DNA of 64,000 nt from Allobosea sp. Tri-44 (GTDB lineage Bacteria; Pseudomonadota; Alphaproteobacteria; Rhizobiales; Beijerinckiaceae). The notes beneath the pieces are model-generated. The model was not told where the DNA came from. It saw only the letters and a program-made list of their open reading frames with translations, and made no database searches. This document shows positions 1-64,000 of this stretch, piece after piece. The stretch is from assembly GCF_004123845.1 (NCBI RefSeq), contig NZ_NBDP01000030.1, positions 682,001 to 746,000 on the forward strand, written 5' to 3'. The stretch's first letter is position 1; each line of letters opens with the position of its first letter. The position numbers and the translations under genes are program-made.

Positions 1-8
1 CCCGGCAA

Positions 9-1112
9 GTGAGCCTTGCTCCGGCCAGCGCCGACGAGATCGTGACCGAGCCGGCGGAGGTTGCCCGGAGCGCGGCCCAGGGCCGCGATGCCTACCGGGC
101 TCTGTCGCTGCGCCGCAAGCTGATCCTCGTCGGCTTTGCGCTCGTGCTGCTGGCCTGCCTGATCGTCGATCTCATGCTTGGACCGGCGCGCTACAGCGTA
201 GCCGAGGTCGTCAACGCGCTGATCTCGCCCTCGACCGCCCCGGCCGCGGTTAGGGTCGTGATCTGGGATATCCGCCTGCCGGTCGCGCTGATGGCCGTCG
301 TCACGGGCGCGTCGCTGGCGATCGCCGGCGCGCAGATGCAGACGGTGCTGAACAACCCGCTCGCCAGCCCGTTCACGCTCGGCATCTCGGCCGCCGCAAG
401 CTTCGGGGCAGCGCTGGCGCTGGTCTTCGGCGTCGCGATCGTGCCGCTCGCGATCGACTACATCGTGCCGCTCAACGCCTTCATCATGGCGATGGGCGCC
501 TCCATGCTGATCCATGCGCTGAGCCAGCGCCGCGGCGTCACGACCGAGACTGTGGTGCTGCTCGGCATCGCGCTGGTCTTCACCTTCAACGCCCTGCTCT
601 CACTGCTGCAGTTCTTCGCCTCCGAGCAGGCGCTTGGCGCCGTCGTCTTCTGGATGATGGGCTCGCTGACCAAGGCGAATTGGCACAAGCTGGCGATCAC
701 CTCGACCGTGCTCGTCCTCTGCATCCCGCTGTTCGCGCGCCGGGCCTGGGCCCTGACGACGCTGCGGCTCGGCGACGAGAAGGCGGCGAGCTTCGGCATT
801 GACGTCAGGTATTTGCGGCTCGAGACTATGCTGCTCGTCGCCCTGCTCGCGGCGGTGCCGGTCGCCTTTGTCGGCACGATCGGCTTCATCGGCCTGGTCG
901 GCCCGCACATCGCCCGGATGGTGATCGGCGAGGACCAGCGCTTTTTCCTGCCGGCCTCGGCGCTGGCCGGCGCGGCGATCCTGTCGGCCTCCTCCGTGGT
1001 CAGCAAGTCGCTGATCCCCGGCCTGATCTTCCCGATCAGCATCGTCACGGCGCTGGTCGGCGTGCCGTTCTTCTTCAGTCTGATCCTGACCAGCCGGAGG
1101 CGCTCATGGTGA
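9..1112 (+). CDS. FecCD-family iron/metallophore ABC transporter permease
   Basis: Inner-membrane permease of a binding-protein-dependent importer of the FecCD/BtuC type, which moves ferric siderophores, haem or cobalamin. The 367-residue protein has a soluble N-terminal tail of about 35 residues and then many hydrophobic segments. It shows the family landmarks: GAQMQTVLNNPLASPFTLG near residue 110 and GFIGLVGPHIAR near 295. It starts with GTG that overlaps a TGA at 10-12, which is probably the stop of an upstream binding-protein gene cut by the window edge (ccc ggc aag tga). Its own stop overlaps the start of the ATPase gene. The substrate cannot be read from the permease alone. Confidence 0.9.
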   Translation: MSLAPASADEIVTEPAEVARSAAQGRDAYRALSLRRKLILVGFALVLLACLIVDLMLGPARYSVAEVVNALISPSTAPAAVRVVIWDIRLPVALMAVVTGASLAIAGAQMQTVLNNPLASPFTLGISAAASFGAALALVFGVAIVPLAIDYIVPLNAFIMAMGASMLIHALSQRRGVTTETVVLLGIALVFTFNALLSLLQFFASEQALGAVVFWMMGSLTKANWHKLAITSTVLVLCIPLFARRAWALTTLRLGDEKAASFGIDVRYLRLETMLLVALLAAVPVAFVGTIGFIGLVGPHIARMVIGEDQRFFLPASALAGAAILSASSVVSKSLIPGLIFPISIVTALVGVPFFFSLILTSRRRSW

Positions 1113-1906
1113 AGCGCCTGATGCTCAACGATGTCGGCGTCGCCTATGGCAAGCGCCAGATCCTCAGCGGGATCAGCACGCCCGAGATGACGGGCGGCGA
1201 AATCGTCGCCGTGATCGGTCCCAACGCCGCCGGCAAATCGAGCCTGTTTCGCCGCATCGCCGGACTGATCCCGGGTGCCGGCTCGGTCGAAGTCGTCAGC
1301 GCCCACGGCAAGACGCCCTGCTACCTGCCGCAGGATACGGCGGTGAATGCGGTGCTGACCGTCTACGAATCGATCCTGCTCGCCCGCAAGCAGGGCGGCT
1401 CCTGGAGTGTCGGTGACGATGAGCTCGCAGCCATCGACGAAGCCCTGCACGCACTCGACATCGCCGACCTCGCCTTCCGCGGCCTCGGCGAGCTCAGCGG
1501 CGGCCAGCGCCAGCTCGTCTCGATCGCCCAGACGCTGGTGCGCCGGCCCGAGATCATGCTGCTCGACGAGCCGACCAGCGCGCTCGACCTGCACCGCCAG
1601 TTCGAGGTGCTGAGCCTTGTCTCACGGCTGGCGCGCGAGCGGCAGGTCTGCGTGCTGATCGCGATCCACGATCTCAACCAGGCGCTGCGCATCGCCGACA
1701 AGGTGATGGTGCTGGCCAAGGGCCGCCTCGCCGCCTTCGGCGACCCGCGCGAGATCATTACGCCGGCTTTGCTCGAAGAGGTCTATGGCGTCGTCGCGCG
1801 GGTCGAGGCGAACGAGGGCGAGACGCCCTTCGTCGTCGTCCATGGCTCGGCGCGCAGGCATAGCCGCAGCGATACGCAGCTTGCCGCCGCCAGACCGGCA
1901 GCATAG
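1106..1906 (+). CDS. ABC transporter ATP-binding protein (FecE/FepC type)
   Basis: ATPase partner of the preceding permease, energising uptake at the cytoplasmic face. The 266-residue protein has Walker A at 38-46 (GPNAAGKSS), the signature LSGGQRQ at 130-136, Walker B IMLLDEP at 150-156 and the switch histidine in AIHDLNQAL. The start codon lies inside the end of the permease gene, so the two are translationally coupled. Walker A has Ala-Ala where most relatives have Gly-Ser or Gly-Cys, which is tolerated in this position. A methyltransferase gene follows 24 bases downstream in the same direction. Confidence 0.92.
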   Translation: MVKRLMLNDVGVAYGKRQILSGISTPEMTGGEIVAVIGPNAAGKSSLFRRIAGLIPGAGSVEVVSAHGKTPCYLPQDTAVNAVLTVYESILLARKQGGSWSVGDDELAAIDEALHALDIADLAFRGLGELSGGQRQLVSIAQTLVRRPEIMLLDEPTSALDLHRQFEVLSLVSRLARERQVCVLIAIHDLNQALRIADKVMVLAKGRLAAFGDPREIITPALLEEVYGVVARVEANEGETPFVVVHGSARRHSRSDTQLAAARPAA

Positions 1907-1930
1907 TTCCATCCCAGTTTCGCACGGCGA

Positions 1931-2719
1931 ATGCCAATGCCCGATAGCAGCCTCTCCACCCCCGGCGCCAATTTCTCCCTCAAGGAGGAAATCCGGTCCT
2001 ATTGGTCCGGGCGCGCAGCCACCTTCGACCAGCAGGTCGGCCATGCCATCAAATCGGACGCAGAGCTCGCCGCCTTCCAGTCGCTGCTGCGGCAATCCTT
2101 CGGAACCGAACCGCGCGAGGTGCTCGACCTCGCCTGCGGCACCGGCGAGATCACCCGCGCGCTGCTCTCGCTCGGGCATGAGGTCACCGCGATCGACTTT
2201 TCCGAGGAGATGCTGGCCCGCGCCCGCGCCAAGCATGGCGACAGGGCCCGCATCCTGGCCGGCGATGCCGAACGCCTGCTCGACGACGATGGGATTTACG
2301 ACGCGCTGGTCACTCGCCATCTGGTCTGGACGCTGACCGATCCCGAGGTCGCCTTCGCCGAATGGTTCCGGGTGCTCAAGCCCGGCGGCAAGCTGCTCGT
2401 GATTGATGGCGACTGGATCAACCGCTCCTGGCTGCAGGGCCTGCTCAACCGGGCAGCGACCTTCCTGCGCGAACGCGCCGGCGCCGCCCCGCATGGCGCC
2501 GATCGCGCGGCCTTCGACTCGATCACCAGCCGTTTCTTCTTCCGCGAGGGCCTGAGCGCGGAGCGGCTCGGCGCTATGTTACGCCAGGCGGGCTTTGCGC
2601 GCATCGAGGCGGCCGACTACGCACGGGTGATCAAGGCGCAGCAGCGCCACGCCGCCCTGCACGATGCGCTCCGGCTGGCGTCCTCGACCCGTTTCGCGCT
2701 GCTCGCGACGAAGAGCTGA
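1931..2719 (+). CDS. Class I SAM-dependent methyltransferase
   Basis: A 262-residue Rossmann-fold methyltransferase of the Methyltransf_11/25 type. Motif I VLDLACGTG is at about 67-75, the post-I acidic segment AIDFSEEML follows, and a motif III-like VLKPGGKLLVIDGDW lies near 150. The acceptor is unknown. It follows the iron-type ABC importer by 24 bases on the same strand, so it is probably cotranscribed. It may modify or process the imported metallophore or a related metabolite, but that is inference from position only. ATG at 1931 is followed two codons later by another ATG, so the start may be 1937. Confidence 0.8.
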   Translation: MPMPDSSLSTPGANFSLKEEIRSYWSGRAATFDQQVGHAIKSDAELAAFQSLLRQSFGTEPREVLDLACGTGEITRALLSLGHEVTAIDFSEEMLARARAKHGDRARILAGDAERLLDDDGIYDALVTRHLVWTLTDPEVAFAEWFRVLKPGGKLLVIDGDWINRSWLQGLLNRAATFLRERAGAAPHGADRAAFDSITSRFFFREGLSAERLGAMLRQAGFARIEAADYARVIKAQQRHAALHDALRLASSTRFALLATKS

Positions 2720-2884
2720 GCGCGCCGCGCAGAACACCCGTTTTTGCCGTGCAGCTCCACCGCTGCCCTCTTCCGTCGGAGGCGTCGAGCACTTACCTTC
2801 CTGTGTCGGATCGGGCGCTCGCTGCTCGGACCGGGACGCCGCGCGCGCGAGCCGCCGGCATGCTCAGGGTGGCGCAAAGCCGTG

Positions 2885-5092
2885 ATGGAGTTCAGGAAGG
2901 CCCGCTGGACGACCCGCCTGAAGCGCCTCGCGCTGGGCGTCGATGCATGGATCGGCGCCTCGCTCTACGCAGCCGGCCATCGCGCCGGAGAGGTCTATGA
3001 ACGCATCCGTAGCGCCACCGACCGGCTGACCGTCAGCGGGCCGAAACGGCTCGCCGCCGAATTCGCCAGCGAGGGGCTGAATGTCGGCATCGCCGGCGCG
3101 ATCGTCATGCTGATGCTGGCGATCCCCTCCTTCCAGGAGGGGCGCGAAGAGGCGCTCAAGAACCAGGTCTTCGCCGTCACCTTCCTCGACCGCTACGGCT
3201 CGGAGATCGGCCATCGCGGCGCCCGCCACGACGATTCGCTGAAGCTCGAGGAATTCCCCGACCATCTGCTCAAGGCGGTGCTGGCGACCGAGGACCGGCG
3301 CTTCTACGACCATTTCGGCATCGACGTCTTCGGCACCTTCCGGGCGCTCACCGTCAACGCCCGCGCCTCGGGCGTGGTCCAGGGCGGCTCGTCGCTCACC
3401 CAGCAACTGGCCAAGAACCTCTTCCTCAACAACGAGCGCTCGCTCGACCGCAAGATCAAGGAAGCCTTCCTGTCGCTCTGGCTGGAACACCGGCTGACCA
3501 AGAACGAGATTCTCAAGCTCTATCTTGACCGCGCCTATATGGGCGGCGGCACCTTCGGCGTTGCGGCGGCGGCCGACTATTATTTCGGCAAGTCGGTGAA
3601 GGATGTGAGCCTGGCGGAGGCGGCGATGCTCGCCGGCCTGTTCAAGGCCCCGAGCAAGTTCGCTCCGCACGTCAACCTGCCGGCGGCGCGGGCGCGGGCC
3701 AACGACGTGCTCAACGCCATGGTCGATGCCGGTTTCATGACGGCTGGCCAGGTCGATTCGGCCAAGCGCAACCCGGCGACGCCGATCGACCGCAGGCGCG
3801 ACTCCAATCCGGACTACTATCTCGACTGGGCTTTCGACGAGACCCGCAGGCTCGCCGAGGACGGCAAGCTCGGCCCTGAGAGGGTGCTGACGGTGAAGAC
3901 GCCTTACGACCCGGCGATCCAGAAGCGCGCCGACGAGGCGGTCGAGTCGATCCTGCGCCAGCACGGCCCGGCCTATCGCGCCAAGCAGGCGGCGGCGGTG
4001 ATCATGGACCCGGATGGAGCGGTGCGCGCCATCGTCGGTGGGCGCGACTATGGCGCGAGCCAGTTCAATCGCGCCACCGCGAGTCTGCGCCAGCCCGGCT
4101 CCTCCTTCAAGCCTTACGTCTACGCGGCGGCGATGAGCGCCGGGCTCTACAAGCCGACGACGGTTGTCACCGACCGGCCCGTCTGCATCGGCAACTGGTG
4201 CCCGAACAATTACGGGCGCTCCTATGCCGGCTCGATGCCACTGACGGTGGCGCTGGCGAAGTCGATCAATACGATCCCGGTGCAGATGTCGATCGCGATC
4301 GGCAAGGCCACCGGCGAGACGCATGAGGCCCGCGCGGCGCGCATCGGCCGGACCAAGATCGTCGAGACCTGCCGGGCGATGGGCCTGACCACGCCGCTGA
4401 TCGACACCGTCTCGCTGCCGATCGGGGCAGCGGAGGTAACCGTGATCGAGCAGGCGGCCGGCTATGCCGTGTTCGCCAATGGCGGCAAGCGGGCGAAGCC
4501 TTACGCCGCCTTCGATATCCGTAACTCGGCGGGCGAAGAGATCTACCGCCATGACCGCGACGAGCCGGCGCCGGCACAGGTACTGAGCACGCAGGTCGCG
4601 TTCGAGATGAACCAGATGCTGTCGACCGTGCCGACCGCCGGCACTGGCCGGCGTGCCGCGCTCGACGGCGTCGTCAGCGCCGGCAAGACCGGTACGACCA
4701 ATGGCTACAAGGACGCCTGGTATGTCGGCTATACCGGCAATCTCGTCGGCGCGATCTGGTTCGGCAACGATGATTCCTCCGAGACCAACAACATGACCGG
4801 CGGCTCGCTGCCGGCGATGACCTGGAAGGAGATCATGGGCTTCGCGCATCAGGGCATCGAGCTGAAGCCGATCCCGGGCGTGACGCCGCAGCCTGGCGAC
4901 GCCAAGACTGTGGTGGCGAAAGCCAGTGATCCCGCGGCCGGCGCCAGCGCCGGCCATATGTCGCGCAAATCCTTCGAGGTGCTCTCCGCCGTCGGCACGA
5001 TGTTCAAGTCGGTCGAGGCCCCGCGGGCCGCCCGCGCCTCCATCCAGGCCGGGATCCGCGGCGCTCCCACCGGCCTCTCCGTCATTCGCTAG
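2885..5092 (+). CDS. Penicillin-binding protein 1A family bifunctional peptidoglycan synthase
   Basis: Class A PBP, 735 residues, anchored by one transmembrane segment near residue 65. It polymerises and cross-links peptidoglycan in the periplasm. The glycosyltransferase (GT51) domain shows TEDRRFYDHFG with the catalytic Glu at 136, then GGSSLTQQLAKNL. The transpeptidase domain has SSFK with Ser 406 and Lys 409, a SIN motif, and KTGT at 601-604. The frame is open upstream to 2744, but that extension is Arg-rich and has no family similarity; ATG 2885, directly after an in-frame GTG at 2882, gives the expected basic N terminus. A dispersed palindromic repeat follows the stop. Confidence 0.9.
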   Translation: MEFRKARWTTRLKRLALGVDAWIGASLYAAGHRAGEVYERIRSATDRLTVSGPKRLAAEFASEGLNVGIAGAIVMLMLAIPSFQEGREEALKNQVFAVTFLDRYGSEIGHRGARHDDSLKLEEFPDHLLKAVLATEDRRFYDHFGIDVFGTFRALTVNARASGVVQGGSSLTQQLAKNLFLNNERSLDRKIKEAFLSLWLEHRLTKNEILKLYLDRAYMGGGTFGVAAAADYYFGKSVKDVSLAEAAMLAGLFKAPSKFAPHVNLPAARARANDVLNAMVDAGFMTAGQVDSAKRNPATPIDRRRDSNPDYYLDWAFDETRRLAEDGKLGPERVLTVKTPYDPAIQKRADEAVESILRQHGPAYRAKQAAAVIMDPDGAVRAIVGGRDYGASQFNRATASLRQPGSSFKPYVYAAAMSAGLYKPTTVVTDRPVCIGNWCPNNYGRSYAGSMPLTVALAKSINTIPVQMSIAIGKATGETHEARAARIGRTKIVETCRAMGLTTPLIDTVSLPIGAAEVTVIEQAAGYAVFANGGKRAKPYAAFDIRNSAGEEIYRHDRDEPAPAQVLSTQVAFEMNQMLSTVPTAGTGRRAALDGVVSAGKTGTTNGYKDAWYVGYTGNLVGAIWFGNDDSSETNNMTGGSLPAMTWKEIMGFAHQGIELKPIPGVTPQPGDAKTVVAKASDPAAGASAGHMSRKSFEVLSAVGTMFKSVEAPRAARASIQAGIRGAPTGLSVIR

Positions 5093-5096
5093 GCTC

Positions 5097-5208
5097 AGAG
5101 CATTGCGCGAAAAAGTGGGAACCGGTTTTTCGCGGGAGCAATGCTCTAAACTCATAGAATCGATCACGGTTCTCGCATTCGGGCGGTTCCGCCCGAATGC
5201 GACGTGAT
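5097..5208. repeat. Compound palindromic intergenic repeat, copy B1
   Basis: Two nested-palindrome units lie between the PBP gene and the next gene. The first has 10-base outer arms (AGAGCATTGC / GCAATGCTCT) enclosing GCGAAAAAGTGGGAACCGG and its near-complement. The second has outer arms ATCACG / CGTGAT at 5163-5208 enclosing a perfect 13-bp stem TCGCATTCGGGCG / CGCCCGAATGCGA. The core GTGGGAACCGG and the trailing CACGGTTC are shared with the copy at 8380, which marks a dispersed family. Confidence 0.75.
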
Positions 5209-5238
5209 CTAGAAGCCAATGCGGACCAAGATCATCCC

Positions 5239-5814
5239 ATGCGCGTGCTCCCCCTGGCTTATGTGATCGCGCTCGGCGCCGGCCTCGGCCTCGTCTCCGC
5301 CCGCTATGCCGTGGCGGAGCGGCCCTGGTTCGGCCGCGCCCAGATCGGGGCCTGGACGACCTGGCCGAACAGCGGCGCGCGCGACATCGATCCCTATATG
5401 CGGGCCTATCTGGCGCGCGGCGTCCACCTGCCGCTCGGCGCAGGCGAAGGCCTGGAGCTCATCGCCAAGGAAGACGACGCCGGACAGGCCCTCGACGCCC
5501 GCTGCCGCTATCTCGTCAGCGGGACAACGCCGCCGGCGCGCGGCTGGTCGCTCGACGTCGCCGATCTCGCCGGCCGTTCCTTGCAGTCCACCGTCGAGCG
5601 CGCGAGCTTCACCGACGCCGAGATCGTCCGCGGCGAGCGCGGCGGCATGCGTATCGTGCTGGCGACGGCGCCCGAGGCCGGCAACTGGCTGCCCTTGCCG
5701 GCAGGAGGACGTTTCCAGCTCCGCCTGCGGCTCTACGACACGCCTATCTCGAGCCATGCCGGCGAGCTCAGGCCAAGCGCCCTGCCCCGCATCGCACGGA
5801 TCGACTGCCGATGA
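5239..5814 (+). CDS. DUF1214-domain membrane-anchored protein
   Basis: A 191-residue protein with an N-terminal hydrophobic helix (about residues 4-22) and a periplasmic body. The C terminus carries the DUF1214 pattern NWLPLPAGGRFQLRLRLYD. Function is unknown; the domain belongs to a beta-rich family usually found joined to DUF1254. The frame is open from 5197, but the 14 residues before ATG 5239 come from the edge of the palindromic repeat and are charged, whereas starting at 5239 puts the membrane helix at the N terminus. The stop overlaps the next gene by four bases (ATGA), so the two are coupled. Confidence 0.75.
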   Translation: MRVLPLAYVIALGAGLGLVSARYAVAERPWFGRAQIGAWTTWPNSGARDIDPYMRAYLARGVHLPLGAGEGLELIAKEDDAGQALDARCRYLVSGTTPPARGWSLDVADLAGRSLQSTVERASFTDAEIVRGERGGMRIVLATAPEAGNWLPLPAGGRFQLRLRLYDTPISSHAGELRPSALPRIARIDCR

Positions 5815-6446
5815 GTGCTGCGGACAACATCGGAGCGCTGCCCACGATCGCGGGCCAATCGCGGCCTCGCCGCTGGTTGTCGCGGCTCGGGAGCGGGCTG
5901 CTGCGGCTCGTGCTGCTGACGCTGGCCGGGCTGGTGCTCGCCGGCATCGTCCACATCGTCACCGTGCTTAGGGTTCCCGCTCTGGCCTCGGGCGACGCCG
6001 CCACCGTCTACGCGGCGCTGGGCATGAACGGCCGGGCCGAGCTGGTGACGCCGCCTCCGGCCGGACTGCCTGCCATGCTCGACACCGATCCGAACAGCGT
6101 CGCGGCCGTATGCAGCTACGACCTCGCGGCAGGTCCGCTACGCGTCGTGGCGCGCACAAGCTCGTTGCCGCTTGGTCTCACCGTCCACCGCCGCGGCGGC
6201 GGCGTCGCCTATGCGATCACCGATAGGGCAGCGATCCGCGGCAACCTCGAATTCGTGGTGATGACACAGGAGCAGCTCGACGAGCGGTTGGCTAATGACG
6301 AGGAAGGCGAGACCTCGCGGGAATTGCGTGTGATCTCGCCCTCGCTGCAAGGGCTCGTCGTCGCGCGGGTCATAGTCCGCCGTTCCTTCGACCGCAGCGA
6401 GGCTGAGGCACTGGCGACCGGCGTCGCCTGCAGTCTCGCGGACTAG
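5811..6446 (+). CDS. DUF1254-domain membrane-anchored protein
   Basis: A 211-residue protein with a transmembrane helix near residues 30-52 and an exported domain. The stretch DTDPNSVAAVCSYDLAAGPL near residue 84 followed by a short strand-rich region (LPLGLTVHRRGG, AYAITDRAA) matches DUF1254. It overlaps the DUF1214 gene by ATGA, so the products probably act together in the envelope. In many bacteria one protein carries DUF1254 followed by DUF1214; here they are separate genes in the opposite order. No catalytic residues can be assigned. Confidence 0.7.
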   Translation: MSAADNIGALPTIAGQSRPRRWLSRLGSGLLRLVLLTLAGLVLAGIVHIVTVLRVPALASGDAATVYAALGMNGRAELVTPPPAGLPAMLDTDPNSVAAVCSYDLAAGPLRVVARTSSLPLGLTVHRRGGGVAYAITDRAAIRGNLEFVVMTQEQLDERLANDEEGETSRELRVISPSLQGLVVARVIVRRSFDRSEAEALATGVACSLAD

Positions 6447-6452
6447 GCGCGC

Positions 6453-7508
6453 CTAGAGCCAGCCATTGCGCTTGAAACGCCAGAACAGCGTCAGGCAGGT
6501 GGTGATGATCACCGCCAGGACGCCGTAATAGCCATAGTGCATCTCCAGTTCCGGCATGTTCTTGAAATTCATGCCGTAGATGCCGGCAAGCGCGGTCGGT
6601 ACCGCCAGAATGGCCGCCCAGGACGCGAGCCGCTTCGTGATCGCATTCTCCTGGCTTTGGCCGACGAGCAGGCTCGCCTCGAAAGCGAAGGCCAACACCT
6701 CCCGCAAGCTGTCGATCTTCTCCTGCACGGTGCGGACATGGTCGGTCACGTCGCGGAACATCGGGGCGAGGGTCGGGCGCACCTGCGGCACGCTGCCATT
6801 GCTCAGGCGCTGGCAGACATCGACCAGCGGCCCGACCGCGTTGCGCAGGCGCAAGAGGTCGCGCCTGAGCATGTAGAGCCGCTCGATGTCGCCGCGCATC
6901 ATCGGCCGGGCGAGGATTTTGTCCTCGATCTCCTCGACCTCGTCATGGATCGACTCGAGCACCGGCATGTAATTGTCGACGATGAAATCGAGGATCGCAT
7001 AGAGGATGAAATCCTCGCCCTTGGCCAGCGAAGTCGGGCAAGTCTCCCAGTGTTGCCGGACCGATGTGTACGAGGTCGAGGCACCGTGGCGGACACTGAC
7101 GATGTAGCCGCGACCGATGAAGATATGCGTCTCGCCGAAGGCGATGCGCTTGTCGACCATCTGGGCGGTGCGGGCGACGACGAACAGCGCGTCGCCATAC
7201 TGCTCGAGCTTCGGGCGCTGATGGGCGTTGGTCGCGTCCTCGACCGCGAGCGGGTGCAGGCCGAACTGCTCCTGTACGCATTTCAGCAGCTTCGCCTCCG
7301 GCTCGAGCAATCCGATCCAGACGACATGGCCGTCCTTGCGGGCCCATTCGCCGGCCTCATCGATCGGGACATCGGCGATGCGGACGCCATGGGCGTAGAC
7401 GCTCGAGGCGACGACGCCGGCCTCATGGCGATGCCCCTGGTCGACAGGTGGATCGTCGGGGATCTCTACCGCGGTCGAAGCAGTGAATCTGACGTGCGCG
7501 ACGGACAT
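6453..7508 (-). CDS. corA: CorA-family magnesium/cobalt transport protein
   Basis: Pentameric divalent-cation channel of the inner membrane. The 351-residue protein has a long acidic cytoplasmic domain (SIHDEVEEIEDKIL near residue 190) and two C-terminal transmembrane helices. The first ends in the selectivity motif YGMNFKNMPEL and the chain ends in basic residues (FKRNGWL), as in CorA. An in-frame ATG at 7535 lacks a ribosome site, while ATG 7508 is preceded by GGTGGAG six bases upstream, so 7508 is preferred. A second magnesium transporter, MgtE, is encoded at 59776-61158. Confidence 0.92.
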   Translation of the reverse strand: MSVAHVRFTASTAVEIPDDPPVDQGHRHEAGVVASSVYAHGVRIADVPIDEAGEWARKDGHVVWIGLLEPEAKLLKCVQEQFGLHPLAVEDATNAHQRPKLEQYGDALFVVARTAQMVDKRIAFGETHIFIGRGYIVSVRHGASTSYTSVRQHWETCPTSLAKGEDFILYAILDFIVDNYMPVLESIHDEVEEIEDKILARPMMRGDIERLYMLRRDLLRLRNAVGPLVDVCQRLSNGSVPQVRPTLAPMFRDVTDHVRTVQEKIDSLREVLAFAFEASLLVGQSQENAITKRLASWAAILAVPTALAGIYGMNFKNMPELEMHYGYYGVLAVIITTCLTLFWRFKRNGWL

Positions 7509-7613
7509 GGGGCACTCCACCGTTCGCCAGCTCATGGTCGGCAGGCTAGACCCAATTCCACCGGAATGGGAATCCTGTTTTGCGCCTGAAATCGGAGATC
7601 GGACGCAAGCTGG

Positions 7614-8411
7614 CTAGCCCTTGTAGACGACAGGCCCCCGCCCCGCCGGCGCGCCCTCGCCCTTTCCGCCGAACATGCCGATCAGCGGCAGGTTGCAGAC
7701 GCCGCCCAACTCGCTCTCCAGCCCCATGATGGCGCGCTCGGCCCGAACGGCCTCACGCGAGGGCATCTCGACGACGAGGTTGTCGAGCGAGAAGCGATAG
7801 CTCTTCAGCCTGAAACGAGCCCGTTCGCAGACCCAGAGCATCAGCCCTTCGTTCTCCGCGACGCGCTGAGTGGCCGGATCGCGCTGCTCGGGCGGCACCT
7901 GCTGGGAGGCATCGAGGGCACGCAGCCGAGCGCGATCGGCATTGATGACCCGCAAGGCGTTGGCGCGGAACTGGCCGAGCAGCAGCCGGTCGCCATTGGC
8001 GTCTTCGGCCAGCCGATTATAGCGCGACGCCTGCGAGGCGAACGAGCCGGAGGTCAGGGCGCGATGGTAGGCGGCGACGTCGTTCGACTGGGCCTCGACC
8101 GGCAGGATACGGGCATGGGCGAGCTTGGAGACCTCCCGTTCGAAATGACTGCGCTCATGGGCAGGCAGGACAATCCGCCAGGCGCGGGCCCGCAACTGCT
8201 CCTCATCGTCGGTCATATGAAACCAGGACGAGGCCTCGCCGCGGAAGCGCGCGCTCCACTCGCCGACGGCCGGCGCGATCTGGTCAGCGAAGATGTTTGG
8301 ACGGGGACGGCCGAGATCGCCGGTGGTCGAGCAGCCGGCGAGCAGCAAAAAGGACAGCGCCGCGGCTGCGATGGAGTGGGATGCGAAACAGTGGGAACCG
8401 GCTTTCCGCAT
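7614..8411 (-). CDS. Hypothetical lipoprotein
   Basis: A 265-residue secreted protein with a signal peptide ending in the lipobox LLLAGC near residue 27, so it should be lipid-anchored. The body is helix-rich with many Arg, Ala and Gln. It holds two Cys besides the lipobox Cys (VCERARF and GGVCNLPL), plus one near residue 8. No known family was recognised. The start codon and first dozen residues (MRKAGSHCFASHS) lie inside a dispersed palindromic repeat. The only in-frame alternative start is TTG at 8414, so the repeat has either supplied or extended the N terminus. Confidence 0.7.
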   Translation of the reverse strand: MRKAGSHCFASHSIAAAALSFLLLAGCSTTGDLGRPRPNIFADQIAPAVGEWSARFRGEASSWFHMTDDEEQLRARAWRIVLPAHERSHFEREVSKLAHARILPVEAQSNDVAAYHRALTSGSFASQASRYNRLAEDANGDRLLLGQFRANALRVINADRARLRALDASQQVPPEQRDPATQRVAENEGLMLWVCERARFRLKSYRFSLDNLVVEMPSREAVRAERAIMGLESELGGVCNLPLIGMFGGKGEGAPAGRGPVVYKG

Positions 8412-8456
8412 CAACCCTGCTCAAAACGATCGAAAATCGGCCACGTCACGGTTCGG
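8380..8456. repeat. Palindromic repeat, copy B2, overlapping a gene start
   Basis: The stem GATGCG / CGCATC encloses CAGTGGGAACCGGCTTT, matching the core of the repeat at 5097. The flank GCTCAAAACGATCG and CACGGTTCG also matches the other copy's GCTCTAAACTCATAGAATCG and CACGGTTC. The start codon of the lipoprotein at 7614-8411 lies in the right arm. Confidence 0.6.
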
Positions 8457-8493
8457 GTCGCTTCAACCCAGGGCTATCGTGATCCAGCACCCT

Positions 8494-8694
8494 TCAGCCC
8501 GGACGCCTGCGCCGCGTCTCGCGCTCGCCGCGGCCGGCGGGGCGCGGCCGTCGCGGCGGCTTGCTCGCAGCGGGCTCGGGCTGGCGCTCGTAACGGACGC
8601 CGGTGAAGAACAGGATTTGCCCGGAAGGGCCCAGCGCTGCGGGGCTCTGGCTGGCGGAGCGCCTGCGCGGCGCAAAAGGAATGACGTCTGCCAT
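8494..8694 (-). CDS. Small Arg-rich hypothetical protein
   Basis: A 66-residue protein that begins MADVIPFAPRRRS, carries a hydrophobic ILFFTGVRYERQ segment at about 27-38, and ends in a basic Arg/Pro-rich tail. The order of elements and the well-formed start suggest a real small gene rather than chance. Overlapping longer frames on the same strand look like low-complexity noise. The basic tail could bind nucleic acid, but no function is claimed. Confidence 0.55.
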   Translation of the reverse strand: MADVIPFAPRRRSASQSPAALGPSGQILFFTGVRYERQPEPAASKPPRRPRPAGRGERETRRRRPG

Positions 8695-8804
8695 GATGCG
8701 CCTCCCTTGCTGGCGCCTGTGCCCAATTCGCGGACGACACGTAAGATCGGACTCACGCGCGAGCTACGCCGCCCCATCCTCCGCACCATCAGCACGCATC
8801 ATGG

Positions 8805-8820
8805 TTAACGCTGTGCTAAC
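8805..8820. promoter_or_regulatory. Possible CtrA-type box (TTAA-N7-CTAA)
   Basis: TTAACGCTGTGCTAAC resembles the alphaproteobacterial CtrA site TTAA-N7-TTAA with one mismatch. It lies 52 bases before the ATG of the DUF2336 gene. A site of this length can occur by chance, so this is tentative. Confidence 0.3.
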
Positions 8821-8871
8821 GCATCGGGGATAAGTTGCCGAAACGTGAAATTCGTCGACGAGAACCATCCC

Positions 8872-9996
8872 ATGCCGTCCCGCATCGCCACAGATCTCGC
8901 CGAGCTCGCCCGGCTGGCCAGCGATGGCGGGCTCGATCTGCGCCAGGTCGCGCTGCGGGTGAAGACCGATTTGCTGCTGGCGACGCCGAGCCCGTCGACT
9001 GAAGACATGGAGGCCTTTCGCGCCATGGCGGAGGCTTCGATCCCGGCGATCGACGATGCCACGGCAACGATCCTCGCCCGCAAGCTCGCGAGCTGGCCGC
9101 ATGCGCCGCATGAAGTGCTCGCCGACCTCCGTGCCCGCGGAGGCGAAGTGCTGGCTGCACTGATCACCTATGGCATGCCGCTCTCCGCGACGGAGATCGA
9201 GGAGATCGCAGCCGAAGGAGACCGCGAGGCGAGAGTGGCTCTTGCCGGCCGGCGAGACCTCACCGGCAACGCCAGCATCACACTCTCCGGCTGCGACAAT
9301 GCCGAGATCGACGCGGCGCTGGTCGCCAATACAGCGGCGCCGCTGCCGCACGCGGCGCTCGACCTGCTCCTGCCGCGCGCAGTCGTGGCGCCCACGCTCG
9401 GCGCGAGCCTGCTGGCGCGGTCTGATCTGCCTGTATCGGAACTGACGCCGCTCTTCCTGCAGGCGAGCCTCGAAAAGCGCCTCGCCATGATCGACGCCGT
9501 CGCGGCCCATGAGGCGCTGGCCCCCTCGCCGCGACCGGCAACGCTTGCGACCGAACAGGTCTCCGGACTGATCGCGACGGCGCTCTCCGATCGGCCCAGC
9601 GCCTTCGCGGCACTGGCGGATGCCTTCGGCAGCGATGGGCGCTTCGCGACGGCCATGGCGAACGATCAGTCGCGTCGGCTCGCGGCGCTGGCTCTGATCG
9701 GCTGCGGGGCAAGTCCGGAGGATGCGACGCGCTTCCTGATCGGGCTCGGCGACGAGGCGGCGCGCTCGGTCGAGCGCATTTTCGCGCTGGTCGAGCTGAT
9801 GCGTTCAGTGCAGCCGACAGTGGCGCGCCGGCTGGCACAGCAGATCGGCGGTGTCGCGCGGCGCCATGCCCGTCCAGGAACCCTGCAGCCTGCGATGGAT
9901 CCGAGCGGCACGCCGGCCAGGTCCGGCGCCGAGCGCGCTCCCGCGCGCGGCATCGTTCAGGAGGTGCGGCGCAGACTCGGTGGCGGCAACTGCTGA
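8872..9996 (+). CDS. DUF2336-domain protein
   Basis: A 374-residue, wholly helical protein of HEAT-like character, rich in Ala and Leu. It matches the alphaproteobacterial DUF2336 family in its opening (DLAELARLASDGGLDLRQVALRV) and its repeated LxxRxDL elements. Members are cytoplasmic; function is not established. A GTG at 8845 is an alternative start nine codons upstream. Its stop lies two bases from the stop of the convergent DUF1491 gene. Confidence 0.75.
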   Translation: MPSRIATDLAELARLASDGGLDLRQVALRVKTDLLLATPSPSTEDMEAFRAMAEASIPAIDDATATILARKLASWPHAPHEVLADLRARGGEVLAALITYGMPLSATEIEEIAAEGDREARVALAGRRDLTGNASITLSGCDNAEIDAALVANTAAPLPHAALDLLLPRAVVAPTLGASLLARSDLPVSELTPLFLQASLEKRLAMIDAVAAHEALAPSPRPATLATEQVSGLIATALSDRPSAFAALADAFGSDGRFATAMANDQSRRLAALALIGCGASPEDATRFLIGLGDEAARSVERIFALVELMRSVQPTVARRLAQQIGGVARRHARPGTLQPAMDPSGTPARSGAERAPARGIVQEVRRRLGGGNC

Positions 9997-9998
9997 CG

Positions 9999-10334
9999 CT
10001 ATCCCTCTACGAGCTCGAGCCGCGCATCGCCGGCGCGGTTCTCGATCTCGACCAGCCAGAGATCGCTGTCGAAGCGCAACTCACGCGTGACCCGGTCCTC
10101 GACCGCGAGCGGATCAGCGTCGAGCACGAGCTGGAAACGCCGTTCGCCAGCCTCGTCGGCAAGAGCCTGCGGCGCTGGACCATAGAGTGCGGCCGTACCG
10201 TCGAGGCGGTCGAGCTTGACGAAGACGGCGCCGGCCTCGCGTGCGCCGCGCCGACGCAACACCGCGACGAGCCCGTCGCGAGCCGCCTGGCGCAGATAGG
10301 CCGAGACCCAGAAATCGCTGGTCAGACGGGGCAC
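9999..10334 (-). CDS. DUF1491-family protein
   Basis: A 111-residue protein starting MPRLTSDFWVSAYLRQAA, with GAVFVKLDRLDGTAALYGPA in the middle and DLWLVEIENRAGD near the end. This is the standard DUF1491 pattern of alphaproteobacteria. Function is unknown. It follows the small membrane protein gene at 10369-10920 on the same strand with a 34-base gap and probably shares its transcript with the upstream histidine kinase. Confidence 0.8.
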   Translation of the reverse strand: MPRLTSDFWVSAYLRQAARDGLVAVLRRRGAREAGAVFVKLDRLDGTAALYGPAPQALADEAGERRFQLVLDADPLAVEDRVTRELRFDSDLWLVEIENRAGDARLELVEG

Positions 10335-10368
10335 GAAGAGCGCCCCCGCAATCCGCGGACCACGCAGG

Positions 10369-10920
10369 TCAGCGCCGCTGTCCCCGGATATCCGCCGGCG
10401 GCCTAATGTCGGCGCCGTTGATCAGGTCGGCGATCGGATCGCGTGCCGCCGCCGGCTGAGCGGCCGGAGCCGGGCGAGCCGGGGCCTGCGCCGCCTGTGC
10501 CTGCCGCGGCTGGGCGGGCGCGACCGGCGCCGGTGGGCGCGGCGCCGCGTCACGGGCGGCGGGCGCCAGCGCGCCGGGCCGCGACGGCGGCATGATGGCC
10601 TGCTGGGCTGGTACGGCCGAATTCCCGGGTTCGGCAACTGCCGGCGTCTCGGCCCGGCGCTCGGCCGGCCGCGCCGCCGATTGCGACGGCGGCGACAGCA
10701 TCGGCGCCGGATGGCGCCCCTTCTGGAACAGCACGGCGTTCAGGACGATCAGCACCGAGACGGCTGCGAAGAGGAGCACGACCAGCCCGCGGCCCGGCCG
10801 CCGGGCAAACCAACGCAGGAGCCGGGCCGGCGCCGAGGGGGCGCGTCGGCCGGCGGGGCGGCGGGCGGGCATGGACAGCGTCGCATCGGAGCGGGCGCGG
10901 GCGGCGAGCGTGGCTGACAT
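10369..10920 (-). CDS. Single-pass membrane protein with Pro/Ala-rich tail
   Basis: A 183-residue protein with a basic cytoplasmic N terminus, one transmembrane helix (GLVVLLFAAVSVLIVLNAVL, about residues 45-65) and a long Pro/Ala/Gln-rich exported tail ending DPIADLINGAD. As I recall, relatives at this place in other Hyphomicrobiales continue after such a DPI segment into a peptidoglycan-binding domain; here the frame stops first. The frame is open upstream to 11022, but ATG 10920 gives the basic-then-hydrophobic start. It lies 17 bases after the histidine kinase on the same strand. Confidence 0.6.
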   Translation of the reverse strand: MSATLAARARSDATLSMPARRPAGRRAPSAPARLLRWFARRPGRGLVVLLFAAVSVLIVLNAVLFQKGRHPAPMLSPPSQSAARPAERRAETPAVAEPGNSAVPAQQAIMPPSRPGALAPAARDAAPRPPAPVAPAQPRQAQAAQAPARPAPAAQPAAARDPIADLINGADIRPPADIRGQRR

Positions 10921-10937
10921 GGTCTTTAAGCTCTCGG

Positions 10938-12788
10938 TCAGGCGGTCAGGCGAACAGGTTGCTTGGTTTCGAGGCCGCGGCGTGGCGCGCGGGCGAAGGT
11001 TGCGATGCGCGCCGGCTCGCACGCGGTGGAAATGCCGCCGAGCGGGAGGCGGACGCCAACGCGGGTACCGACGCCCGGCGCGCTCTCGATGGTGAGCGTA
11101 CCACCATGCAAGCCGACCAGCCCGCGCACCACCGACAAGCCAAGGCCGGTGCCGTCATGAGCGCGATCGTAGGATGACTTGGCCTGGAAGAACGGATCGC
11201 CCAGCCGTGGCAGATCCGCCGCGCCGATGCCGATGCCGGTATCGGACACCGACAGGTCGATCATCCCGCCATCGCGCACCAGAGCGAGGGTGACACGCCC
11301 CCCTGCGGGCGTGAACTTGATGGCGTTCGACAGAAGATTGAGCATCACCTGCTTCAGGGCCCGCCGGTCGCCGAGAAGCTGCGGCAGGTCCGGGCCGATG
11401 ATCCGTTCGAGCGCGACCGATCCGGTCTTGGCCTTGAGCGCGACGACACTGCAGCAATCCGCGGCGAGCTCGGCCATGTCGAGCGAGTCCTGCTCGATCG
11501 TCATCGCTCCGCTCTCGATCTTCGAGACGTCGAGCAGCGTGTTGACCACGTCGAGCAGATGCTGGCCGGAATCATGGATGATCCTGGCGTATTCCAGACG
11601 CTGCGCCGGGCTGAAGGACGGACCGAGTTCGCCGCCGAGCATCTCCGAAAAGCCGATGATGGCGTTGAGCGGGGTGCGCAGCTCATGGCTGACGGTCGCC
11701 AGGAACTGCCCCTTGACGTCGCTCGCCTTTACCGCCTCGGCGTGGTTACGCTCGCGTTCCTCGTCGATCGCATGCCGGTCGGTGACGTCGCGGCTGACGC
11801 CGACGACGGCTGCGACGCCATGGGGGCTCGCTTGCTCGATCCGCCGAACACTGAGATCGAGCCAGCGCACGACCGGACTCGCCGAGGCATGCCCATCGGC
11901 ACCCGTCGGGACGAACAGGACACGGAAGCAGGCGTTGGCCCGGCCGCTGCCATGTGCGGCATCGCTCAGCGCCTTGAGGAAGAGCGGCCTGTCGGCGATG
12001 TGGACGCGATCGAACAGGCCACGGCCGAACAACTGGGCCGGCTCGGCCCCGATCAGGCCACGGGCGGCCTCGTTGGCGAAGACGACGGAGCCGGCCGCAT
12101 CGTGCCAGGTGACGAGATCGCCGACATGCTCGAGCATCAATCGCGCCCGCGCATCGGAAGCGCGGTGCTCACGCAATTCATCGTCACGGCGATAGAGAAA
12201 GCCGACCGTGATCAATGCCGTGAGCAGAATCGCGACCGCGGCGAAAGCAGGCATCGCCTGCCAGGTCCAGGACGCCGGCTCGGCGAGCGCGCCCATCCCC
12301 TGCAGAGCGACCACAGCACCGAGGCCGACGGCCGCAAGCGCCGCGGCGCGCGCCACATAGGAGCGGGAGCCGAAGAACATCGCTTCGGCCGGAACGGCCG
12401 CAAGCCAGAGCAGCAACGGCGAGGCGGCTCCACCGGTCAGGCAGGCGAGCGTGGTGATCAGCAATGTCAGGGCGGCGCCGGAAATGCAGTGCGCGAGGTC
12501 CAACCGCCCGGTGCGCGAGAGCAGGAAGACCGCCAGCAGCGGCAGCGCCATCGCGACGAGCACGAGCAGTTCGAGCGCCCCGATGCGGCCGCGCCAGGCG
12601 ACATAGGCCGGCATCAAGCTGAGCGCCGCGGTCGAGACGACGAGCCTCGTCAGCATGAAGCGCTCGTGACGCATGCGTTCGAGCGAATCGGCCAGCGCCG
12701 ATGGATGGACCATCGCCGCGACCTGCGCCCTGACCGCCGTCATCAAACTGGAAAACCGCAAACGCACACCTCTGCCGGCCGTGGGCAC
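10938..12788 (-). CDS. DivJ-like membrane PAS sensor histidine kinase
   Basis: A 616-residue kinase with about six N-terminal transmembrane helices (residues 45-200), a PAS domain (about 220-345), a HisKA domain with SHELRTPLNAIIGFSE (phospho-acceptor His 368) and an HATPase domain (NLLSNAIKF, DTGIGIG, GTGLGLSVV). This layout and H-box resemble DivJ, the DivK kinase of alphaproteobacterial cell-cycle control, but orthology is inferred. The GTG at 12788 has AAGGCGGGG six bases upstream; an in-frame ATG at 12743 has no such site. A perfect TTAA-N7-TTAA box lies 40 bases upstream. Confidence 0.75.
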   Translation of the reverse strand: MPTAGRGVRLRFSSLMTAVRAQVAAMVHPSALADSLERMRHERFMLTRLVVSTAALSLMPAYVAWRGRIGALELLVLVAMALPLLAVFLLSRTGRLDLAHCISGAALTLLITTLACLTGGAASPLLLWLAAVPAEAMFFGSRSYVARAAALAAVGLGAVVALQGMGALAEPASWTWQAMPAFAAVAILLTALITVGFLYRRDDELREHRASDARARLMLEHVGDLVTWHDAAGSVVFANEAARGLIGAEPAQLFGRGLFDRVHIADRPLFLKALSDAAHGSGRANACFRVLFVPTGADGHASASPVVRWLDLSVRRIEQASPHGVAAVVGVSRDVTDRHAIDEERERNHAEAVKASDVKGQFLATVSHELRTPLNAIIGFSEMLGGELGPSFSPAQRLEYARIIHDSGQHLLDVVNTLLDVSKIESGAMTIEQDSLDMAELAADCCSVVALKAKTGSVALERIIGPDLPQLLGDRRALKQVMLNLLSNAIKFTPAGGRVTLALVRDGGMIDLSVSDTGIGIGAADLPRLGDPFFQAKSSYDRAHDGTGLGLSVVRGLVGLHGGTLTIESAPGVGTRVGVRLPLGGISTACEPARIATFARAPRRGLETKQPVRLTA

Positions 12789-13093
12789 TTACACCCCGCC
12801 TTGTTGCTGTGATCCTCGCGGCTGCCGTTTAAGCGGGGCTTAAAGAGACCGGGTCCGAAACCGGGCACTTCCTCGGCGTTTACCAAAATAGCCTTTGTTT
12901 TTCAACAAATTGCACGGATCCCAGCACGATGCTCCACGTCAGCTGTTGTTGGCGGCAAGGTGAACGGATGCTGAAGACTGTAGGCCGCCTTTGATTCAAA
13001 TCGCTGCTTTCGGGAACACCTGATCTTTCGGTCCACGCGCTAAGGTTCTCACATTCGCGGGCTGGGGAGCCCGGAACCGGATGGGGACCAAGC
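12789..13093. other. Divergent intergenic region
   Basis: These 305 bases separate the minus-strand kinase from the plus-strand small secreted protein. They hold the CtrA-type box at 12829-12843 and a locally AT-rich stretch near 12885-12910 that could contain a promoter. No RNA gene or further reading frame with family character was seen. Confidence 0.6.
12829..12843. promoter_or_regulatory. CtrA-type box TTAA-N7-TTAA
   Basis: TTAAGCGGGGCTTAA is a perfect match to the full CtrA site pattern (two TTAA half-sites with a 7-base spacer). It lies 40 bases upstream of the GTG start of the DivJ-like kinase. That position and target class suit CtrA control of a CtrA-pathway kinase. Confidence 0.5.
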
Positions 13094-13390
13094 ATGGCCT
13101 ATCTTCTGCGCAGCCTGGCGATCGTCGGCGTGATCGCGCTGAACTCGCCCGTGCACGGCACGAAGAGCGAGCCTGAGGCGATCGTGGTCGATGCCAAGGC
13201 CGCCATTGCAATTCTCGCCAAGATCGACCCCAAGGCGGCGCTGCAGGGCGCGGTCAGCCTGCGCGAAGCGGCCGAGGTCCTCGCCGGGCTGGAGCCGGAG
13301 ACCCGCGCCCGGGTCCTCGCCATGGCCGCGAGTGCCGCGACACGTGCCGGAGCCCGTTCCGGTCAGCTTGCATTGCAAGCAGACCGGTAA
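13094..13390 (+). CDS. Small exported hypothetical protein
   Basis: A 98-residue protein with an N-terminal hydrophobic segment (MAYLLRSLAIVGVIALNSP) that looks like a signal peptide or anchor, then Ala-rich helices. Family unknown. GGGGA about nine bases before the ATG supports the start. The last 13 or so residues and the stop codon are encoded by a dispersed palindromic repeat beginning near 13350, so the native C terminus may once have been elsewhere. Confidence 0.55.
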   Translation: MAYLLRSLAIVGVIALNSPVHGTKSEPEAIVVDAKAAIAILAKIDPKAALQGAVSLREAAEVLAGLEPETRARVLAMAASAATRAGARSGQLALQADR

Positions 13391-13461
13391 AACGGTCTCC
13401 TGACTAAAAGTGCGAGACGGATTCACCGATCAGATTGAGACAATCTGATCGGATCCGGCTC
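13350..13461. repeat. Dispersed two-hairpin repeat, copy A1
   Basis: The unit runs from GAGCCCGTTCC to GGATCCGGCTC. It holds a hairpin with arms GCTTG / CAAGC and a perfect 12-bp hairpin CCGATCAGATTG / CAATCTGATCGG around three bases. It aligns base for base, with few differences, with the copy at 18389-18502. The 5' part overlaps the end of the small gene at 13094-13390. Confidence 0.8.
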
Positions 13462-13579
13462 GAGCGACCCCCAGCCGCGACAGCGCTGACGCTTGACCTC
13501 GCCGCACGAGAGGCCGAAGACGCTCGCCATCGCCGTACTCATCGGCAGCTGGACGAGGCGGAGGCCGACTGCGGAGATC

Positions 13580-14005
13580 ATGAGCGAAAGCCTCGACGAG
13601 ATCGTCGCCAATTTTGAGCTGCTTGACGATTGGGACGATCGCTACCGCTATCTGATCGAGCTCGGGCGCACGCTCGCCCCCCTGCCCGAGGGCGCGCATA
13701 ACGACCTCAACAAGGTGCGCGGCTGTGCCAGCCAGGTCTGGCTCGAGACCCGTGCCGAAGGCGGACCCGGCGAAACGACGCGTCTCACCTTCCGCGGCGA
13801 CAGCGACGCGCATATCGTGCGCGGGCTCGTCGCACTCGCCATCGCCATCCATTCCGGACACACGGCGCAGGAGATCCTGACGACTGACGCCTTCGCGATC
13901 TATGAGCGCCTCGGTTTGGCGGCCCATCTGACGCCGCAGCGCTCGAACGGCGTGCGCGCCATGATGGAGCGGATCAAGAGCGACGCCCGCGCGGCCTTGG
14001 CCTAA
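13580..14005 (+). CDS. sufE: SufE-family sulfur acceptor protein
   Basis: A 141-residue SufE-type protein that accepts persulfide from a cysteine desulfurase during Fe-S cluster assembly. The active cysteine is Cys 49 in VRGCASQVWL, and the fold markers DDRYRYLIELGR and SGHTAQEIL are present. GGAG five bases before ATG 13580 decides the start; the frame is open upstream into repeat-derived sequence. No desulfurase gene is next to it. Its stop overlaps the stop of the convergent DUF6456 gene. Confidence 0.9.
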   Translation: MSESLDEIVANFELLDDWDDRYRYLIELGRTLAPLPEGAHNDLNKVRGCASQVWLETRAEGGPGETTRLTFRGDSDAHIVRGLVALAIAIHSGHTAQEILTTDAFAIYERLGLAAHLTPQRSNGVRAMMERIKSDARAALA

Positions 14006-14805
14006 CCGCCACTGACCGGCGCAGGCGGGATCGACGGGCGCGCATCGGGCGCGCGCCAGACGGTGCTACCGGCAGGCAGACCCTGCTCTCCGCCCAGCCC
14101 GTAATGCTCGACGAGCGCTGACAGCGCCAACCGGAGCACGACCTTGGCGGAGCGTGCCGGCCATTTGCGCTCGTGCTCGACCTGGTCGAGCCCCTTGAGG
14201 AAGCCGCAGACGTCGATCGCCAGGCCCGACAGCTCGGGGCCGAGGCGCTTGCAGGCGAGGCGCACACGCTGGCGCGCCGCCAGGCTGGAATCGGAGGCCT
14301 CGGCCGGACCACGCGCCGACGTATGAGTACCGGCAGCGAGAGCTGCGTCCCAGTTGACCGTGATCCGAGGCAGCATCTGAGCCAGCGTCAGATCGGCACG
14401 GAAGCGCTCGCCGGCGGCAAACTCGGCTGCCGATATCTGCGGCGCCCCGTCCTTGCCCAGGCGACGATGGAGCCAGAGCAGCGGGCTTTCGCGCTCATCC
14501 AGCACGACTTCCTGCGCCTGCCCATCGATCACCATCGTCGTCGTCGCACGCGGCCTTTGCGCCTCGACGTCGACGAGCCGCAGTTGCCGCCTGCCCTCTT
14601 CGGTGAACCAGGCGGTAAAACCGGCGGCGACGAGGACATCGGCCTCGGCCACGGGAACATAGCCGGCCCCGAGCGTCGTTCCACCGGCTGCGCGGCGGTA
14701 GAGCGCGAGCCGCCCACAGCCTAAAGGCGAGTCGACAGCATAGGCGCCGGGCTCGCTGAGGTGCCGGAGCAAGCGAGACGGGGTGCGGTCGCCAGTTGCG
14801 CTCAT
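14002..14805 (-). CDS. DUF6456-domain protein
   Basis: A 267-residue cytoplasmic protein. The C-terminal half, with ERFRADLTLAQMLPRITVNW and RVRLACKRLGPELSGLAID followed by a helix-rich end, matches DUF6456, a family described from alphaproteobacteria and thought to be a DNA-binding replication/regulation accessory. The N-terminal half (PLGCGRLALYRRA) is less conserved. It overlaps the DnaA-like gene upstream by four bases, so the two are translated together. Confidence 0.75.
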   Translation of the reverse strand: MSATGDRTPSRLLRHLSEPGAYAVDSPLGCGRLALYRRAAGGTTLGAGYVPVAEADVLVAAGFTAWFTEEGRRQLRLVDVEAQRPRATTTMVIDGQAQEVVLDERESPLLWLHRRLGKDGAPQISAAEFAAGERFRADLTLAQMLPRITVNWDAALAAGTHTSARGPAEASDSSLAARQRVRLACKRLGPELSGLAIDVCGFLKGLDQVEHERKWPARSAKVVLRLALSALVEHYGLGGEQGLPAGSTVWRAPDARPSIPPAPVSGG

Positions 14806-15191
14806 CGGGAACCCTCCCGGCCGAACCGCAGCTGCAATCCGAAAGCAAGATGTGCCAGGCCGGTCTCGAGCGCCGAGACGGCGAAATCGAATGCCGGCTG
14901 GTCGCGCCGATCTTCAACCAGGGCGCAAGCGTGACGCACGGTCGTGCGGTCGCGCTCGAAGCAGGCGCCAACTTCGGTCAGGGTCAATCCGAAACCAACA
15001 TGGGTCAGATACATTGCGAGCTGGCGGGCGAAGGCGATCCTGCGAGTTCCACGGCCGGCACGTAGCGCCCCGACCGGCAGGCTCATCGCGCCGCTGACAG
15101 CCGCTTCCGCCAGCCGGGCCGGAGCGCTCAACCGAGTTGGATCCGACCGCTTGGCAATCATCATGTTCATGATATGTTCCATTGCGGGCAC
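14802..15191 (-). CDS. DnaA domain IV-like helix-turn-helix protein
   Basis: A 129-residue DNA-binding protein. RRIAFARQLAMYLTHVGFGLTLTEVG followed by DRTTVRHACALVEDRR closely follows the DNA-binding domain IV of the replication initiator DnaA (which has DHTTVLHA), without an ATPase domain. It probably recognises a DnaA-box-like site or regulates transcription. Start codons at 15191, 15182 and 15170 are all possible. It is coupled by ATGA overlap to the DUF6456 gene. Confidence 0.75.
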   Translation of the reverse strand: MPAMEHIMNMMIAKRSDPTRLSAPARLAEAAVSGAMSLPVGALRAGRGTRRIAFARQLAMYLTHVGFGLTLTEVGACFERDRTTVRHACALVEDRRDQPAFDFAVSALETGLAHLAFGLQLRFGREGSR

Positions 15192-15370
15192 CGCCTCCCC
15201 AAATTCAACCGTGACGTTTTCAGGTATATATTCCTATCGTCGTTTGGCGCAAGCGCGTAACCGGTCGTCCCGACAGGCTCCTGACAGTTTTCGGCTTGCA
15301 TCGCCTTGGGGCGCGGCTCGATAGCCGACGCGCCGCGGCGCGCTGGCAACCTGCCACAGCGATAAGCACA

Positions 15371-15396
15371 AAAAAGCCGCCGGTCAGGCCGGCGGC
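15371..15396 (-). terminator. Rho-independent terminator of mucR
   Basis: Read on the minus strand, an 8-bp stem GCCGCCGG / CCGGCGGC with a 5-base loop is followed by six T. It lies 40 bases after the mucR stop. Confidence 0.8.
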
Positions 15397-15436
15397 TTCA
15401 CGACATGGGCGATCAAGCCGGCTTGCCGGCGATCAA

Positions 15437-15853
15437 TCAGCGGCGCTTGCGGCGTTGCTGGCCGAGACCCATCTTCTTGGCGAGCTGCGAGCGCGCCTCG
15501 GCATAGTTCGGCGCGACCATCGGATAATCGGGCGGAAGGCCCCACTTCTCGCGGTATTGCTCCGGCGACATGTTGTACTGCGTGCGCAGATGACGCTTCA
15601 GCGACTTGAACTTCTTTCCGTCCTCCAGGCAGATCAGATAGTCGGCCGTAATCGACTTCTTCACCGCGATGGCAGGCTTCGGAGCCTCGACCGGAACAAT
15701 CGGGGCAGCGCCGCCGACGACACGATTGAGCGCAGCGTGAACGTCGCTGATCAGTGAAGGCAAGTCCGACGCCGGGACAGAATTGTTCGACACATAGGCG
15801 GAAACGATATCTGCCGTGAGCTCGATGAATTCGGAACCGTCTTGGTCAGCCAT
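15437..15853 (-). CDS. mucR: MucR/Ros-family zinc-finger transcriptional regulator
   Basis: A 138-residue MucR-type regulator. The Ros-type zinc-finger domain is plain in [20 protein letters not shown] and [20 protein letters not shown], followed by a basic C-terminal tail (QQRRKRR). MucR proteins bind AT-rich DNA and control exopolysaccharide, motility and cell-cycle genes in this order; they often repress themselves. The first finger position has a single Cys followed by Leu-Glu-Asp, as is usual for MucR. It is monocistronic, with its own terminator. Confidence 0.92.
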
Positions 15854-16248
15854 GATGGCGTTGCTCCATTGTTTTCTTGACCAGTCGTAGCATGACTGCG
15901 CCCAGCTCTGTTTCCAGGCGCGAGCGCCCTCCCTGACCTCCGCCGGCAGACGGTCGAATTCCTACCGGAATAGAATCATGCAAAACGGACCAGTCGGCAA
16001 TCGTCTAAGCCATGCAGTTCAATATCGCAAGTGGCTTGACAAGGATTCGAATACATTCGTCGAGACATATTATTGCTGAAATTGTGAGCGCGTACCGTAA
16101 CGATCACGCCTTGCATCGCAGCATTTGCGCGAAAAGGTTGTCCTTGTCAGTGCCGCCACCGACCTCTACCTGTCCTCTCGGCAAAGATGAAGCGATCCCA
16201 CCATGGATCGGGCTTTTGAGATGGTTGAACCGAGGCTGGAGACCAAGC
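15854..16248. other. Intergenic region between mucR and peptidase
   Basis: These 395 bases separate divergent genes. The part at 16010-16090 is clearly AT-rich for this genome and contains TTGACA at 16036-16041, but no -10 at good spacing was found. AT-rich DNA next to mucR is where MucR autoregulation would be expected. A short inverted repeat ATTCC / GGAAT lies near 15959-15971. No gene was recognised. Confidence 0.5.
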
Positions 16249-18390
16249 ATGACTAGCCAACGCAGGGTCTCCGCCCAGCCGGTTCCCGCTATTCGTCCCC
16301 AAAGCAGTACGGTCCATGGCGTCGTCCTGACCGACGACTATGCCTGGCTCCGAGCCGAGAACTGGCGCGAGGTGCTGCGCGACCCGGACGTCCTGCCGGC
16401 CGAGATTCGCACGCATATCGAGGCGGAGAACGCCTGGTGCGACAAACTGATGGCCCCGACGCGCACGCTTCAGCGCGAGCTCGTCAAGGAAATGCGCGGG
16501 CGGATCAAGGAAGATGACAGCGAGCCGCCGCAGCCGGACGGACCGTTTCTCTATTATAGCCGCTACCGGCGCGGCGGCGAGCACCCACTGATCTGCCGCA
16601 AATCGCGTTCAGACAAGGGCGGCAAGCCCGGACGCGAGCAGGTGATGCTCGATACCGACGCGTTGTCCGAAGGTAAGGAGTTCTTCGACCTCGGCGATGC
16701 CGAGCATAGTCCGGATCATCGTCTGCTCGCCTGGAGCGCCGACGAGGCCGGCTCGGAGCTCTACCTCATCCGAATCCGCGACCTTTCAACCGGCAAGGAC
16801 CTGCCGGACGCGATCGCTAACACTTCCGGCGAGATGATCTGGGCCGCTGATTCCAGCGCCTTTGCCTATGTCGCGCTCGATGACGACCATCGCCCGACCC
16901 GGGTGCTGCGTCACCGGCTCGGCACGCCGCAGAGCGAGGACGAGCTGCTCTATGAGGAGACCGATCCCGGCCTGTTCGCCGATATCGACCAGACCCAGTC
17001 GCGCCGCTTCCTGCTGATCTCCAGCAGTGACCATGAGACGTCGGAGGTCAGGCTGGTCGATCTCGCCGACGAGGCAGGTACGCCGAAGCTGATCGCCGCC
17101 CGGCAGGCAGGACGGCAATACAGCGTCGAGCATCACGGCGACGAGTTGCTGATCCTGACCAACGCCGATGGTGCCGAAGACTTCAAGATCGTGCGCGCGC
17201 CGCTGGCCGACCCGTCACCGGCCAATTGGGTCGATCTCGTCCCGCACAAGCGCGGCCGGCTCCTGCTCAGCCATATTTGCCTCGCCGACCGGCTCATCCG
17301 CCTGGAACGCGAAGAGGGCCTGCCGCGCGTCGTCATCCACGATCTCAAGAGCGGAGCCGAGAGCAGCATCGCCTTCGACGAGGAGGCCTATGGGCTCGGC
17401 ATCGATGCCGGCTATGAATTCGACACGGATCGACTGCGCTTCATTTACGCCTCGATGGCGCGCCCGGCCGAAACCTATGACTACGATCTGGCGACCGGTG
17501 AGCGCACCTTCGTGAAACGCCAGGAAGTCCCGTCCGGTCACGACCCCGACACCTATGTCGTGCGCCGCATCTTCGCGACGGCGAAGGACGGCGCAAAGGT
17601 GCCGGTCTCGCTGTTGCACCGGCACGACCTCGTGCTCGACGGCTCGGCGCCCTGCCTGCTTTATGGGTACGGCTCCTATGGCGCGGCGATGTCCGCCTCG
17701 TTCCGGACACGGCCGCTCAGCCTGGTCGACCGCGGCTTCGTCTACGCCATCGCCCATATCCGCGGCGGCACCGACAAGGGCTGGGGCTGGTATCTCGACG
17801 GCAAGCGCCAGAACAAGCCCAACAGCTTCACCGACTTCATCGCCGCCGGCGAGATGCTGGCGGCGGAGGGTTTCACCAGCCGCGGCCGCATCGTCGCCGA
17901 GGGCGGCAGCGCCGGCGGCATGCTGATGGGCGCCGTCGCCAATCTCGCGCCCGACCTTTTCGCCGGGATCATCGCCGAGGTGCCCTTTGTCGACGTGCTC
18001 AACACCATCCTCGACGAGAGCCTGCCGCTGACCCCGATGGAATGGCCGGAATGGGGCGACCCGATCCGGGATGAGGCCGCCTTCCGAACGATCCTCGGCT
18101 ATTCGCCCTATGACAACGTCAAGGCGCAGGCCTATCCGCCGATCCTGGCGACGGGCGGGCTGGCCGATCCGCGCGTGACCTATTGGGAGCCGGCGAAATG
18201 GGTGGCGCGCCTGCGCGCGACCATGACCGGCGGCGGCCCGGTCATGCTGCACACCAACATGGATGCCGGGCATGCAGGCGCCGCCGGGCGTTTCGATTCG
18301 CTGAAGGAAACCGCCCTCGCCTACGCCTTCGCCATCACGGCGGCTGCCGGCGGCTGGGATAAGGCGAGCGAACCGGTCAGTTCGAGCTAG
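16249..18390 (+). CDS. S9A oligopeptidase B-type serine peptidase
   Basis: A 713-residue cytoplasmic prolyl-oligopeptidase-family enzyme, closest in pattern to oligopeptidase B (PtrB), which cuts short peptides after basic residues. The N-terminal part is a beta-propeller. The alpha/beta-hydrolase part has GYGSYGAAM, the nucleophile Ser 554 in GGSAGG, Asp 640 in GLADPRV and His 675 in DAGHAG. The frame is open upstream to 16012, but GGAG before ATG 16249 and the typical N terminus support this start. A dispersed repeat follows the stop. Confidence 0.92.
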   Translation: MTSQRRVSAQPVPAIRPQSSTVHGVVLTDDYAWLRAENWREVLRDPDVLPAEIRTHIEAENAWCDKLMAPTRTLQRELVKEMRGRIKEDDSEPPQPDGPFLYYSRYRRGGEHPLICRKSRSDKGGKPGREQVMLDTDALSEGKEFFDLGDAEHSPDHRLLAWSADEAGSELYLIRIRDLSTGKDLPDAIANTSGEMIWAADSSAFAYVALDDDHRPTRVLRHRLGTPQSEDELLYEETDPGLFADIDQTQSRRFLLISSSDHETSEVRLVDLADEAGTPKLIAARQAGRQYSVEHHGDELLILTNADGAEDFKIVRAPLADPSPANWVDLVPHKRGRLLLSHICLADRLIRLEREEGLPRVVIHDLKSGAESSIAFDEEAYGLGIDAGYEFDTDRLRFIYASMARPAETYDYDLATGERTFVKRQEVPSGHDPDTYVVRRIFATAKDGAKVPVSLLHRHDLVLDGSAPCLLYGYGSYGAAMSASFRTRPLSLVDRGFVYAIAHIRGGTDKGWGWYLDGKRQNKPNSFTDFIAAGEMLAAEGFTSRGRIVAEGGSAGGMLMGAVANLAPDLFAGIIAEVPFVDVLNTILDESLPLTPMEWPEWGDPIRDEAAFRTILGYSPYDNVKAQAYPPILATGGLADPRVTYWEPAKWVARLRATMTGGGPVMLHTNMDAGHAGAAGRFDSLKETALAYAFAITAAAGGWDKASEPVSSS

Positions 18391-18502
18391 AACCCGTTCC
18401 GCTCAGCTTGCCCCACAAGCTGAACGGCAAAAACGGTCTCTAAACTCAAGGTGAGAGACGGATTCACCGATCAGATTGATCCAATCTGATCGGACCGGGC
18501 TC
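18389..18502. repeat. Dispersed two-hairpin repeat, copy A2
   Basis: Second full copy of the repeat at 13350-13461: GAACCCGTTCC, a hairpin with AGCTTG / CAAGCT arms, AAAACGGTCTC, and the perfect stem CCGATCAGATTG / CAATCTGATCGG. It lies between two convergent genes and could fold in RNA from either strand. Confidence 0.8.
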
Positions 18503-19937
18503 ACGTCTCCAGCTTGTCCTTCTCGCTGGCGAGATAGGTTTTCAGCTCGTCCATCGAGGCGAAGGTGTAGTCGCCATCCGGCGTGCGGGCATGGATCGAA
18601 CCGTCGGCGAACATGGTGAACTGCGTCTCACCGACCTGGTAGGCTCCGATCACGCCCTCTTCCGAAGCGGCAGGCTCCTCGTCCGACGACTCCTTGCTCG
18701 ACTTGGCTTCGGCGGCGGTTTCCACCGTCTCCGCAGGGGGCATCTCCGCCTCGGCCGGATCCGGCACCTGCGTCGGCTCTTCCTGCGGTTCCAGTTCGGG
18801 GGCCGCAGGCTCGCCAGTGGCAACCGTCTCGGCCTCGGCGTCCTCCGCCGAAGCCTTGTCCGCGGTATCGATTTCGACATCGCCCAGAGCGCCGGGATCG
18901 CGCGGCTGCGTCACCGGAGGCCATGGCCGTGGCGCTATCCAGCTCTCCACGGCGCCGAGAACATCGCGATCGCGTCGCGGCAACTCGACCTCCGGCGCGT
19001 TGACGACTCCTGAGAGTTGATCACGCAGCGCGGTGAATTCGTCGTCGATCGATGTGGTCACCTGGGTCGAGGGGCGGTCGATGTGCGGCCACCAAAGCCG
19101 GTCTTCATCCGGCTCGGGCGTAGCCTCCTGCTTGGCCGTGTCGCCCGCGATGCTCACCTGCTCTGCTTCGGGCTCGTCCACCGACACCGTAGCGGGCTTT
19201 GCTTCGTCGCGTTTCTCGTCGTCCGTTTGCGATGGCTCGTCGATGACAGCCGGGATCGGTCGATCCAGTTCGTCCTCCGAGGCCTCGGACTTCCCTTCGG
19301 CCTCGGCACTCTCGCTCCGCTCGTCCGGCTCGACCTCCGAGGGCGCGGCATCGAGCGTCGCGGGCAGCGGAGGCAACAGCCAGTCGTCGGTTACGGCGGT
19401 CACGGTCGAAGGCGGTTGCTGCGGCTCGGCAGCCACCGTCTCGGCATGGTCCGCGTGCTTGCCGTCGCCTGCGTCATCGTTATCCGTCTTGTCGACTTCT
19501 TCCGGCTTATCGGACGCCTTTTTGTCCGCCGGCTCCTCGGTCTTCGCCAGGCTGGTCAGTGCACCAGCGACCACAGCGGCGCCCGCTCCAGCAGCCAGCG
19601 TGGTCGCGATACCGACATGTCCCGCCTCGGGCGCCTGTTCCTTTTCAAGCACAGGTTCCGGGCGCGCAGGCGCCTCGTTCGACACTGGTCGTTCGTCGAA
19701 ACGCTTCTCGGAAAGCGCGACGACTGCCATGGCGCCGCTGACCAATCCCTTGAGCCGACGGACTTCCGCGAGCACGGCCGCGAGCGCAAGCAGGATCAAG
19801 CCGGCAGTTGCAGCCAGTGCCCCGAGGATGACCTCGGCAAGGCCGCGCTCCAGAACGAGATAAGCCCAGCCATCGACGATGGCATAGGCGCCGCCCGCCA
19901 GCAGAGCGAGCCCGAGAACCACGAAAAGCTTGACCAA
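18501..19937 (-). CDS. Membrane protein with long acidic linker, unknown function
   Basis: A 478-residue protein with two N-terminal transmembrane helices (about 4-22 and 36-60), a third weak hydrophobic stretch near 110-130, and a 270-residue acidic Glu/Asp/Ala/Pro-rich linker without expected fold. A compact C-terminal module follows (GAYQVGETQFTMFADGSIHA, DGDYTFASMDELKTYLA). Its conserved-looking form suggests a small beta-rich ligand or protein-binding domain held away from the membrane. Family not recognised by name. It is transcribed alone. Confidence 0.7.
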   Translation of the reverse strand: MVKLFVVLGLALLAGGAYAIVDGWAYLVLERGLAEVILGALAATAGLILLALAAVLAEVRRLKGLVSGAMAVVALSEKRFDERPVSNEAPARPEPVLEKEQAPEAGHVGIATTLAAGAGAAVVAGALTSLAKTEEPADKKASDKPEEVDKTDNDDAGDGKHADHAETVAAEPQQPPSTVTAVTDDWLLPPLPATLDAAPSEVEPDERSESAEAEGKSEASEDELDRPIPAVIDEPSQTDDEKRDEAKPATVSVDEPEAEQVSIAGDTAKQEATPEPDEDRLWWPHIDRPSTQVTTSIDDEFTALRDQLSGVVNAPEVELPRRDRDVLGAVESWIAPRPWPPVTQPRDPGALGDVEIDTADKASAEDAEAETVATGEPAAPELEPQEEPTQVPDPAEAEMPPAETVETAAEAKSSKESSDEEPAASEEGVIGAYQVGETQFTMFADGSIHARTPDGDYTFASMDELKTYLASEKDKLET

Positions 19938-20220
19938 CGCTTGCTCCTTTGAGGCTGGGCGAGCTGCGACAGCTTGCCGCCCCAGCGGTTAACCTATCGA
20001 TACCATGCCTTATTGCCAACAGAACGGCCTCGGGGCCACCACCCTGTGCGACGCAGGCCGGCCGTGCCGGAATTCTCAGGCTTCGGCGGTTGCCGCTGCG
20101 AACCGGGCGGCTTAACTAACAGGCGAATGGCGGGGTGTTCCGCCGGGCGTACATTGCCCATGCGTTGCGTCATTGCAGCCATTCTCACGTCGCGATTTCG
20201 ACAGCCCAAGGAGAGGCCCC

Positions 20221-20820
20221 ATGTCCTTTACCCTGCCCGATCTTCCGTATGCGCATGACGCCCTCCAGCCCTTTATGTCGAAGGAGACGCTGGAGTACCA
20301 CCACGACAAGCACCACCTCGCCTACGTCAACAACGGCAACAACGCGATCAAGGGCACCGAATTCGAGGGCAAGTCGCTCGAGGAGATCGTCAAGGGCTCC
20401 TATGGCAAGAACCCGGCCGTGTTCAACAATGCCGGCCAGCATTACAACCACCTTCACTTCTGGAAGTGGATGAAACCGAATGGCGGCGGCAAGCTGCCGG
20501 GCGCGCTGGAAAAGGCGATCACCGATTCCTTCGGGTCGGTCGACAAGTTCAAGGAAGATTTCGTCGCCGCCGGCATCGGCCAGTTCGGTTCGGGCTGGGC
20601 CTGGCTCGAGGTCAAGGGCGGCAAGCTCGCCGTCAGCAAGACCCCGAACGGCGAGAGCCCGCTGGTCCATGGCGGCACGCCGATCCTCGGCGTCGACGTC
20701 TGGGAGCACTCCTACTACATCGACTACCGCAATCGCCGCCCGGATTATCTCAAGGCTTTCCTCGAGAGCCTGGTGAACTGGGACTACGTCGCCGAACTCT
20801 ACGACGGCGCCAAGGCCTGA
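20221..20820 (+). CDS. sodB: Fe/Mn superoxide dismutase
   Basis: A 199-residue cytoplasmic superoxide dismutase. Metal ligands are visible in EYHHDKHH, NHLHFW and DVWEHSYY (DVWEH is the family signature). Gln in AGQHYNH sits where iron enzymes carry their active-site Gln, so an iron or cambialistic enzyme is more likely than a strict manganese one. ATG 20221 follows AAGGAGAGGCCCC. A strong terminator follows. Confidence 0.95.
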   Translation: MSFTLPDLPYAHDALQPFMSKETLEYHHDKHHLAYVNNGNNAIKGTEFEGKSLEEIVKGSYGKNPAVFNNAGQHYNHLHFWKWMKPNGGGKLPGALEKAITDSFGSVDKFKEDFVAAGIGQFGSGWAWLEVKGGKLAVSKTPNGESPLVHGGTPILGVDVWEHSYYIDYRNRRPDYLKAFLESLVNWDYVAELYDGAKA

Positions 20821-20848
20821 TCTTTGAACTCGGTTCGCTGAATATAGA

Positions 20849-20874
20849 CGGGGCCCTCCAGGGCCCCGTTTTAT
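20849..20874 (+). terminator. Rho-independent terminator after sodB
   Basis: An 8-bp stem CGGGGCCC / GGGCCCCG with loop TCCA is followed by TTTTATTT, 28 bases after the sodB stop. Confidence 0.85.
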
Positions 20875-20885
20875 TTGCTGGATGC

Positions 20886-22592
20886 TCAGGCAGCGACGCG
20901 CTTGAGGAACTGGTCGACGGTCGAATCGAGCCGCATCGCCTGGGCCGAGACCTCGCCGGCAGCGTCTCGGACCTGCTCGGCCGAACGCCCGGTCTCCTCG
21001 ACGCTGTCGGCCAGCACGCTGAGGTCGCTGGAGACCGAGAGCGCCGAAGTGCTCGCCATGGCGACGCCGCTCGCGATCTCGCCGGTGGCGATCGCCTGCT
21101 GCTCGATCGACGTCGCAACCGAATTGGCGAAGCTCTCGATCGCACCCATGCGGCTGGCGATGTTCTGGATCGCATCGACGACCTCGGTCGTCGCGCCCTG
21201 GATGGCGCCGACCTGGCTGACGATCCGGTCGGTGGCATCGGCCGTCTGGGACGCCAGGCTCTTCACTTCGGCCGCGACGACGGCAAAGCCGCGCCCGGCT
21301 TCGCCGGCACGCGCCGCCTCGATCGTGGCGTTGAGCGCCAGCAGGTTGGTCTGCGCAGCGATATCGCGAATAAGGTTGACGACCTCGCCGATGGCACGCG
21401 CCGTTTCGTCCAGCGCCTGGACCGAGCCTGCCGTGTCGCGGGACGCCGAAGCAGCCTCTACGATCTCGGTGCGGACGCGACGTATCTGGAATTCGACCTC
21501 GCGGATCGCAGCGCCCATCTCCTCGGCAGCCTGGGCAGCGTTCTCGACATTGGCCGAGGCGCCCTGCGAGTTCTGGGCGGCACGGGCGGCGCGCTCCGAC
21601 GACTCGGCCGCGACGCGGGCCAGACCGTCAGATGCCTCGCCCATCCGGTCGGCATTACTCTTGAAAGCTTCGAGCGCGACGCCGACCTCGCCACGGAACA
21701 GCGCGATCGCCTCCTCGGTATGCTTCTGGTGGCGATCGCGATCGACTTCCGTCGCGAGCTGCTGTTCCTGCAGGCTCGCCCGCTCGGCAAGGCGCAGCTT
21801 CAGCACGCCGAGCGCCCTGGCGATGGCGCCGATCTCGTCCTGCCGGCCGACCGCGTCGATCGGCGTGTCGAGCTTGCCGTCGGAAATGTTGACGATGGCG
21901 CGGGTCATGCTTTTCAGCGGGCGCATGGTCCGGGACAACGAAATCCAGAGCAGGGGGCCGAGGACGACGAGCAAGGCGATGCCGATCCCGATCGTCAGGA
22001 ACTGCTCCCAGGCCGAACGTGCGATCAGCCGGGTCTTGTCGAAGCGCAGCGCGACATAGCCGATCTGCTTCTGGAAGCCGCCGACCTTCACTGTGAGCAG
22101 TTGCGTCACATAGGTCTTGTCCTCGAGCCGCAATGTATTCTGCTCGCCGAGGACGTCCCAGGCTTCGCGCCCCATCGACTTGGCGAGCCTGTTCGGTGTG
22201 AACGAGAGCCGCGCCTCGTCGTTGCGGCCGGCCGAGGCGAGGGCGACGAGGTCATCAGCGACGAAGCCAGCGTCGAAGTCGGGATCGCGCTTCAGCGACT
22301 CCAGAATGTAGCTCAAGGTAATGGTGTCGCGCGCCAGGATCATCGGCGGCGAGGCATGCGCGATCATCGCGGTCAGCGACATCATCTTCTGTTCGAGATC
22401 GCCGCGCGTCTTGGTTTCGTTGTAGCGGGCGGCCGCGATGACGACGAAGACGATGGCGACAGCGACGATGGCGACGGCCGCTCCAGCGATCTGGCTGCTG
22501 AGCGAACGCATCACCGTCTCGACCTGGCCGATCTGCGGCACAGCCACCTGCGATCGCCGCGACCGCGACTGTAACCAGGTCATCACGCTCAT
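20886..22592 (-). CDS. Methyl-accepting chemotaxis protein
   Basis: A 568-residue chemoreceptor. It has a first transmembrane helix near residues 30-50, a periplasmic sensor of about 130 residues, a second helix near 190-212, a HAMP domain ([19 protein letters not shown]) and a long cytoplasmic coiled coil. The CheA/CheW-binding hairpin is intact in [20 protein letters not shown]. No C-terminal CheR-tethering pentapeptide is present. Frames open upstream to 22697, but ATG 22592 follows GCAGGAT. No other chemotaxis genes are nearby. Confidence 0.9.
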
Positions 22593-22720
22593 ATCCTGCG
22601 AACTCCAGACCCGACGCTTCCCGGACAGGTCGGGGTCGGCAAGGACACGATGCTCGATCAGGGTAAATTTTCGATTGCGTATGGACGATGCCTGCACGCA
22701 TCTCGACAGATCGGCCGGAT

Positions 22721-23551
22721 CTACGCGGCCGCCTCGAAACGGCCGATCCTCAGTCCCTGAGGTGGCTCGAAGGTCGTGAGCACCCCGTGCTCCAGAGGCC
22801 GCGTCGCGACGACTGGGTCGAGCGCGACGAGCTCATCGTCGACATGGCCCGGATGGCACATCACCAGATGCGCCGGTCCCGGACGCACGAGAAAGGCCGC
22901 CAGGTCTGCAGCGAAGTCGCGCCCGGCGTCGAAGGGCGAGAAGCCCGAGAAGCCGCGATTGGTCGGGATGCCACGCCGGGCCGCAGCCTGACGCAGGCCG
23001 GTTGCGAGCCCGGCGACAATCAGCGCCTTGCCGATGGCGACGCCGCGCGCGCGGATCGCCGCGATCGAATCGGAGGGGTCGCGCAGATAGACCGAGCCGG
23101 CGGGATAGCGCCGAGCAAGCGCATCGAGCACTGCCCGGCGGATGCCTGGCAGGACATGGACATGCTGGTGGCCATCGACAAAATCCGGCGCCCGGCCGAG
23201 ATGCTGCTCGAAGGCGTCAAGCTGCCGGTCGATCTCGCTGACAATCTCGCTACGCGCAGCGCCCGAGCGCAGCGCCAGCGGCGCGAGCTCTCCGAGCTTC
23301 GGCAGATTGCCTGATGGCGCCACGGTCGGCATCGCCGCAAGCGGCGCCGCGCAGGTCAGATTGAGATGAAGCCCGAGATCGGCCTGCCCTGAGAATGCCG
23401 AAAGCTCGCCTGCAAGGTGCGGCCAGTGCGGCCGGTTGGTCATCGCTCCCGTCGCCGAGAGCTTGCTGGCCGCGAGCAATTCCAGGATCGAGCGGCTGAC
23501 GCCCTCGGTCATCGCGAAATCGTCGGCGCAGAGCACGAAGCTGCGGGTCAT
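22721..23551 (-). CDS. ChbG/HpnK (YdjC)-family carbohydrate deacetylase
   Basis: A 276-residue metal-dependent N-deacetylase of the YdjC fold. Metal and catalytic positions are seen in [12 protein letters not shown] (residues 7-18), GLHLNLT near 60 and [11 protein letters not shown] near 123. Known members deacetylate chito-oligosaccharides (ChbG), hopanoid head groups (HpnK) or undecaprenyl-phosphate N-acetylgalactosamine (NaxD). A divergent ArnC-type glycosyltransferase starts 80 bases away, which favours a lipid-linked sugar as substrate. Confidence 0.85.
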
Positions 23552-23631
23552 GCCGGCTGTTACCCCCTATTCATCAGCGTTGGTGTATGGAGCCTGTGGC
23601 ATGGCCCCATGATGTCAGCCCTAGCCGAGCA

Positions 23632-24684
23632 ATGAAGGCCCCGAAAGTGTCGTCCGCGATTGCGCCCACTTCTGTCTCCGCCGGAACAGCATCGCCCGCC
23701 CTGCGGCCAGAGCTCTCGGTCGTCGTGCCTGTGTACAACGAGGCTACCAATCTCGAGCCATTGATCGCGCGGCTGAAGCCGATCCTCGATGCCCATGTCG
23801 CCTCCTGGGAAATCGTCTGCGTCGATGACGGCAGTCGCGACGGTACGCTCGCCGCGCTGCGCGCCCTGCACGCGCAGGACGGCCGGATCAACGCCATCTC
23901 CTTCAGCCGTAATTTCGGCAAGGAGGTCGCGATCGCCGCCGGGCTCGACCATGCCGATGGCGACGCCGTGGTGATCATGGACGCCGATTTGCAGCACCCG
24001 CCTGAGGTGATCCCCACTTTCCTGGCGAAATGGCGCGAGGGTTTCCTCAACGTCTATGGCCAGCGCACCGACCGGGCCGGCGAAGGCCGCCTGAAGCGCA
24101 ATTTCGCCAAGGCGTTCTACAAGCTCTTCGCCAGCTTCGGCGAGACCGAGCTACCGGAAGGAGCCGGTGACTTTCGCCTGCTCGACCGGCGCGTGGTCGA
24201 GGCGCTGCGCGCCCTGCCCGAGCGGGCGCGCTTCTCGAAGGGCCTCTATGCCTGGGTCGGTTTTCCAGCGACGGGAGTGCCCTTCGAGGTCGCCGATCGC
24301 GCCCATGGCGAGAGCAAGTTCCGCTTCAGCAAGCTTTTCAGCTTCGCCTTCGATGGAATCTCCTCATTCTCGACCGTGCCGCTCAAGATCGCGACCTGGC
24401 TCGGCGTGCTGATCGCGATCGTGGCGACCCTGACCGGCCTTTACTTCATGGTCCGGACGCTGCTTTTCGGCACCGACCTGCCCGGCTTCCCCTCGCTGAT
24501 CGTCTCGATCATGTTCTTCTCCGGCATCCAGCTGATCTCGCTTGGAATGATCGGCGAATATGTCGGGCGCATCTTTGCCGAGGTGAAACGCCGGCCGCTC
24601 TATCTGGTCGGCGAGCGCGTCGGTTTCGACAAGCACGGCAGCGCCCAGTCGCGTGACGACACGCTGCCGCCGCTGATCCGATAG
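23632..24684 (+). CDS. ArnC/DPM1-type family 2 glycosyltransferase
   Basis: A 350-residue GT2 enzyme with LSVVVPVYNEATNL, the donor-binding VDDGSRDGT and DADLQHPPE motifs, and two C-terminal transmembrane helices (about 250-275 and 285-310). It should transfer a sugar from a nucleotide to polyprenyl phosphate at the inner membrane. ATG 23632 is preferred; an ATG at 23587 would add 15 unrelated residues. With the YdjC-type deacetylase it resembles the FlmF2/NaxD pair that makes polyprenyl-phosphate amino sugar for lipid A. Confidence 0.85.
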   Translation: MKAPKVSSAIAPTSVSAGTASPALRPELSVVVPVYNEATNLEPLIARLKPILDAHVASWEIVCVDDGSRDGTLAALRALHAQDGRINAISFSRNFGKEVAIAAGLDHADGDAVVIMDADLQHPPEVIPTFLAKWREGFLNVYGQRTDRAGEGRLKRNFAKAFYKLFASFGETELPEGAGDFRLLDRRVVEALRALPERARFSKGLYAWVGFPATGVPFEVADRAHGESKFRFSKLFSFAFDGISSFSTVPLKIATWLGVLIAIVATLTGLYFMVRTLLFGTDLPGFPSLIVSIMFFSGIQLISLGMIGEYVGRIFAEVKRRPLYLVGERVGFDKHGSAQSRDDTLPPLIR

Positions 24685-24780
24685 CGCCGCGGCGAGCGCG
24701 GCGCTGGACCATCTCTCGCGACGCAGCTATGCGGCTAAGCTCAGTGCGGCCTGCCGACCCCGGCGGCCCCGAGTGGCGCG

Positions 24781-26307
24781 ATGCTGAGAAAGATCCTCTC
24801 CGTCAGCGGCTTCACGCTGCTCTCGCGGCTGTCCGGCTTCCTCCGCGACATCGTGCTCGCGGCTACGCTCGGCGCAAGCGGGCTGATGGACGCCTTCTCG
24901 GTGGCACTGCGCCTGCCCAATCATTTCCGCGCCATATTCGGCGAAGGCGCCTTCAACCAGGCCTATATCCCGGCCTATAGCCGCATCCGCGAGCAGTCAG
25001 GCGAGGCCGCCGCGGCGCAGTTCTCGAACCGTGTCTTCTCGCTCAACCTGATCGTCCAGCTTGTCTTGCTGGCGCTCGCCATCCCCTTCATGCCGGAGCT
25101 GGTGCGGCTGCTCGCGCCCGGCTTCGTCAACGATCCCGCCCGCTTCGATCTCGCCGTCACGCTGACGCGGATCACCTTCCCCTATCTGCTCTTCGTCACG
25201 CTGGTGACGCTGCTCTCGGCCAATCTGAACGCCGTTGATCGCTTCGCCGCCGCGGCAGCGGCACCGATCCTTCTGAACATCTGCCTGATCGGGGCGCTCT
25301 TCATCGCCTTCCTGTTCCCGAGTGCGGCCCATGCCGCCGCCTGGGGCGTCGCCGTCGCCGGCGTGCTGGAATGGCTGCTGCTCTGGATCTCGGCGCGGCG
25401 TGTGGGAGTCTCGGCGGCGCTGACGCGACCTCGCTTCGACGGCGAGGTGAAGAGTTTCCTCAAGGCCTTCGGCCCGGCAGTGATCGGCTCTGCCGGCGTG
25501 CAGATCGCTCTCTTCGCCGACACGATCATCGCCTCGCTCCTGCCGACCGGAGCCTATTCGGCGCTCTACTATGCCGAGCGCGTCTACCAGCTGCCACTCG
25601 GCGTGATCGCGATCGGCGTTGGGACCGTTTTGTTGCCGACGATGAGCCGCGCCATCGCCACCGGCAACGAGGCCAGGGCTGAAGCTGCCCAGAACCGGGC
25701 GATCGCGCTGACCCTGGTCGCCGCCGCTCCCTTCGCCGCCGCCTTCCTGGCCTTCCCGGAACTGATCGTCGGAGCGCTGTTCGAACGCGGCCGTTTCGAC
25801 GAAGCGGCGACGCAGGCTGCGGGTGCCGTGCTCTTCGCCTATGCGATCGGCCTGCCGGCTATCGTGCTCATCAGGGCTCAGGTTTCGAGCTTCCAGGCGC
25901 GCGGCGACACGACCACGCCGATGCTGGTCTCGCTCGGCGCCATCGCAGCCAATGTCGGCCTGAAGCTCTTGCTCTGGCGCAGCCATGGTGCGCCCGGCCT
26001 CGCCTTCGCCACCGCCGTCGGCGCCTGGATCAATCTCGCCGCGCTCTATGGGCTGGCGCTGAAGCGCGGCTGGACCAATCCCGATCGCGGCCTGTCCTTG
26101 CTGATCCTGATCGTCGGCGTCGCCGCCGGTTTCGCCGCGCTGGTCGCCCGGCTGCTGGCCGAGCCGCTCTATGGCCTGCTGATATCGTTCCCTTATGAGC
26201 CACGGCTGATCGCGCTCGCCATACTGAGCTTCGCGGCTGCCTGCATCTACGGCGCGGTCGCGCTCGGAGGGCTCAGATCGGCCGGACTCTGGCGGCTGCT
26301 ACGCTAG
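24781..26307 (+). CDS. murJ: Lipid II flippase MurJ
   Basis: A 508-residue MOP-superfamily protein with about 14 transmembrane helices that flips lipid II across the inner membrane. The N terminus LSRLSGFLRDIVLAATLGASG and FGEGAFNQAYIPAY are hallmarks of MurJ. It follows the glycosyltransferase by 96 bases on the same strand, so the envelope functions may be cotranscribed. The converging nitronate monooxygenase gene ends one base away. Confidence 0.95.
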   Translation: MLRKILSVSGFTLLSRLSGFLRDIVLAATLGASGLMDAFSVALRLPNHFRAIFGEGAFNQAYIPAYSRIREQSGEAAAAQFSNRVFSLNLIVQLVLLALAIPFMPELVRLLAPGFVNDPARFDLAVTLTRITFPYLLFVTLVTLLSANLNAVDRFAAAAAAPILLNICLIGALFIAFLFPSAAHAAAWGVAVAGVLEWLLLWISARRVGVSAALTRPRFDGEVKSFLKAFGPAVIGSAGVQIALFADTIIASLLPTGAYSALYYAERVYQLPLGVIAIGVGTVLLPTMSRAIATGNEARAEAAQNRAIALTLVAAAPFAAAFLAFPELIVGALFERGRFDEAATQAAGAVLFAYAIGLPAIVLIRAQVSSFQARGDTTTPMLVSLGAIAANVGLKLLLWRSHGAPGLAFATAVGAWINLAALYGLALKRGWTNPDRGLSLLILIVGVAAGFAALVARLLAEPLYGLLISFPYEPRLIALAILSFAAACIYGAVALGGLRSAGLWRLLR

Positions 26308-26308
26308 C

Positions 26309-27289
26309 TCAGCCAGCGATCAGTCTGGCTCCCGCCTTCAGGTGGCCGGCTGCCTCATCCACCATGCGCGCGACGATCTCGCCAGCGGAGAGGATGTCCG
26401 AGATCAGCCCCGCCGCCTCGCCGAAGACGACCGCCGCCTTGTCGGGATCGCCGGCCATGAAGGCCTCGCGATAGGCCGGTGCCTCCTCCTCGATCGCGGC
26501 GCGCAACTCGGCCTCGCGGTTGCGCCATCTGGCGATGAAGGCATTGTCGCTGACGCGGATGTCGAAGGGTCGCGGCCAGTCGAGCCGGCGGGCTATATCG
26601 GGGAGCGGCGAGCGCACTGTCTCATCACCCGTCGCCGCGACGGCGGCGGCATGGTGGTTCGGATGGACCAGCGCCTCGCGGCTCGCCCAGAATCGTGTGC
26701 CGACCAGGACGCCATCGGCGCCGAGCATCAGCGCCGCAGCAAGGCCGCGGCCATCGGCGACGCCACCGGCAGCGAGCAGCAGGGTGTCCGGGCTCTCACG
26801 TGCCAGCAGGTCGGCGACCTCTGGCACGAGCGGAAGCGTACCACGGGCATGGCCGTGCCCGCCGGCCTCGGCTCCCTGCGCGACAATGATCGCCGCGCCC
26901 GCTTCCAGTGCCGTCCGGACGTGGTCGAGGTTCTGGCACTGGCAGATCAGCGGCACGTCGGCCGCGGCGATCTCGGCTGCGAAGGGCATGGGATCGCCGA
27001 AGGAGAGCATCAGTGCCGCCGGCCGATGCGCCAGCACCTCGCCCAGCAGATGCGGTTGTTTTGCCAGCGACCAGGTGATGAAGCCGCAGCCGGTGCGGGT
27101 ATTCCCGGCTGCGGCGTATTGCGTGCGCAACCAGTCGCCGTCGCCATAGCCGCCGCCGATCAGGCCGAGCCCGCCCGCCCGCGTCACGGCCGCGGCAAGT
27201 GCGCCGCCACCCGCCAGGGCCATCGGCGCCGAGAGGATCGGATGCTCGATCCCGAGGCGCTCGGTGAGGCGGGTGGCAAGGCGAGCCAT
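26309..27289 (-). CDS. Nitronate monooxygenase
   Basis: A 326-residue FMN-dependent TIM-barrel enzyme of the nitronate monooxygenase / 2-nitropropane dioxygenase family, which detoxifies propionate-3-nitronate and alkyl nitronates. It begins with the typical EHPILSAPMALAGGG, carries the AQGAEAGGHGHARG segment with the family's active-site His, and has the FMN phosphate-binding AAGGVADGRGLAAAL and GADGVLVGTRF segments. It lies after two tandem hairpins that follow the aminotransferase gene on the same strand. Confidence 0.9.
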   Translation of the reverse strand: MARLATRLTERLGIEHPILSAPMALAGGGALAAAVTRAGGLGLIGGGYGDGDWLRTQYAAAGNTRTGCGFITWSLAKQPHLLGEVLAHRPAALMLSFGDPMPFAAEIAAADVPLICQCQNLDHVRTALEAGAAIIVAQGAEAGGHGHARGTLPLVPEVADLLARESPDTLLLAAGGVADGRGLAAALMLGADGVLVGTRFWASREALVHPNHHAAAVAATGDETVRSPLPDIARRLDWPRPFDIRVSDNAFIARWRNREAELRAAIEEEAPAYREAFMAGDPDKAAVVFGEAAGLISDILSAGEIVARMVDEAAGHLKAGARLIAG

Positions 27290-27342
27290 TTAAGCCTCAT
27301 GCGAAACCCGGCAGATCGCTTCGCGATGCCGGCTTTGTCCAT

Positions 27343-27411
27343 CGTTGGAAATCATGCATCTGCGTGATTTCCAACGAGCGGAATACGCAATCCTTCGAGA
27401 GGATTGCGTAT
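27343..27411. repeat. Two tandem perfect hairpins
   Basis: CGTTGGAAATCA / TGATTTCCAACG (27343-27376, 12-bp stem, 10-base loop) and ATACGCAATCCT / AGGATTGCGTAT (27383-27411, 12-bp stem, 5-base loop) lie side by side between the aminotransferase stop and the nitronate monooxygenase start. There is no T-run, so they are not ordinary terminators; they look like a REP/BIME-type unit or an RNA processing/stability element. Confidence 0.75.
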
Positions 27412-28280
27412 CAGGCGCCCTTGCTGTGAGCGAAGTCCATGTAGAGCTCGCGCGCCTTGCGGAACATCGGGCCGGGCTGCAGCTCGCGATCGTCGATCTT
27501 GTAGATCGGCATCACCTTCGAATAGTTGCCGGAGGAGAAGATCTCGTCGGCCTGCTCGAAATCGGCGTAGCCCAGCGTCGTCTCCTCGACCGGCACGCCG
27601 GCACCGCGCAGCAGGCCGATGGTGCGCTGACGGGTGATGCCGTTGAGGAAGGTGCCGTTGACGGCCGGCGTCTTCACCACGCCGTCCTTGGCGAGGAAGA
27701 CGTTGGAGGTGCCGGTCTCGGCGACATTGCCGAGCATGTCGAGTACGAGCGCATTGTCGAAGCCCCTGCCCTTCGCCTCGCGCAGGATGCGGGCATTGTT
27801 GGGATAGAGGCAGCCGGCCTTGGCATCGGTCGGCATGGTCTCGAAGGTCGGGCGGCGATAGGCGCCCTTGGTCACCGAGAAGCCCGTGCCGGGATCGCCC
27901 ATCGGCGCCTCGAACAGGCAGAGCGCGAACTGGGTCGAATCGGGGTCGCCGATGATGGTGGACGGGCCATCGGCCTCGGCCCAGTACATCGGCTTGATGT
28001 AGAGCGCCGTGCCGCTGCTGAATTTCTTCACGCCTTCGGCCGTCTTGGCGATGATCTCCTCGGCCGACACCGTCGCCTTCAGGCCCATCGCCGTGGCTGA
28101 GCGGTTCACGCGGGCGGCATGCCGGTCGAGATCGGGCGAGACGCCGTCGAAATAACGGGCGCCGTCGAAGACCTGGGAGGCCTGCCAGGCGGCGTGGGTA
28201 CGCGGGCCCATGATGCCGGGGTTGCCCTCGCGCCACTCGCCATCGAACCAGGTCCATGTCTGCGAATACCAGGCCATCAT
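27411..28280 (-). CDS. Class IV branched-chain amino acid aminotransferase
   Basis: A 289-residue PLP-dependent fold-type IV enzyme. The cofactor lysine is in PTDAKAGCLYPNN, and LDMLGNVAETGTSNVFL and FLNGITRQRTIGLLR follow the IlvE pattern. It probably exchanges amino groups between leucine, isoleucine or valine and 2-oxoglutarate, though some relatives act on D-amino acids or 4-amino-4-deoxychorismate. The first two codons are both ATG. The AzlCD exporter next to it supports a branched-chain amino acid role. Confidence 0.85.
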   Translation of the reverse strand: MMAWYSQTWTWFDGEWREGNPGIMGPRTHAAWQASQVFDGARYFDGVSPDLDRHAARVNRSATAMGLKATVSAEEIIAKTAEGVKKFSSGTALYIKPMYWAEADGPSTIIGDPDSTQFALCLFEAPMGDPGTGFSVTKGAYRRPTFETMPTDAKAGCLYPNNARILREAKGRGFDNALVLDMLGNVAETGTSNVFLAKDGVVKTPAVNGTFLNGITRQRTIGLLRGAGVPVEETTLGYADFEQADEIFSSGNYSKVMPIYKIDDRELQPGPMFRKARELYMDFAHSKGA

Positions 28281-28425
28281 GCGCTCCGATCGGTCAGCTA
28301 AAAGTGAGAGCCGGCACCGTCTGCCGCAGGCCGGGCGGCGTCAACATGCCGGCGAACGTTTGATGTGATGGGTGCGATCGTAGCCGGTGATGGATCATCG
28401 CATCAGGCGCCATCGCGCCCGAGGG

Positions 28426-28743
28426 TCAGAAACCAGCGGCACGCATCAACGAGACGAAGGCCATGCCGACGAGCAGGGCGAGCAATTCGCTGCGCCTGAT
28501 GACCATGCTGGCGATCGCGGCCAGCAGAGCGAGGCCGGCGGCAAGGCCGAGCCGCTCGATCAGCGGCAGCACGGTTGCGACCACGATCGAGCCCGGCAAG
28601 GCCGCAAGCCCGCGCCGAACCCGCGGCGTCAGCGGCACGAAGCCCATCAGCACGACACCGGAGATGCGGCAAAGATAGGTCGCGAGCGCCATGGCGAGGA
28701 TGGCGAGATAGGGACCCCAGCTTCCGGGTTCAGGCAGGGTCAT
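28426..28743 (-). CDS. azlD: AzlD-family small subunit of branched-chain amino acid exporter
   Basis: A 105-residue, four-helix membrane protein with the AzlD opening ATYLCRISGVVL and a conserved ALPGSIVVATVLP. It pairs with AzlC to export branched-chain amino acids or their analogues. Its start overlaps the end of azlC by 14 bases. Confidence 0.88.
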   Translation of the reverse strand: MTLPEPGSWGPYLAILAMALATYLCRISGVVLMGFVPLTPRVRRGLAALPGSIVVATVLPLIERLGLAAGLALLAAIASMVIRRSELLALLVGMAFVSLMRAAGF

Positions 28744-29458
28744 CGAGGAAAGCCCCTACCACGGCGCCGGACAGCGCCCCCACGATGATGAAGGCATAGC
28801 CGTCGACGAGGCGCACAGTGATCAGCGCGACGACGCCGGCGATGATCCAGGGCAGCGCTCCCCGCTTGCCGCGCCAGAGCGGCACGATCATCGCCGCGAA
28901 GAAGATCGGCATGACGAGGTCGATGCCGTATTTGCGAGGATCGGCGACGAGGGCGCCGAGCAGGTAGCCGGGGACCGTCATGACGACCCATACGCCCCAG
29001 AGCGCCAGCCCGGCGCCCAGCACGACGCCGAGATCGCGGCCGCCTTCATTGTGATAACGCGTACCCACCAGCCAGTTCGCATCGGTGAAGAACGACAGCT
29101 GGAAGGCGTTCACGAACCAGGGATAGCGCGAGAACCAGGGTTGCAGCGAAGCACCCTGCAGGATGGTGCGGGCATTGACCGTCACCGTCACGAAGGCGAG
29201 CGCGACGATCGCCCCCCAGCTCCATTCCGGCCGCCAGAGCTCCATCGCGACGAGCTGGGACACGCCGGCATAGACCAGGGCGCTCATCAGCACGGCCTCG
29301 ACAAGGCTCAGCCCCTTGGCCGAGGCGGCGGCGCCGAAAGCGACGGCGAAGATGACGACGCCGGGCATCAGTACGGAAACGCGGCGCAGGCCGAGCAGCA
29401 TGCCGGCGAGGGTGAGCAGCGCGGCGTGCGGCGGTTCGGATTTCGCTTCGGAAGGCAT
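28730..29458 (-). CDS. azlC: AzlC-family large subunit of branched-chain amino acid exporter
   Basis: A 242-residue inner-membrane protein of the LIV-E/AzlC family with FAVAFGAAASAKGLSLVEAV, SALVYAGVSQLVAMEL and TVTVNARTILQGAS, all typical of AzlC. It forms an exporter with AzlD, encoded directly downstream with overlapping frames. The adjacent aminotransferase gene fits control of branched-chain amino acid levels. Confidence 0.9.
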   Translation of the reverse strand: MPSEAKSEPPHAALLTLAGMLLGLRRVSVLMPGVVIFAVAFGAAASAKGLSLVEAVLMSALVYAGVSQLVAMELWRPEWSWGAIVALAFVTVTVNARTILQGASLQPWFSRYPWFVNAFQLSFFTDANWLVGTRYHNEGGRDLGVVLGAGLALWGVWVVMTVPGYLLGALVADPRKYGIDLVMPIFFAAMIVPLWRGKRGALPWIIAGVVALITVRLVDGYAFIIVGALSGAVVGAFLDDPA

Positions 29459-29584
29459 GTGTCCTCGAACCGTTTTCGCTGGCTTACGTCAACGCCCTGC
29501 AAGCTCCGGGCCTCATGAGCCCCGTGCAAGGCGAGCCGGGGCCGTCTCCTTCCGCCGCAGGGCGCGGTGCACTAGAACCGCCGC

Positions 29585-30193
29585 ATGCACTGGCTCTCCT
29601 CCGCCGACGACACTGCTGCTGCCCTGCCAGCCGTCTGGCTGATCGCGACTCAGGCGCAGCCCGCAAACCTGCCGGAGCGCGCGGAGTTACGCCGCTCGCT
29701 TGCCCGCAAGGTACTGGCCCGCCAGTTCAGTCTAGCAGAGGATGCTGTCGAGATCGGACATGAGCCTGCGGGCCGGCCGCTGATCGTCGCCCCGCATGGT
29801 TCGGGTTTGCACCTGTCGCTCGCGACCCGCGCGGGCCTCGTCGCGGTCGCACTGGCGCACCGGCCGGTCGGCGTCGACGTCGAGCAGGTTGCGCTCGCAG
29901 GCGAACCGCCGCTCGCCATGCTGCACCCCGACGAACGAAGCTGGTTCGAGAGCCTGCCCGCCCCTGCCCGGCGCCTGGCCTTCGCCCAGCTCTGGAGCGC
30001 CAAGGAGGCCTATGTGAAAGCGCTTGGCACCGGCTTCGCACGGGCGCCGGAGAGCTTCGCGGTACAGCTCGACGGGACCGAACGCTTTACCGTCGTAGAC
30101 GAGCAGGCTGGCCATCGCGCCAGCGGCTTCATCAGTCTCACGAAAAACGGCGGCCATGAGACCATGGCCGCCGCGTTCGTCACTCTCGATTGA
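29585..30193 (+). CDS. 4'-phosphopantetheinyl transferase (Sfp type)
   Basis: A 202-residue transferase that attaches phosphopantetheine from CoA to a carrier-protein serine. The magnesium-binding GVDVEQV (about residues 97-103) and WSAKEAYVKALG (about 138-149) motifs are intact. The size suits an Sfp-type enzyme acting on peptide/polyketide or fatty-acid carrier proteins. No carrier or synthetase gene is in the window, so the target is unknown. The convergent TerC gene ends eight bases away. Confidence 0.9.
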   Translation: MHWLSSADDTAAALPAVWLIATQAQPANLPERAELRRSLARKVLARQFSLAEDAVEIGHEPAGRPLIVAPHGSGLHLSLATRAGLVAVALAHRPVGVDVEQVALAGEPPLAMLHPDERSWFESLPAPARRLAFAQLWSAKEAYVKALGTGFARAPESFAVQLDGTERFTVVDEQAGHRASGFISLTKNGGHETMAAAFVTLD

Positions 30194-30201
30194 GGTAGGT
30201 T

Positions 30202-30945
30202 TCAGCCCGGCTGATCGACCGGCTTCTTCTTGAGGAGGTAGCCGGCGACGACGACGACCAGCGCGCCGAGCACCGCCGCCGAATAGAACGGCACCTTCGC
30301 AGGCAGGAGGCCGACCGGGTTGACGTCGGAGGTCGGGACGCTGACGACCCAGCTCGGCATGTTCGCCTGCAGCCATTGCAGCACCGCCATGTCGCTGAGC
30401 AGCATCTCGCCGGCGATCCAGCCGAGCAGCGCGGCGCCGAGCCAGATCAGGATCGGGAAGCGCTCGAGCACCGAGGAGAGCAGGCGGGCGCCGAAGATGA
30501 TCAGCGGGATGGTCAGCAGCAGGCCGAAGATGAAGAGCTCGAAATGTCCCCGCGCCGCCGCAGCAATCGCCAGCACGTTGTCGAGGCTCATCACCGCGTC
30601 GGCGATGGCGATTGTGCGTACCGCCTTCCAGAGATTGTCGCTGGCCTCGATATCGCTATGCGCCTCTTCCTCACCCTTGGCGAGCTTGATCGCGATCCAG
30701 AACAGCAGGAGCGCGCCGACGACCTTCAGGAAGGGGACGGCGAGCAAATAGGTGACGACGATCGCGAAGATGATGCGCAGGCCGACAGCGGCGCCGGCGC
30801 CGAGCCAGATACCGACCTTGCGCTGCTTCTCCGGCAGCGAACGCACCGCGAGCGCGATGACGACCGCATTGTCGCCCGAGAGCAGAAGATCGATCCAGAT
30901 GATCTGGAGCAACGACGTCCAGAAAGCGGAAGATGCGAAATCCAT
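30202..30945 (-). CDS. TerC/YjbE-family integral membrane protein
   Basis: A 247-residue membrane protein with about seven helices. The two TerC signatures IDLLLSGDNAVVIALAVRSL (residues 18-37) and ADAVMSLDNVLAIAAAA (about 113-129), with acidic residues in the membrane, are present. Members have been linked to manganese export and metallation of secreted enzymes. No manganese-sensing yybP-ykoY riboswitch could be recognised upstream. Confidence 0.9.
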   Translation of the reverse strand: MDFASSAFWTSLLQIIWIDLLLSGDNAVVIALAVRSLPEKQRKVGIWLGAGAAVGLRIIFAIVVTYLLAVPFLKVVGALLLFWIAIKLAKGEEEAHSDIEASDNLWKAVRTIAIADAVMSLDNVLAIAAAARGHFELFIFGLLLTIPLIIFGARLLSSVLERFPILIWLGAALLGWIAGEMLLSDMAVLQWLQANMPSWVVSVPTSDVNPVGLLPAKVPFYSAAVLGALVVVVAGYLLKKKPVDQPG

Positions 30946-31062
30946 ACCTTGGTCATCCCCTCAATAGTCCGGACCCAATAGCCCGGTTTGGCCCGATCGG
31001 GCGGTTTAAGCAAGCAGCCGGCACGGAGAATGCGCCGGCGGCGCGAAGAATCTTGCAGACGT

Positions 31063-32142
31063 TCAACCCAACGCCTGTTCCACTGCTTTGCCGGCAGCTT
31101 CGGTGCCGAGCGAACCACCGAGATCGCGCGTGCGGGTGCGGGCGTCGCCGAGCGCGCGCTCGATCGCCGCCTCGATCCCCTTGGCGGCTTCGTGCTCGCC
31201 GAGATGGTCGAGCATCATCGCGCCCGACCAGATCTGGCCGACCGGATTGGCGATGCCCTGCCCGGCGATATCCGGCGCCGAACCGTGCACCGGTTCGAAC
31301 AGCGAGGGATGATCACCGGTCGGGTTGATGTTCCCTGACGGCGCGATGCCGATCGTGCCGGTGCAGGCCGGGCCGAGATCGGAGAGGATGTCACCGAACA
31401 GGTTGGAGGCGACGACCACGTCGAAACGGTCCGGGTTTAGCACGAAATGCGCGGTCAGGATGTCGATATGGTACTGGTCGACCGCGACGTCGGGATAGTT
31501 CCTGGCCATCTCCTTCACCCGCTCGTCCCAGTACGGCATGGTGATCGAGATGCCGTTCGACTTGGTCGCCGAGGTCAGCTTCTTGCGTGGCCGGCGCTGC
31601 GCCAGCTCGAAGGCGTATTTCAGCACGCGGTCGACGCCGACGCGGCTCATCACCGTCTCCTGGATGACGATCTCGCGCTCGGTTCCGGCATACATGCGCC
31701 CGCCGACCGAGGAGTACTCGCCCTCGGTGTTCTCGCGCACGACGAAGAAGTCGATGTCGCCCGGCTTGCGGCCGACGAGTGGGCCGGGCACACCCGGCAT
31801 CAGCCGCACGGGGCGGAGATTGACGTACTGGTCGAACTCACGGCGGAACAGCAGCAGCGAGCCCCAGAGCGAGATATGGTCCGGCACCTCCGCGGGCATG
31901 CCGACGGCGCCGAAATAGATCGCGTCATGGCCGCCGATCTTCTCCTTCCAGTCGTCCGGCAGCATCTTGCCGTGCTTGGCGTAGTAGTCGCAGGAGGAGA
32001 AGTCGAACTCGTCGAGCTGCAGCTCGAAGCCGTATTTCTTCGAGGCTGCCTCGAGCACGCGCAGCCCCTCGGGCATGACCTCCTTGCCGATGCCGTCGCC
32101 GGCAATGGCGGCGATGCGGTAGACGCGGTTGGTACGGCTCAT
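31063..32142 (-). CDS. D-malate / tartrate dehydrogenase (decarboxylating)
   Basis: A 359-residue member of the isocitrate/isopropylmalate dehydrogenase family. It follows the DmlA/TtuC subfamily closely: SCDYYAKHGKMLPDDW, PDHISLWGSLLLFRREFDQY, VRENTEGEYSS, TSATKSNGISITMPYWDE and FEPVHGSAPDIAGQG. It should oxidise D-malate, and perhaps tartrate or isopropylmalate, with NAD and Mn. GGAG eight bases before ATG 32142 decides the start; the open frame further upstream is inside the hydrolase gene. It overlaps that gene by ATGA, so the two are coupled. Confidence 0.9.
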   Translation of the reverse strand: MSRTNRVYRIAAIAGDGIGKEVMPEGLRVLEAASKKYGFELQLDEFDFSSCDYYAKHGKMLPDDWKEKIGGHDAIYFGAVGMPAEVPDHISLWGSLLLFRREFDQYVNLRPVRLMPGVPGPLVGRKPGDIDFFVVRENTEGEYSSVGGRMYAGTEREIVIQETVMSRVGVDRVLKYAFELAQRRPRKKLTSATKSNGISITMPYWDERVKEMARNYPDVAVDQYHIDILTAHFVLNPDRFDVVVASNLFGDILSDLGPACTGTIGIAPSGNINPTGDHPSLFEPVHGSAPDIAGQGIANPVGQIWSGAMMLDHLGEHEAAKGIEAAIERALGDARTRTRDLGGSLGTEAAGKAVEQALG

Positions 32143-33041
32143 ATGTCTTCTCCGAAAAAGGCCGAGAATTCGGCGGCGACGAGATCGGGGATCTCCTCCG
32201 CCAGATAATGCCCGCCCGGCAGGGCCCGGCCTTGGACGTTTTCCGCACGCTCGCGCCAGAGCGCCAGCACATCGAAGCATCTGCCGACGGCGCCGCGCTC
32301 ACCCCACAGAGCCAGCATTGGGCATTCGACCTTCTTGCCGCCATCGGCATCGTCATGGGCGATGTCGATCGTCGCCGCGGCGCGATAATCCTCGCAGCTG
32401 GCATGGATCATCGCCGGATCACGAAAGCAGCGGAGATATTCGCCCAGCGCCGCGGGCTCGAACAGCCGCATGTCCGACGCACGCCGGCTCGTCCAGTAGA
32501 ACTCCGGATCGGCGCCGATCATGCGCTCCGGCATCGGTGCCGGCTGGATCAGGAAGAACCAGTGCCAATAGGCGCGGGCGAAGGCATCGGTGGTGTGGCG
32601 ATACATTTCGCGCGTCGGCGCGATGTCGAGGGTCGCGAGCTTCAGCACCCGCTCGCCATGGTCCAGCGCAAGCCGATGCGCAACGCGGGCGCCGCGATCA
32701 TGCGAGGCGACGCAGAAGCGGTCATGCCCAAGCGCGGTCATGACCTCCGCCATGTCCTGCGCCATGGCGCGCTTCGCATAAGGCGCGTGATCGGCCGCGC
32801 TCGGCGGCTTTTCGGAATCGCCGTAGCCGCGCAGGTCCGGACAGACGAGGGTGAAGCGCTGCGCCAGCTGCGGAGCGATGCGCCGCCACATGATGTGGGT
32901 TTGCGGATAGCCGTGGAGCAGGAGAAGTGGTGGCCCCTCGCCGCCGGTGCGGACGCGAATGCGCGCCCCCGTCGTCGCGACGTCGAGCAGCCGGAAGCCG
33001 GGGAAGAGATCGTCCGCGACAGGGAGCTCGGTCAGCGACAT
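32139..33041 (-). CDS. Fluoroacetate/haloacetate dehalogenase-like alpha/beta hydrolase
   Basis: A 300-residue alpha/beta hydrolase with the full fluoroacetate dehalogenase active-site set: nucleophile Asp 115 and Arg 116/Arg 119 in SHDRGAR, acid Asp 139 in LDIAPT, halide-binding His 160 and Trp 161 in YWHWFF, Tyr 219 in CEDYRAA, and base His 278 in GGHYLAEE. Epoxide hydrolases share the fold but lack this combination. It would release halide from 2-haloacids to give 2-hydroxyacids. It heads a two-gene operon with the D-malate/tartrate dehydrogenase. Confidence 0.85.
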   Translation of the reverse strand: MSLTELPVADDLFPGFRLLDVATTGARIRVRTGGEGPPLLLLHGYPQTHIMWRRIAPQLAQRFTLVCPDLRGYGDSEKPPSAADHAPYAKRAMAQDMAEVMTALGHDRFCVASHDRGARVAHRLALDHGERVLKLATLDIAPTREMYRHTTDAFARAYWHWFFLIQPAPMPERMIGADPEFYWTSRRASDMRLFEPAALGEYLRCFRDPAMIHASCEDYRAAATIDIAHDDADGGKKVECPMLALWGERGAVGRCFDVLALWRERAENVQGRALPGGHYLAEEIPDLVAAEFSAFFGEDI

Positions 33042-33140
33042 CAGGCCTCTCGGATTGCAACAATCAGAGCCGATACCCCTATTTTCAAACGATTTCTTGC
33101 GCCGATTATTTCACAATCCTGATCAATAACGGTTGGCGCA

Positions 33141-33273
33141 CCCCCTCCCCCTTGTGGGGAGGGGCAGGGGTGGGGGGCGCAAAGTCAAAGCGGTCCGCCT
33201 CGCTGTTACAAGCAGCGGTTCACCCAGTCGCTCGCCCCCCCATCCCCATACCCTTCCCCACAAGGGGGAAGGG
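33141..33273. repeat. Long inverted repeat of C/G runs
   Basis: The left arm 33141-33176 (CCCCCTCCCCCTTGTGGGG then AGGGGCAGGGGTGGGGG) and the right arm 33235-33273 (a C-run, ATCCCCATACCCTTCCCC, then ACAAGGGGGAAGGG) are imperfect reverse complements around a 58-base middle. The arms each also contain a CTTGTGGGGAGGG-type small palindrome. It resembles a miniature palindromic intergenic element with terminal inverted repeats; it encodes nothing recognised. Confidence 0.7.
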
Positions 33274-33304
33274 CGGAGATGCCGGCATGCGACCATGCCC
33301 CCTC

Positions 33305-35728
33305 TCAGCCCCGCAGCACCGCGCCGTAGCGCTTGGCCATCTCGGCGACGATCTTAGCCGCGACCGCCTCGATCTCGGTGTCGGTCAGCGTCTTCTGCGT
33401 CGGCTGCAGCGTCACCGCCAGCGCGACCGACTTCTTGCCGGTTTCGACGCCCGCGCCCTCGTAGAGATCGAACACCCCGACATCGGAGACCAGCGCCCGG
33501 TCGGCGTTCTGGGCGCTCCTGGCCATCTCGCCGGCCGCCACGGCCTTGTCGACGATGAAGGCGAAGTCGCGCGTCACCGGCTGGAAGTCGGAAAGCGCGA
33601 GCTTCGGCTTGACCTTGGTCGGCTTGAACTTGGGCAGCGGCAGCGCATCGAGATGGATCTCGAAGGCGACCAGCGGGCCCTTGACGTCGAGCGCCTTGAG
33701 CACGCGCGGATGAACCTCACCGAAAGCGCCGATCACGCCCTTGGGGCCGAACTGCAGCGTGGCCGAGCGGCCGGGATGGGCCCAGGCCGGACCACCCGCG
33801 ACGATCTGCAGGCCGCCGACCGGCACGCCGAGGCCGGAGAGCAGGCCGAACACGTCAGCCTTGGCATCGAAGGCGTCGACCGGCTTGGCCGCGCCGTCCC
33901 AATGGCGTCCGGCACCCTCGAGCCGAGCCGTGCCGCGGCGCAGGCCGGCAGCAGCGATCAGCTGGCCTTCCGGCTCGTCGCTCTGGAAGATCTGGCCGAC
34001 CTCGAACAGCGCGACGTCGCCGAAGCCGCGATCGGCATTGGCCTGCGCCGAGCGGATCAACCCCGGCAGCAGCGAGGGCCGCATATCGGAGAGATCGGCC
34101 GCGATCGGGTTGGCGAGCACGAGCTTGCGCGAGCCGCCGCCGAAGAGCTTGGCCGCATCATGCGAGATGAACGACCAGGTCACCGCCTCAGTGAGGCCAC
34201 GGCTGGCGAGCAGGCGCTTCGCCTGGCGCGTGCGCTTCTGCAGCACGGTCAGTACCGGCTTGATCACCTCGCCCTTGATGCGCGGCAGCGGCGCCGGATC
34301 GACACGGTCGATGCCGGCGATGCGCAGAATCTCCTCGACGAGATCGGCCTTGCCCTCCACATCGGCGCGCCAGGACGGCGGCGCGACCTTGACGCGCTCG
34401 CCGGCACCCGAGACGTGGAAGCCGAGCGAGGTCAGCGCCAGCTTCATCTCGACTTGAGGCAGGTCGAGCCCGGTCAGGCGCTTGACCTCGGACCAGGGGA
34501 AATCGATGGCGCGCGGGCTCTCCGGCAAATCGCCGGCGAAGACGACCTCGGACGGCTCGCCACCGCAGAGCGTCATGATCATCTGCGTCGCCATGTCGAG
34601 GCCCGGCCGGGTGAAGTCCGGATCGATGCCGCGCTCGTTGCGGTAGCGCGCGTCGGAGTTGATGCCGAGCGCTCGGCCGGTGCGGGCGATGTTGAGCGTG
34701 TTCCATAGCGCGCTCTCGACCAGCACGTCGGTGGTGGTCTCGCCGCAGCCGGAATGCTCACCGCCCATCACGCCGGCGATCGACTCGACGCCGCTGTCGT
34801 CGCAGATCGCGACCATGTCGGAGGTGAGTGCATAGGTCCTGCCGTCGAGCGCCAGCACCTCCTCACCTTCCTTGGCGCGCCGGACGACGAGATTGCCCTT
34901 GACCTTGGCCGCGTCGAAGACGTGCAGCGGCCGGTTGCGGTCGAAGGTCATGAAGTTGGTGATGTCGACCAACGCGTTGATCGGGCGCAGGCCGATGGCG
35001 CGCAGGCGCGCCTGCAGCCACTCCGGCGACGGACCGTTCTTGACACCGCGCACCATGCGCAGCGCGAAGACCTGGCAGAGATTGCGGTCCTCCTCGGCGA
35101 AATCGAGCTTGAGCTCGACCCGGCACGGGAAGGCGCCGCGCACCGGCTGGACCGGCGCCGTCTTGACCGTGCCGAGGCCGGCGGCGGCAAGGTCGCGCGC
35201 GATGCCGGAAACGCCGAGCGCATCGGCCCGGTTCGGCGTCACCGCGATCTCGATCACGGCGTCGCTGAGCCCGGCATAGATCGCATAGGGCTGGCCGACC
35301 GGCGCATCCTCGGGCAGATCGATGATGCCGTCATGGTCCTCGGAGAGTTGCAGCTCGGCCTCGGAAACCAGCATGCCGTTCGACTCGACGCCGCGGATCA
35401 CGCCCTTGCCAAGCGTGATGTCCTTGCCGGGGATATAGGTGCCCGGCGGCGAGAACACGCCCTTCATGCCGGTGCGGGCATTGGGCGCGCCGCAGACGAC
35501 CTGGACCGGATCGCCCGAGCCGGTGTCGACCATGCAGACGCGCAGGCGGTCGGCGTTCGGATGCTGCTTGGCCTCGATGACATAGGCGATGGTGAAGGCT
35601 GAGAGCGCCTTGGCCTTGTCCTCGACGCCTTCGACCTCGAGGCCGATGCGGGTCAGCGCCTCGGTGATGGTGTCGAGCGAATCCGTGGTGTCGAGATGCT
35701 CTTTGAGCCAGGAGAGTGTGAACTTCAT
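33305..35728 (-). CDS. pheT: Phenylalanyl-tRNA synthetase beta subunit
   Basis: An 807-residue beta chain of PheRS. It has the N-terminal [14 protein letters not shown], an EMAP-II-like tRNA-binding domain (about 40-150, with [13 protein letters not shown] and CGAPNARTG), B3/4 editing and B5 domains in the middle, and a C-terminal ferredoxin-fold anticodon-binding domain ([11 protein letters not shown]). With PheS it charges tRNA-Phe. The start overlaps the stop of the glycosyltransferase gene by four bases, so in this genome pheT translation is coupled to that gene rather than to pheS. Confidence 0.97.
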
Positions 35729-36912
35729 GGTGTTCCGTCGCTACGCATATTGGCTGCCGACAACGCCGGGGCGGCTTTATTCAGCTCGTCCTCGCCGTCC
35801 GTCTTGATCTTCATATCGTTGCCGCGCCAGCTCACCTCGCGGGCGACGAAGGCATAGGCCCAGATGCCGGGAAAGACGAGGTCGCGCACCAGGTAGGCCG
35901 CAGGCGTACGCCAGTTCACAAACCAGCCGACGCCCTTCGCCAGCACGATCTCGCCGGCATACCAGACAGCGAGCACGGCAAGAACGGCCTGCCAGATCAT
36001 GAGCCCGAAAGCCGGCGCGGCGTAAGCGGCAAGCAGCGCCGGCACCAGCGGCCCGACCAGGATCTCCGGCGCGAAGAAGGGCAGGAAGGTGACGCGGCGC
36101 AGGCGCGCCCAGCGGAACTGGCGCTGGACGACGTCGCGCAGGCTGCGCGGCCCGAGCGGCTGTTCGAAGGGCTGCCCGACGAGATGGACATGCTTGCCGG
36201 CCTTGCGCACCAGCTTGGTCGCAGCCGCATCCTCCGCGATCTCGGCGGCAAGCGCGGCGATGCCGCCATTGGCATCGAGGAAGGGCTTGTTCCAGAGCAT
36301 CGACTTGCCCTGGGCGAAGCCGCAGCCGAGCGCCTCGCCGGCATATTGCCAGCGTGCCTGGAAGGTATTGAGGAAGGCGCATTCGACCTCGGCGCCGAAG
36401 CAGCCCGGCCGCGAGCCGGCCGGCGTCGAGCAGACGAGGCCGGTGTCGTCGCGCCAGGATTGCATCAGCCGCTGGATATAGTCCTTCGGCATCAGCACGT
36501 TGGAATCGGCGAGGACCACCCAGTCATGGCGCGCCGCTTCCCAGCCCTTGACGCAGTTGTTGAGCTTGGGATTGGCGCTGACGGCGACGTCGCCGACGAT
36601 CAGGCGCACGCGGTCCGCGCCATAGGTGCCGATCAGCTCCTCGATCAGCGGCACGATCGGGTCATGGCCGTCAGCGACGCAGAAGATCGTCTCATAGAGC
36701 GGATAGTCGAGCTCGAGGCCGGAGGTCAGCGTCTCCCGGCTGAAGGTCTCGATGCCGCGCACCGGGCGCACGACCGTCACCGGCGGAGCGAGCTTCTGGA
36801 GACGCGACGGCGTCTGCCGGCGGCGCAGGCGCACGAAGGCGATCGCCAGGCACAGCAGATTGGCGGCGACCATCAGCGCCGCGATCAGGCCAGCCCACTG
36901 CGCGCCGTTCAT
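35725..36912 (-). CDS. GT21-type ceramide glucosyltransferase-like enzyme
   Basis: A 395-residue membrane glycosyltransferase with an N-terminal helix, a catalytic GT2/GT21 domain and C-terminal helices. The D1-D2-D3-(Q/R)xxRW set is visible: [27 protein letters not shown] and QRQFRW. GT21 members glucosylate ceramide; bacterial relatives include HpnI of hopanoid synthesis, which transfers N-acetylglucosamine. It lies 21 bases after pheS and overlaps pheT, placing an envelope-lipid enzyme inside a tRNA-synthetase operon. Confidence 0.88.
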
Positions 36913-36933
36913 GCGTCTCCCCTCTCGGTCAGG

Positions 36934-38016
36934 TTACGAGGTCAGCCCACCGGTCAGGGTCGGCAGGTCGAGCGGGCGGAAGCCGTAATGCGACAGCCAG
37001 CGGATATCGGCCTCGAAGAAGGGCCGCAGGTCCGGCATGCCGTATTTCAGCATGGCGATGCGGTCGATGCCCATGCCCCAGGCGAAGCCCTGGTAGACGT
37101 CGGGATCGAGCCCGCAATTCTTCAGCACGTTGGGATGGACCATGCCGCAGCCGAGGATCTCGAGCCAGTCGTCGCCCTCGCCGAAGCGGATCTCGCCGTC
37201 CTTGCGCGAGCACTGGATGTCGACCTCGGCCGAAGGCTCGGTGAACGGGAAGAAGGACGGCCGGAAGCGCATCTTGACGCCCTCGACCTCGAAGAACGCC
37301 TTGCAGAACTCCTCCAGCACCCATTTCATGTGGCCGAAATGGGTCTTCTTGTCGATGACGAGCCCCTCGACCTGATGGAACATCGGCGTGTGGGTCTGGT
37401 CGGAATCCATCCGGTAAGTCCGGCCTGGGCAGATCACCCGGATCGGCGGCTCCTGCGACAGCATGGTGCGCACCTGGACCGGCGAGGTGTGGGTGCGCAA
37501 AAGCTTGCGCTCGCCATTGGAATCCGGCGCGAAGAAGAAGGTGTCGTGCATCTCCCGGGCGGGGTGGCCGACCGGGAAGTTGAGCTTGGTGAAGTTGAGA
37601 TCGTCGGTCTCGACGTCCGGGCCTTCGGCGATCGAGAAGCCCATGTCGCCGAAGATCGCGGTGATCTCGTCGATGACCTGGCTGATCGGGTGGATGCGCC
37701 CGCGCGCCTCCGGCCCCTCGCGCACCGGCAGCGAGATGTCGAGCCGCTCGGCCGCGAGCCTGGCTTCCAGCGCCGCCTCGCCGAGCGCGTCCTTGCGGGC
37801 GCTGATCGCCTGCTGGACGGTGTCGCGCAGGCCATTGATGCGCGGCCCCTGCTCCTTGCGCTCGTCCGGCGTCATCGTGCCGAGCGTCTTCAGCAGGCCC
37901 GAGACCGAGCCGGACTTGCCGAGCGCCGCGATGCGCATCTGCTCGAGCGCCGCCTCGTCGCCGGCCGCCTCGATCTCACCGACAAGTGAATCGCGAAGGG
38001 TGTCGATGTCGTTCAT
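36934..38016 (-). CDS. pheS: Phenylalanyl-tRNA synthetase alpha subunit
   Basis: A 360-residue catalytic alpha chain of PheRS. It has an N-terminal coiled coil and the class II core with motif 1 ([13 protein letters not shown]), motif 2 ([20 protein letters not shown]) and motif 3 ([12 protein letters not shown]-like [15 protein letters not shown]). ATG 38016 follows AGCAGGC; the open frame further upstream is not conserved. It is first in a pheS-GT21-pheT operon. Confidence 0.97.
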
Positions 38017-38143
38017 GCCTGCTCTGGTCCGTTTGCGAGGCATCTTCTATGGTGTCGGCGGCGGTGAGGCTAGGGGCAATCGTGCTGGCAAAGCATCGCG
38101 CAAGCGAGGAAATGCCGGCCGGATTCCGGGATCGCGTGCAAAG

Positions 38144-38596
38144 ATGACAATCTTGTCTCAAGCCCTGCGCCCGGCATTCCTATCCGCAGCTTTTGCAGCG
38201 CTCTTCGCCTTTGCGGCGCCCGCACTCGCCCAGCAGAGCGGCCAGCGCGTCACCGTCACCGGTGAGATCAGCGACAGCTGGTGCACGATCAGCGGGCTGA
38301 TGTTCGCCAAAGGCACGGCGCATCATCAATGCGCCATCTGGTGCGCCCTCGGCGGCATCCCGGTCGCGATCCGCGACGCCGGCGGCAATCTCTACCTGAT
38401 CCTGAAGATCGGCGACGACGAGGACAGCGCCGCAAATCCGCGCGTGGCGAAGCTGGCGACGCATGAGGTCACGGTCGATGGTGAGCTGCTCGAGCGCGAC
38501 GGCGTCAAGTACCTGCTGGTCGACCGCATCGCCGACGACAAGGGCGTCATCACGATGACGCATGAAGAACACGGCATCCAGCCGTTCGGGAATTGA
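38144..38596 (+). CDS. Secreted Cys/His-motif protein of SCO operon
   Basis: A 150-residue exported protein: signal peptide to about residue 29 (FAAPALAQ), then an OB-like beta-rich domain. It opens VTVTGEISDSWC and holds the striking cluster Cys 47, His 60, His 61, Cys 63, Trp 66, Cys 67 (HHQCAIWC). Such spacing suits copper, haem or thiol chemistry. No experimentally studied family is known to me. ATG 38144 is preceded by a short A-rich stretch; the long frame upstream is antisense to pheS. It is followed four bases later by a related gene and then an SCO gene. Confidence 0.75.
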   Translation: MTILSQALRPAFLSAAFAALFAFAAPALAQQSGQRVTVTGEISDSWCTISGLMFAKGTAHHQCAIWCALGGIPVAIRDAGGNLYLILKIGDDEDSAANPRVAKLATHEVTVDGELLERDGVKYLLVDRIADDKGVITMTHEEHGIQPFGN

Positions 38597-38600
38597 GGCG

Positions 38601-39116
38601 ATGGATACTATCGTCAAGGCACTCGGCGTCGCTGCGTTGCTCGCGGGCACGCCGTCCCTTGCTGCCGAGCCCTGGAACATCCCGCACGAAAAGCAGATGG
38701 TGTTGAAGGGGCGCGTCGTCGATGCGCTGTGTCAGCTCAAGGGCCGCTGCACGCCAGATTGCGGCGGCGGCAAGCGGCAGCTCGGGCTCGCACTCGCCGA
38801 TGGAACCTTCAGGCTGGTGGCGAAATCGAACATCGACTTCGCCGGCGCGACCGGCGACCTCGCCGGCTATTGCGGACGCGAGATTGAGGCCGACGGCCTG
38901 CTGATCGAGAACCCGGCGGTGACCCTGTTCTTCGTGCAGCGCCTGCGCGAGCGACCGGATCAGGACTGGATCGCCGCCGAGCGCTTCAAGGCCGATTGGG
39001 AGGCCAGGAACGGCAAGGCAGAGGAATGGTGGCGCGGCGATCCTCAGGCCAACCGGATCATCGCCGAGGATGGGCCGTTCGGCATCAAGGGTCTCGCTCC
39101 CAAGCCGAAGCCATGA
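38601..39116 (+). CDS. Secreted Cys-rich protein, second in SCO operon
   Basis: A 171-residue exported protein with a signal peptide ending near residue 22 (TPSLAAEP). The start of the mature domain, MVLKGRVVDALC, parallels VTVTGEISDSWC of the gene before it, and ADGTFRLVAK parallels its AGGNLYLILK, so the two look like diverged paralogues. Cys 44, 50, 54 and 91 form a different pattern (C-x5-C-x3-C). GAGGCG just before ATG 38601 supports the start. It overlaps the SCO gene by ATGA. Confidence 0.75.
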   Translation: MDTIVKALGVAALLAGTPSLAAEPWNIPHEKQMVLKGRVVDALCQLKGRCTPDCGGGKRQLGLALADGTFRLVAKSNIDFAGATGDLAGYCGREIEADGLLIENPAVTLFFVQRLRERPDQDWIAAERFKADWEARNGKAEEWWRGDPQANRIIAEDGPFGIKGLAPKPKP

Positions 39117-39733
39117 CCGGACGGATCAGTCGCCGTCTCCTGCTCGCCGGCCTTGCTGCCAGCTCGGTGGTTGCCGCGCGCGCACAGGATCATGGTGGCC
39201 ACAGCCCCTCCCCGGCCGCCAGGCCACCGCAAGACCCGCTGGCGACGCAGTTCGGCGGCCCATTCAGCCTGACCGACCATAGCGGGAAGCGCGTCACCGA
39301 GGCCGATTTTCGCGGCCGCTTCATGCTGGTCTATTTCGGCTTCACCCGCTGCACCGACACCTGCCCGGTTGACCTGCCGATCATCGCGCATGCGCTCGAC
39401 GCGCTCGGGCCTCTGGCCGCGAAGGTCGCGCCGCTGTTCATCAGCGTCGATCCGGTCAACGACAGTCCAGCCGCCATGGCTGTCTACGTCGCGAACTTCC
39501 ATCCCCGGCTTGTCGGGCTATCCGGCAACGAGGCCGAGCTGGCAGCGGTCGCCAGGGCCTACAAGGTGCATCGCCGCAAGCTGACGCAAGCGCATCACGG
39601 CCATGGCGAATATACCATCGACCACGGCTCGCTGACCTATCTGATGGGACCGGACGGCCGCTTCCTGACCCTGCTGCCGCATAATTCCGGCGCCGAACGC
39701 ATGGCGGGCGTATTGCGGAAATACATCTCGTGA
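39113..39733 (+). CDS. SCO1/SenC-family copper chaperone/thiol protein
   Basis: A 206-residue exported thioredoxin-fold protein of the SCO family, which delivers copper to the CuA site of cytochrome oxidase or acts as a thiol reductase. The ligands are Cys 80 and Cys 84 in RCTDTCPVD and His 171 in DHGSLTYLM. The N terminus MTGRISRRLLLAGLAAS looks like a Tat-type signal. A His-rich patch (QAHHGHGEY) precedes the ligand His. It is coupled to the two Cys-rich secreted proteins upstream. No oxidase gene is nearby. Confidence 0.9.
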   Translation: MTGRISRRLLLAGLAASSVVAARAQDHGGHSPSPAARPPQDPLATQFGGPFSLTDHSGKRVTEADFRGRFMLVYFGFTRCTDTCPVDLPIIAHALDALGPLAAKVAPLFISVDPVNDSPAAMAVYVANFHPRLVGLSGNEAELAAVARAYKVHRRKLTQAHHGHGEYTIDHGSLTYLMGPDGRFLTLLPHNSGAERMAGVLRKYIS

Positions 39734-39790
39734 CGTGATAGGCGTGGCGCATCGTTTCAGCGCAACCCGCCCCCGCAAAGAAGCCCGCCT

Positions 39791-40552
39791 ATGCCAGACA
39801 ATAGCGCCCAGAAGAACTCGCCCTCCTACCGGATCGCCGCGCTCGACCAGGACTTTCTCCTCGGCGACTCGATGCGTGGGGCGCGCTTCATGCTCGAATA
39901 CCAGAAGGCCGAGGACAATCTGCGAGCCCGCGGCATCCTCTCGACCATCGTCGTCTTCGGCTCGGCGCGCGTGCGCGAGGGCAATCCCTGGTACGAGGCG
40001 GCGCGCAGCTTCGCCAAGATCGCCTCGGAACGCGGCGGCGCCCTCGACGGCAAGGAGAGCGGCCGGCGCCATGTCATCGCCACCGGCGGCGGGCCGGGCA
40101 TCATGGAAGCCGCCAATCGCGGTGCTGTCGAGGCCGGCGCGGTCTCGATCGGCTTCAACATCACCCTGCCGCATGAGCAGGATCCGAACGCCTGGTCGAC
40201 GCCGGACCTGACCTTCCGCTTCCATTACTTCGCGATGCGCAAGATGCATCTTGCCATGCGGGCGGCGGCGCTGGTGGTCTTCCCGGGCGGCTTCGGCACG
40301 CTCGACGAGCTCTTCGAGATCATGACGCTGGTGCAGACCGGCAAGATGCCGCCGGTACCGATCGTGCTCTACGACAGCGCCTACTGGCAGGGCCTGATCA
40401 ATCTCGAACGGATGGCCGAGGCCGGCTTCATCCGGCCGGAAGACCTCAAGCTGTTCTGCTATGCCGACAGTCCGGAGGAAGCCTACCAGCGCATCCTCGA
40501 CGGCGCCGGCGAGAGCTGGACGCCGAAGGCGGTGGAGAAGGTGCAGACGTAG
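39791..40552 (+). CDS. LOG-family nucleotide 5'-monophosphate phosphoribohydrolase
   Basis: A 253-residue Rossmann-fold protein of the LOG (lysine decarboxylase-like) family with TIVVFGSARV, ATGGGPGIMEAANRGA, and PGGFGTLDE at residues 165-173. LOG enzymes release cytokinin base or other purines from nucleoside 5'-monophosphates. The N-terminal 50 residues extend beyond the core, as in the longer type II members. Transcription may continue from the SCO operon 57 bases upstream. Confidence 0.85.
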   Translation: MPDNSAQKNSPSYRIAALDQDFLLGDSMRGARFMLEYQKAEDNLRARGILSTIVVFGSARVREGNPWYEAARSFAKIASERGGALDGKESGRRHVIATGGGPGIMEAANRGAVEAGAVSIGFNITLPHEQDPNAWSTPDLTFRFHYFAMRKMHLAMRAAALVVFPGGFGTLDELFEIMTLVQTGKMPPVPIVLYDSAYWQGLINLERMAEAGFIRPEDLKLFCYADSPEEAYQRILDGAGESWTPKAVEKVQT

Positions 40553-40580
40553 GCACCGCCAAACTCACAACAATAATCCT

Positions 40581-40686
40581 CGTCATTCCGGACAAGCGGC
40601 GAAGCCGCGCAGCTCCGGAATCCATCGAAGGGCGTCGCACTCTACGATGGATCCCGGAGTTCCGCTTCGCTCCATCCGGGATGACG
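40581..40686. repeat. Palindromic CGTCATTCCGG-type repeat
   Basis: CGTCATTCCGGA at the left and TCCGGGATGACG at the right are near-complementary ends. Inside are GCTCCGGAATCCATCG and CGATGGATCCCGGAG, so the whole 106 bases fold as a long imperfect hairpin. Elements with these ends are common between genes in this order. It separates the LOG gene from the convergent rplT gene. Confidence 0.7.
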
Positions 40687-40714
40687 GCGCAGTTGAAGGT
40701 TCGAAACCGACAAC

Positions 40715-40743
40715 AAAAAAGGCCAGCGTTTCCGCCGGCCTTT
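40715..40743 (-). terminator. Rho-independent terminator of rpmI-rplT
   Basis: On the minus strand GGCCGGCG / CGCTGGCC (one G-T pair) with loop GAAA is followed by TTTTTTG. It lies 25 bases after the rplT stop. Confidence 0.8.
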
Positions 40744-40768
40744 CTCAATTCCGTAGCGAAGAGGTCGC

Positions 40769-41143
40769 TCAGGCGGCCTTGGCTTCGGCGGCGAGTACGC
40801 CCTTGACCGTCTCGACCACCGCGGTGAAGGCAGCGGTATCGTCGATGGCGAGGGCCGACAGGGTCTTGCGGTCGAGCTCGAGGCCCGCCTTGATGAGGCC
40901 GCCCATGAAGACCGAATAGGTCAGGCCGTGCTCGCGCACCGCAGCGTTCAGGCGCTGGATCCAGAGCGCGCGGAAGGTGCGCTTCCGGTTCTTGCGGTCA
41001 CGATAGGCATATTGCATCGACCGATCGACAGCCGCCTTGGCGGCGCGGATCGTGTTCTTGCGGCGGCCATAGAAGCCCTTGGCGGCCTCGAAAGTCTTCT
41101 TGTGCTTGGCGTGGGACGTAACGCCCCGTTTCACGCGAGCCAT
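40769..41143 (-). CDS. rplT: Large ribosomal subunit protein bL20
   Basis: A 124-residue very basic ribosomal protein with [32 protein letters not shown] and [12 protein letters not shown], diagnostic of L20. It binds 23S rRNA early in assembly and in several bacteria represses its own operon. It follows rpmI by 28 bases. The C terminus is extended and Ala-rich. Confidence 0.98.
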
Positions 41144-41171
41144 GTTTGATCTCCGGAAAGGTTGTCAGGCG

Positions 41172-41372
41172 TTAGCCGTTGGGGAGGAAATACTTCTTCA
41201 CGTTGGCAGCATCGCCCTCGAAAAGAACGTTCGTCCCACGGTGATTGCGGAGCTGCTTGTTGGTCCGCTTGATCATGCCGTGACGTTTGCCAGCCTGGGC
41301 ATAGAGCACCTTGCCGGTTCCGGTGAGCTTGAACCGCTTCTTCGCGGCCGATTTGGTCTTCATCTTGGGCAT
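41172..41372 (-). CDS. rpmI: Large ribosomal subunit protein bL35
   Basis: A 66-residue basic protein beginning [20 protein letters not shown], diagnostic of L35. It is cotranscribed with rplT. In many bacteria infC lies just upstream; here infC is 6.7 kb away on the same strand. Confidence 0.98.
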
Positions 41373-41529
41373 TTCAGCTCCTCATAGGTCGCGAGCGCGA
41401 ACAATGCGCCGCTTAAATTTTGCTTTGGGAAGCAAAGAACGATCGCCACGGCAGCCCTTATCAGCCGGGCGATCGAAGGTGGCGCCTATGACAGAAAAGC
41501 CACGCCCTTGCAAGCGCGGCCTCTCATTC

Positions 41530-42735
41530 TCAGGCGAGCGCCGGCTCGCGAGCCTGCCGCGGCTCTGCGATCAGGCAGAACCCGGCCGCGACGATCGCCA
41601 GCGCCGAGAAGCCGCCGGCGACCGAGACGTAGAAGCCGGTGCTCGCGCCATAGACGTCGATCAGCCAGCCCGAGGCGGCCGAACCCGCCGCCATGCCGAT
41701 GCCCATGCCGGTCATCACCCAGGTGATGCCCTCGGTCAGCTTCGAAGCCGGCACATGCCGCTCGACCAGCGCCATGGCGACGATGACGGTCGGCGAGATC
41801 GAGGCGCCAGCGATGAAGAGCACGATGCCCAGCATCCAGAGCGAGGACACGATCAGCAGCGGCAGCGTCGTCGCCGCGGCCAGCCCGATCGAGAGCAGCA
41901 ACTGCGTCGCCAGCGGCAGGCGCAGGCGGAGCGCCCCGAAGATGAGGCCGGTGATGAAGGAGCCAGCGGCATAGGCCGCGAGCGCCAGGCTCGCCGCCGC
42001 CTTGTTGCCCTGCGCTTCGGCGAAGGCGACCGCGGTGACCTCGGCCGTGCCGAAGACGACGCCGAGCGCCACCATCAGCAGCGCGATGATCTGCACCGGC
42101 ACCAGGCGGATGGCGGAGCTGCTGGCGCCAACGCCCTGCGAGTGCACGGGCGGCTCGGTCGCGCGCTGTACGACGAACAGGGCCATGCCGACGGCGAGCA
42201 GGATCGTCGCCGCGAGCGGCCCGGCCTCCGGGAACCAGATGACGCTGAGGCCGATCGAGATCACCGGGCCGAGCATGAAGATGACCTCGTCGATGACCGA
42301 TTCGAAGGCGAAGGCGGTGCGAAGATGCGGCGTGTCGCGATAGATCTCGGTCCAGCGGGCGCGCACCATCGCCATCATGCTCGGCTCGAGCCCGGCAAGA
42401 GCCGCGAACAGGAAGAGCACCCAGATCGGAGCTTCGAGGCGCGTCGCCAGCATCAGGCCGATGAGCGCAATGATGGTCGCGAGCGTGGCGGGAATCAGCA
42501 CCTTGCTCTGGCCGTGGCGGTCGACCAGTCGTGAGATCTGCGGCGCGATCAACGCATTGGAGAACGCGAAGGTCGCGGCGACGCCGCCGGCAAGCCAGTA
42601 CTGGCCGCGCGCCTGGGAGAGCATGGTGACGATGCCGATCGTCAGCATCGAGAATGGCATGCGGGCGAGGAAGCCGGCGGCCGAGAAGCCGATCGAACCG
42701 GGGGCCCGGAAGATCTCGCGATAGGGGTTAGGCAT
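41530..42735 (-). CDS. MFS-family efflux transporter
   Basis: A 401-residue, 12-helix major facilitator protein. It has RLVDRHGQSKVLIPA as the loop 2-3 motif and a second-half copy region near GITWVMTGMGIGMAAGSAASG, in the style of drug and arabinose exporters. ATG 42735 with GGAG eight bases upstream is preferred over GTG 42750. It is divergent from a TetR gene, and three matching operators lie in the shared promoter region, so it is very probably repressed by that TetR and induced by its ligand. The substrate is unknown. Confidence 0.88.
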   Translation of the reverse strand: MPNPYREIFRAPGSIGFSAAGFLARMPFSMLTIGIVTMLSQARGQYWLAGGVAATFAFSNALIAPQISRLVDRHGQSKVLIPATLATIIALIGLMLATRLEAPIWVLFLFAALAGLEPSMMAMVRARWTEIYRDTPHLRTAFAFESVIDEVIFMLGPVISIGLSVIWFPEAGPLAATILLAVGMALFVVQRATEPPVHSQGVGASSSAIRLVPVQIIALLMVALGVVFGTAEVTAVAFAEAQGNKAAASLALAAYAAGSFITGLIFGALRLRLPLATQLLLSIGLAAATTLPLLIVSSLWMLGIVLFIAGASISPTVIVAMALVERHVPASKLTEGITWVMTGMGIGMAAGSAASGWLIDVYGASTGFYVSVAGGFSALAIVAAGFCLIAEPRQAREPALA

Positions 42736-42766
42736 GGACGTCTCCGTCACATCAAAGCGTAATTGA

Positions 42767-42781
42767 CATACGTTGCGTATG
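42767..42781. promoter_or_regulatory. TetR operator 1 (CATACG-N3-CGTATG)
   Basis: A perfect 15-base palindrome with TTG at the centre. It overlaps TTGACA (42763-42768) and the likely transcription start of the MFS gene. The same palindrome with different centres recurs at 42797 and 42820. Confidence 0.8.
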
Positions 42782-42786
42782 TGACA

Positions 42787-42815
42787 TGAATAACTACATA
42801 CGCACCGTATGTCAA
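42787..42815 (-). promoter_or_regulatory. Putative promoter of the MFS gene
   Basis: On the minus strand TTGACA (complement of 42810-42815) and TATTCA (complement of 42787-42792) are separated by 17 bases. Operator 2 fills the spacer, so repressor binding would block polymerase. Confidence 0.6.
42797..42811. promoter_or_regulatory. TetR operator 2 (CATACG-N3-CGTATG)
   Basis: A perfect 15-base palindrome with CAC at the centre, 30 bases from operator 1 centre to centre, in the -35/-10 spacer of the MFS promoter. Confidence 0.8.
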
Positions 42816-42819
42816 TTCA

Positions 42820-42834
42820 CATACGCCTCGTATG
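42820..42834. promoter_or_regulatory. TetR operator 3 (CATACG-N3-CGTATG)
   Basis: A perfect 15-base palindrome with CCT at the centre, 23 bases from operator 2. It ends 14 bases before the tetR start codon and so could give autorepression. Confidence 0.8.
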
Positions 42835-42848
42835 CGAAAGGAACATGG

Positions 42849-43442
42849 ATGACGCGCAAGCCGCGCACGCAGATGATCGCCGAGACCCGGGCCAAGTTGA
42901 TCGCCGCAGCGCGCGCCGCCTTCGGCACGGTCGGCTATGCCGAGACCTCGATGGACGAACTCACCGCCTCCGCCGGGCTGACGCGGGGCGCACTCTATCA
43001 TCATTTCGGTGACAAGAAGGGCCTGCTGGCGGCGGTGATCGTCGAGATCGACAGCGAGATGAACGCGCATATGCGGGCCGCCACGGCCAAGGCTGATGAT
43101 CCCTGGACCGGCTTCCGCAACGAATGCACCGCCTATATCGAGCTGGCGCTCGACCCCGAAATCCAGCGCATCATGCTGCGCGAGGGCCCAGCCGTCCTCG
43201 GCGATCCCTGGGACTGGCCGACGCTCAGCGAATGCATCCGCTCAATGACGGAAAGCCTGGCGAAGTTAGTCGAAACCGGAGTCATTGCCCCGATCGATGC
43301 CGAAGCGGCGGCGCGGCTGATCGCCGGCGCGACGCAGTATGCTGCGCAATGGATCGCGCATGCGCCCGATCCGCAGGCGACCTCGCGCAAGGCAATCGAG
43401 GCCTTCAACCTGATGCTCGACGGACTGCTCGTCCGCAACTGA
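42849..43442 (+). CDS. TetR-family transcriptional repressor
   Basis: A 197-residue TetR regulator. The helix-turn-helix is clear in TSMDELTASAGLTRGALYHHFGDKKGLLAAVI. The C-terminal ligand and dimer domain resembles TetR_C members with a WDWPTL loop. AAAGGA before ATG 42849 supports the start; the open frame upstream only translates the operators. It should bind the three CATACG-N3-CGTATG sites and control itself and the divergent MFS gene. Confidence 0.92.
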   Translation: MTRKPRTQMIAETRAKLIAAARAAFGTVGYAETSMDELTASAGLTRGALYHHFGDKKGLLAAVIVEIDSEMNAHMRAATAKADDPWTGFRNECTAYIELALDPEIQRIMLREGPAVLGDPWDWPTLSECIRSMTESLAKLVETGVIAPIDAEAAARLIAGATQYAAQWIAHAPDPQATSRKAIEAFNLMLDGLLVRN

Positions 43443-43556
43443 GCCAGTTGCAGAATGCAGTGGCGCCTATCGCTGGCGAAATGAAACAACTGTTTCCTTT
43501 TTATCGTATCGACTTTTTTGTTTCAGGCATCGTGACTCCCTGCTAGCGTCCTGACG

Positions 43557-44450
43557 ATGGATAAACCCGGCCTGACGGCGAGCCTCACCCAAAGCTTCGA
43601 GCACTTGCCGCAGCAATTGCAGGCGGCGGCGCGCTGGGTGCTCGACCATCCGGCCGATGTCGCGCTGCTGACGACGCGCGAGCAGGCCAAGCGGGCCGGC
43701 CTGTCGCCGGCCACCCTGACCCGGCTGGCGCAGCGCTTCGGTCTCAAGGGCTATGACGAATTGCGGGCGGTCCATGCGGCGGCGCTGCGGCGGCGGCCGG
43801 AAGGCTTTGCCGGCCGCGCCGGCGAGCTGATGCAGCGCCATGGCGAAGAGGGCCCGGGCGCAATCGCGCAGGACATGTTCGCGGCACTCGCCGAACATCT
43901 CAAGGCGCTGCGCGAGCCGCAGGCGCTCGCCCGCTTCGAGCAGGCCGCGGACCTCTTGAGCGAAGCACAGACCGTGTTCTGCTTCGGCCTGCGCTCGGCC
44001 TTTCCGGCCGCCTTCATGCTCGACTATATCCGCGACCTGATCGGAGCGGACTCGGTGCTCGCCGATGGCGCCGGTGGACGCGGCATCGATGCGCTGCGCC
44101 GGATCGGCCCGAGCGATGCGCTCTTTGCCGTCTCGGTCGCGCCCTATACGCGCCAGACCGTGCAGGCGGCCGAGATCGCCAGGGAACGTGGCGCAAGGGT
44201 CGTCGCGCTGACCGACAGCGCGCTCTCACCGCTCGCCACTCTCGCCGATGTCGTCTTGCTGGTCGGGACCGAGACGCCCTCCTTCTTCCATACAATGACG
44301 CCGGCCTTCGCCGCGGTCGAATGCCTGGCGGCGCTGATGACGGCGCGCAAGGGCGAGGCCGCGCTCGCCGCGATCGCCCGCCACGAGGCCGCGCTCGACG
44401 CCGCCGGTACCTTCCTCACTCCCCGATCCATCAGGCGAGGCCATCGATGA
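43557..44450 (+). CDS. RpiR/MurR-family transcriptional regulator
   Basis: A 297-residue regulator with an N-terminal RpiR helix-turn-helix (AARWVLDHPADVALLTTREQ, AGLSPATLTRLAQRFGLKGYDELRAV) and a C-terminal SIS sugar-phosphate-type domain (about 130-260, with CFGLRSAFPAAFMLDYI). It is the first gene of a four-gene operon, coupled by ATGA overlap to the aminotransferase gene. The ligand may not be a sugar phosphate, given the amino-acid genes it precedes. Confidence 0.9.
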   Translation: MDKPGLTASLTQSFEHLPQQLQAAARWVLDHPADVALLTTREQAKRAGLSPATLTRLAQRFGLKGYDELRAVHAAALRRRPEGFAGRAGELMQRHGEEGPGAIAQDMFAALAEHLKALREPQALARFEQAADLLSEAQTVFCFGLRSAFPAAFMLDYIRDLIGADSVLADGAGGRGIDALRRIGPSDALFAVSVAPYTRQTVQAAEIARERGARVVALTDSALSPLATLADVVLLVGTETPSFFHTMTPAFAAVECLAALMTARKGEAALAAIARHEAALDAAGTFLTPRSIRRGHR

Positions 44451-45784
44451 GCCACATCCTGCACCGCATGCTGAGCAAGACCTATCCGACCGCGACCGGC
44501 GGCGAAGGCATGCTGCTGCGCGACCAGAACGGGCGCGAGCATATCGACGCCTCGGGCGGCGCGGCTGTCTCCTGCCTCGGCCATGCCCATCCCGACGTGC
44601 TGGCGGCGATGCATGCGCAGATCGACAAGCTCGCCTATGCCCATACCAGCTTCTTTACCACCGACGCGGCCGAGGAGCTCGCCGACCATCTGATCGCGCG
44701 GGCGCCGGCCGGCATGGGCTCCGTCTATTTCTGCAGCTCGGGCTCGGAAGCGATCGAGGCCTGTCTGAAGCTGGCCCGGCATTATTTCGTTGAGAAAGGC
44801 GAGATGAAGCGTGTCAACTTCATCTCGCGTCGGCAGAGCTATCACGGCATCACGCTGGGCGCCCTCTCGGTCGGCGGGCGGATGAAGGATCGCGCGCCCT
44901 TCGAGCAGATGCTGATGCAGGGCCATCACATCTCGCCCTGCTACGAATATCGCGACCGCCGCGCTGACGAGACCAGCGAGGAATATGGGCTTCGCGTCGC
45001 CGACGAACTCGAGGCGAAGATCCTGGGGCTCGGGCCGGAGACGGTCTGCGCCTTCGTCGCCGAGACGGTAGTCGGTGCGACGCTCGGCGCGGTGCCGGCC
45101 GCACCGGGCTACTTCAAGCGCATCCGCGAGATCTGTGATCGCCATGGCGTGCTGCTGATCCTCGACGAGGTGATGAGCGGCATGGGTCGCACCGGCACCC
45201 TGCACGCCTGCGAGCAGGAGGGCATCGCGCCCGATCTGATGGCGATCGCCAAGGGACTCGGCGGCGGCTATGCGCCGATCGGTGCGATGCTGGCTTCGAA
45301 GCGGGTCGTCGAGGCGGTCCGGCAGGGCTCGGGCATTTTTCCGCACAGCCAGACCTATGTCGGCCATCCCCTCGCCTGCGCCACCGCGCTCGCTGTGCAG
45401 AAGGTGATCGAGCGCGACGACCTGCTGGCCAATGTCCGCACGCAGGGCGCGCGGTTGGAGCAGCGCCTGCGCGAGCGCTTCGGCAACCACCATCATGTCG
45501 GTGATATCCGCGGGCGCGGCCATTTCTGGGGCGTCGAGATCGTCGCCGACCGCTCGACCAAGACGCCCTTCGATCCGGCGCTGAAGCTCAACGCCAGGAT
45601 CAAGCAGGCGGCGCAGGAGCGCGGGCTGCTGATCTATCCGATGGGCGGCACGGCCGACGGCACCGCCGGCGACCATATCCTGCTCGCACCGCCCTTCATC
45701 ATCGACGCCGCGACCGTCGATACGATCGTCGACCGCCTCGGCGACGCCATCGACGCGAGCCTGGCCTCGGCCCAACCGGCCTAA
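44447..45784 (+). CDS. Class III (omega) aminotransferase
   Basis: A 445-residue PLP-dependent fold-type I aminotransferase of the class III group (ornithine, GABA, beta-alanine and taurine type). The PLP lysine is Lys 269 in AIAKGLGGGYAPIG. LILDEVMSGMGRTG supplies the cofactor-ring Asp, and FCSSGSEAIEACLKLAR the phosphate cup. An in-frame upstream start lies inside rpiR and is unlikely. Its partners are an amino-acid binding protein and a racemase-like protein, so it probably starts catabolism of an imported omega- or unusual amino acid. Confidence 0.9.
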   Translation: MSHILHRMLSKTYPTATGGEGMLLRDQNGREHIDASGGAAVSCLGHAHPDVLAAMHAQIDKLAYAHTSFFTTDAAEELADHLIARAPAGMGSVYFCSSGSEAIEACLKLARHYFVEKGEMKRVNFISRRQSYHGITLGALSVGGRMKDRAPFEQMLMQGHHISPCYEYRDRRADETSEEYGLRVADELEAKILGLGPETVCAFVAETVVGATLGAVPAAPGYFKRIREICDRHGVLLILDEVMSGMGRTGTLHACEQEGIAPDLMAIAKGLGGGYAPIGAMLASKRVVEAVRQGSGIFPHSQTYVGHPLACATALAVQKVIERDDLLANVRTQGARLEQRLRERFGNHHHVGDIRGRGHFWGVEIVADRSTKTPFDPALKLNARIKQAAQERGLLIYPMGGTADGTAGDHILLAPPFIIDAATVDTIVDRLGDAIDASLASAQPA

Positions 45785-45842
45785 AGACTCACCACGATCC
45801 GGGCCGCCAAGAGCCCGTAGCGACCACCACAGGGGAACTGCC

Positions 45843-46880
45843 ATGAAACGACTGAAGACCAAACCATTGAAACATCTGCTCTTCGCCGGCCTCGCCACAC
45901 TTGGTTTTGCCGGCGCCGCTGCCGCCCAGACCGGCACGCTTGAGCGCGTCAAAGCGCGCGGCGAACTGATCTGCGGCAATCACATCGCCCTGCCCGGCTT
46001 CGGCATCCAGGGATCGGACGGGCGCTGGGACGGACTCGACATCGACCTTTGCCGCGCCGTCGCCGCGGCGATCTTCAACGACCCGAACAAGGTCAGGTTC
46101 ATTCCGACGACGCCGCAGATGCGCTTCGTCGTGGTGCAGTCGGGTGAGGTCGACATGCTCGCCCGCAACGCGACCTATACGATGTCGCGCGACACCACCG
46201 CGGGCATGTCCTGGCCAATCATCAACTACTTCGACGGCCAGGGCTTCATGGTGCGCAAGTCGCTGGGCGTGAGCGAGGCGAAGGGGCTGGACGGCGCCTC
46301 GATCTGCGTGACGCAAGGCACGACGACCGAGCTCAACCTCGCCGACTTCTTCCGCGCCAATAAACTGAAATACGAGATCATCGGCTTCGCCACCAATGAG
46401 GAAGGCGTCAAGGCGCTGGAAGCCGGGCGCTGCGACGCCTTCACCACCGACACTTCGGGCCTCGCCGCCGAACGGCTGAAATTCTCCAAGCCGGACGATT
46501 TCGTCATCCTGCCGACGCTGATCTCGCGCGAGCCGCTCGGCCCGGCGGTGAAGCGCGGCGACGAGAGCTGGGTCGCGCTGGTGAAATGGGTGCATTACGC
46601 CATGCTGAACGCCGAGGAACTCGGGGTGAGCAAGGCCAATCTCGAGGAACAGCTCAAATCCGGCAATCCCGAGGTCAAGCGCCTGCTCGGCACCGAGGGC
46701 AAGTTCGGCGAGGGCCTTGGCCTCTCCAATGACTGGGCCCATCGCGTGATCAAGCATGTCGGCAATTACGGCGAGAGCTTCGAGCGCAATGTCGGCGCGG
46801 GCTCGAAGCTGCAATTGAAGCGGGGGCTGAACGATCTCGCCTCGAAGGGCGGGCTGCAATACCCGCATCCCATTCGCTGA
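45843..46880 (+). CDS. Amino-acid ABC transporter periplasmic binding protein (AapJ type)
   Basis: A 345-residue family 3 solute-binding protein. The signal peptide ends near AGAAAAQ (residue 28). The mature domain has ELICGNHIALPGFGIQ and GLDIDLCRAVAAAIF, typical of the general L-amino-acid binding proteins AapJ/BztA, with the paired Cys of that subfamily. The permease and ATPase genes that normally follow are absent here, so it must use components encoded elsewhere. It shares one base with the next gene (TGATG). Confidence 0.9.
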   Translation: MKRLKTKPLKHLLFAGLATLGFAGAAAAQTGTLERVKARGELICGNHIALPGFGIQGSDGRWDGLDIDLCRAVAAAIFNDPNKVRFIPTTPQMRFVVVQSGEVDMLARNATYTMSRDTTAGMSWPIINYFDGQGFMVRKSLGVSEAKGLDGASICVTQGTTTELNLADFFRANKLKYEIIGFATNEEGVKALEAGRCDAFTTDTSGLAAERLKFSKPDDFVILPTLISREPLGPAVKRGDESWVALVKWVHYAMLNAEELGVSKANLEEQLKSGNPEVKRLLGTEGKFGEGLGLSNDWAHRVIKHVGNYGESFERNVGAGSKLQLKRGLNDLASKGGLQYPHPIR

Positions 46881-47512
46881 TGCGGATAGCGCTGATCCAT
46901 GCGCTGCGCCATTCGCCGCCTCCGATCGAGGCGGCGTTCGCGCGGCTGTGGCCTGAGGCCACGCTGATGAACTTGCTCGACGACAGCCTCTCGGCCGATC
47001 TGTCCCGTGACGGGCGGATCACCGAGGCGATGACCGGGCGTTTCCTGAGTCTTGCGAGCTATGCGCGGGCGACCGGCGCCGACGGCATCCTCTTCACCTG
47101 CTCGGCCTTCGGGCCCTGCATCGAGACGGTGCAGCGGGCTCTGTCGCCGTTGCCGGTGCTGAAGCCGAACGAGGCGATGATCGAAGAAGCGCAGGCGATC
47201 GGCGGCAGGATCGGTCTCCTCGCCAGCTTCGGGCCAACGCTCCAGTCGATGCCGCCGGAGTTTCCGGGATCGCTGACGGTGGTGCCGAAGCTCGCCGAAG
47301 GCGCGCTCGCCGCGCTCGATCGCGGCGACGGGCCCGAGCACGATCGGCTGGCGGCGCTGGCGGCAGCCGATCTGGCAGATTGCGACACGATCGCACTGGC
47401 GCAGTTCAGCCTGGCGCGAGCGGCATCGGCGGTCGCCGCCGCGACAGGCAAGCCGGTGCTGACGACGCCGGACAGCGCCGTGCGGAAGCTGAAGCGGCTG
47501 CTCAGCCCCTAG
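46880..47512 (+). CDS. Aspartate/glutamate racemase-superfamily protein, single-Cys
   Basis: A 210-residue protein of the Asp/Glu/hydantoin racemase fold. The first active Cys is present in GILFTCSAFGPC. At the second expected Cys position the sequence is IALAQFSLARA, with Ser or Ala, so a two-base racemase mechanism is doubtful. It may be a decarboxylase, isomerase or other one-Cys relative. Its place as last gene of the RpiR operon suggests it acts on the same amino acid or its product. Confidence 0.8.
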   Translation: MRIALIHALRHSPPPIEAAFARLWPEATLMNLLDDSLSADLSRDGRITEAMTGRFLSLASYARATGADGILFTCSAFGPCIETVQRALSPLPVLKPNEAMIEEAQAIGGRIGLLASFGPTLQSMPPEFPGSLTVVPKLAEGALAALDRGDGPEHDRLAALAAADLADCDTIALAQFSLARAASAVAAATGKPVLTTPDSAVRKLKRLLSP

Positions 47513-47627
47513 GCTCTGCCTGATACCCGTCCATCGTGCTAGAGTGGCGAGGCAGGCCCGGCGGATGGTTCAACGGCCATCCGGAACCGATGCGGCGACA
47601 AGCCGGCCGCCGTAGGCAGCTTCCGAC

Positions 47628-47645
47628 GAAAGGCCGGGCCTTTTC
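47628..47645 (+). terminator. Possible terminator/attenuator before GYD gene
   Basis: AAAGGC / GCCTTT with loop CGG, then a T, ends directly before the GGGGAG ribosome site of the GYD gene. It may end the RpiR operon or modulate the next gene. The stem is short. Confidence 0.35.
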
Positions 47646-47658
47646 GGGGAGAGGCGCG

Positions 47659-47952
47659 ATGACCACCTACATCATGCTGCTCAATTGGACCGATCAGGGC
47701 GCGCGCAAGCTGAAGGATTCGCCCGCCCGTCTCGACACCGCCAAACAGGCGCTGAAGGATATGGGCGGCGATTTCAAAGCCTTCTTCATGACGATGGGCA
47801 GATACGACATGGTCGTCATCTGCGAGGCGCCGGACGATGCCGTGCAGGCGCGCTTCTGCCTGCAATTGGCCATGCTCGGCAATGTCCGCACGGAAACGCT
47901 CAAGGCTTTCCCCGAGGCGGCCTATCGCGAGATCATCCGCTCCGTCAGCTAG
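47659..47952 (+). CDS. GYD-domain protein
   Basis: A 97-residue ferredoxin-like-fold protein of the GYD family, with YIMLLNWTDQGARKLKDSPAR and the eponymous G-Y-D-like MGRYDMVVICEAPDD. Function unknown; members are small cytoplasmic proteins. GGGGAG upstream of ATG 47659 decides the start, and the preceding open frame is not family-like. Confidence 0.85.
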   Translation: MTTYIMLLNWTDQGARKLKDSPARLDTAKQALKDMGGDFKAFFMTMGRYDMVVICEAPDDAVQARFCLQLAMLGNVRTETLKAFPEAAYREIIRSVS

Positions 47953-47997
47953 AGCCGGATCCGATCAGATTGGAACCGTCTGATCGAAACGGGCTCC
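47952..47997. repeat. Partial dispersed repeat, copy A3
   Basis: GAGCCGGATCCGATCAGATTGG matches the reverse complement of the 3' half of the A1/A2 repeats (GAGCC, CCGATCAGATTGG), ending in GGGCTC. It begins at the stop codon of the GYD gene. Confidence 0.65.
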
Positions 47998-48044
47998 AGG
48001 GAATGCCTTGACCTGGTCGACTGATGGCCGGGTCCAATGCAACG

Positions 48045-48069
48045 AAGCCCGGCCGAAACGGCCGGGCTT
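48045..48069. terminator. Strong hairpin between convergent genes
   Basis: A perfect 11-bp stem AAGCCCGGCCG / CGGCCGGGCTT with loop AAA lies 49 bases after the infC stop on the minus strand and also after the GYD gene on the plus strand. It is flanked by TTCTTAAAAAA, so it can serve as a bidirectional terminator, although the T-runs are imperfect. Confidence 0.6.
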
Positions 48070-48118
48070 CTTAAAAAACGATGCGAATGCGAGCCTTGTT
48101 CGGGCGCGCGGCTCGGCA

Positions 48119-48661
48119 TCACTTCGGCGCAAGCACCATCACCATCTGGCGGCCTTCGAGCTGCCAGTCGCTCTCGACCTTGGCGATCTCGACGAGATCG
48201 GCCTTGACGCGCTCCAGCACCTTCACGCCGAGGTCCTGGTGCGCCATCTCGCGGCCGCGGAAGCGCAGGGTGACCTTCACCTTGTCGCCTTCGTCGAAGA
48301 AGCCGTGCATCGCCTTCATCTTCACGTCGTAGTCGTGCTTGTCGATGCCAGGGCGGAGCTTGATTTCCTTGATCTCGATGGTGCGCTGCTTCTTGCGCGC
48401 CTCGGCCGCCTTCTTCTGCTCGAGGAAGCGGAAGCGGCCATAGTCAAGAATCTTGCAGACGGGCGGCTCAGAATTGGGGGCGATCTCGACCAGATCGAGA
48501 CCGGCGTCCTCGGCAATCTTGAGCGCCTCGAAGAACGAGACCACGCCACGGTTGGCGCCGGTATCGTCGATGAGCTGGACGTCGCGGACGCCACGAATGT
48601 CGCGGTTGGCGCGGGGACCGTCCTTGGTGGGGGTTGGTGCGGCTCGGAAGGGACGACGAAT
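48119..48661 (-). CDS. infC: Translation initiation factor IF-3, AUU start
   Basis: A 180-residue IF-3. The N-terminal domain begins (M)[20 protein letters not shown] and continues to [17 protein letters not shown]. The C-terminal domain has [18 protein letters not shown] and [16 protein letters not shown]. Full-length alignment requires reading back to 48661. There the codons from an in-frame TAG are GAG AAT ACA GCC ATT CGT CGT, with no ATG, GTG or TTG, and AGGAG lies nine bases before ATT. The start is therefore AUU, the rare codon known for infC self-control in other bacteria. Confidence 0.95.
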
Positions 48662-48747
48662 GGCTGTATTCTCCTATGATTGGCGCATCGCGCCGTTGGT
48701 GAGACACATTGCACAACGCGAAGCGTTGTCAATGGATCAAGCGGGGT

Positions 48748-49971
48748 TCAGCGCCCCAGCAGGGCGCAATAGACGTCGAGTGTGTCGTTGACCATCGACG
48801 CCAACGAGAAATGGCGCTCGACATGCAGCCTGGCGCGGCGCGCCAGCGCGTCGCGGGCAGACGGCCTGAGCGCCAGCGCTTCGCGCAACGCTTCGGCGAG
48901 CGCTGCCGCATCGCCGGGCGGGATATGCCAGCCGCTGCGCTCCTGAGGCGAGACCTGCGGCGGCGCCAGCACCGTCTCCGGCACGGCGCCGAGATTGGAG
49001 ACGACGACCGGCGTGCCCATAGCCTGCGCCTCGACGGCGACACGGCCGAAGGCTTCGGGCTCGGTCGAGGGCACGGCCACGACGGCGGCCGCCAGGAAAG
49101 CGGCCGGCATATCGCTGCAATGGCCGACACGGCGGACGCGCCCTTCGAGCTTGGCTTTGGCGATGGCGTCGTCGAGCTCGCGCACATAGCCGTCGCGGCC
49201 CTGTGCATCACCAGCGAGGATGAAGGCGGTGTCCTCGTCGCCAGCGTCGCGCAATTGGCGCGCCGCCTCGATCAACACCTTCTGACCCTTCCAGCCGGTG
49301 AGCCGGCCGGGCAGCAGCACGATGCGCTGATGCGGCTCGACGCCCCAGGCGCTGCGCAACGCGCTGATCCGCTCCGGATTCACCGCCGCCGGCGCGAAGG
49401 CCGAGAAGTCCGTGCCGCGATGGACGACGCGAATGCGGTCACGGGCGAAGCCGTGCCGGGCCCGGATCAGATCGGCGGTGTAGGCGGAGTTGGCGATCAC
49501 GCAGTCGCTGCGCGCCATCACCGAATTATACAGGTTCTTCACGGCCGAGCGGGCGTTGTAGGAGCCGTGATAGGTGGTGACGAAGGGCAGCTTCAGCGCC
49601 CGTGTCGCCGCCAGCGCGACCCAGGCCGGTGCCCGCGAACGGGCATGGACGAGATCGACGCGCTCGCGCTTGCAGAGCAAGGCGAAGGTCCGCACGTTCA
49701 GCAGCATCGAGACGGGGTTCTTGGCCGCGGCCGGAAACGGCAGCCAGATGCCGCCCTTGGCCTGCAGCTCGGCGACGAGCCGTCCGCCTTCCGTCGCGAC
49801 CAGCGCCCGCGCGCCGACTTCGGTCAGCCCCGCGGCGATGTCGACGGCGGTACGCTCGGCGCCCCCCGCCTCCAGATCCGGGATGATCTGCAGCACGGTG
49901 CGCCCGGCGAGCGGATGCGTCTCGGTCGAAGGAAGGGACAATTGTGCGCCGGAACGCAGGGAGGTGCTCAC
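48748..49971 (-). CDS. Family 4 glycosyltransferase (GT-B)
   Basis: A 407-residue retaining GT4 enzyme of the cell-envelope or polysaccharide type. The N-terminal domain opens VLQIIPDLEAGGAERTAVDI. The C-terminal domain has LLPGRLTGWKGQKVLIEA and the E-x7-E motif EPEAFGRVAVEAQAMGTPVVV. The frame continues upstream antisense to the next gene; GTG 49971 is the most plausible start, but its ribosome site is weak. Acceptor and donor unknown. Confidence 0.85.
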   Translation of the reverse strand: MSTSLRSGAQLSLPSTETHPLAGRTVLQIIPDLEAGGAERTAVDIAAGLTEVGARALVATEGGRLVAELQAKGGIWLPFPAAAKNPVSMLLNVRTFALLCKRERVDLVHARSRAPAWVALAATRALKLPFVTTYHGSYNARSAVKNLYNSVMARSDCVIANSAYTADLIRARHGFARDRIRVVHRGTDFSAFAPAAVNPERISALRSAWGVEPHQRIVLLPGRLTGWKGQKVLIEAARQLRDAGDEDTAFILAGDAQGRDGYVRELDDAIAKAKLEGRVRRVGHCSDMPAAFLAAAVVAVPSTEPEAFGRVAVEAQAMGTPVVVSNLGAVPETVLAPPQVSPQERSGWHIPPGDAAALAEALREALALRPSARDALARRARLHVERHFSLASMVNDTLDVYCALLGR

Positions 49972-50095
49972 TACTCGAAAAGGCCTTCTGCTTGGCGACT
50001 CGCGGGTGCTATCGGGTTCAGATGATGACCAAATCGGGCGGTATTGCAGCTGGCATCTGCCTGCTTTCACCCGGTTCACCACAGGAGAGCATAGG

Positions 50096-50881
50096 GTGAC
50101 GAGGCCTGAGCCGCAATTTCTGAGCGTCGGCGCCGGCGCGGAACGCCGCGAGATCGCGGTGCTGACGCAGGCCGGCAAAGGCCCGCCGGTGGTCTGGCTC
50201 GGCGGATTGCGCTCGGACATGCGGGCGACCAAGGCCGAGGCACTCGCCGCCTGGGCCGAGCGCGCGGGACGCGCCTTCATCCGCTTCGACTATGCCGGCC
50301 ATGGCGAATCGAGTGGCGACTTCGCGCAGTGGACGATGTCGCACTGGATCGAGGACGCGCAGGCGGTGCTGGCCGCCCATACCCAACGCCCGGCTGTGCT
50401 GGTCGGCTCGTCGATGGGTGGCTGGGTCGCGTTGCTGACGACCCTGCGTTTGCGCCAGAGCGCGTCGCAACTGCGCCCGGCTGGCCTCGTGCTGATCGCG
50501 CCGGCCGTCGACTTCACCGAAGAGCTGATGTGGGCGCAGATGCCGGAGGCTGTCCGCGAAACCATCGCGAAGGATGGCGTCTGGCAGCGGCCTTCCGAAT
50601 ACTCGCCCGAGCCGATGCCGATCACGCGGGCGCTGATCGAAGACGGCAGGCGCCATCTGCTGTTCGGACGGCCGATCGAAACCGGGTGCGCCGTTCATAT
50701 CCTGCAGGGAATGAAGGATCCCGATGTGCCCTATGGCCAAGCGCTGAAGCTGGTCGAACATCTGCCGCACGATCCGGTCGTGCTGACCCTGATCAAGGAT
50801 GGCGACCATCGGCTGTCGACACCGGACGACATCGAGCGTCTGGTGACAGCCGTCGCGGGGGTCGTACCCGCGACGGCCTGA
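50096..50881 (+). CDS. Alpha/beta hydrolase, ABHD10-like esterase/thioesterase
   Basis: A 261-residue serine hydrolase with FIRFDYAGHGESSGDF, the nucleophile elbow GSSMGGW, the acid in MKDPDVPYG and His in GDHRLS. Short lidded enzymes of this pattern include carboxylesterases and ABHD10-type thioesterases. GTG 50096 has AGGAG at good distance; the open frame upstream is antisense to the glycosyltransferase. It is divergent from that gene and converges on the DUF1150 gene with a 4-base gap. Confidence 0.82.
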   Translation: MTRPEPQFLSVGAGAERREIAVLTQAGKGPPVVWLGGLRSDMRATKAEALAAWAERAGRAFIRFDYAGHGESSGDFAQWTMSHWIEDAQAVLAAHTQRPAVLVGSSMGGWVALLTTLRLRQSASQLRPAGLVLIAPAVDFTEELMWAQMPEAVRETIAKDGVWQRPSEYSPEPMPITRALIEDGRRHLLFGRPIETGCAVHILQGMKDPDVPYGQALKLVEHLPHDPVVLTLIKDGDHRLSTPDDIERLVTAVAGVVPATA

Positions 50882-50885
50882 AACC

Positions 50886-51140
50886 TTAGTGCAGGCTGAC
50901 CATCCTGAGATCGTGCTCCCAGGCGTTGGCCGTCGCGGCCTCGCGGGAATCGGTCACCAGGATCGGCGCGCCATCGGCAGCCAGCAGCGCAAAGAGCTGC
51001 AGGCCGGGCTCGATTTCCGGCGCTTGCGGGAAGATGCGCGCCAGCTCGTCCGACATGATCGGCTTGAGATAGGCGACCTGGCCGTTGCCGAGGGCGGCAA
51101 ATTCAGCCGTGGTCAGGGGGGTCTCTCTGGTCTCAGTCAT
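50886..51140 (-). CDS. DUF1150-family protein
   Basis: An 84-residue protein with LTTAEFAALGNGQVAYLKPIMSDE and LFALLAADGAPILVTDSREAA, the DUF1150 pattern. Members usually sit next to small heat-shock genes in alphaproteobacteria, as here. Function unknown; the body looks like a small beta-rich accessory. AAGGAGGGCGCG before ATG 51140 decides the start. Confidence 0.85.
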   Translation of the reverse strand: MTETRETPLTTAEFAALGNGQVAYLKPIMSDELARIFPQAPEIEPGLQLFALLAADGAPILVTDSREAATANAWEHDLRMVSLH

Positions 51141-51255
51141 CGCGCCCTCCTTCAGAGCAGTGCGAGGCGGTTTGATTGTGCATCCATGATTATGAACGGA
51201 AGGCAAACCGCATGCCTCTCGGACTGACGTCTATGAAGCGCCTTCTTGAAGGCCC

Positions 51256-51684
51256 CTAGTCGCGGCTCATGATATCGATACGCCGGACGAGCCGTTCCGG
51301 TTCCGGACGGGCCAGATCGATGGCGAGCAGCCCGTTCGAGAGATCGGCGCCCAGAACCTGCATGCCGTCGGCGAGCAGGAAGGAGCGCTGGAACTGCCGC
51401 GCGGCGATGCCGCGATGCAGGAAATGCCGCGTCTTGTCGTCGACCTGCCGGCCGCGGATGGTCAGCTGGTTTTCCTCCAGCGTGATCTCGAGCTGTTCGC
51501 GCGAAAATCCGGCCACCGCGAGCGTGATCCTGAGCTTGTCGGGCTCGTCCTCGGTGCGCGGCATGCGCTCGATGTTATAGGGCGGATAGCCATCGCCGGC
51601 GCCTTTGGCGACCCGGTCGAGAGCCCGCTCGATATCGTCGAAGCCGAGCAGGAAGGGATGCGACAGGCTAGGCGGACGCGTCAT
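51256..51684 (-). CDS. Hsp20-family small heat-shock protein
   Basis: A 142-residue ATP-independent holdase. The N terminus PFLLGFDDIERALDRVAKGA is shared by the alphaproteobacterial IbpA/HspD group. The alpha-crystallin domain runs from YNIERMP to RRIDIMS, with ELEITLEENQLTIRGRQ-like strands. The frame opens upstream to 51762, but ATG 51684 matches the family start. DUF1150 follows 115 bases downstream on the same strand. Confidence 0.92.
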   Translation of the reverse strand: MTRPPSLSHPFLLGFDDIERALDRVAKGAGDGYPPYNIERMPRTEDEPDKLRITLAVAGFSREQLEITLEENQLTIRGRQVDDKTRHFLHRGIAARQFQRSFLLADGMQVLGADLSNGLLAIDLARPEPERLVRRIDIMSRD

Positions 51685-51820
51685 CACGAAGCCCTTGAAA
51701 GGCGCCTCTGGAACTACCGGAGCCCGCTTGCGCAGCGCTCCGTACGCGAAAGGCGAACCCAACCGCGTGAACCGGATATGGCGAGCGTCGCCCTTTGTCG
51801 CAAGTCCTGCCGGCTGGCAC

Positions 51821-52225
51821 TCAATCCAGCGCGGCGCTCGCCTCGATCTCGATCAGGAGGCGCGGATCGACCAGGGCGGTGACGCCGACCATGGTGCTTG
51901 CCGGATAGGGGCCGTCGCCGAGGTATTTCATCCGTACCTTGCGCACTGCAACCGCCTTCTCGGTGCTGAGGTCGACGACATAGGTCACCAGCTTGAACAC
52001 CTTGGTGAAGTCTGTCCCGGCAGCAGCCAGCGCCGCGGCGAGGTTGGCGTAGACCTGTTCGGCTTGGGCGGCGATATCGCCCTCCCCCACCACCTTCCCC
52101 ATCGGGTCGTAAGCGACCTGGCCGGAGACATGAACCTGCCGCTCCGCCTTGACGATGGCGAGGTGCGAATAGCCGGTCGGCGGCGAGAGCGAGGCGGGAT
52201 TGAGGAGATCGATCTTGCTGGGCAT
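51821..52225 (-). CDS. RidA-family protein (YjgF/YER057c/UK114)
   Basis: A 134-residue RidA-type protein; members hydrolyse reactive enamine/imine intermediates made by PLP enzymes. It has VHVSGQVAYDPMGKVVGEGD, QAEQVYANLAAALAAAGTDF and the C-terminal ALVDPRLLIEIEASAAL. The Arg that binds substrate carboxylate in classical RidA appears as DPRLLIEIEA, so activity is plausible. Confidence 0.9.
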   Translation of the reverse strand: MPSKIDLLNPASLSPPTGYSHLAIVKAERQVHVSGQVAYDPMGKVVGEGDIAAQAEQVYANLAAALAAAGTDFTKVFKLVTYVVDLSTEKAVAVRKVRMKYLGDGPYPASTMVGVTALVDPRLLIEIEASAALD

Positions 52226-52334
52226 GGCGTGCTCCCGAAGCCGGCGGCCGGTGCCGCGCAGTCAGGGCGGCAAGCTAGGCCGGCGTAGGCCGCGCGCGCA
52301 ATCTCAAGGACCAACGGAACCGGATAAGGAGAGA

Positions 52335-52411
52335 TGGTACAGCCACCCCGGCTTGAACGGGGGACCTCTAGATCCACAATCTAGCGCTCTAACCAACTGA
52401 GCTATGGCTGC
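52335..52411 (-). tRNA. tRNA-His (anticodon GUG)
   Basis: Read on the minus strand, a 77-base cloverleaf runs from GCAGCCATAGCTCAGTTGG to a genome-encoded CCA. The anticodon stem CTAGA / TCTAG carries the loop TTGTGGA with anticodon GTG. The T arm is CCCCG-TTCAAGC-CGGGG. G1 pairs with U72, the discriminator is A73, and the base before G1 would be U, so the universal G-1:C73 pair is missing, as known for alphaproteobacterial tRNA-His. Confidence 0.95.
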
Positions 52412-52539
52412 ACGGCTTGCGCCTGATGTCGCGGCGCCCGGAAGCTCTCCGGCGACGGCGCGGAACCTAGTGCCGCGTTTCGCCGAATGCAACGGCGAAA
52501 TGCAGGCCGGCGCGGGGAAAACCGCGCCGGCTTTGAAAA

Positions 52540-53553
52540 TCAGGAGCGCGGCAGGTCCTTGCGGGCGGTCGCGGCGAGATCGCCGAGATGGGCAGCGAGC
52601 GATTCATAGCTGCGGCGGAAGGCCTTGGCCTGGAGCGCGACCGCGTCGGCGGCGCTCTGCGTGCGCGCCAGCGTCTCGATCTCGCCCAGCGTCGCCTTGA
52701 GCTCGGCGCAGGCGTGATCGAGCACCTTGGCCTGGACGGCCCCGAAGGTGCGGGTCAGAGCCAGCGTCGGCTCGAACCAGTTGACGGCCGAGAAGGGCGC
52801 AACCGCAACCGGCTTCGGCGCCTCGACCGCTTTGGCGACGGCAGGCGTGGCAGCAGGAGCAGGAGCAGGCTTCGCCACCTGAGCGACTTCGACGAGCTTG
52901 AGCGGGGCGGGAGCGGGCTTTGCCACAACCGGAGCAACCGGCTTCACCGCAACGGGCTCGGCCTTGGCGGGAACAGGTTGCGCCTTGACCGGCTCAGCCA
53001 CGATCTTGGCCGGCACGGAAGCGGGCTTGGCGGGCGCGGCCTTCACAGCCACAGCCTTGGCGGCCGGCTTCGCAACCTTCTTCTGCAGGACGATGCGCTT
53101 GGCGGGCTCCGCGACAACCTTGGCGGCGGGTTGCGGCGCAGATTTGGCGAGGGCGGCGGGAGCAGCCTTCGCGACCGGCTGAGCTACTGGCTGCGGGGCG
53201 GCAGGCTTGGAAGCGACAGGCTTGGCCTCGACCTTCGGGGCGGAGATCGCTGCCGCCGGAGCAATGGCCGGCTTCACGTCCACCACGGGCTTGGCCTCGG
53301 GAGCTTTGGCGACCGGCGGCACAGCGGCAGCCTTCACCACCGGCTGGGGTGCAGCCGGCGCGGCGGCCGGCTGAGGCGCAACTTTGAGCACGGGCGCAGC
53401 CACGACCGGGGCGGCCACAGGCTTCACGTCCACCGCAGGCTTGGCCTCGGGGGTCTTGGCAGGCACGACCGGTGCCGCCGGCTTCGACTCACTCAATGCC
53501 TTGACCGGCGCGAGGCTGATCGGAGCCTTGCCGGGGATAGTCTGCTTCGCCAT
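52540..53553 (-). CDS. Phasin-like protein with N-terminal Lys/Pro/Ala-rich region
   Basis: A 337-residue basic protein. About 250 residues are low-complexity Lys/Pro/Ala/Val with repeated PEAKPxVDVKP and AKPxPAP units, like a histone H1 tail. The C-terminal 85 residues (FSAVNWFEPTLALTRTFGAV onward) form an amphipathic helical phasin-type domain. PhaF of Pseudomonas combines phasin and H1-like parts and ties PHA granules to the nucleoid; here the order is reversed. A classical phasin gene lies directly upstream on the same strand. Confidence 0.7.
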   Translation of the reverse strand: MAKQTIPGKAPISLAPVKALSESKPAAPVVPAKTPEAKPAVDVKPVAAPVVAAPVLKVAPQPAAAPAAPQPVVKAAAVPPVAKAPEAKPVVDVKPAIAPAAAISAPKVEAKPVASKPAAPQPVAQPVAKAAPAALAKSAPQPAAKVVAEPAKRIVLQKKVAKPAAKAVAVKAAPAKPASVPAKIVAEPVKAQPVPAKAEPVAVKPVAPVVAKPAPAPLKLVEVAQVAKPAPAPAATPAVAKAVEAPKPVAVAPFSAVNWFEPTLALTRTFGAVQAKVLDHACAELKATLGEIETLARTQSAADAVALQAKAFRRSYESLAAHLGDLAATARKDLPRS

Positions 53554-53711
53554 CGGATCTCTCCTTCACAGTTCCGGCAGGACGGGCCTGCGCAATCGAC
53601 GAAACCGGACCTAGGTCACGTCCCCGCAAGGAGTTCACTGCCTCACGGGGTCGTGCGCTGGCCCGGCCGCCTCATCGTGAAAGCCCGCTCCGCGCCCGTG
53701 GCGCGCCGGCT

Positions 53712-54107
53712 TCACTTCAGCTTGGTCGCCTTGGCGGCGGTCTCGGCTGTCTTCTTGGCGACATCCTGCACAGTCGCGCTGACTTCCTTGAGCTGCGTCT
53801 GCAGCGCGGCCACCTGGGCCTTCAGGAACTCGGACTGGTGCTGGAGCACCTCGTTCATGTCGCGGGACTTGACCAGCTTGTCGGCGAGGTCGAAGGCGGC
53901 CGCGATATTGCTCTCGGCATAGGTCATGGCCTTCTTGGTCATGTCCTGGACGTTGACGCGGGCCGACTCGGCCGAGCCATGGGCGCCGTCGACAGCCTTC
54001 TGGGCCGCGCCGATGAAGCCGTCGAAAGCCTTGCGGGCCTGGTCGACGCTCTTCTCGGCGAATTCGCGCATTTCGGTGGGGACTTCGTAGGGGTTTTTGC
54101 CGTCCAT
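53712..54107 (-). CDS. Phasin-family protein
   Basis: A 131-residue helical amphipathic protein coating polyhydroxyalkanoate granules. VPTEMREFAEKSVDQARKAF, DGFIGAAQKAVDG and VQDMTKKAMTYAESNIAAAF are typical of alphaproteobacterial phasins. A strong TGCA-rich palindrome sits 62 bases upstream of the ATG, where a PhaR-type repressor would act. It is followed on the same strand by the Lys/Pro/Ala phasin-like gene. Confidence 0.9.
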   Translation of the reverse strand: MDGKNPYEVPTEMREFAEKSVDQARKAFDGFIGAAQKAVDGAHGSAESARVNVQDMTKKAMTYAESNIAAAFDLADKLVKSRDMNEVLQHQSEFLKAQVAALQTQLKEVSATVQDVAKKTAETAAKATKLK

Positions 54108-54168
54108 GGTGGGTCCTCCTGTGACCGAGCCAGGCTTCCTCGCCGTGTCTGGCGTCGAGCCTTAATTG

Positions 54169-54196
54169 TGCACTGCAATATCATTATTGCAGTGCA
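54169..54196. promoter_or_regulatory. PhaR-type operator palindrome
   Basis: TGCACTGCAATA and TATTGCAGTGCA form a perfect 12-bp inverted repeat around TCAT. Each arm contains TGCA-N-TGCA and the halves CTGC / GCAG reported for PhaR regulators of PHA synthesis. It lies 62 bases upstream of the phasin start. Confidence 0.6.
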
Positions 54197-54303
54197 ATGA
54201 CAACGCCGCCTCGGCAAAGGCGACCATCGCGATATTAACGCTGTTTGGAAACGTCAGGGGAGAGGCGGAGTTCCCGCATGGATTCACCCACCTCGCGCGG
54301 TTA

Positions 54304-54318
54304 TTAAAGATTTGTTAG
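54304..54318. promoter_or_regulatory. Possible CtrA-type box (TTAA-N7-TTAG)
   Basis: TTAAAGATTTGTTAG matches TTAA-N7-TTAA with one mismatch, 44 bases upstream of the PdhS-like kinase ATG. The same kind of box precedes the DivJ-like kinase at 12829. Confidence 0.35.
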
Positions 54319-54362
54319 GTATATTCGCGCGGGCTGGTCGCCAGCAGGTTGAACGGAACGGG

Positions 54363-57344
54363 ATGAACGAATCCGTGCAGGATTGGAACGGCCTTGCCGG
54401 CGCGCTGGCGCAAGATCCCGCACTTGCTGAGTTTGCCAGCAAGGGCGCGCTGCTGCTCTGGCCGGCCAATGGTGACGAACCGGGCTTCGCCAACGCCGGC
54501 GGCCAGGCGCTGCTCAACGCCTTCGGCGGAGCCGCGAAACTGCCCGCGGCAACGCGCGAACGCCTGCGCTTGCTTGCCGGCGGACTCGCCTCGCGCAACG
54601 GGCTCAGGCTCGAAAGACTGCGGCTGGGCGCTTCGCTTGCCGGGCTCGTGACCTGCGCCTGCAAGCTCGTCGAAGCCGGCGCCGGCTCGGCGCTGGCCCT
54701 CGGCGTCACAGCCTCCGATCTGCGCCGCCTGGGCATCACCGTGCCGCAGGAAGAGCCGCGCGCTCCGGCGGCAGCGACGGCCTCGCCCTCCCCGGCTGCT
54801 CCGGCGACGATCGCCACAGCAGCTGATGTTCAAGCCGAATCACCCGAGCAGCAGCGTCGCGCCAACCTGCGCTTCCTGTGGGAAAGCGACCTGGATGGCA
54901 CGCTGGCCAGCCTGTCCCGGGAATTCGCCGAGCTTGTCGGCCAGCAGGCCGCGAGCGCGACTCTAGGGCTCGACTGGCCCGCTTTGCTCGCCACCGACGT
55001 TCTCGACCTCGACGGTGATCTGGCCGAACGTCTCGCGACCTCGTCGACCTGGAGCGGCCGGGCGGTGCTGTGGCGCGTTCACTCGGGCGAAGGCGCCCGC
55101 GTCGAGCTTTCCGGCTTTCCGCTGTTCGACAGCGAGCGCAACCCCGCCGGCTTTCGCGGCTTCGGCCTGGTCCGCTCGACGGCCAACGAGGCTTTCCCTG
55201 AGCGGGAGGCTCCAATAGAGGTGCTCGTCCCGGTCGCGCCGGAAGCCGATGCCCCAGAGGCAGACCTCCCGGAGGTGGCAGTCACGGAAGACCCCGTGCC
55301 TGAACAGGTTTCGGACGAGGTTGTCGAGGCAGCCGCAGCTGAGGCGACCCAAACCGATTCCAGCGAGGACAAGACTGAAGAGGACGCGCCTGCACAGGCA
55401 GAGATCCAGGACGCGACAGCCAAAGCCACAGAGACCGATACTGAAGCTCCGACGGCGCGAGCCGATGACGACGACGCTGCGCCAAAAGCCGACGAGCCGC
55501 CGCAGTCGCCCCCCGAGGCACCGCGGGCCAATGTCGTCCCGCTGCGCAACGGCCATCTGGCGGCCGTCCGCCCGGTGCTCGAACCGTCCAAGACCCTGCT
55601 GTCCTCGGCCGAGAGAAACGCCTTCCGCGAGATCGCCAAGGCGCTCGGCGCCCGCATCGCCGGCGAGGAGGACGCACCCGGCGAGCCGCGCCTGCCGGTC
55701 GCTGCACCGTTGCGCATCCGTGCCAAGGACGCCGATGAGCCGCAGACGGACGCTCCTGCGACGACCGCTCCGCCAGCCGCCGTCTCCGAGCAGCGGCCGC
55801 GCGTCGCCAACGCCCATGCCGAGATCCTCGACCGCCTGCCGATCGCGGTGCTGGTCAACCGGGACGAGGCTGCGCTCTATGCCAACCGCACCCTGCTCGA
55901 TCTGCTTGACTATGCCGATCTCGACGACCTCACTTCGGCCGGTGGCGTCAGCCAGCTGATCAAGGGCGCGAGCCGCAGCAGCGACGGTGCGATGATCCTG
56001 GTCGACCGCAAGGGCGGGTTGATCAGCGTCGATGGCCGGCTCTCCAGCGTCAGCTGGCAGGGCGAGCCCGCAACGCTGATGGCCTTCCGCAACAGCGTGC
56101 CCGGTGGCGATCTCAAGATGCTGTCGCCCGAAGAGGCCGAGGAGCAGGAGCTCGCGGCCGAATTCGAGGCCGAGGAGGAAGAGAGCGCCTCCCGGGTGGC
56201 CCAGCTCCGGCTCGAGGGCGAGGCAAGCGACGCCCGCGTCGCCGAGCTTTCGGCGATGCTCGACACGGCGACCGACGGGGTCGTCACCGTCGACGGGCGC
56301 GGCCGCATCCTCTCGCTCAACAAGAGCGCCGAGGCGCTGTTCGGCTACGACCAGCGCGAGGTCGCCGGCGAGCTCTTCACCCTGCTGTTCGCGCCGGAAA
56401 GCCATTCACCGGCGCTCGACTATCTCGACGGCCTGATCGGCGGCGGCGTCGCCTCGCTGATGAACGATGGCCGCGAGGTCATCGGCCGCGTGCGCCAGGG
56501 CGGGCGCATCCCGCTGTTCATGACCATGGGGCGGATTGCCGAGAAGCCGGACAGCAAGTTCTGCGCGGTGCTGCGCGACATCACCGCCTGGAAGAAGACC
56601 GAGGGCGAGCTGGTCGAGGCGCGCAAGACCGCCGAGAAGGCGAGCGCGCAGAAATCTGACGTCCTCGCCAAGATCAGCCACGAGATCCGGACGCCGCTCA
56701 ACGCCATCATCGGCTTCGCCGAGGTGATGGCCGAGGAGCGCTTCGGGCCGATCGAGAACGAGCGCTACAAGGAATACCTGCGCGACATCCACCTGTCGGG
56801 CGGCTACGTCATCAGCCTGGTCAACGACCTGCTCGACCTCGCCAAGATCGAGGCCGGCAAGCTCGACCTCGACTTCGGCAGCGTCAACCTGAACGAGATC
56901 GCGCTCTCGGCCGTCAACCTGCTGCAGCCGGAAGCCCAACGCGGCCGCGTCGTGCTGCGCTCGGGGCTGGCGCCGAAGCTGCCGCCGGTCGTCGCCGACG
57001 AACGTTCGCTGCGCCAGATCGTGATCAACCTGCTCTCCAATGCGGTGAAGTTCACCGACGCCGGCGGGCAGGTGATCGTTTCGACCGCGCTCGGCGACCA
57101 GGGCGAGGCGATCCTGCGGGTGCGCGACACCGGCATCGGCATGGACGATGACGAGATCAAGCTGGCGCTGGAGCCGTTCCGGCAGGTGCCGACGACCCGC
57201 AGAGCCGGCGGCACCGGCCTCGGCCTGCCGTTGACCAAGGCGCTGGTCGAGGCCAACCGGGCAGCGCTGACCATCACCAGCGTCAAGAAGGAAGGCACGC
57301 TGGTCGAAGTCACCTTCCCGCCGCAGCGGGTGCTGGCGAGCTGA
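54363..57344 (+). CDS. PdhS-like cytoplasmic PAS histidine kinase
   Basis: A 993-residue kinase without transmembrane helices. It has a long N-terminal sensory region, an acidic Pro/Ala-rich linker (about 290-400), two PAS-like parts (about 490-590 and 635-750), HisKA with AKISHEIRTPLNAIIGFAEV (His 773) and HATPase (NLLSNAVKFTDAGG, DTGIGMD, GGTGLGLPL). The H-box and following EERFGPIENERYKEYLRDIH are as in PdhS/PleC/DivJ kinases that act on DivK. A TTG at 54312 could extend the frame, but ATG 54363 is preferred. Confidence 0.85.
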   Translation: MNESVQDWNGLAGALAQDPALAEFASKGALLLWPANGDEPGFANAGGQALLNAFGGAAKLPAATRERLRLLAGGLASRNGLRLERLRLGASLAGLVTCACKLVEAGAGSALALGVTASDLRRLGITVPQEEPRAPAAATASPSPAAPATIATAADVQAESPEQQRRANLRFLWESDLDGTLASLSREFAELVGQQAASATLGLDWPALLATDVLDLDGDLAERLATSSTWSGRAVLWRVHSGEGARVELSGFPLFDSERNPAGFRGFGLVRSTANEAFPEREAPIEVLVPVAPEADAPEADLPEVAVTEDPVPEQVSDEVVEAAAAEATQTDSSEDKTEEDAPAQAEIQDATAKATETDTEAPTARADDDDAAPKADEPPQSPPEAPRANVVPLRNGHLAAVRPVLEPSKTLLSSAERNAFREIAKALGARIAGEEDAPGEPRLPVAAPLRIRAKDADEPQTDAPATTAPPAAVSEQRPRVANAHAEILDRLPIAVLVNRDEAALYANRTLLDLLDYADLDDLTSAGGVSQLIKGASRSSDGAMILVDRKGGLISVDGRLSSVSWQGEPATLMAFRNSVPGGDLKMLSPEEAEEQELAAEFEAEEEESASRVAQLRLEGEASDARVAELSAMLDTATDGVVTVDGRGRILSLNKSAEALFGYDQREVAGELFTLLFAPESHSPALDYLDGLIGGGVASLMNDGREVIGRVRQGGRIPLFMTMGRIAEKPDSKFCAVLRDITAWKKTEGELVEARKTAEKASAQKSDVLAKISHEIRTPLNAIIGFAEVMAEERFGPIENERYKEYLRDIHLSGGYVISLVNDLLDLAKIEAGKLDLDFGSVNLNEIALSAVNLLQPEAQRGRVVLRSGLAPKLPPVVADERSLRQIVINLLSNAVKFTDAGGQVIVSTALGDQGEAILRVRDTGIGMDDDEIKLALEPFRQVPTTRRAGGTGLGLPLTKALVEANRAALTITSVKKEGTLVEVTFPPQRVLAS

Positions 57345-57346
57345 GG

Positions 57347-57844
57347 TCAGCGTTCGAGCGCGTGCCGATAGAGATGGCGCTCCAGCTCGGGGATGTAGCG
57401 CTGGCGCATGAAACCGGCCTTCTCCAGAACCCGGCATGAGCCGACATTCTCCGGACGGGCGAAAGCCCGCAGCTCCGGTAGATGCAACTGGTCGCGCGCC
57501 TCGACGACGCTTGCCGCGGCCAGCTCGCTCGCATAGCCCTTGCCCCAGGCCGCGGGTGCGAACCAGTATCCGAGTTCGACGCCCCAGCCCGGATCGAACG
57601 GGTCCTCGAACAAACCTCCCCAGCCGATGATCGCGCCGTCTGCGCGACTCCTGACCGTCCAGGGCGCGCAGCCTAGTCGACGGCGCTGCCATTCATGTCC
57701 GGCGACGTGGCGGCGGCAGGCGCGCAGCGTCGCGAACTGCTGCGTGTGCAGCATCGCCTCGGCATCGCCGAGAAAGGTGAAGAGTGCCGGCACGTCAGAG
57801 AGCTTGGTGGGGCGCAGCGAGAGCCGCTCGGTCAGGATTTCCAT
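57347..57844 (-). CDS. GNAT-family N-acetyltransferase (RimJ/RimL type)
   Basis: A 165-residue acetyltransferase. ILTERLSLRPTKLSD opens the RimJ-like fold, the CoA-binding part is YWFAPAAWGKGYASELAAA, and ENVGSCRVLEKAGF near residue 140 is the family signature. It should acetylate an amino group of a protein or small molecule. ATG 57844 fits the family start better than the upstream GTG/ATG options. Confidence 0.88.
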   Translation of the reverse strand: MEILTERLSLRPTKLSDVPALFTFLGDAEAMLHTQQFATLRACRRHVAGHEWQRRRLGCAPWTVRSRADGAIIGWGGLFEDPFDPGWGVELGYWFAPAAWGKGYASELAAASVVEARDQLHLPELRAFARPENVGSCRVLEKAGFMRQRYIPELERHLYRHALER

Positions 57845-58047
57845 AGACTCAGCCCGGCAAGGAATGCGCCGCGTCGCCGGCATCGACGCTGACGCAGCGG
57901 AATATTAAGGAAAGCGCCGCACATCTTCCAGGGTGCCGTGCGCAGCTGCGCAACTTCGATAACCAGACGCTCTGTCTGCACGGCTCCGCTCTGCCGACGC
58001 GTTTTCGCAGACCGTCGGCAAGCGCCGAAGCTCCTTCCGGTAATGCC

Positions 58048-59760
58048 ATGTCGAAGCATCACACTCTCAGTTACCGGTTCTGGGCGGCCCTCGCGGTGAT
58101 CCTCGGCTGCTCCGTGGTTCTCGGCACGATCCTGATCTCGACCTATTATCGGGAACTCCAGGCGACCCGGCTCAGCGAGACTCGGCTCGAGCGCTTCCAG
58201 TTGGTGATGCATGCCGTGAACCGTCTCTCGGCCGAGCGGGGCCCGGTCAACAGCGTGCTCGGCGAGGAGCCCAGCACCGACAGCCCTTCGCGCCGGCGCC
58301 TGATCACATTCCGAGCGAACACCGATGCGGCGTTGGATCGGCTATCGCCGATCGCCGGCTTTTCGCAGCAGCTGGCCGAGACGAAGCGGTCGTTGACCGA
58401 GGCCCGGCAACTGATCGATGCTCTCGACAGGCAGCCCTTGCGGGTGCGCAGGCCGCAGGACTTCCACAAAGTCGTCCTGACGATGTTCGGCGTCGTCGAC
58501 ACGGCGCAGGCGCTGGTCGATGCCGCGATCAGCGATTTCAACACCGCCGAATCCGATCATCTGATCGGTACAGCGCTGGTCGCCCGGATGCTGAGCGACA
58601 TCCGCGAGCAGGTCGGGCGCATGGGCTCCAACTTCGTCGCCTCGATTGCAGCGCGCACGCCGATCGGCCCCGAACACCGCTCGGCACATGATATCGCCTA
58701 TGGCCGCGTACTCGGTTTCTGGCAGTTGGTCGAACAGCAGACCGGCACGAACACCGACCCGCAAATCGCGGCGACGCGCCGCGCCGTAGTCGAGGACTTC
58801 TTCGGCAAGGGCATGGCGATCTACCGCGAGCTCCTCGCCACCGGCCAGGACGGCAATTACGGCTTCGACACGATCACCTTCACGAACCAGATCGTGCCGA
58901 CCTTCAGCTCGCTGGAACGGCTGCGCGACATGTATCTCGATTCCGCCATGGCGAAGGTGAAGGCCGATGGCGAGCATGCGCGCCGGCTCCTGATCATCAT
59001 CAGCGCCGTCACGCTGATCGCTCTGCTTCTCGAGCTCGTGCTTGTGATCGCCAGCCAGACATTGCTGTTCCGCCCGCTTCTGTCGGCACGGGACGCCGTC
59101 ATGGCCCTGGCCGCCGGCAAGACCGGCGGATCCTTTGCGGCGGGCGGCACGCGCGGCGAAATCGGCAGCCTCTTCACGGCACTCGACAGATTGCGCGGCA
59201 AGCTGATCGAGCGTGACGCCCTCGACCGGGAAAAGCTCAAGCTGACGGCCCAGTTGCGGCAGCTGGCGGAAACGGACGGTCTGACCGGGATTTTGAACCG
59301 CGGCGCCCTGGAACAACGCGCCGCGAGCATGCTGGCGGCGCGCCCCGAGCAGCAGCCGTTGCCCTTGATCCTGCTCGACATCGACCATTTCAAGCGGATC
59401 AACGACAATTACGGCCATATCGCCGGCGACGAGGTGCTGAAGGAAACCGCCCGCCGGCTGCAGGCGGCCCTGCGACCGGCGGACGTCATCGCCCGTTTCG
59501 GCGGCGAGGAATTCGCCATCCTGCTGGCGGACCCCACGACTCGACCCGACCAGATCGCCGAGCGTCTGCGCAGCACTTTCCTCGCCGCGCCCTTCGCACT
59601 CGATACCGGCGCGACGGTGAGCGTCACCGCCAGCTTTGGCGTCGCCGCGATGACGCCTGCCGGCGGCAATTGGCCCGATCTCGTCGAGGCGGCGGATCAG
59701 GCGCTCTACGAAGCCAAGGCGGCCGGCCGCAACCGGGTGGTCGCGCGCACGGCCGCCTGA
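58048..59760 (+). CDS. Membrane diguanylate cyclase (GGDEF)
   Basis: A 570-residue c-di-GMP synthase. It has a transmembrane helix at about 10-30, a roughly 280-residue periplasmic helical sensor, a second helix near 312-335, a HAMP-like linker and a GGDEF domain. The active motif is GGEEF at 485-489, and the inhibitory-site RxxD (RPAD) is at 476-479, so feedback inhibition is expected. LTGILNRGALEQR marks the domain start. No EAL domain is present. Confidence 0.93.
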   Translation: MSKHHTLSYRFWAALAVILGCSVVLGTILISTYYRELQATRLSETRLERFQLVMHAVNRLSAERGPVNSVLGEEPSTDSPSRRRLITFRANTDAALDRLSPIAGFSQQLAETKRSLTEARQLIDALDRQPLRVRRPQDFHKVVLTMFGVVDTAQALVDAAISDFNTAESDHLIGTALVARMLSDIREQVGRMGSNFVASIAARTPIGPEHRSAHDIAYGRVLGFWQLVEQQTGTNTDPQIAATRRAVVEDFFGKGMAIYRELLATGQDGNYGFDTITFTNQIVPTFSSLERLRDMYLDSAMAKVKADGEHARRLLIIISAVTLIALLLELVLVIASQTLLFRPLLSARDAVMALAAGKTGGSFAAGGTRGEIGSLFTALDRLRGKLIERDALDREKLKLTAQLRQLAETDGLTGILNRGALEQRAASMLAARPEQQPLPLILLDIDHFKRINDNYGHIAGDEVLKETARRLQAALRPADVIARFGGEEFAILLADPTTRPDQIAERLRSTFLAAPFALDTGATVSVTASFGVAAMTPAGGNWPDLVEAADQALYEAKAAGRNRVVARTAA

Positions 59761-59775
59761 GCGACATTCGACCCG

Positions 59776-61158
59776 CTATAGCAGCGTGCCATTCAGAATC
59801 AGCAGGGCAATGCTGAAATAGATCGCCAGGCCGGAGACATCGACCAGCGTCGCGACGAAGGGGGCCGAGGCGCTGGCCGGGTCGAAGCCGAGCCGGGTCA
59901 TGATGAAGGGCAGCATCGAGCCGGTCAGCGAGCCGAAGGTGACGATGCCGAGCAGCGCCGCGCCGACCGTCGCCGCCACCAGCGGCCAATGCTCTCCATA
60001 ATCGTAGAAGCCGAGCTTCTGCCAGGCCACGACGCGGGCAAAGCCGATCGCTCCGAGGATGGCGCCGAGCGTCAGTCCAGTCGGCACTTCGCGCAACGCC
60101 ACGCGCCACCAGTCGCGCAGGGAGAGCTCGCGCAGCGCAAGAGCGCGGATGATCAGCGAGGTCGCTTGCGAGCCGGAATTGCCGCCCGAGCTCATGATCA
60201 GCGGAATGAACAGGGTGAGCACGATCGCCTTCTCGAGGGCGCCCTCGTAATGCTGCAGGACGGACGCGGTCAGCATCTCGCCGACGAGCAGGATGCTGAG
60301 CCAGCCGGCCCGCTTCCTGATCATCTTGAAGAAGCCGATCTGGTTGTAGGGCTCGCCGAGCGCCTCCATGCCGCCGAGCTTGTGGACGTCCTCCGTTGTC
60401 TCGTCGACCATCGCGTCGATGACGTCGTCGACGGTGACGATGCCGAGGACGCACCTGCCTTCGTCGACGACGGGGACGGCGAGCAGGTTGTACTTGGCGA
60501 TCAGCCGCGCCACCTCCTCGCGATCGGTCAGCGGCGAGACGCTGATCGGTTCGCGCCGACCGGCAGCGGATCCGACGAGCGCATCGGGCGCGCCCGAAAT
60601 CAGGCGGCGCAGCCCCACGGCCTGCTGCAGCGTGCCCGTCACGGGATCGAGCACATAGATCGCGTAGATCGTCTCGCGCGTACGCTCGACTGTGCGCACA
60701 TGCTCGAGCGTCCGCGCGACCGTCCAATCGGCGGGAACGCTGACGAATTCCGTGGTCATGATCGCGCCGGCGCTGTGCTCGGGATAGGCGAGCAGCGAGG
60801 CGAGCGCGGCCTTCGTCTCACGGTCGAGCCGCGCGACGAAGCGATGCCGCTCCGGCTCGGAGAGGTCGTTGCGGAAGATGTCGGCGATCCGGTCGGACGA
60901 CATGCCCTGGATCAAGGCGATGGCGCGCTCGAGCGGCAGTGCCTTCAGGATTGCGCCGGGTTCCGCGAGTTCGGGCTGGTCGAGCACATCGACCGCCCTC
61001 CCCTTGGGCAGGCTGAGCAGCGCCTGCGCGGCATAAACCGGCTCATGCTCGTTCAAAGCCTCGACGATGTCGGCGACGTGGGCACGGGCGAGCGTGACGG
61101 CGAGATCCGGCGCGGCGAGGCCGGCAATGGGCAAGGTTTCGGTGACAGCGGCGTTCAT
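59776..61158 (-). CDS. mgtE: Magnesium transporter MgtE
   Basis: A 460-residue channel: N-terminal superhelical MgtE_N domain (about 30-135), two CBS domains (about 140-265, with IYAIYVLDPVTG and LAVPVVDEGRCVLGIVTVDD) and five C-terminal transmembrane helices with FIPLIMSSGGNSGSQA in the pore. Magnesium binding to the cytoplasmic domains gates the pore. AGAAGGA lies shortly before the ATG, and a strong hairpin sits just upstream of it in the leader. Confidence 0.95.
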   Translation of the reverse strand: MNAAVTETLPIAGLAAPDLAVTLARAHVADIVEALNEHEPVYAAQALLSLPKGRAVDVLDQPELAEPGAILKALPLERAIALIQGMSSDRIADIFRNDLSEPERHRFVARLDRETKAALASLLAYPEHSAGAIMTTEFVSVPADWTVARTLEHVRTVERTRETIYAIYVLDPVTGTLQQAVGLRRLISGAPDALVGSAAGRREPISVSPLTDREEVARLIAKYNLLAVPVVDEGRCVLGIVTVDDVIDAMVDETTEDVHKLGGMEALGEPYNQIGFFKMIRKRAGWLSILLVGEMLTASVLQHYEGALEKAIVLTLFIPLIMSSGGNSGSQATSLIIRALALRELSLRDWWRVALREVPTGLTLGAILGAIGFARVVAWQKLGFYDYGEHWPLVAATVGAALLGIVTFGSLTGSMLPFIMTRLGFDPASASAPFVATLVDVSGLAIYFSIALLILNGTLL

Positions 61159-61488
61159 GACTCGCTTCCTTCTGGTTTGGCCGTCGAGCGGCCAAACCGG
61201 GGCGAGCCTGCCGGTTAAGGGTCAGGCGCCCGGGCGAGCCGAGGACGGCAAGGACTGTCGACTGGGACTGTCGCTTGGCATGGGGGTCGTGGGTTCCTGT
61301 GGGGTCGCCGGCCGGACCGGAAGCGCGGATCGACGAACGGGGCGCACATGCGCCCGGGCGCTGCATTCGTCAACCCCTTCGAGCATCGCAGCTTCCTTGC
61401 GCACGACGCGGCGGGCGAAGCCGCGCATTGGCGGCCACCGACGCAGGCTCTAGAGTTTGCGCTCCTGTTCCCCGAGTGAGCCAGCCCC
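61159..61488. other. Divergent leader region of mgtE and acyl-CoA dehydrogenase
   Basis: These 330 bases hold the mgtE leader hairpin (61174-61198) and a smaller stem GGGCGC / GCGCCC near 61344-61360. There is a repeated GGCTCGCCC segment on the minus strand. The length and stems would allow a structured mgtE 5' leader. No coding sequence was recognised. Confidence 0.4.
61174..61198 (-). promoter_or_regulatory. Leader hairpin directly upstream of mgtE
   Basis: A perfect 10-bp stem GGTTTGGCCG / CGGCCAAACC with a 5-base loop ends 15 bases before the mgtE ATG, next to the ribosome site. This position is suited to translational control. The sequence does not resemble the M-box riboswitch in what I can see. 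Confidence 0.5.
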
Positions 61489-62646
61489 ATGCATTTTGCC
61501 CTGACTGAGGAGGAAGAGCTCATCCGCGAGAGCGCGCGCAAGCTCGCGACCGAACGGCTGGCTCCTCTGGCGGAGCGGCTCGACCGCGGCGAGGGCCGGC
61601 CGGAATTCCTCGCCAATCTGAAGCTGCTCGCCGAAAACGGCTTCATGGCGCTCAACATCCAGGCCGGTTTCGGCGGCACGGAAGCCGGCACCGTCGCCTT
61701 TGCGCTGGCGCTGGAGGAGCTGGCTGCGGCCTGCGCCTCGACGGCGGTCACCACCTCGGTCACCAACATGGTCGGCGAGGTCATCCAGGCGGTCGGCACC
61801 TCCCGGCAGCAGGCCGACCACTTGCCGAAGCTCGCCGACGGCCGCTATCCGGCCGGCGCCTTCTGCCTGACCGAGGCCGGAGCGGGCTCGGATCCCGCTG
61901 GCATGAAGCTGCGCGCCCGGCGCGACGGCGATGCCTACGTTCTCGACGGCGAGAAGATCTTCATCACCTCGGGCGAATATGCCGGGCTCTTTGTGGTCTG
62001 GGGCTTGACCAATCCCGATGTCCCCAAGGGCAAGGGAATTTCGGTCTTCCTAGTGCCGGCCGATACGCCCGGCGTCAGCGTCGGCAAGGCCGAGAAGAAG
62101 ATGGGCCAGACCGGCTCGGCCACCAATACGATCCATTTCGATGGGGCGCGTGTCCCGGCCGCCAATCTGATGGGCAAGGAGAATGACGGCTTCCGGGTCG
62201 CGGTCGGCGAGCTCGCTGGCGGGCGCATCGGCGTCGCCGCGGTTTCGCTCGGCATCGCGCGGGCCGCGATGGACGCCGCCAAATCCTATGCCCGCGAGCG
62301 CAAGCAGTTCGGCCAGGCCCTCACCGAATTCCAGGGCTTGCAATGGCTGATCGCCGATCGCGAGGTCGATCTGCACGCATCGCGCCTGCTGATCCTCGAT
62401 GCCGCCGCGAAGAAGGATCGCGGCGAGCCGTTCTCGAGGGAGGCCTCGATGGCGAAGCTCTTCGCCTCGGAGGCGGCACATCGCTGCACCGACGCGGCGA
62501 TCCAGATTCATGGCGGCGCCGGCTATTGCCGCGATTTCCCGGTCGAGCGCTATGCGCGCGACGCCCGCATCACCCGGATTTACGAGGGCACATCGGAGAT
62601 CCAGCGCCTGATCATCGCCCGCGAGACCTTGCGTCAGCTCGGCTGA
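61489..62646 (+). CDS. Acyl-CoA dehydrogenase
   Basis: A 385-residue FAD enzyme that makes the alpha-beta double bond in acyl-CoA. AFCLTEAGAGSDPAGMKLRA and YVLDGEKIFITSG bind FAD and substrate. The catalytic base is Glu 366 in IYEGTSEIQRLIIAR, as in short-, medium- and short-branched-chain enzymes. The C terminus is complete. A glutathione S-transferase gene follows on the same strand. Confidence 0.95.
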   Translation: MHFALTEEEELIRESARKLATERLAPLAERLDRGEGRPEFLANLKLLAENGFMALNIQAGFGGTEAGTVAFALALEELAAACASTAVTTSVTNMVGEVIQAVGTSRQQADHLPKLADGRYPAGAFCLTEAGAGSDPAGMKLRARRDGDAYVLDGEKIFITSGEYAGLFVVWGLTNPDVPKGKGISVFLVPADTPGVSVGKAEKKMGQTGSATNTIHFDGARVPAANLMGKENDGFRVAVGELAGGRIGVAAVSLGIARAAMDAAKSYARERKQFGQALTEFQGLQWLIADREVDLHASRLLILDAAAKKDRGEPFSREASMAKLFASEAAHRCTDAAIQIHGGAGYCRDFPVERYARDARITRIYEGTSEIQRLIIARETLRQLG

Positions 62647-62714
62647 GCTTCGTAGAATATTCTTCTCCGCATCCGCTGGATTCGGAGCCCCTCCCGTTCG
62701 CCGGAATCCCGCTC

Positions 62715-63377
62715 ATGTCCCTGACCATCTATGGCTGCTACCGCTCGCGCGCGACGCGCAATGTCTGGCTCGCCAACGAGCTCGGCCTCGCCTTCAAACA
62801 TGTGCCGGTGATCCAGGTCTATCGCCTGCCCGATCCCGATGCCCCGGGCGCGCCGATCCACACGCGCAGCGCCGAGTTCATGGCGGTCAATCCGAACGGT
62901 CATGTGCCGTCGATCGACGATGACGGCTTCGTCCTGCACGAATCCCTGGCGATCAATCTCTATCTCGCCCGCAAGCATGGCGGGCCCGTCGCGCCGAAGG
63001 ATGTGCAGGAAGAGGGGCTCGCGGCGATGTGGTCGCTCTGGGCCGCGACCGAATGCGAGACTCAGGCGCTCAATCTGACCTACCACCTCGCCGCCTATCC
63101 GCCGGAGAAGCGCGATCCCGCCATCGTCGCCACGGCTCTCGCCGCCCTTCCCGCTCCCTTTGCGGTGCTCGATAAGGCGCTGACCGAGGGCAGCGGCTTT
63201 GTTATGGGCGGGCGCTTCACCGTCGCCGACATCAACGTCGCCGAGATCATCCGCTACGCGAAGCCGGCGACGCAGCTCTTCGACGCGGCGCCGAACGTCA
63301 AGGCCTGGCTCGACGCCTGCCATGCCCGGCCCGCCTTCAAGGCGATGTGGGCAGCGCGCGAAGCTGAACCTGCGTAA
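62715..63377 (+). CDS. Glutathione S-transferase-family protein
   Basis: A 220-residue GST. The thioredoxin-like N-terminal domain has TIYGCYRSRATRNVWLANEL and NPNGHVPSIDDDGFVLHESLAINLYLARK, with Glu-Ser for the glutathione gamma-glutamyl group. The helical C-terminal domain has GGRFTVADINVAEI. Tyr/Ser near residues 6-10 could be catalytic. The frame is open far upstream within the dehydrogenase gene, but ATG 62715 gives the exact family start. Confidence 0.9.
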   Translation: MSLTIYGCYRSRATRNVWLANELGLAFKHVPVIQVYRLPDPDAPGAPIHTRSAEFMAVNPNGHVPSIDDDGFVLHESLAINLYLARKHGGPVAPKDVQEEGLAAMWSLWAATECETQALNLTYHLAAYPPEKRDPAIVATALAALPAPFAVLDKALTEGSGFVMGGRFTVADINVAEIIRYAKPATQLFDAAPNVKAWLDACHARPAFKAMWAAREAEPA

Positions 63378-63461
63378 GACGACTGCGGAAATCGGGTGGT
63401 CGGGCCCTGCCCGGCTGCCTACTGACGCAGGATGACCCGCCCTGCGAGGACAGCTTCCGTC

Positions 63462-64000
63462 ATGACACAGTCGACCTCCGCTCCCTCGCTGCGCATGGGG
63501 CCGATAGAATGGCTTCTGCTCGTCGCCCTCTCGATCTTGTGGGGTGGCTCGTTCTTCTTCAACAAGCTCACCGTGGCGGAGTGGCCGCCCTTCGCCGTCG
63601 TGCAGGTGCGCGTCGGTCTGGCGGCGCTGTCGCTGCTCCTCGTGGTACGGATCACCGGACAGTCCATGGCGGTGGGGCGCAGTATCTGGCTCGCCTTCTT
63701 CGGCATGGGCATCCTCAATAATCTGATCCCGTTCAGCCTGTTCCTCTGGGGCCAGCAGCAGATCGCGAGCGGCCTCGCCTCGATCCTGAACGCGACGACG
63801 CCGATCTTCGCTGTGCTGGTCATGCACTGCTTCGCCAACGAGAAGGCGACCGGGTTGAAGCTCGGCGGCGTGCTGGCCGGCCTCATTGGCGTCGGCATCC
63901 TGATGGGTCCCGACGCGCTCGGCGGCCTCGGTTCCAACCTGATGGCGCAGCTCGCCTGCGTTCTCGCCGCGGTCTCCTATGCCTTCTCCGGCCTGTTCGG
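63462..64000 (+). CDS. DMT/EamA-family transporter, truncated by window end
   Basis: The first 179 codons of an inner-membrane metabolite exporter of the drug/metabolite transporter superfamily. It starts MTQSTSAPSLRMGPIEWLLL and has helices at about 15-33, 38-58, 70-88, 97-117, 123-143 and 150-170, with SILWGGSFFFNKLTV and ASILNATTPIFAVLVMH typical of EamA domains. The reading frame is open to base 64000, so the second EamA repeat lies beyond the window. Confidence 0.88.
   Translation, partial: MTQSTSAPSLRMGPIEWLLLVALSILWGGSFFFNKLTVAEWPPFAVVQVRVGLAALSLLLVVRITGQSMAVGRSIWLAFFGMGILNNLIPFSLFLWGQQQIASGLASILNATTPIFAVLVMHCFANEKATGLKLGGVLAGLIGVGILMGPDALGGLGSNLMAQLACVLAAVSYAFSGLF

Follow-up and report, generated by a model that had tools for sequence, protein, structure and literature searches.

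A candidate periplasmic copper or thiol system of alphaproteobacteria combining a SCO protein with two paralogous cysteine-containing proteins of predicted OB fold

Background

Genes for SCO proteins are widespread among bacteria, in some cases without the namesake oxidase. Known SCO proteins serve haem-copper or multicopper oxidases, and can donate Cu(I), electrons to disulfides, or both. The locus considered here raises the question of what such a protein might do where its gene adjoins not an oxidase gene but the genes for two small, exported-looking proteins with conserved cysteines, hereafter P1 and P2. We sought an answer in the gene order and distribution of the three genes, the relationship between P1 and P2, their predicted folds and sites, and their genomic contexts.

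Results and discussion

Organization of the locus

Coordinates of the module are positions in the window, the 64,000-nt stretch of DNA that was analysed, of which it takes up 38144-39733. The three open reading frames claimed for this stretch in a preliminary description of the DNA are all present, and all lie on the + strand: P1 (38144-38596, +) codes for an exported-looking protein of 150 aa, P2 (38601-39116, +) for its exported-looking paralog of 171 aa, and the SCO gene (PF02630; 39113-39733, +) for a protein of 206 aa with a CxxxC motif (C80/C84) and His171. The two cysteine motifs quoted in that description, HHQCAIWC and C-x5-C-x3-C, are likewise real. P2 starts 4 bases past the stop codon of P1, with a ribosome-binding-like GAGG ahead of it, and overlaps the SCO gene by 4 bases; this operon-like spacing is the same in the nearest relatives. 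The module is flanked by a divergent pheS on one side and by a gene of the next unit on the other. The region between pheS and P1 (38044-38143, no strand assigned) contains two blocks conserved in Bosea, GCTAG-GGCAATC and GCTGGCAAAGCA, which are possibly a promoter or operator, for either pheS or P1. A sigma-70 consensus scan of this region returned no promoter, and the consensus scan yielded neither a promoter nor a terminator on the + strand.

No COX1 gene was found in the window and the nearest one lies at contig position 800617, at a distance of some 79 kb, in agreement with the original observation that no oxidase is nearby. The whole genome codes for four COX1 proteins and for three further SCO proteins besides that of the module; no other relatives of P1 were found in it.

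Phyletic distribution and co-inheritance of the three genes

Co-occurrence of the three genes elsewhere had been named beforehand as a test that could refute the preliminary description, and the description passes it. Across 398 evenly drawn Pseudomonadota genomes, full-length P1 and P2 were recovered in the identical nine genomes and in no others, and in each of the nine, which include the genome of the window and G375, SCO comes directly after the pair. The hypergeometric value for the overlap of P1 and P2 is 1.6e-18, a figure that assumes independent genomes, ignores relatedness and is hence overstated. These nine genomes belong to eight genera from several families and orders, and the distribution is patchy, the module being absent from a congeneric genome (G388). 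When named genomes were scanned for close relatives, 35 loci came up, in Alphaproteobacteria only; the pair is intact in all 34 that are readable, the last being cut by a contig end. The SCO gene directly follows the pair in 24 of the 33 named loci with enough sequence; the remaining nine come from Magnetospirillum types, Pelagibius, and marine or Rhodospirillaceae bins, and the SCO proteins placed on our tree from four genomes with no adjoining SCO (G299-G302) are of the other type described below. The P1-P2-SCO order and its tight spacing are kept even though, beyond Bosea, the surrounding genes show no conservation. Two loci, L046 (8001-10765) and L049 (4511-7178), display the order P1-P2-P1'-P2'-SCO with one SCO gene, indicating that the pair duplicates as a unit.

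The pattern excludes a chance adjacency of the three genes. The earlier view of them as one unit thus stands as regards a conserved unit with an invariable P1-P2, and gives way as regards SCO, which is not adjoining in nine of the 33 named loci: P1-P2 is the constant core of the module, and an adjoining SCO is usual and not obligatory. Because the three genes travel together across many alphaproteobacteria, we propose that P1-P2-SCO very likely represents a single undescribed periplasmic copper or thiol system.

The same distribution bears on an alternative in which the module is a cryptic assembly set for a copper enzyme encoded elsewhere, either a haem-copper or a multicopper oxidase, with P1 and P2 replacing PCuAC-type carriers. 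The four COX1 genes would supply enzymes of the kind served by known SCO proteins; however, three other SCO genes are present in the genome, the module SCO falls on a separate branch from these, and no oxidase gene was seen beside the module. Moreover, no more than 9 of the 398 sampled genomes carry the module, and the same-genus G388 does not, while oxidases are near-universal in the sampled group. A precedent for such a role is offered by CutF of Rhodobacter, a small CxxxC protein that the multicopper oxidase CutO cannot do without (PMC8456105). Taken together, we regard a role in oxidase assembly as improbable.

The SCO protein of the module

The module protein scores 157.3 bits against PF02630, for which the curated cut-off is 22.8, and its C80, C84 and H171 are invariant in 17 module SCOs. 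Family score and residues alike identify it as a true SCO, with the CxxxC motif and His intact as first reported. In a phylogenetic tree, 23 module SCOs are split by a single branch (support 89/90) from 17 other SCOs, all of which come from P1-P2-carrying genomes, three of them from the present one; shuffling of the labels gave an expectation of 13.2 changes, and none of 500 shuffles was as low. This points to a dedicated lineage that is likely rather than proven, as the dividing branch lacks strong support.

Characterised SCO proteins have a single N-terminal membrane anchor. When inspected by eye, the module SCO of this genome presents a twin-Arg-like signal peptide with no evident membrane anchor; most module SCOs start in a signal-peptide-like manner, and a twin-Arg motif occurs in 21 of 32, whereas in most other SCOs the start looks like an uncleaved anchor. 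The module SCO appears to be exported and is probably soluble. The version in the window also contains the His-rich stretches DHGGH and HHGHG; by the same inspection many of the module SCOs are rich in His. Such tails are strongest in the Bosea SCOs, and those of the Rhodobacterales-like and Kiloniellaceae groups have weak ones or none. Thus, while the module SCOs share with the SCO1/SenC/PrrC family (PF02630) a score above the cut-off and the CxxxC motif with its distal His, they differ in grouping apart, in the apparent signal peptide that takes the place of an anchor in most of them, in the His-rich tails of the Bosea group and in adjoining, as examined, P1-P2 and not an oxidase.

P1 and P2 are paralogs with a shared cysteine core

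The parallel openings of the two small proteins, noted in the preliminary description, reflect homology by several lines of sequence comparison. A profile-profile comparison of P1 with P2 gave an hhalign probability of 97.5 (E 8e-12), and the P2 profile, used as a query, recovered the P1 of three genomes at E 1.5e-6 to 8.6e-4. As shared signal peptides could inflate the score, we removed them before realigning the two profiles; the alignment then scored 57-61 against a maximum of 21.6 in 100 column shuffles, which excludes a chance likeness of the openings. We accordingly consider P1 and P2 to be true paralogs.

The alignment pairs C47, C63 and C67 of P1 with C44, C50 and C54 of P2, defining a common core of the form C...C-x3-C. 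The claim that their cysteine patterns differ therefore holds for the length of the loop and for the fourth conserved residue (His60 in P1, Cys91 in P2), but not for this core: the loop of P1 is longer and includes M53 and H60, and P2 has the additional fourth cysteine, C91. The P1 motif reads D44-x-W46-C47-x5-M53-x6-H60-x2-C63-x3-C67-x2-GG, and G40, E41, D44, W46, C47, M53, G57, A59, H60, C63, A64, W66, C67 and a GG are invariant in 31 sequences. Its three cysteines (counted beyond residue 34) are kept in 43 of the 44 copies that are readable through the motif, the lone exception being L066, in which Tyr replaces C47. A 45th copy, in L067, has an in-frame TAG at position 8121, where DxWC has its invariant Trp, and is either a real pseudogene or the product of an assembly error. 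In P2, C44-x5-C50-x3-C54 and C91 are conserved, and every copy has exactly these four cysteines save that of L064, which lacks the equivalents of both C54 and C91. Because these two are lost together there, we propose that they probably form a disulfide pair, with the proviso that one such event is thin evidence.

Family affinities, fold and predicted sites

The candidacy of the locus as something undescribed has held up, in that neither of the two small proteins matched any family in Pfam, NCBIfam or PHROGs. Sequence searches against solved structures returned nothing useful, a plasmid search for P1 led nowhere, and literature searches on the module, on SCO with OB-fold partners and on Bosea SenC returned no paper on P1 or P2 among the sources within reach, most subscription journals lying outside these. 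Two weak Pfam similarities of P1 were rejected as falling below the cut-off, namely DUF4431 (15.7 of 27 bits; sub-threshold in 10 of 31 homologs) and DUF5818 (13.3 of 24 bits; sub-threshold in 5 of 31 homologs).

AlphaFold models built from the alignments (mean pLDDT 76.8 for P1 and 85.9 for P2) arrange five strands in the order of an OB fold and place the motif in a helical insert that follows strand 1; this insert comprises two helices in P1, and P2 has extra C-terminal helices. The best matches in the PDB are OB-fold proteins, albeit weak ones (Foldseek E >0.001, Z about 6), and both Foldseek and VIA-align recovered the general OB fold with no outstanding match. P1 and P2 are accordingly predicted to be OB folds, the structure matches backing the fold and nothing beyond it. 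Both are probably exported, going by signal peptides recognized by eye. On the predicted helix of P1, H60, C63 and C67 occupy positions i, i+3 and i+7 and thus lie on one face, with C47 on the preceding helix and M53 nearby, an arrangement that most likely would provide a soft-metal site formed by C47, H60, C63 and C67.

The nature of the ligand can be read in another way, with P1 as a zinc, iron or haem-related OB protein for which SCO would be no more than a housekeeping reductant. Zinc is commonly bound by a Cys3-His set, and two Magnetospirillum-type loci (L056 and L057) have multihaem cytochrome genes near the pair; yet these loci are related and the link is limited to them, and the conserved Met together with the linkage to SCO favours copper. 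We therefore view another metal or ligand as very improbable.

A SCO protein with a small periplasmic partner is in itself a known kind of system, as in the SCO plus PCuAC relay, which the module resembles in having the partner gene nearby. P1 and P2, however, match neither PCuAC nor any other Pfam family: PCuAC gave no match to either at E up to 1, nor to their 31 and 32 homologs at 0.1, which rules out membership. With CusF/SilF, P1 and P2 share small size, an exported look, the predicted OB fold and a proposed soft-metal site, but CusF/SilF binds metal through His, Trp and two Met (PMC10656224), unlike P1 with its three Cys, His and one Met, or P2 with its four Cys. The Pfam CusF family matched neither protein nor their homologs and MxM is absent among the conserved residues; lacking both the His-Trp-Met-Met site and a family match, they are not members of that family. 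A further comparison is with the DUF2946-related CutF of the cutFOG operon, a small Sec-exported periplasmic protein with CxxxC and a C-terminal proline motif that is encoded beside a multicopper oxidase (PMC8456105). Although P1 and P2 are also small, exported-looking, CxxxC-containing and encoded beside a copper gene, they occur as a paralogous pair, give no match to DUF2946 and lack the proline motif, their conserved C-termini being free of PP, so that a DUF2946/CutF-like assignment is ruled out. Thus, P1 and P2 as partners, and the P1-P2-SCO arrangement, appear to be new, although the SCO family itself is known.

Genomic contexts and a distant P1-like domain

In Pelagibius marinus (L064), a gene for a CopI-like cupredoxin lies directly upstream of P1-P2, a single case; the flanking genes otherwise offer no pointer to copper. 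The links of the module to copper are indirect and consist of the SCO family, the His-rich SCO tails and this one CopI-like neighbour. In two Magnetospirillum-type loci with no adjoining SCO, multihaem cytochrome genes occur beside or near P1-P2 (L056, 8905-10074; L057, 4406-5581).

We also recovered a distant P1-like domain, homologous to P1 with E down to 1.4e-10 and with the C-M-H-C-C motif kept, for which we found no name. This Cys3-His domain ends a membrane-anchored two-domain protein of about 250 aa (L030, 7221-9073; L032, L033, L111 and L112), whose gene adjoins or follows that of a membrane protein in which an MsrQ-like (ferric-reductase-like) domain is fused to a Rieske domain. On Rhizobium plasmids, the equivalent arrangement is annotated as a hypothetical protein beside a Rieske protein. 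It differs from P1 in its anchored two-domain architecture and in belonging to another operon with no P2 or SCO adjoining, and this operon may be a separate undescribed redox system. A Rieske-glutamate-synthase fusion is found in both contexts: in L055 (6034-7641) it precedes P1-P2-SCO, and in L032 (8290-9978) it precedes the operon of the MsrQ-like/Rieske protein and the P1-like domain, the two fusions being 78% identical. Although single loci, these MsrQ-like/Rieske and Rieske-glutamate-synthase neighbours point to redox chemistry.

Such contexts are relevant to the idea of a metal-free thiol-disulfide relay, with SCO as a thioredoxin-like reductase or oxidase and P1 and P2 as its disulfide substrates or as oxidant scavengers. 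The encoding of the P1-like domain behind an MsrQ-like/Rieske membrane protein could be understood as an electron supply, and the joint loss of C54 and C91 from the P2 of L064 is what a disulfide pair would be expected to show. The fold of SCO proteins resembles that of thioredoxin, and one of these proteins has been proposed to act as an oxidoreductase (review PMC7558416). On the other hand, the odd number of cysteines in P1, three, along with its conserved His and Met, looks more like a ligand set than like disulfides, and the copper-type His171 is kept in the module SCOs. We hence treat a purely thiol-based relay as a possible but somewhat unlikely explanation.

Proposed mechanism

The reading we prefer, and to which we would assign about an even chance, is a periplasmic Cu(I)/thiol relay that works independently of an oxidase, SCO being the donor and P1 and P2 its clients. 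SCO, through its CxxxC motif and His, would be dedicated to supplying Cu(I), or electrons for disulfides, or both, and transfer would run from it to the paralogous OB-fold proteins, which would thereby be metallated or reduced. P1 would hold a soft metal at C47, H60, C63 and C67, and P2 would hold or relay copper or disulfides through its four cysteines, of which C54 and C91 are probably paired. The task of the module would then be periplasmic copper handling or thiol protection and not oxidase assembly. As a counterpoint to the copper relay, the Cys3-His set could equally bind zinc, and the cysteines may be structural disulfides.

More speculatively, P1 and P2 might be the founding members of a new family of cysteine metalloproteins, OB-fold carriers of copper or electrons in the periplasm, with Cys3-His-(Met) and Cys4 as variants of one site, SCO as their dedicated maturation factor in this module, and the distant form wired to the quinone pool via the MsrQ-like/Rieske membrane protein; in this full extent, we consider the proposal rather unlikely.

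Conclusions

The module joins what is likely a dedicated SCO lineage to two fixed partners of no named family, and does so in culturable Bosea and Magnetospirillum-type bacteria, through which the role of SCO proteins that lack an oxidase can be put directly to the test. Should P1 bind copper, this would represent a second, cysteine-based way of turning the OB fold into a periplasmic copper protein.
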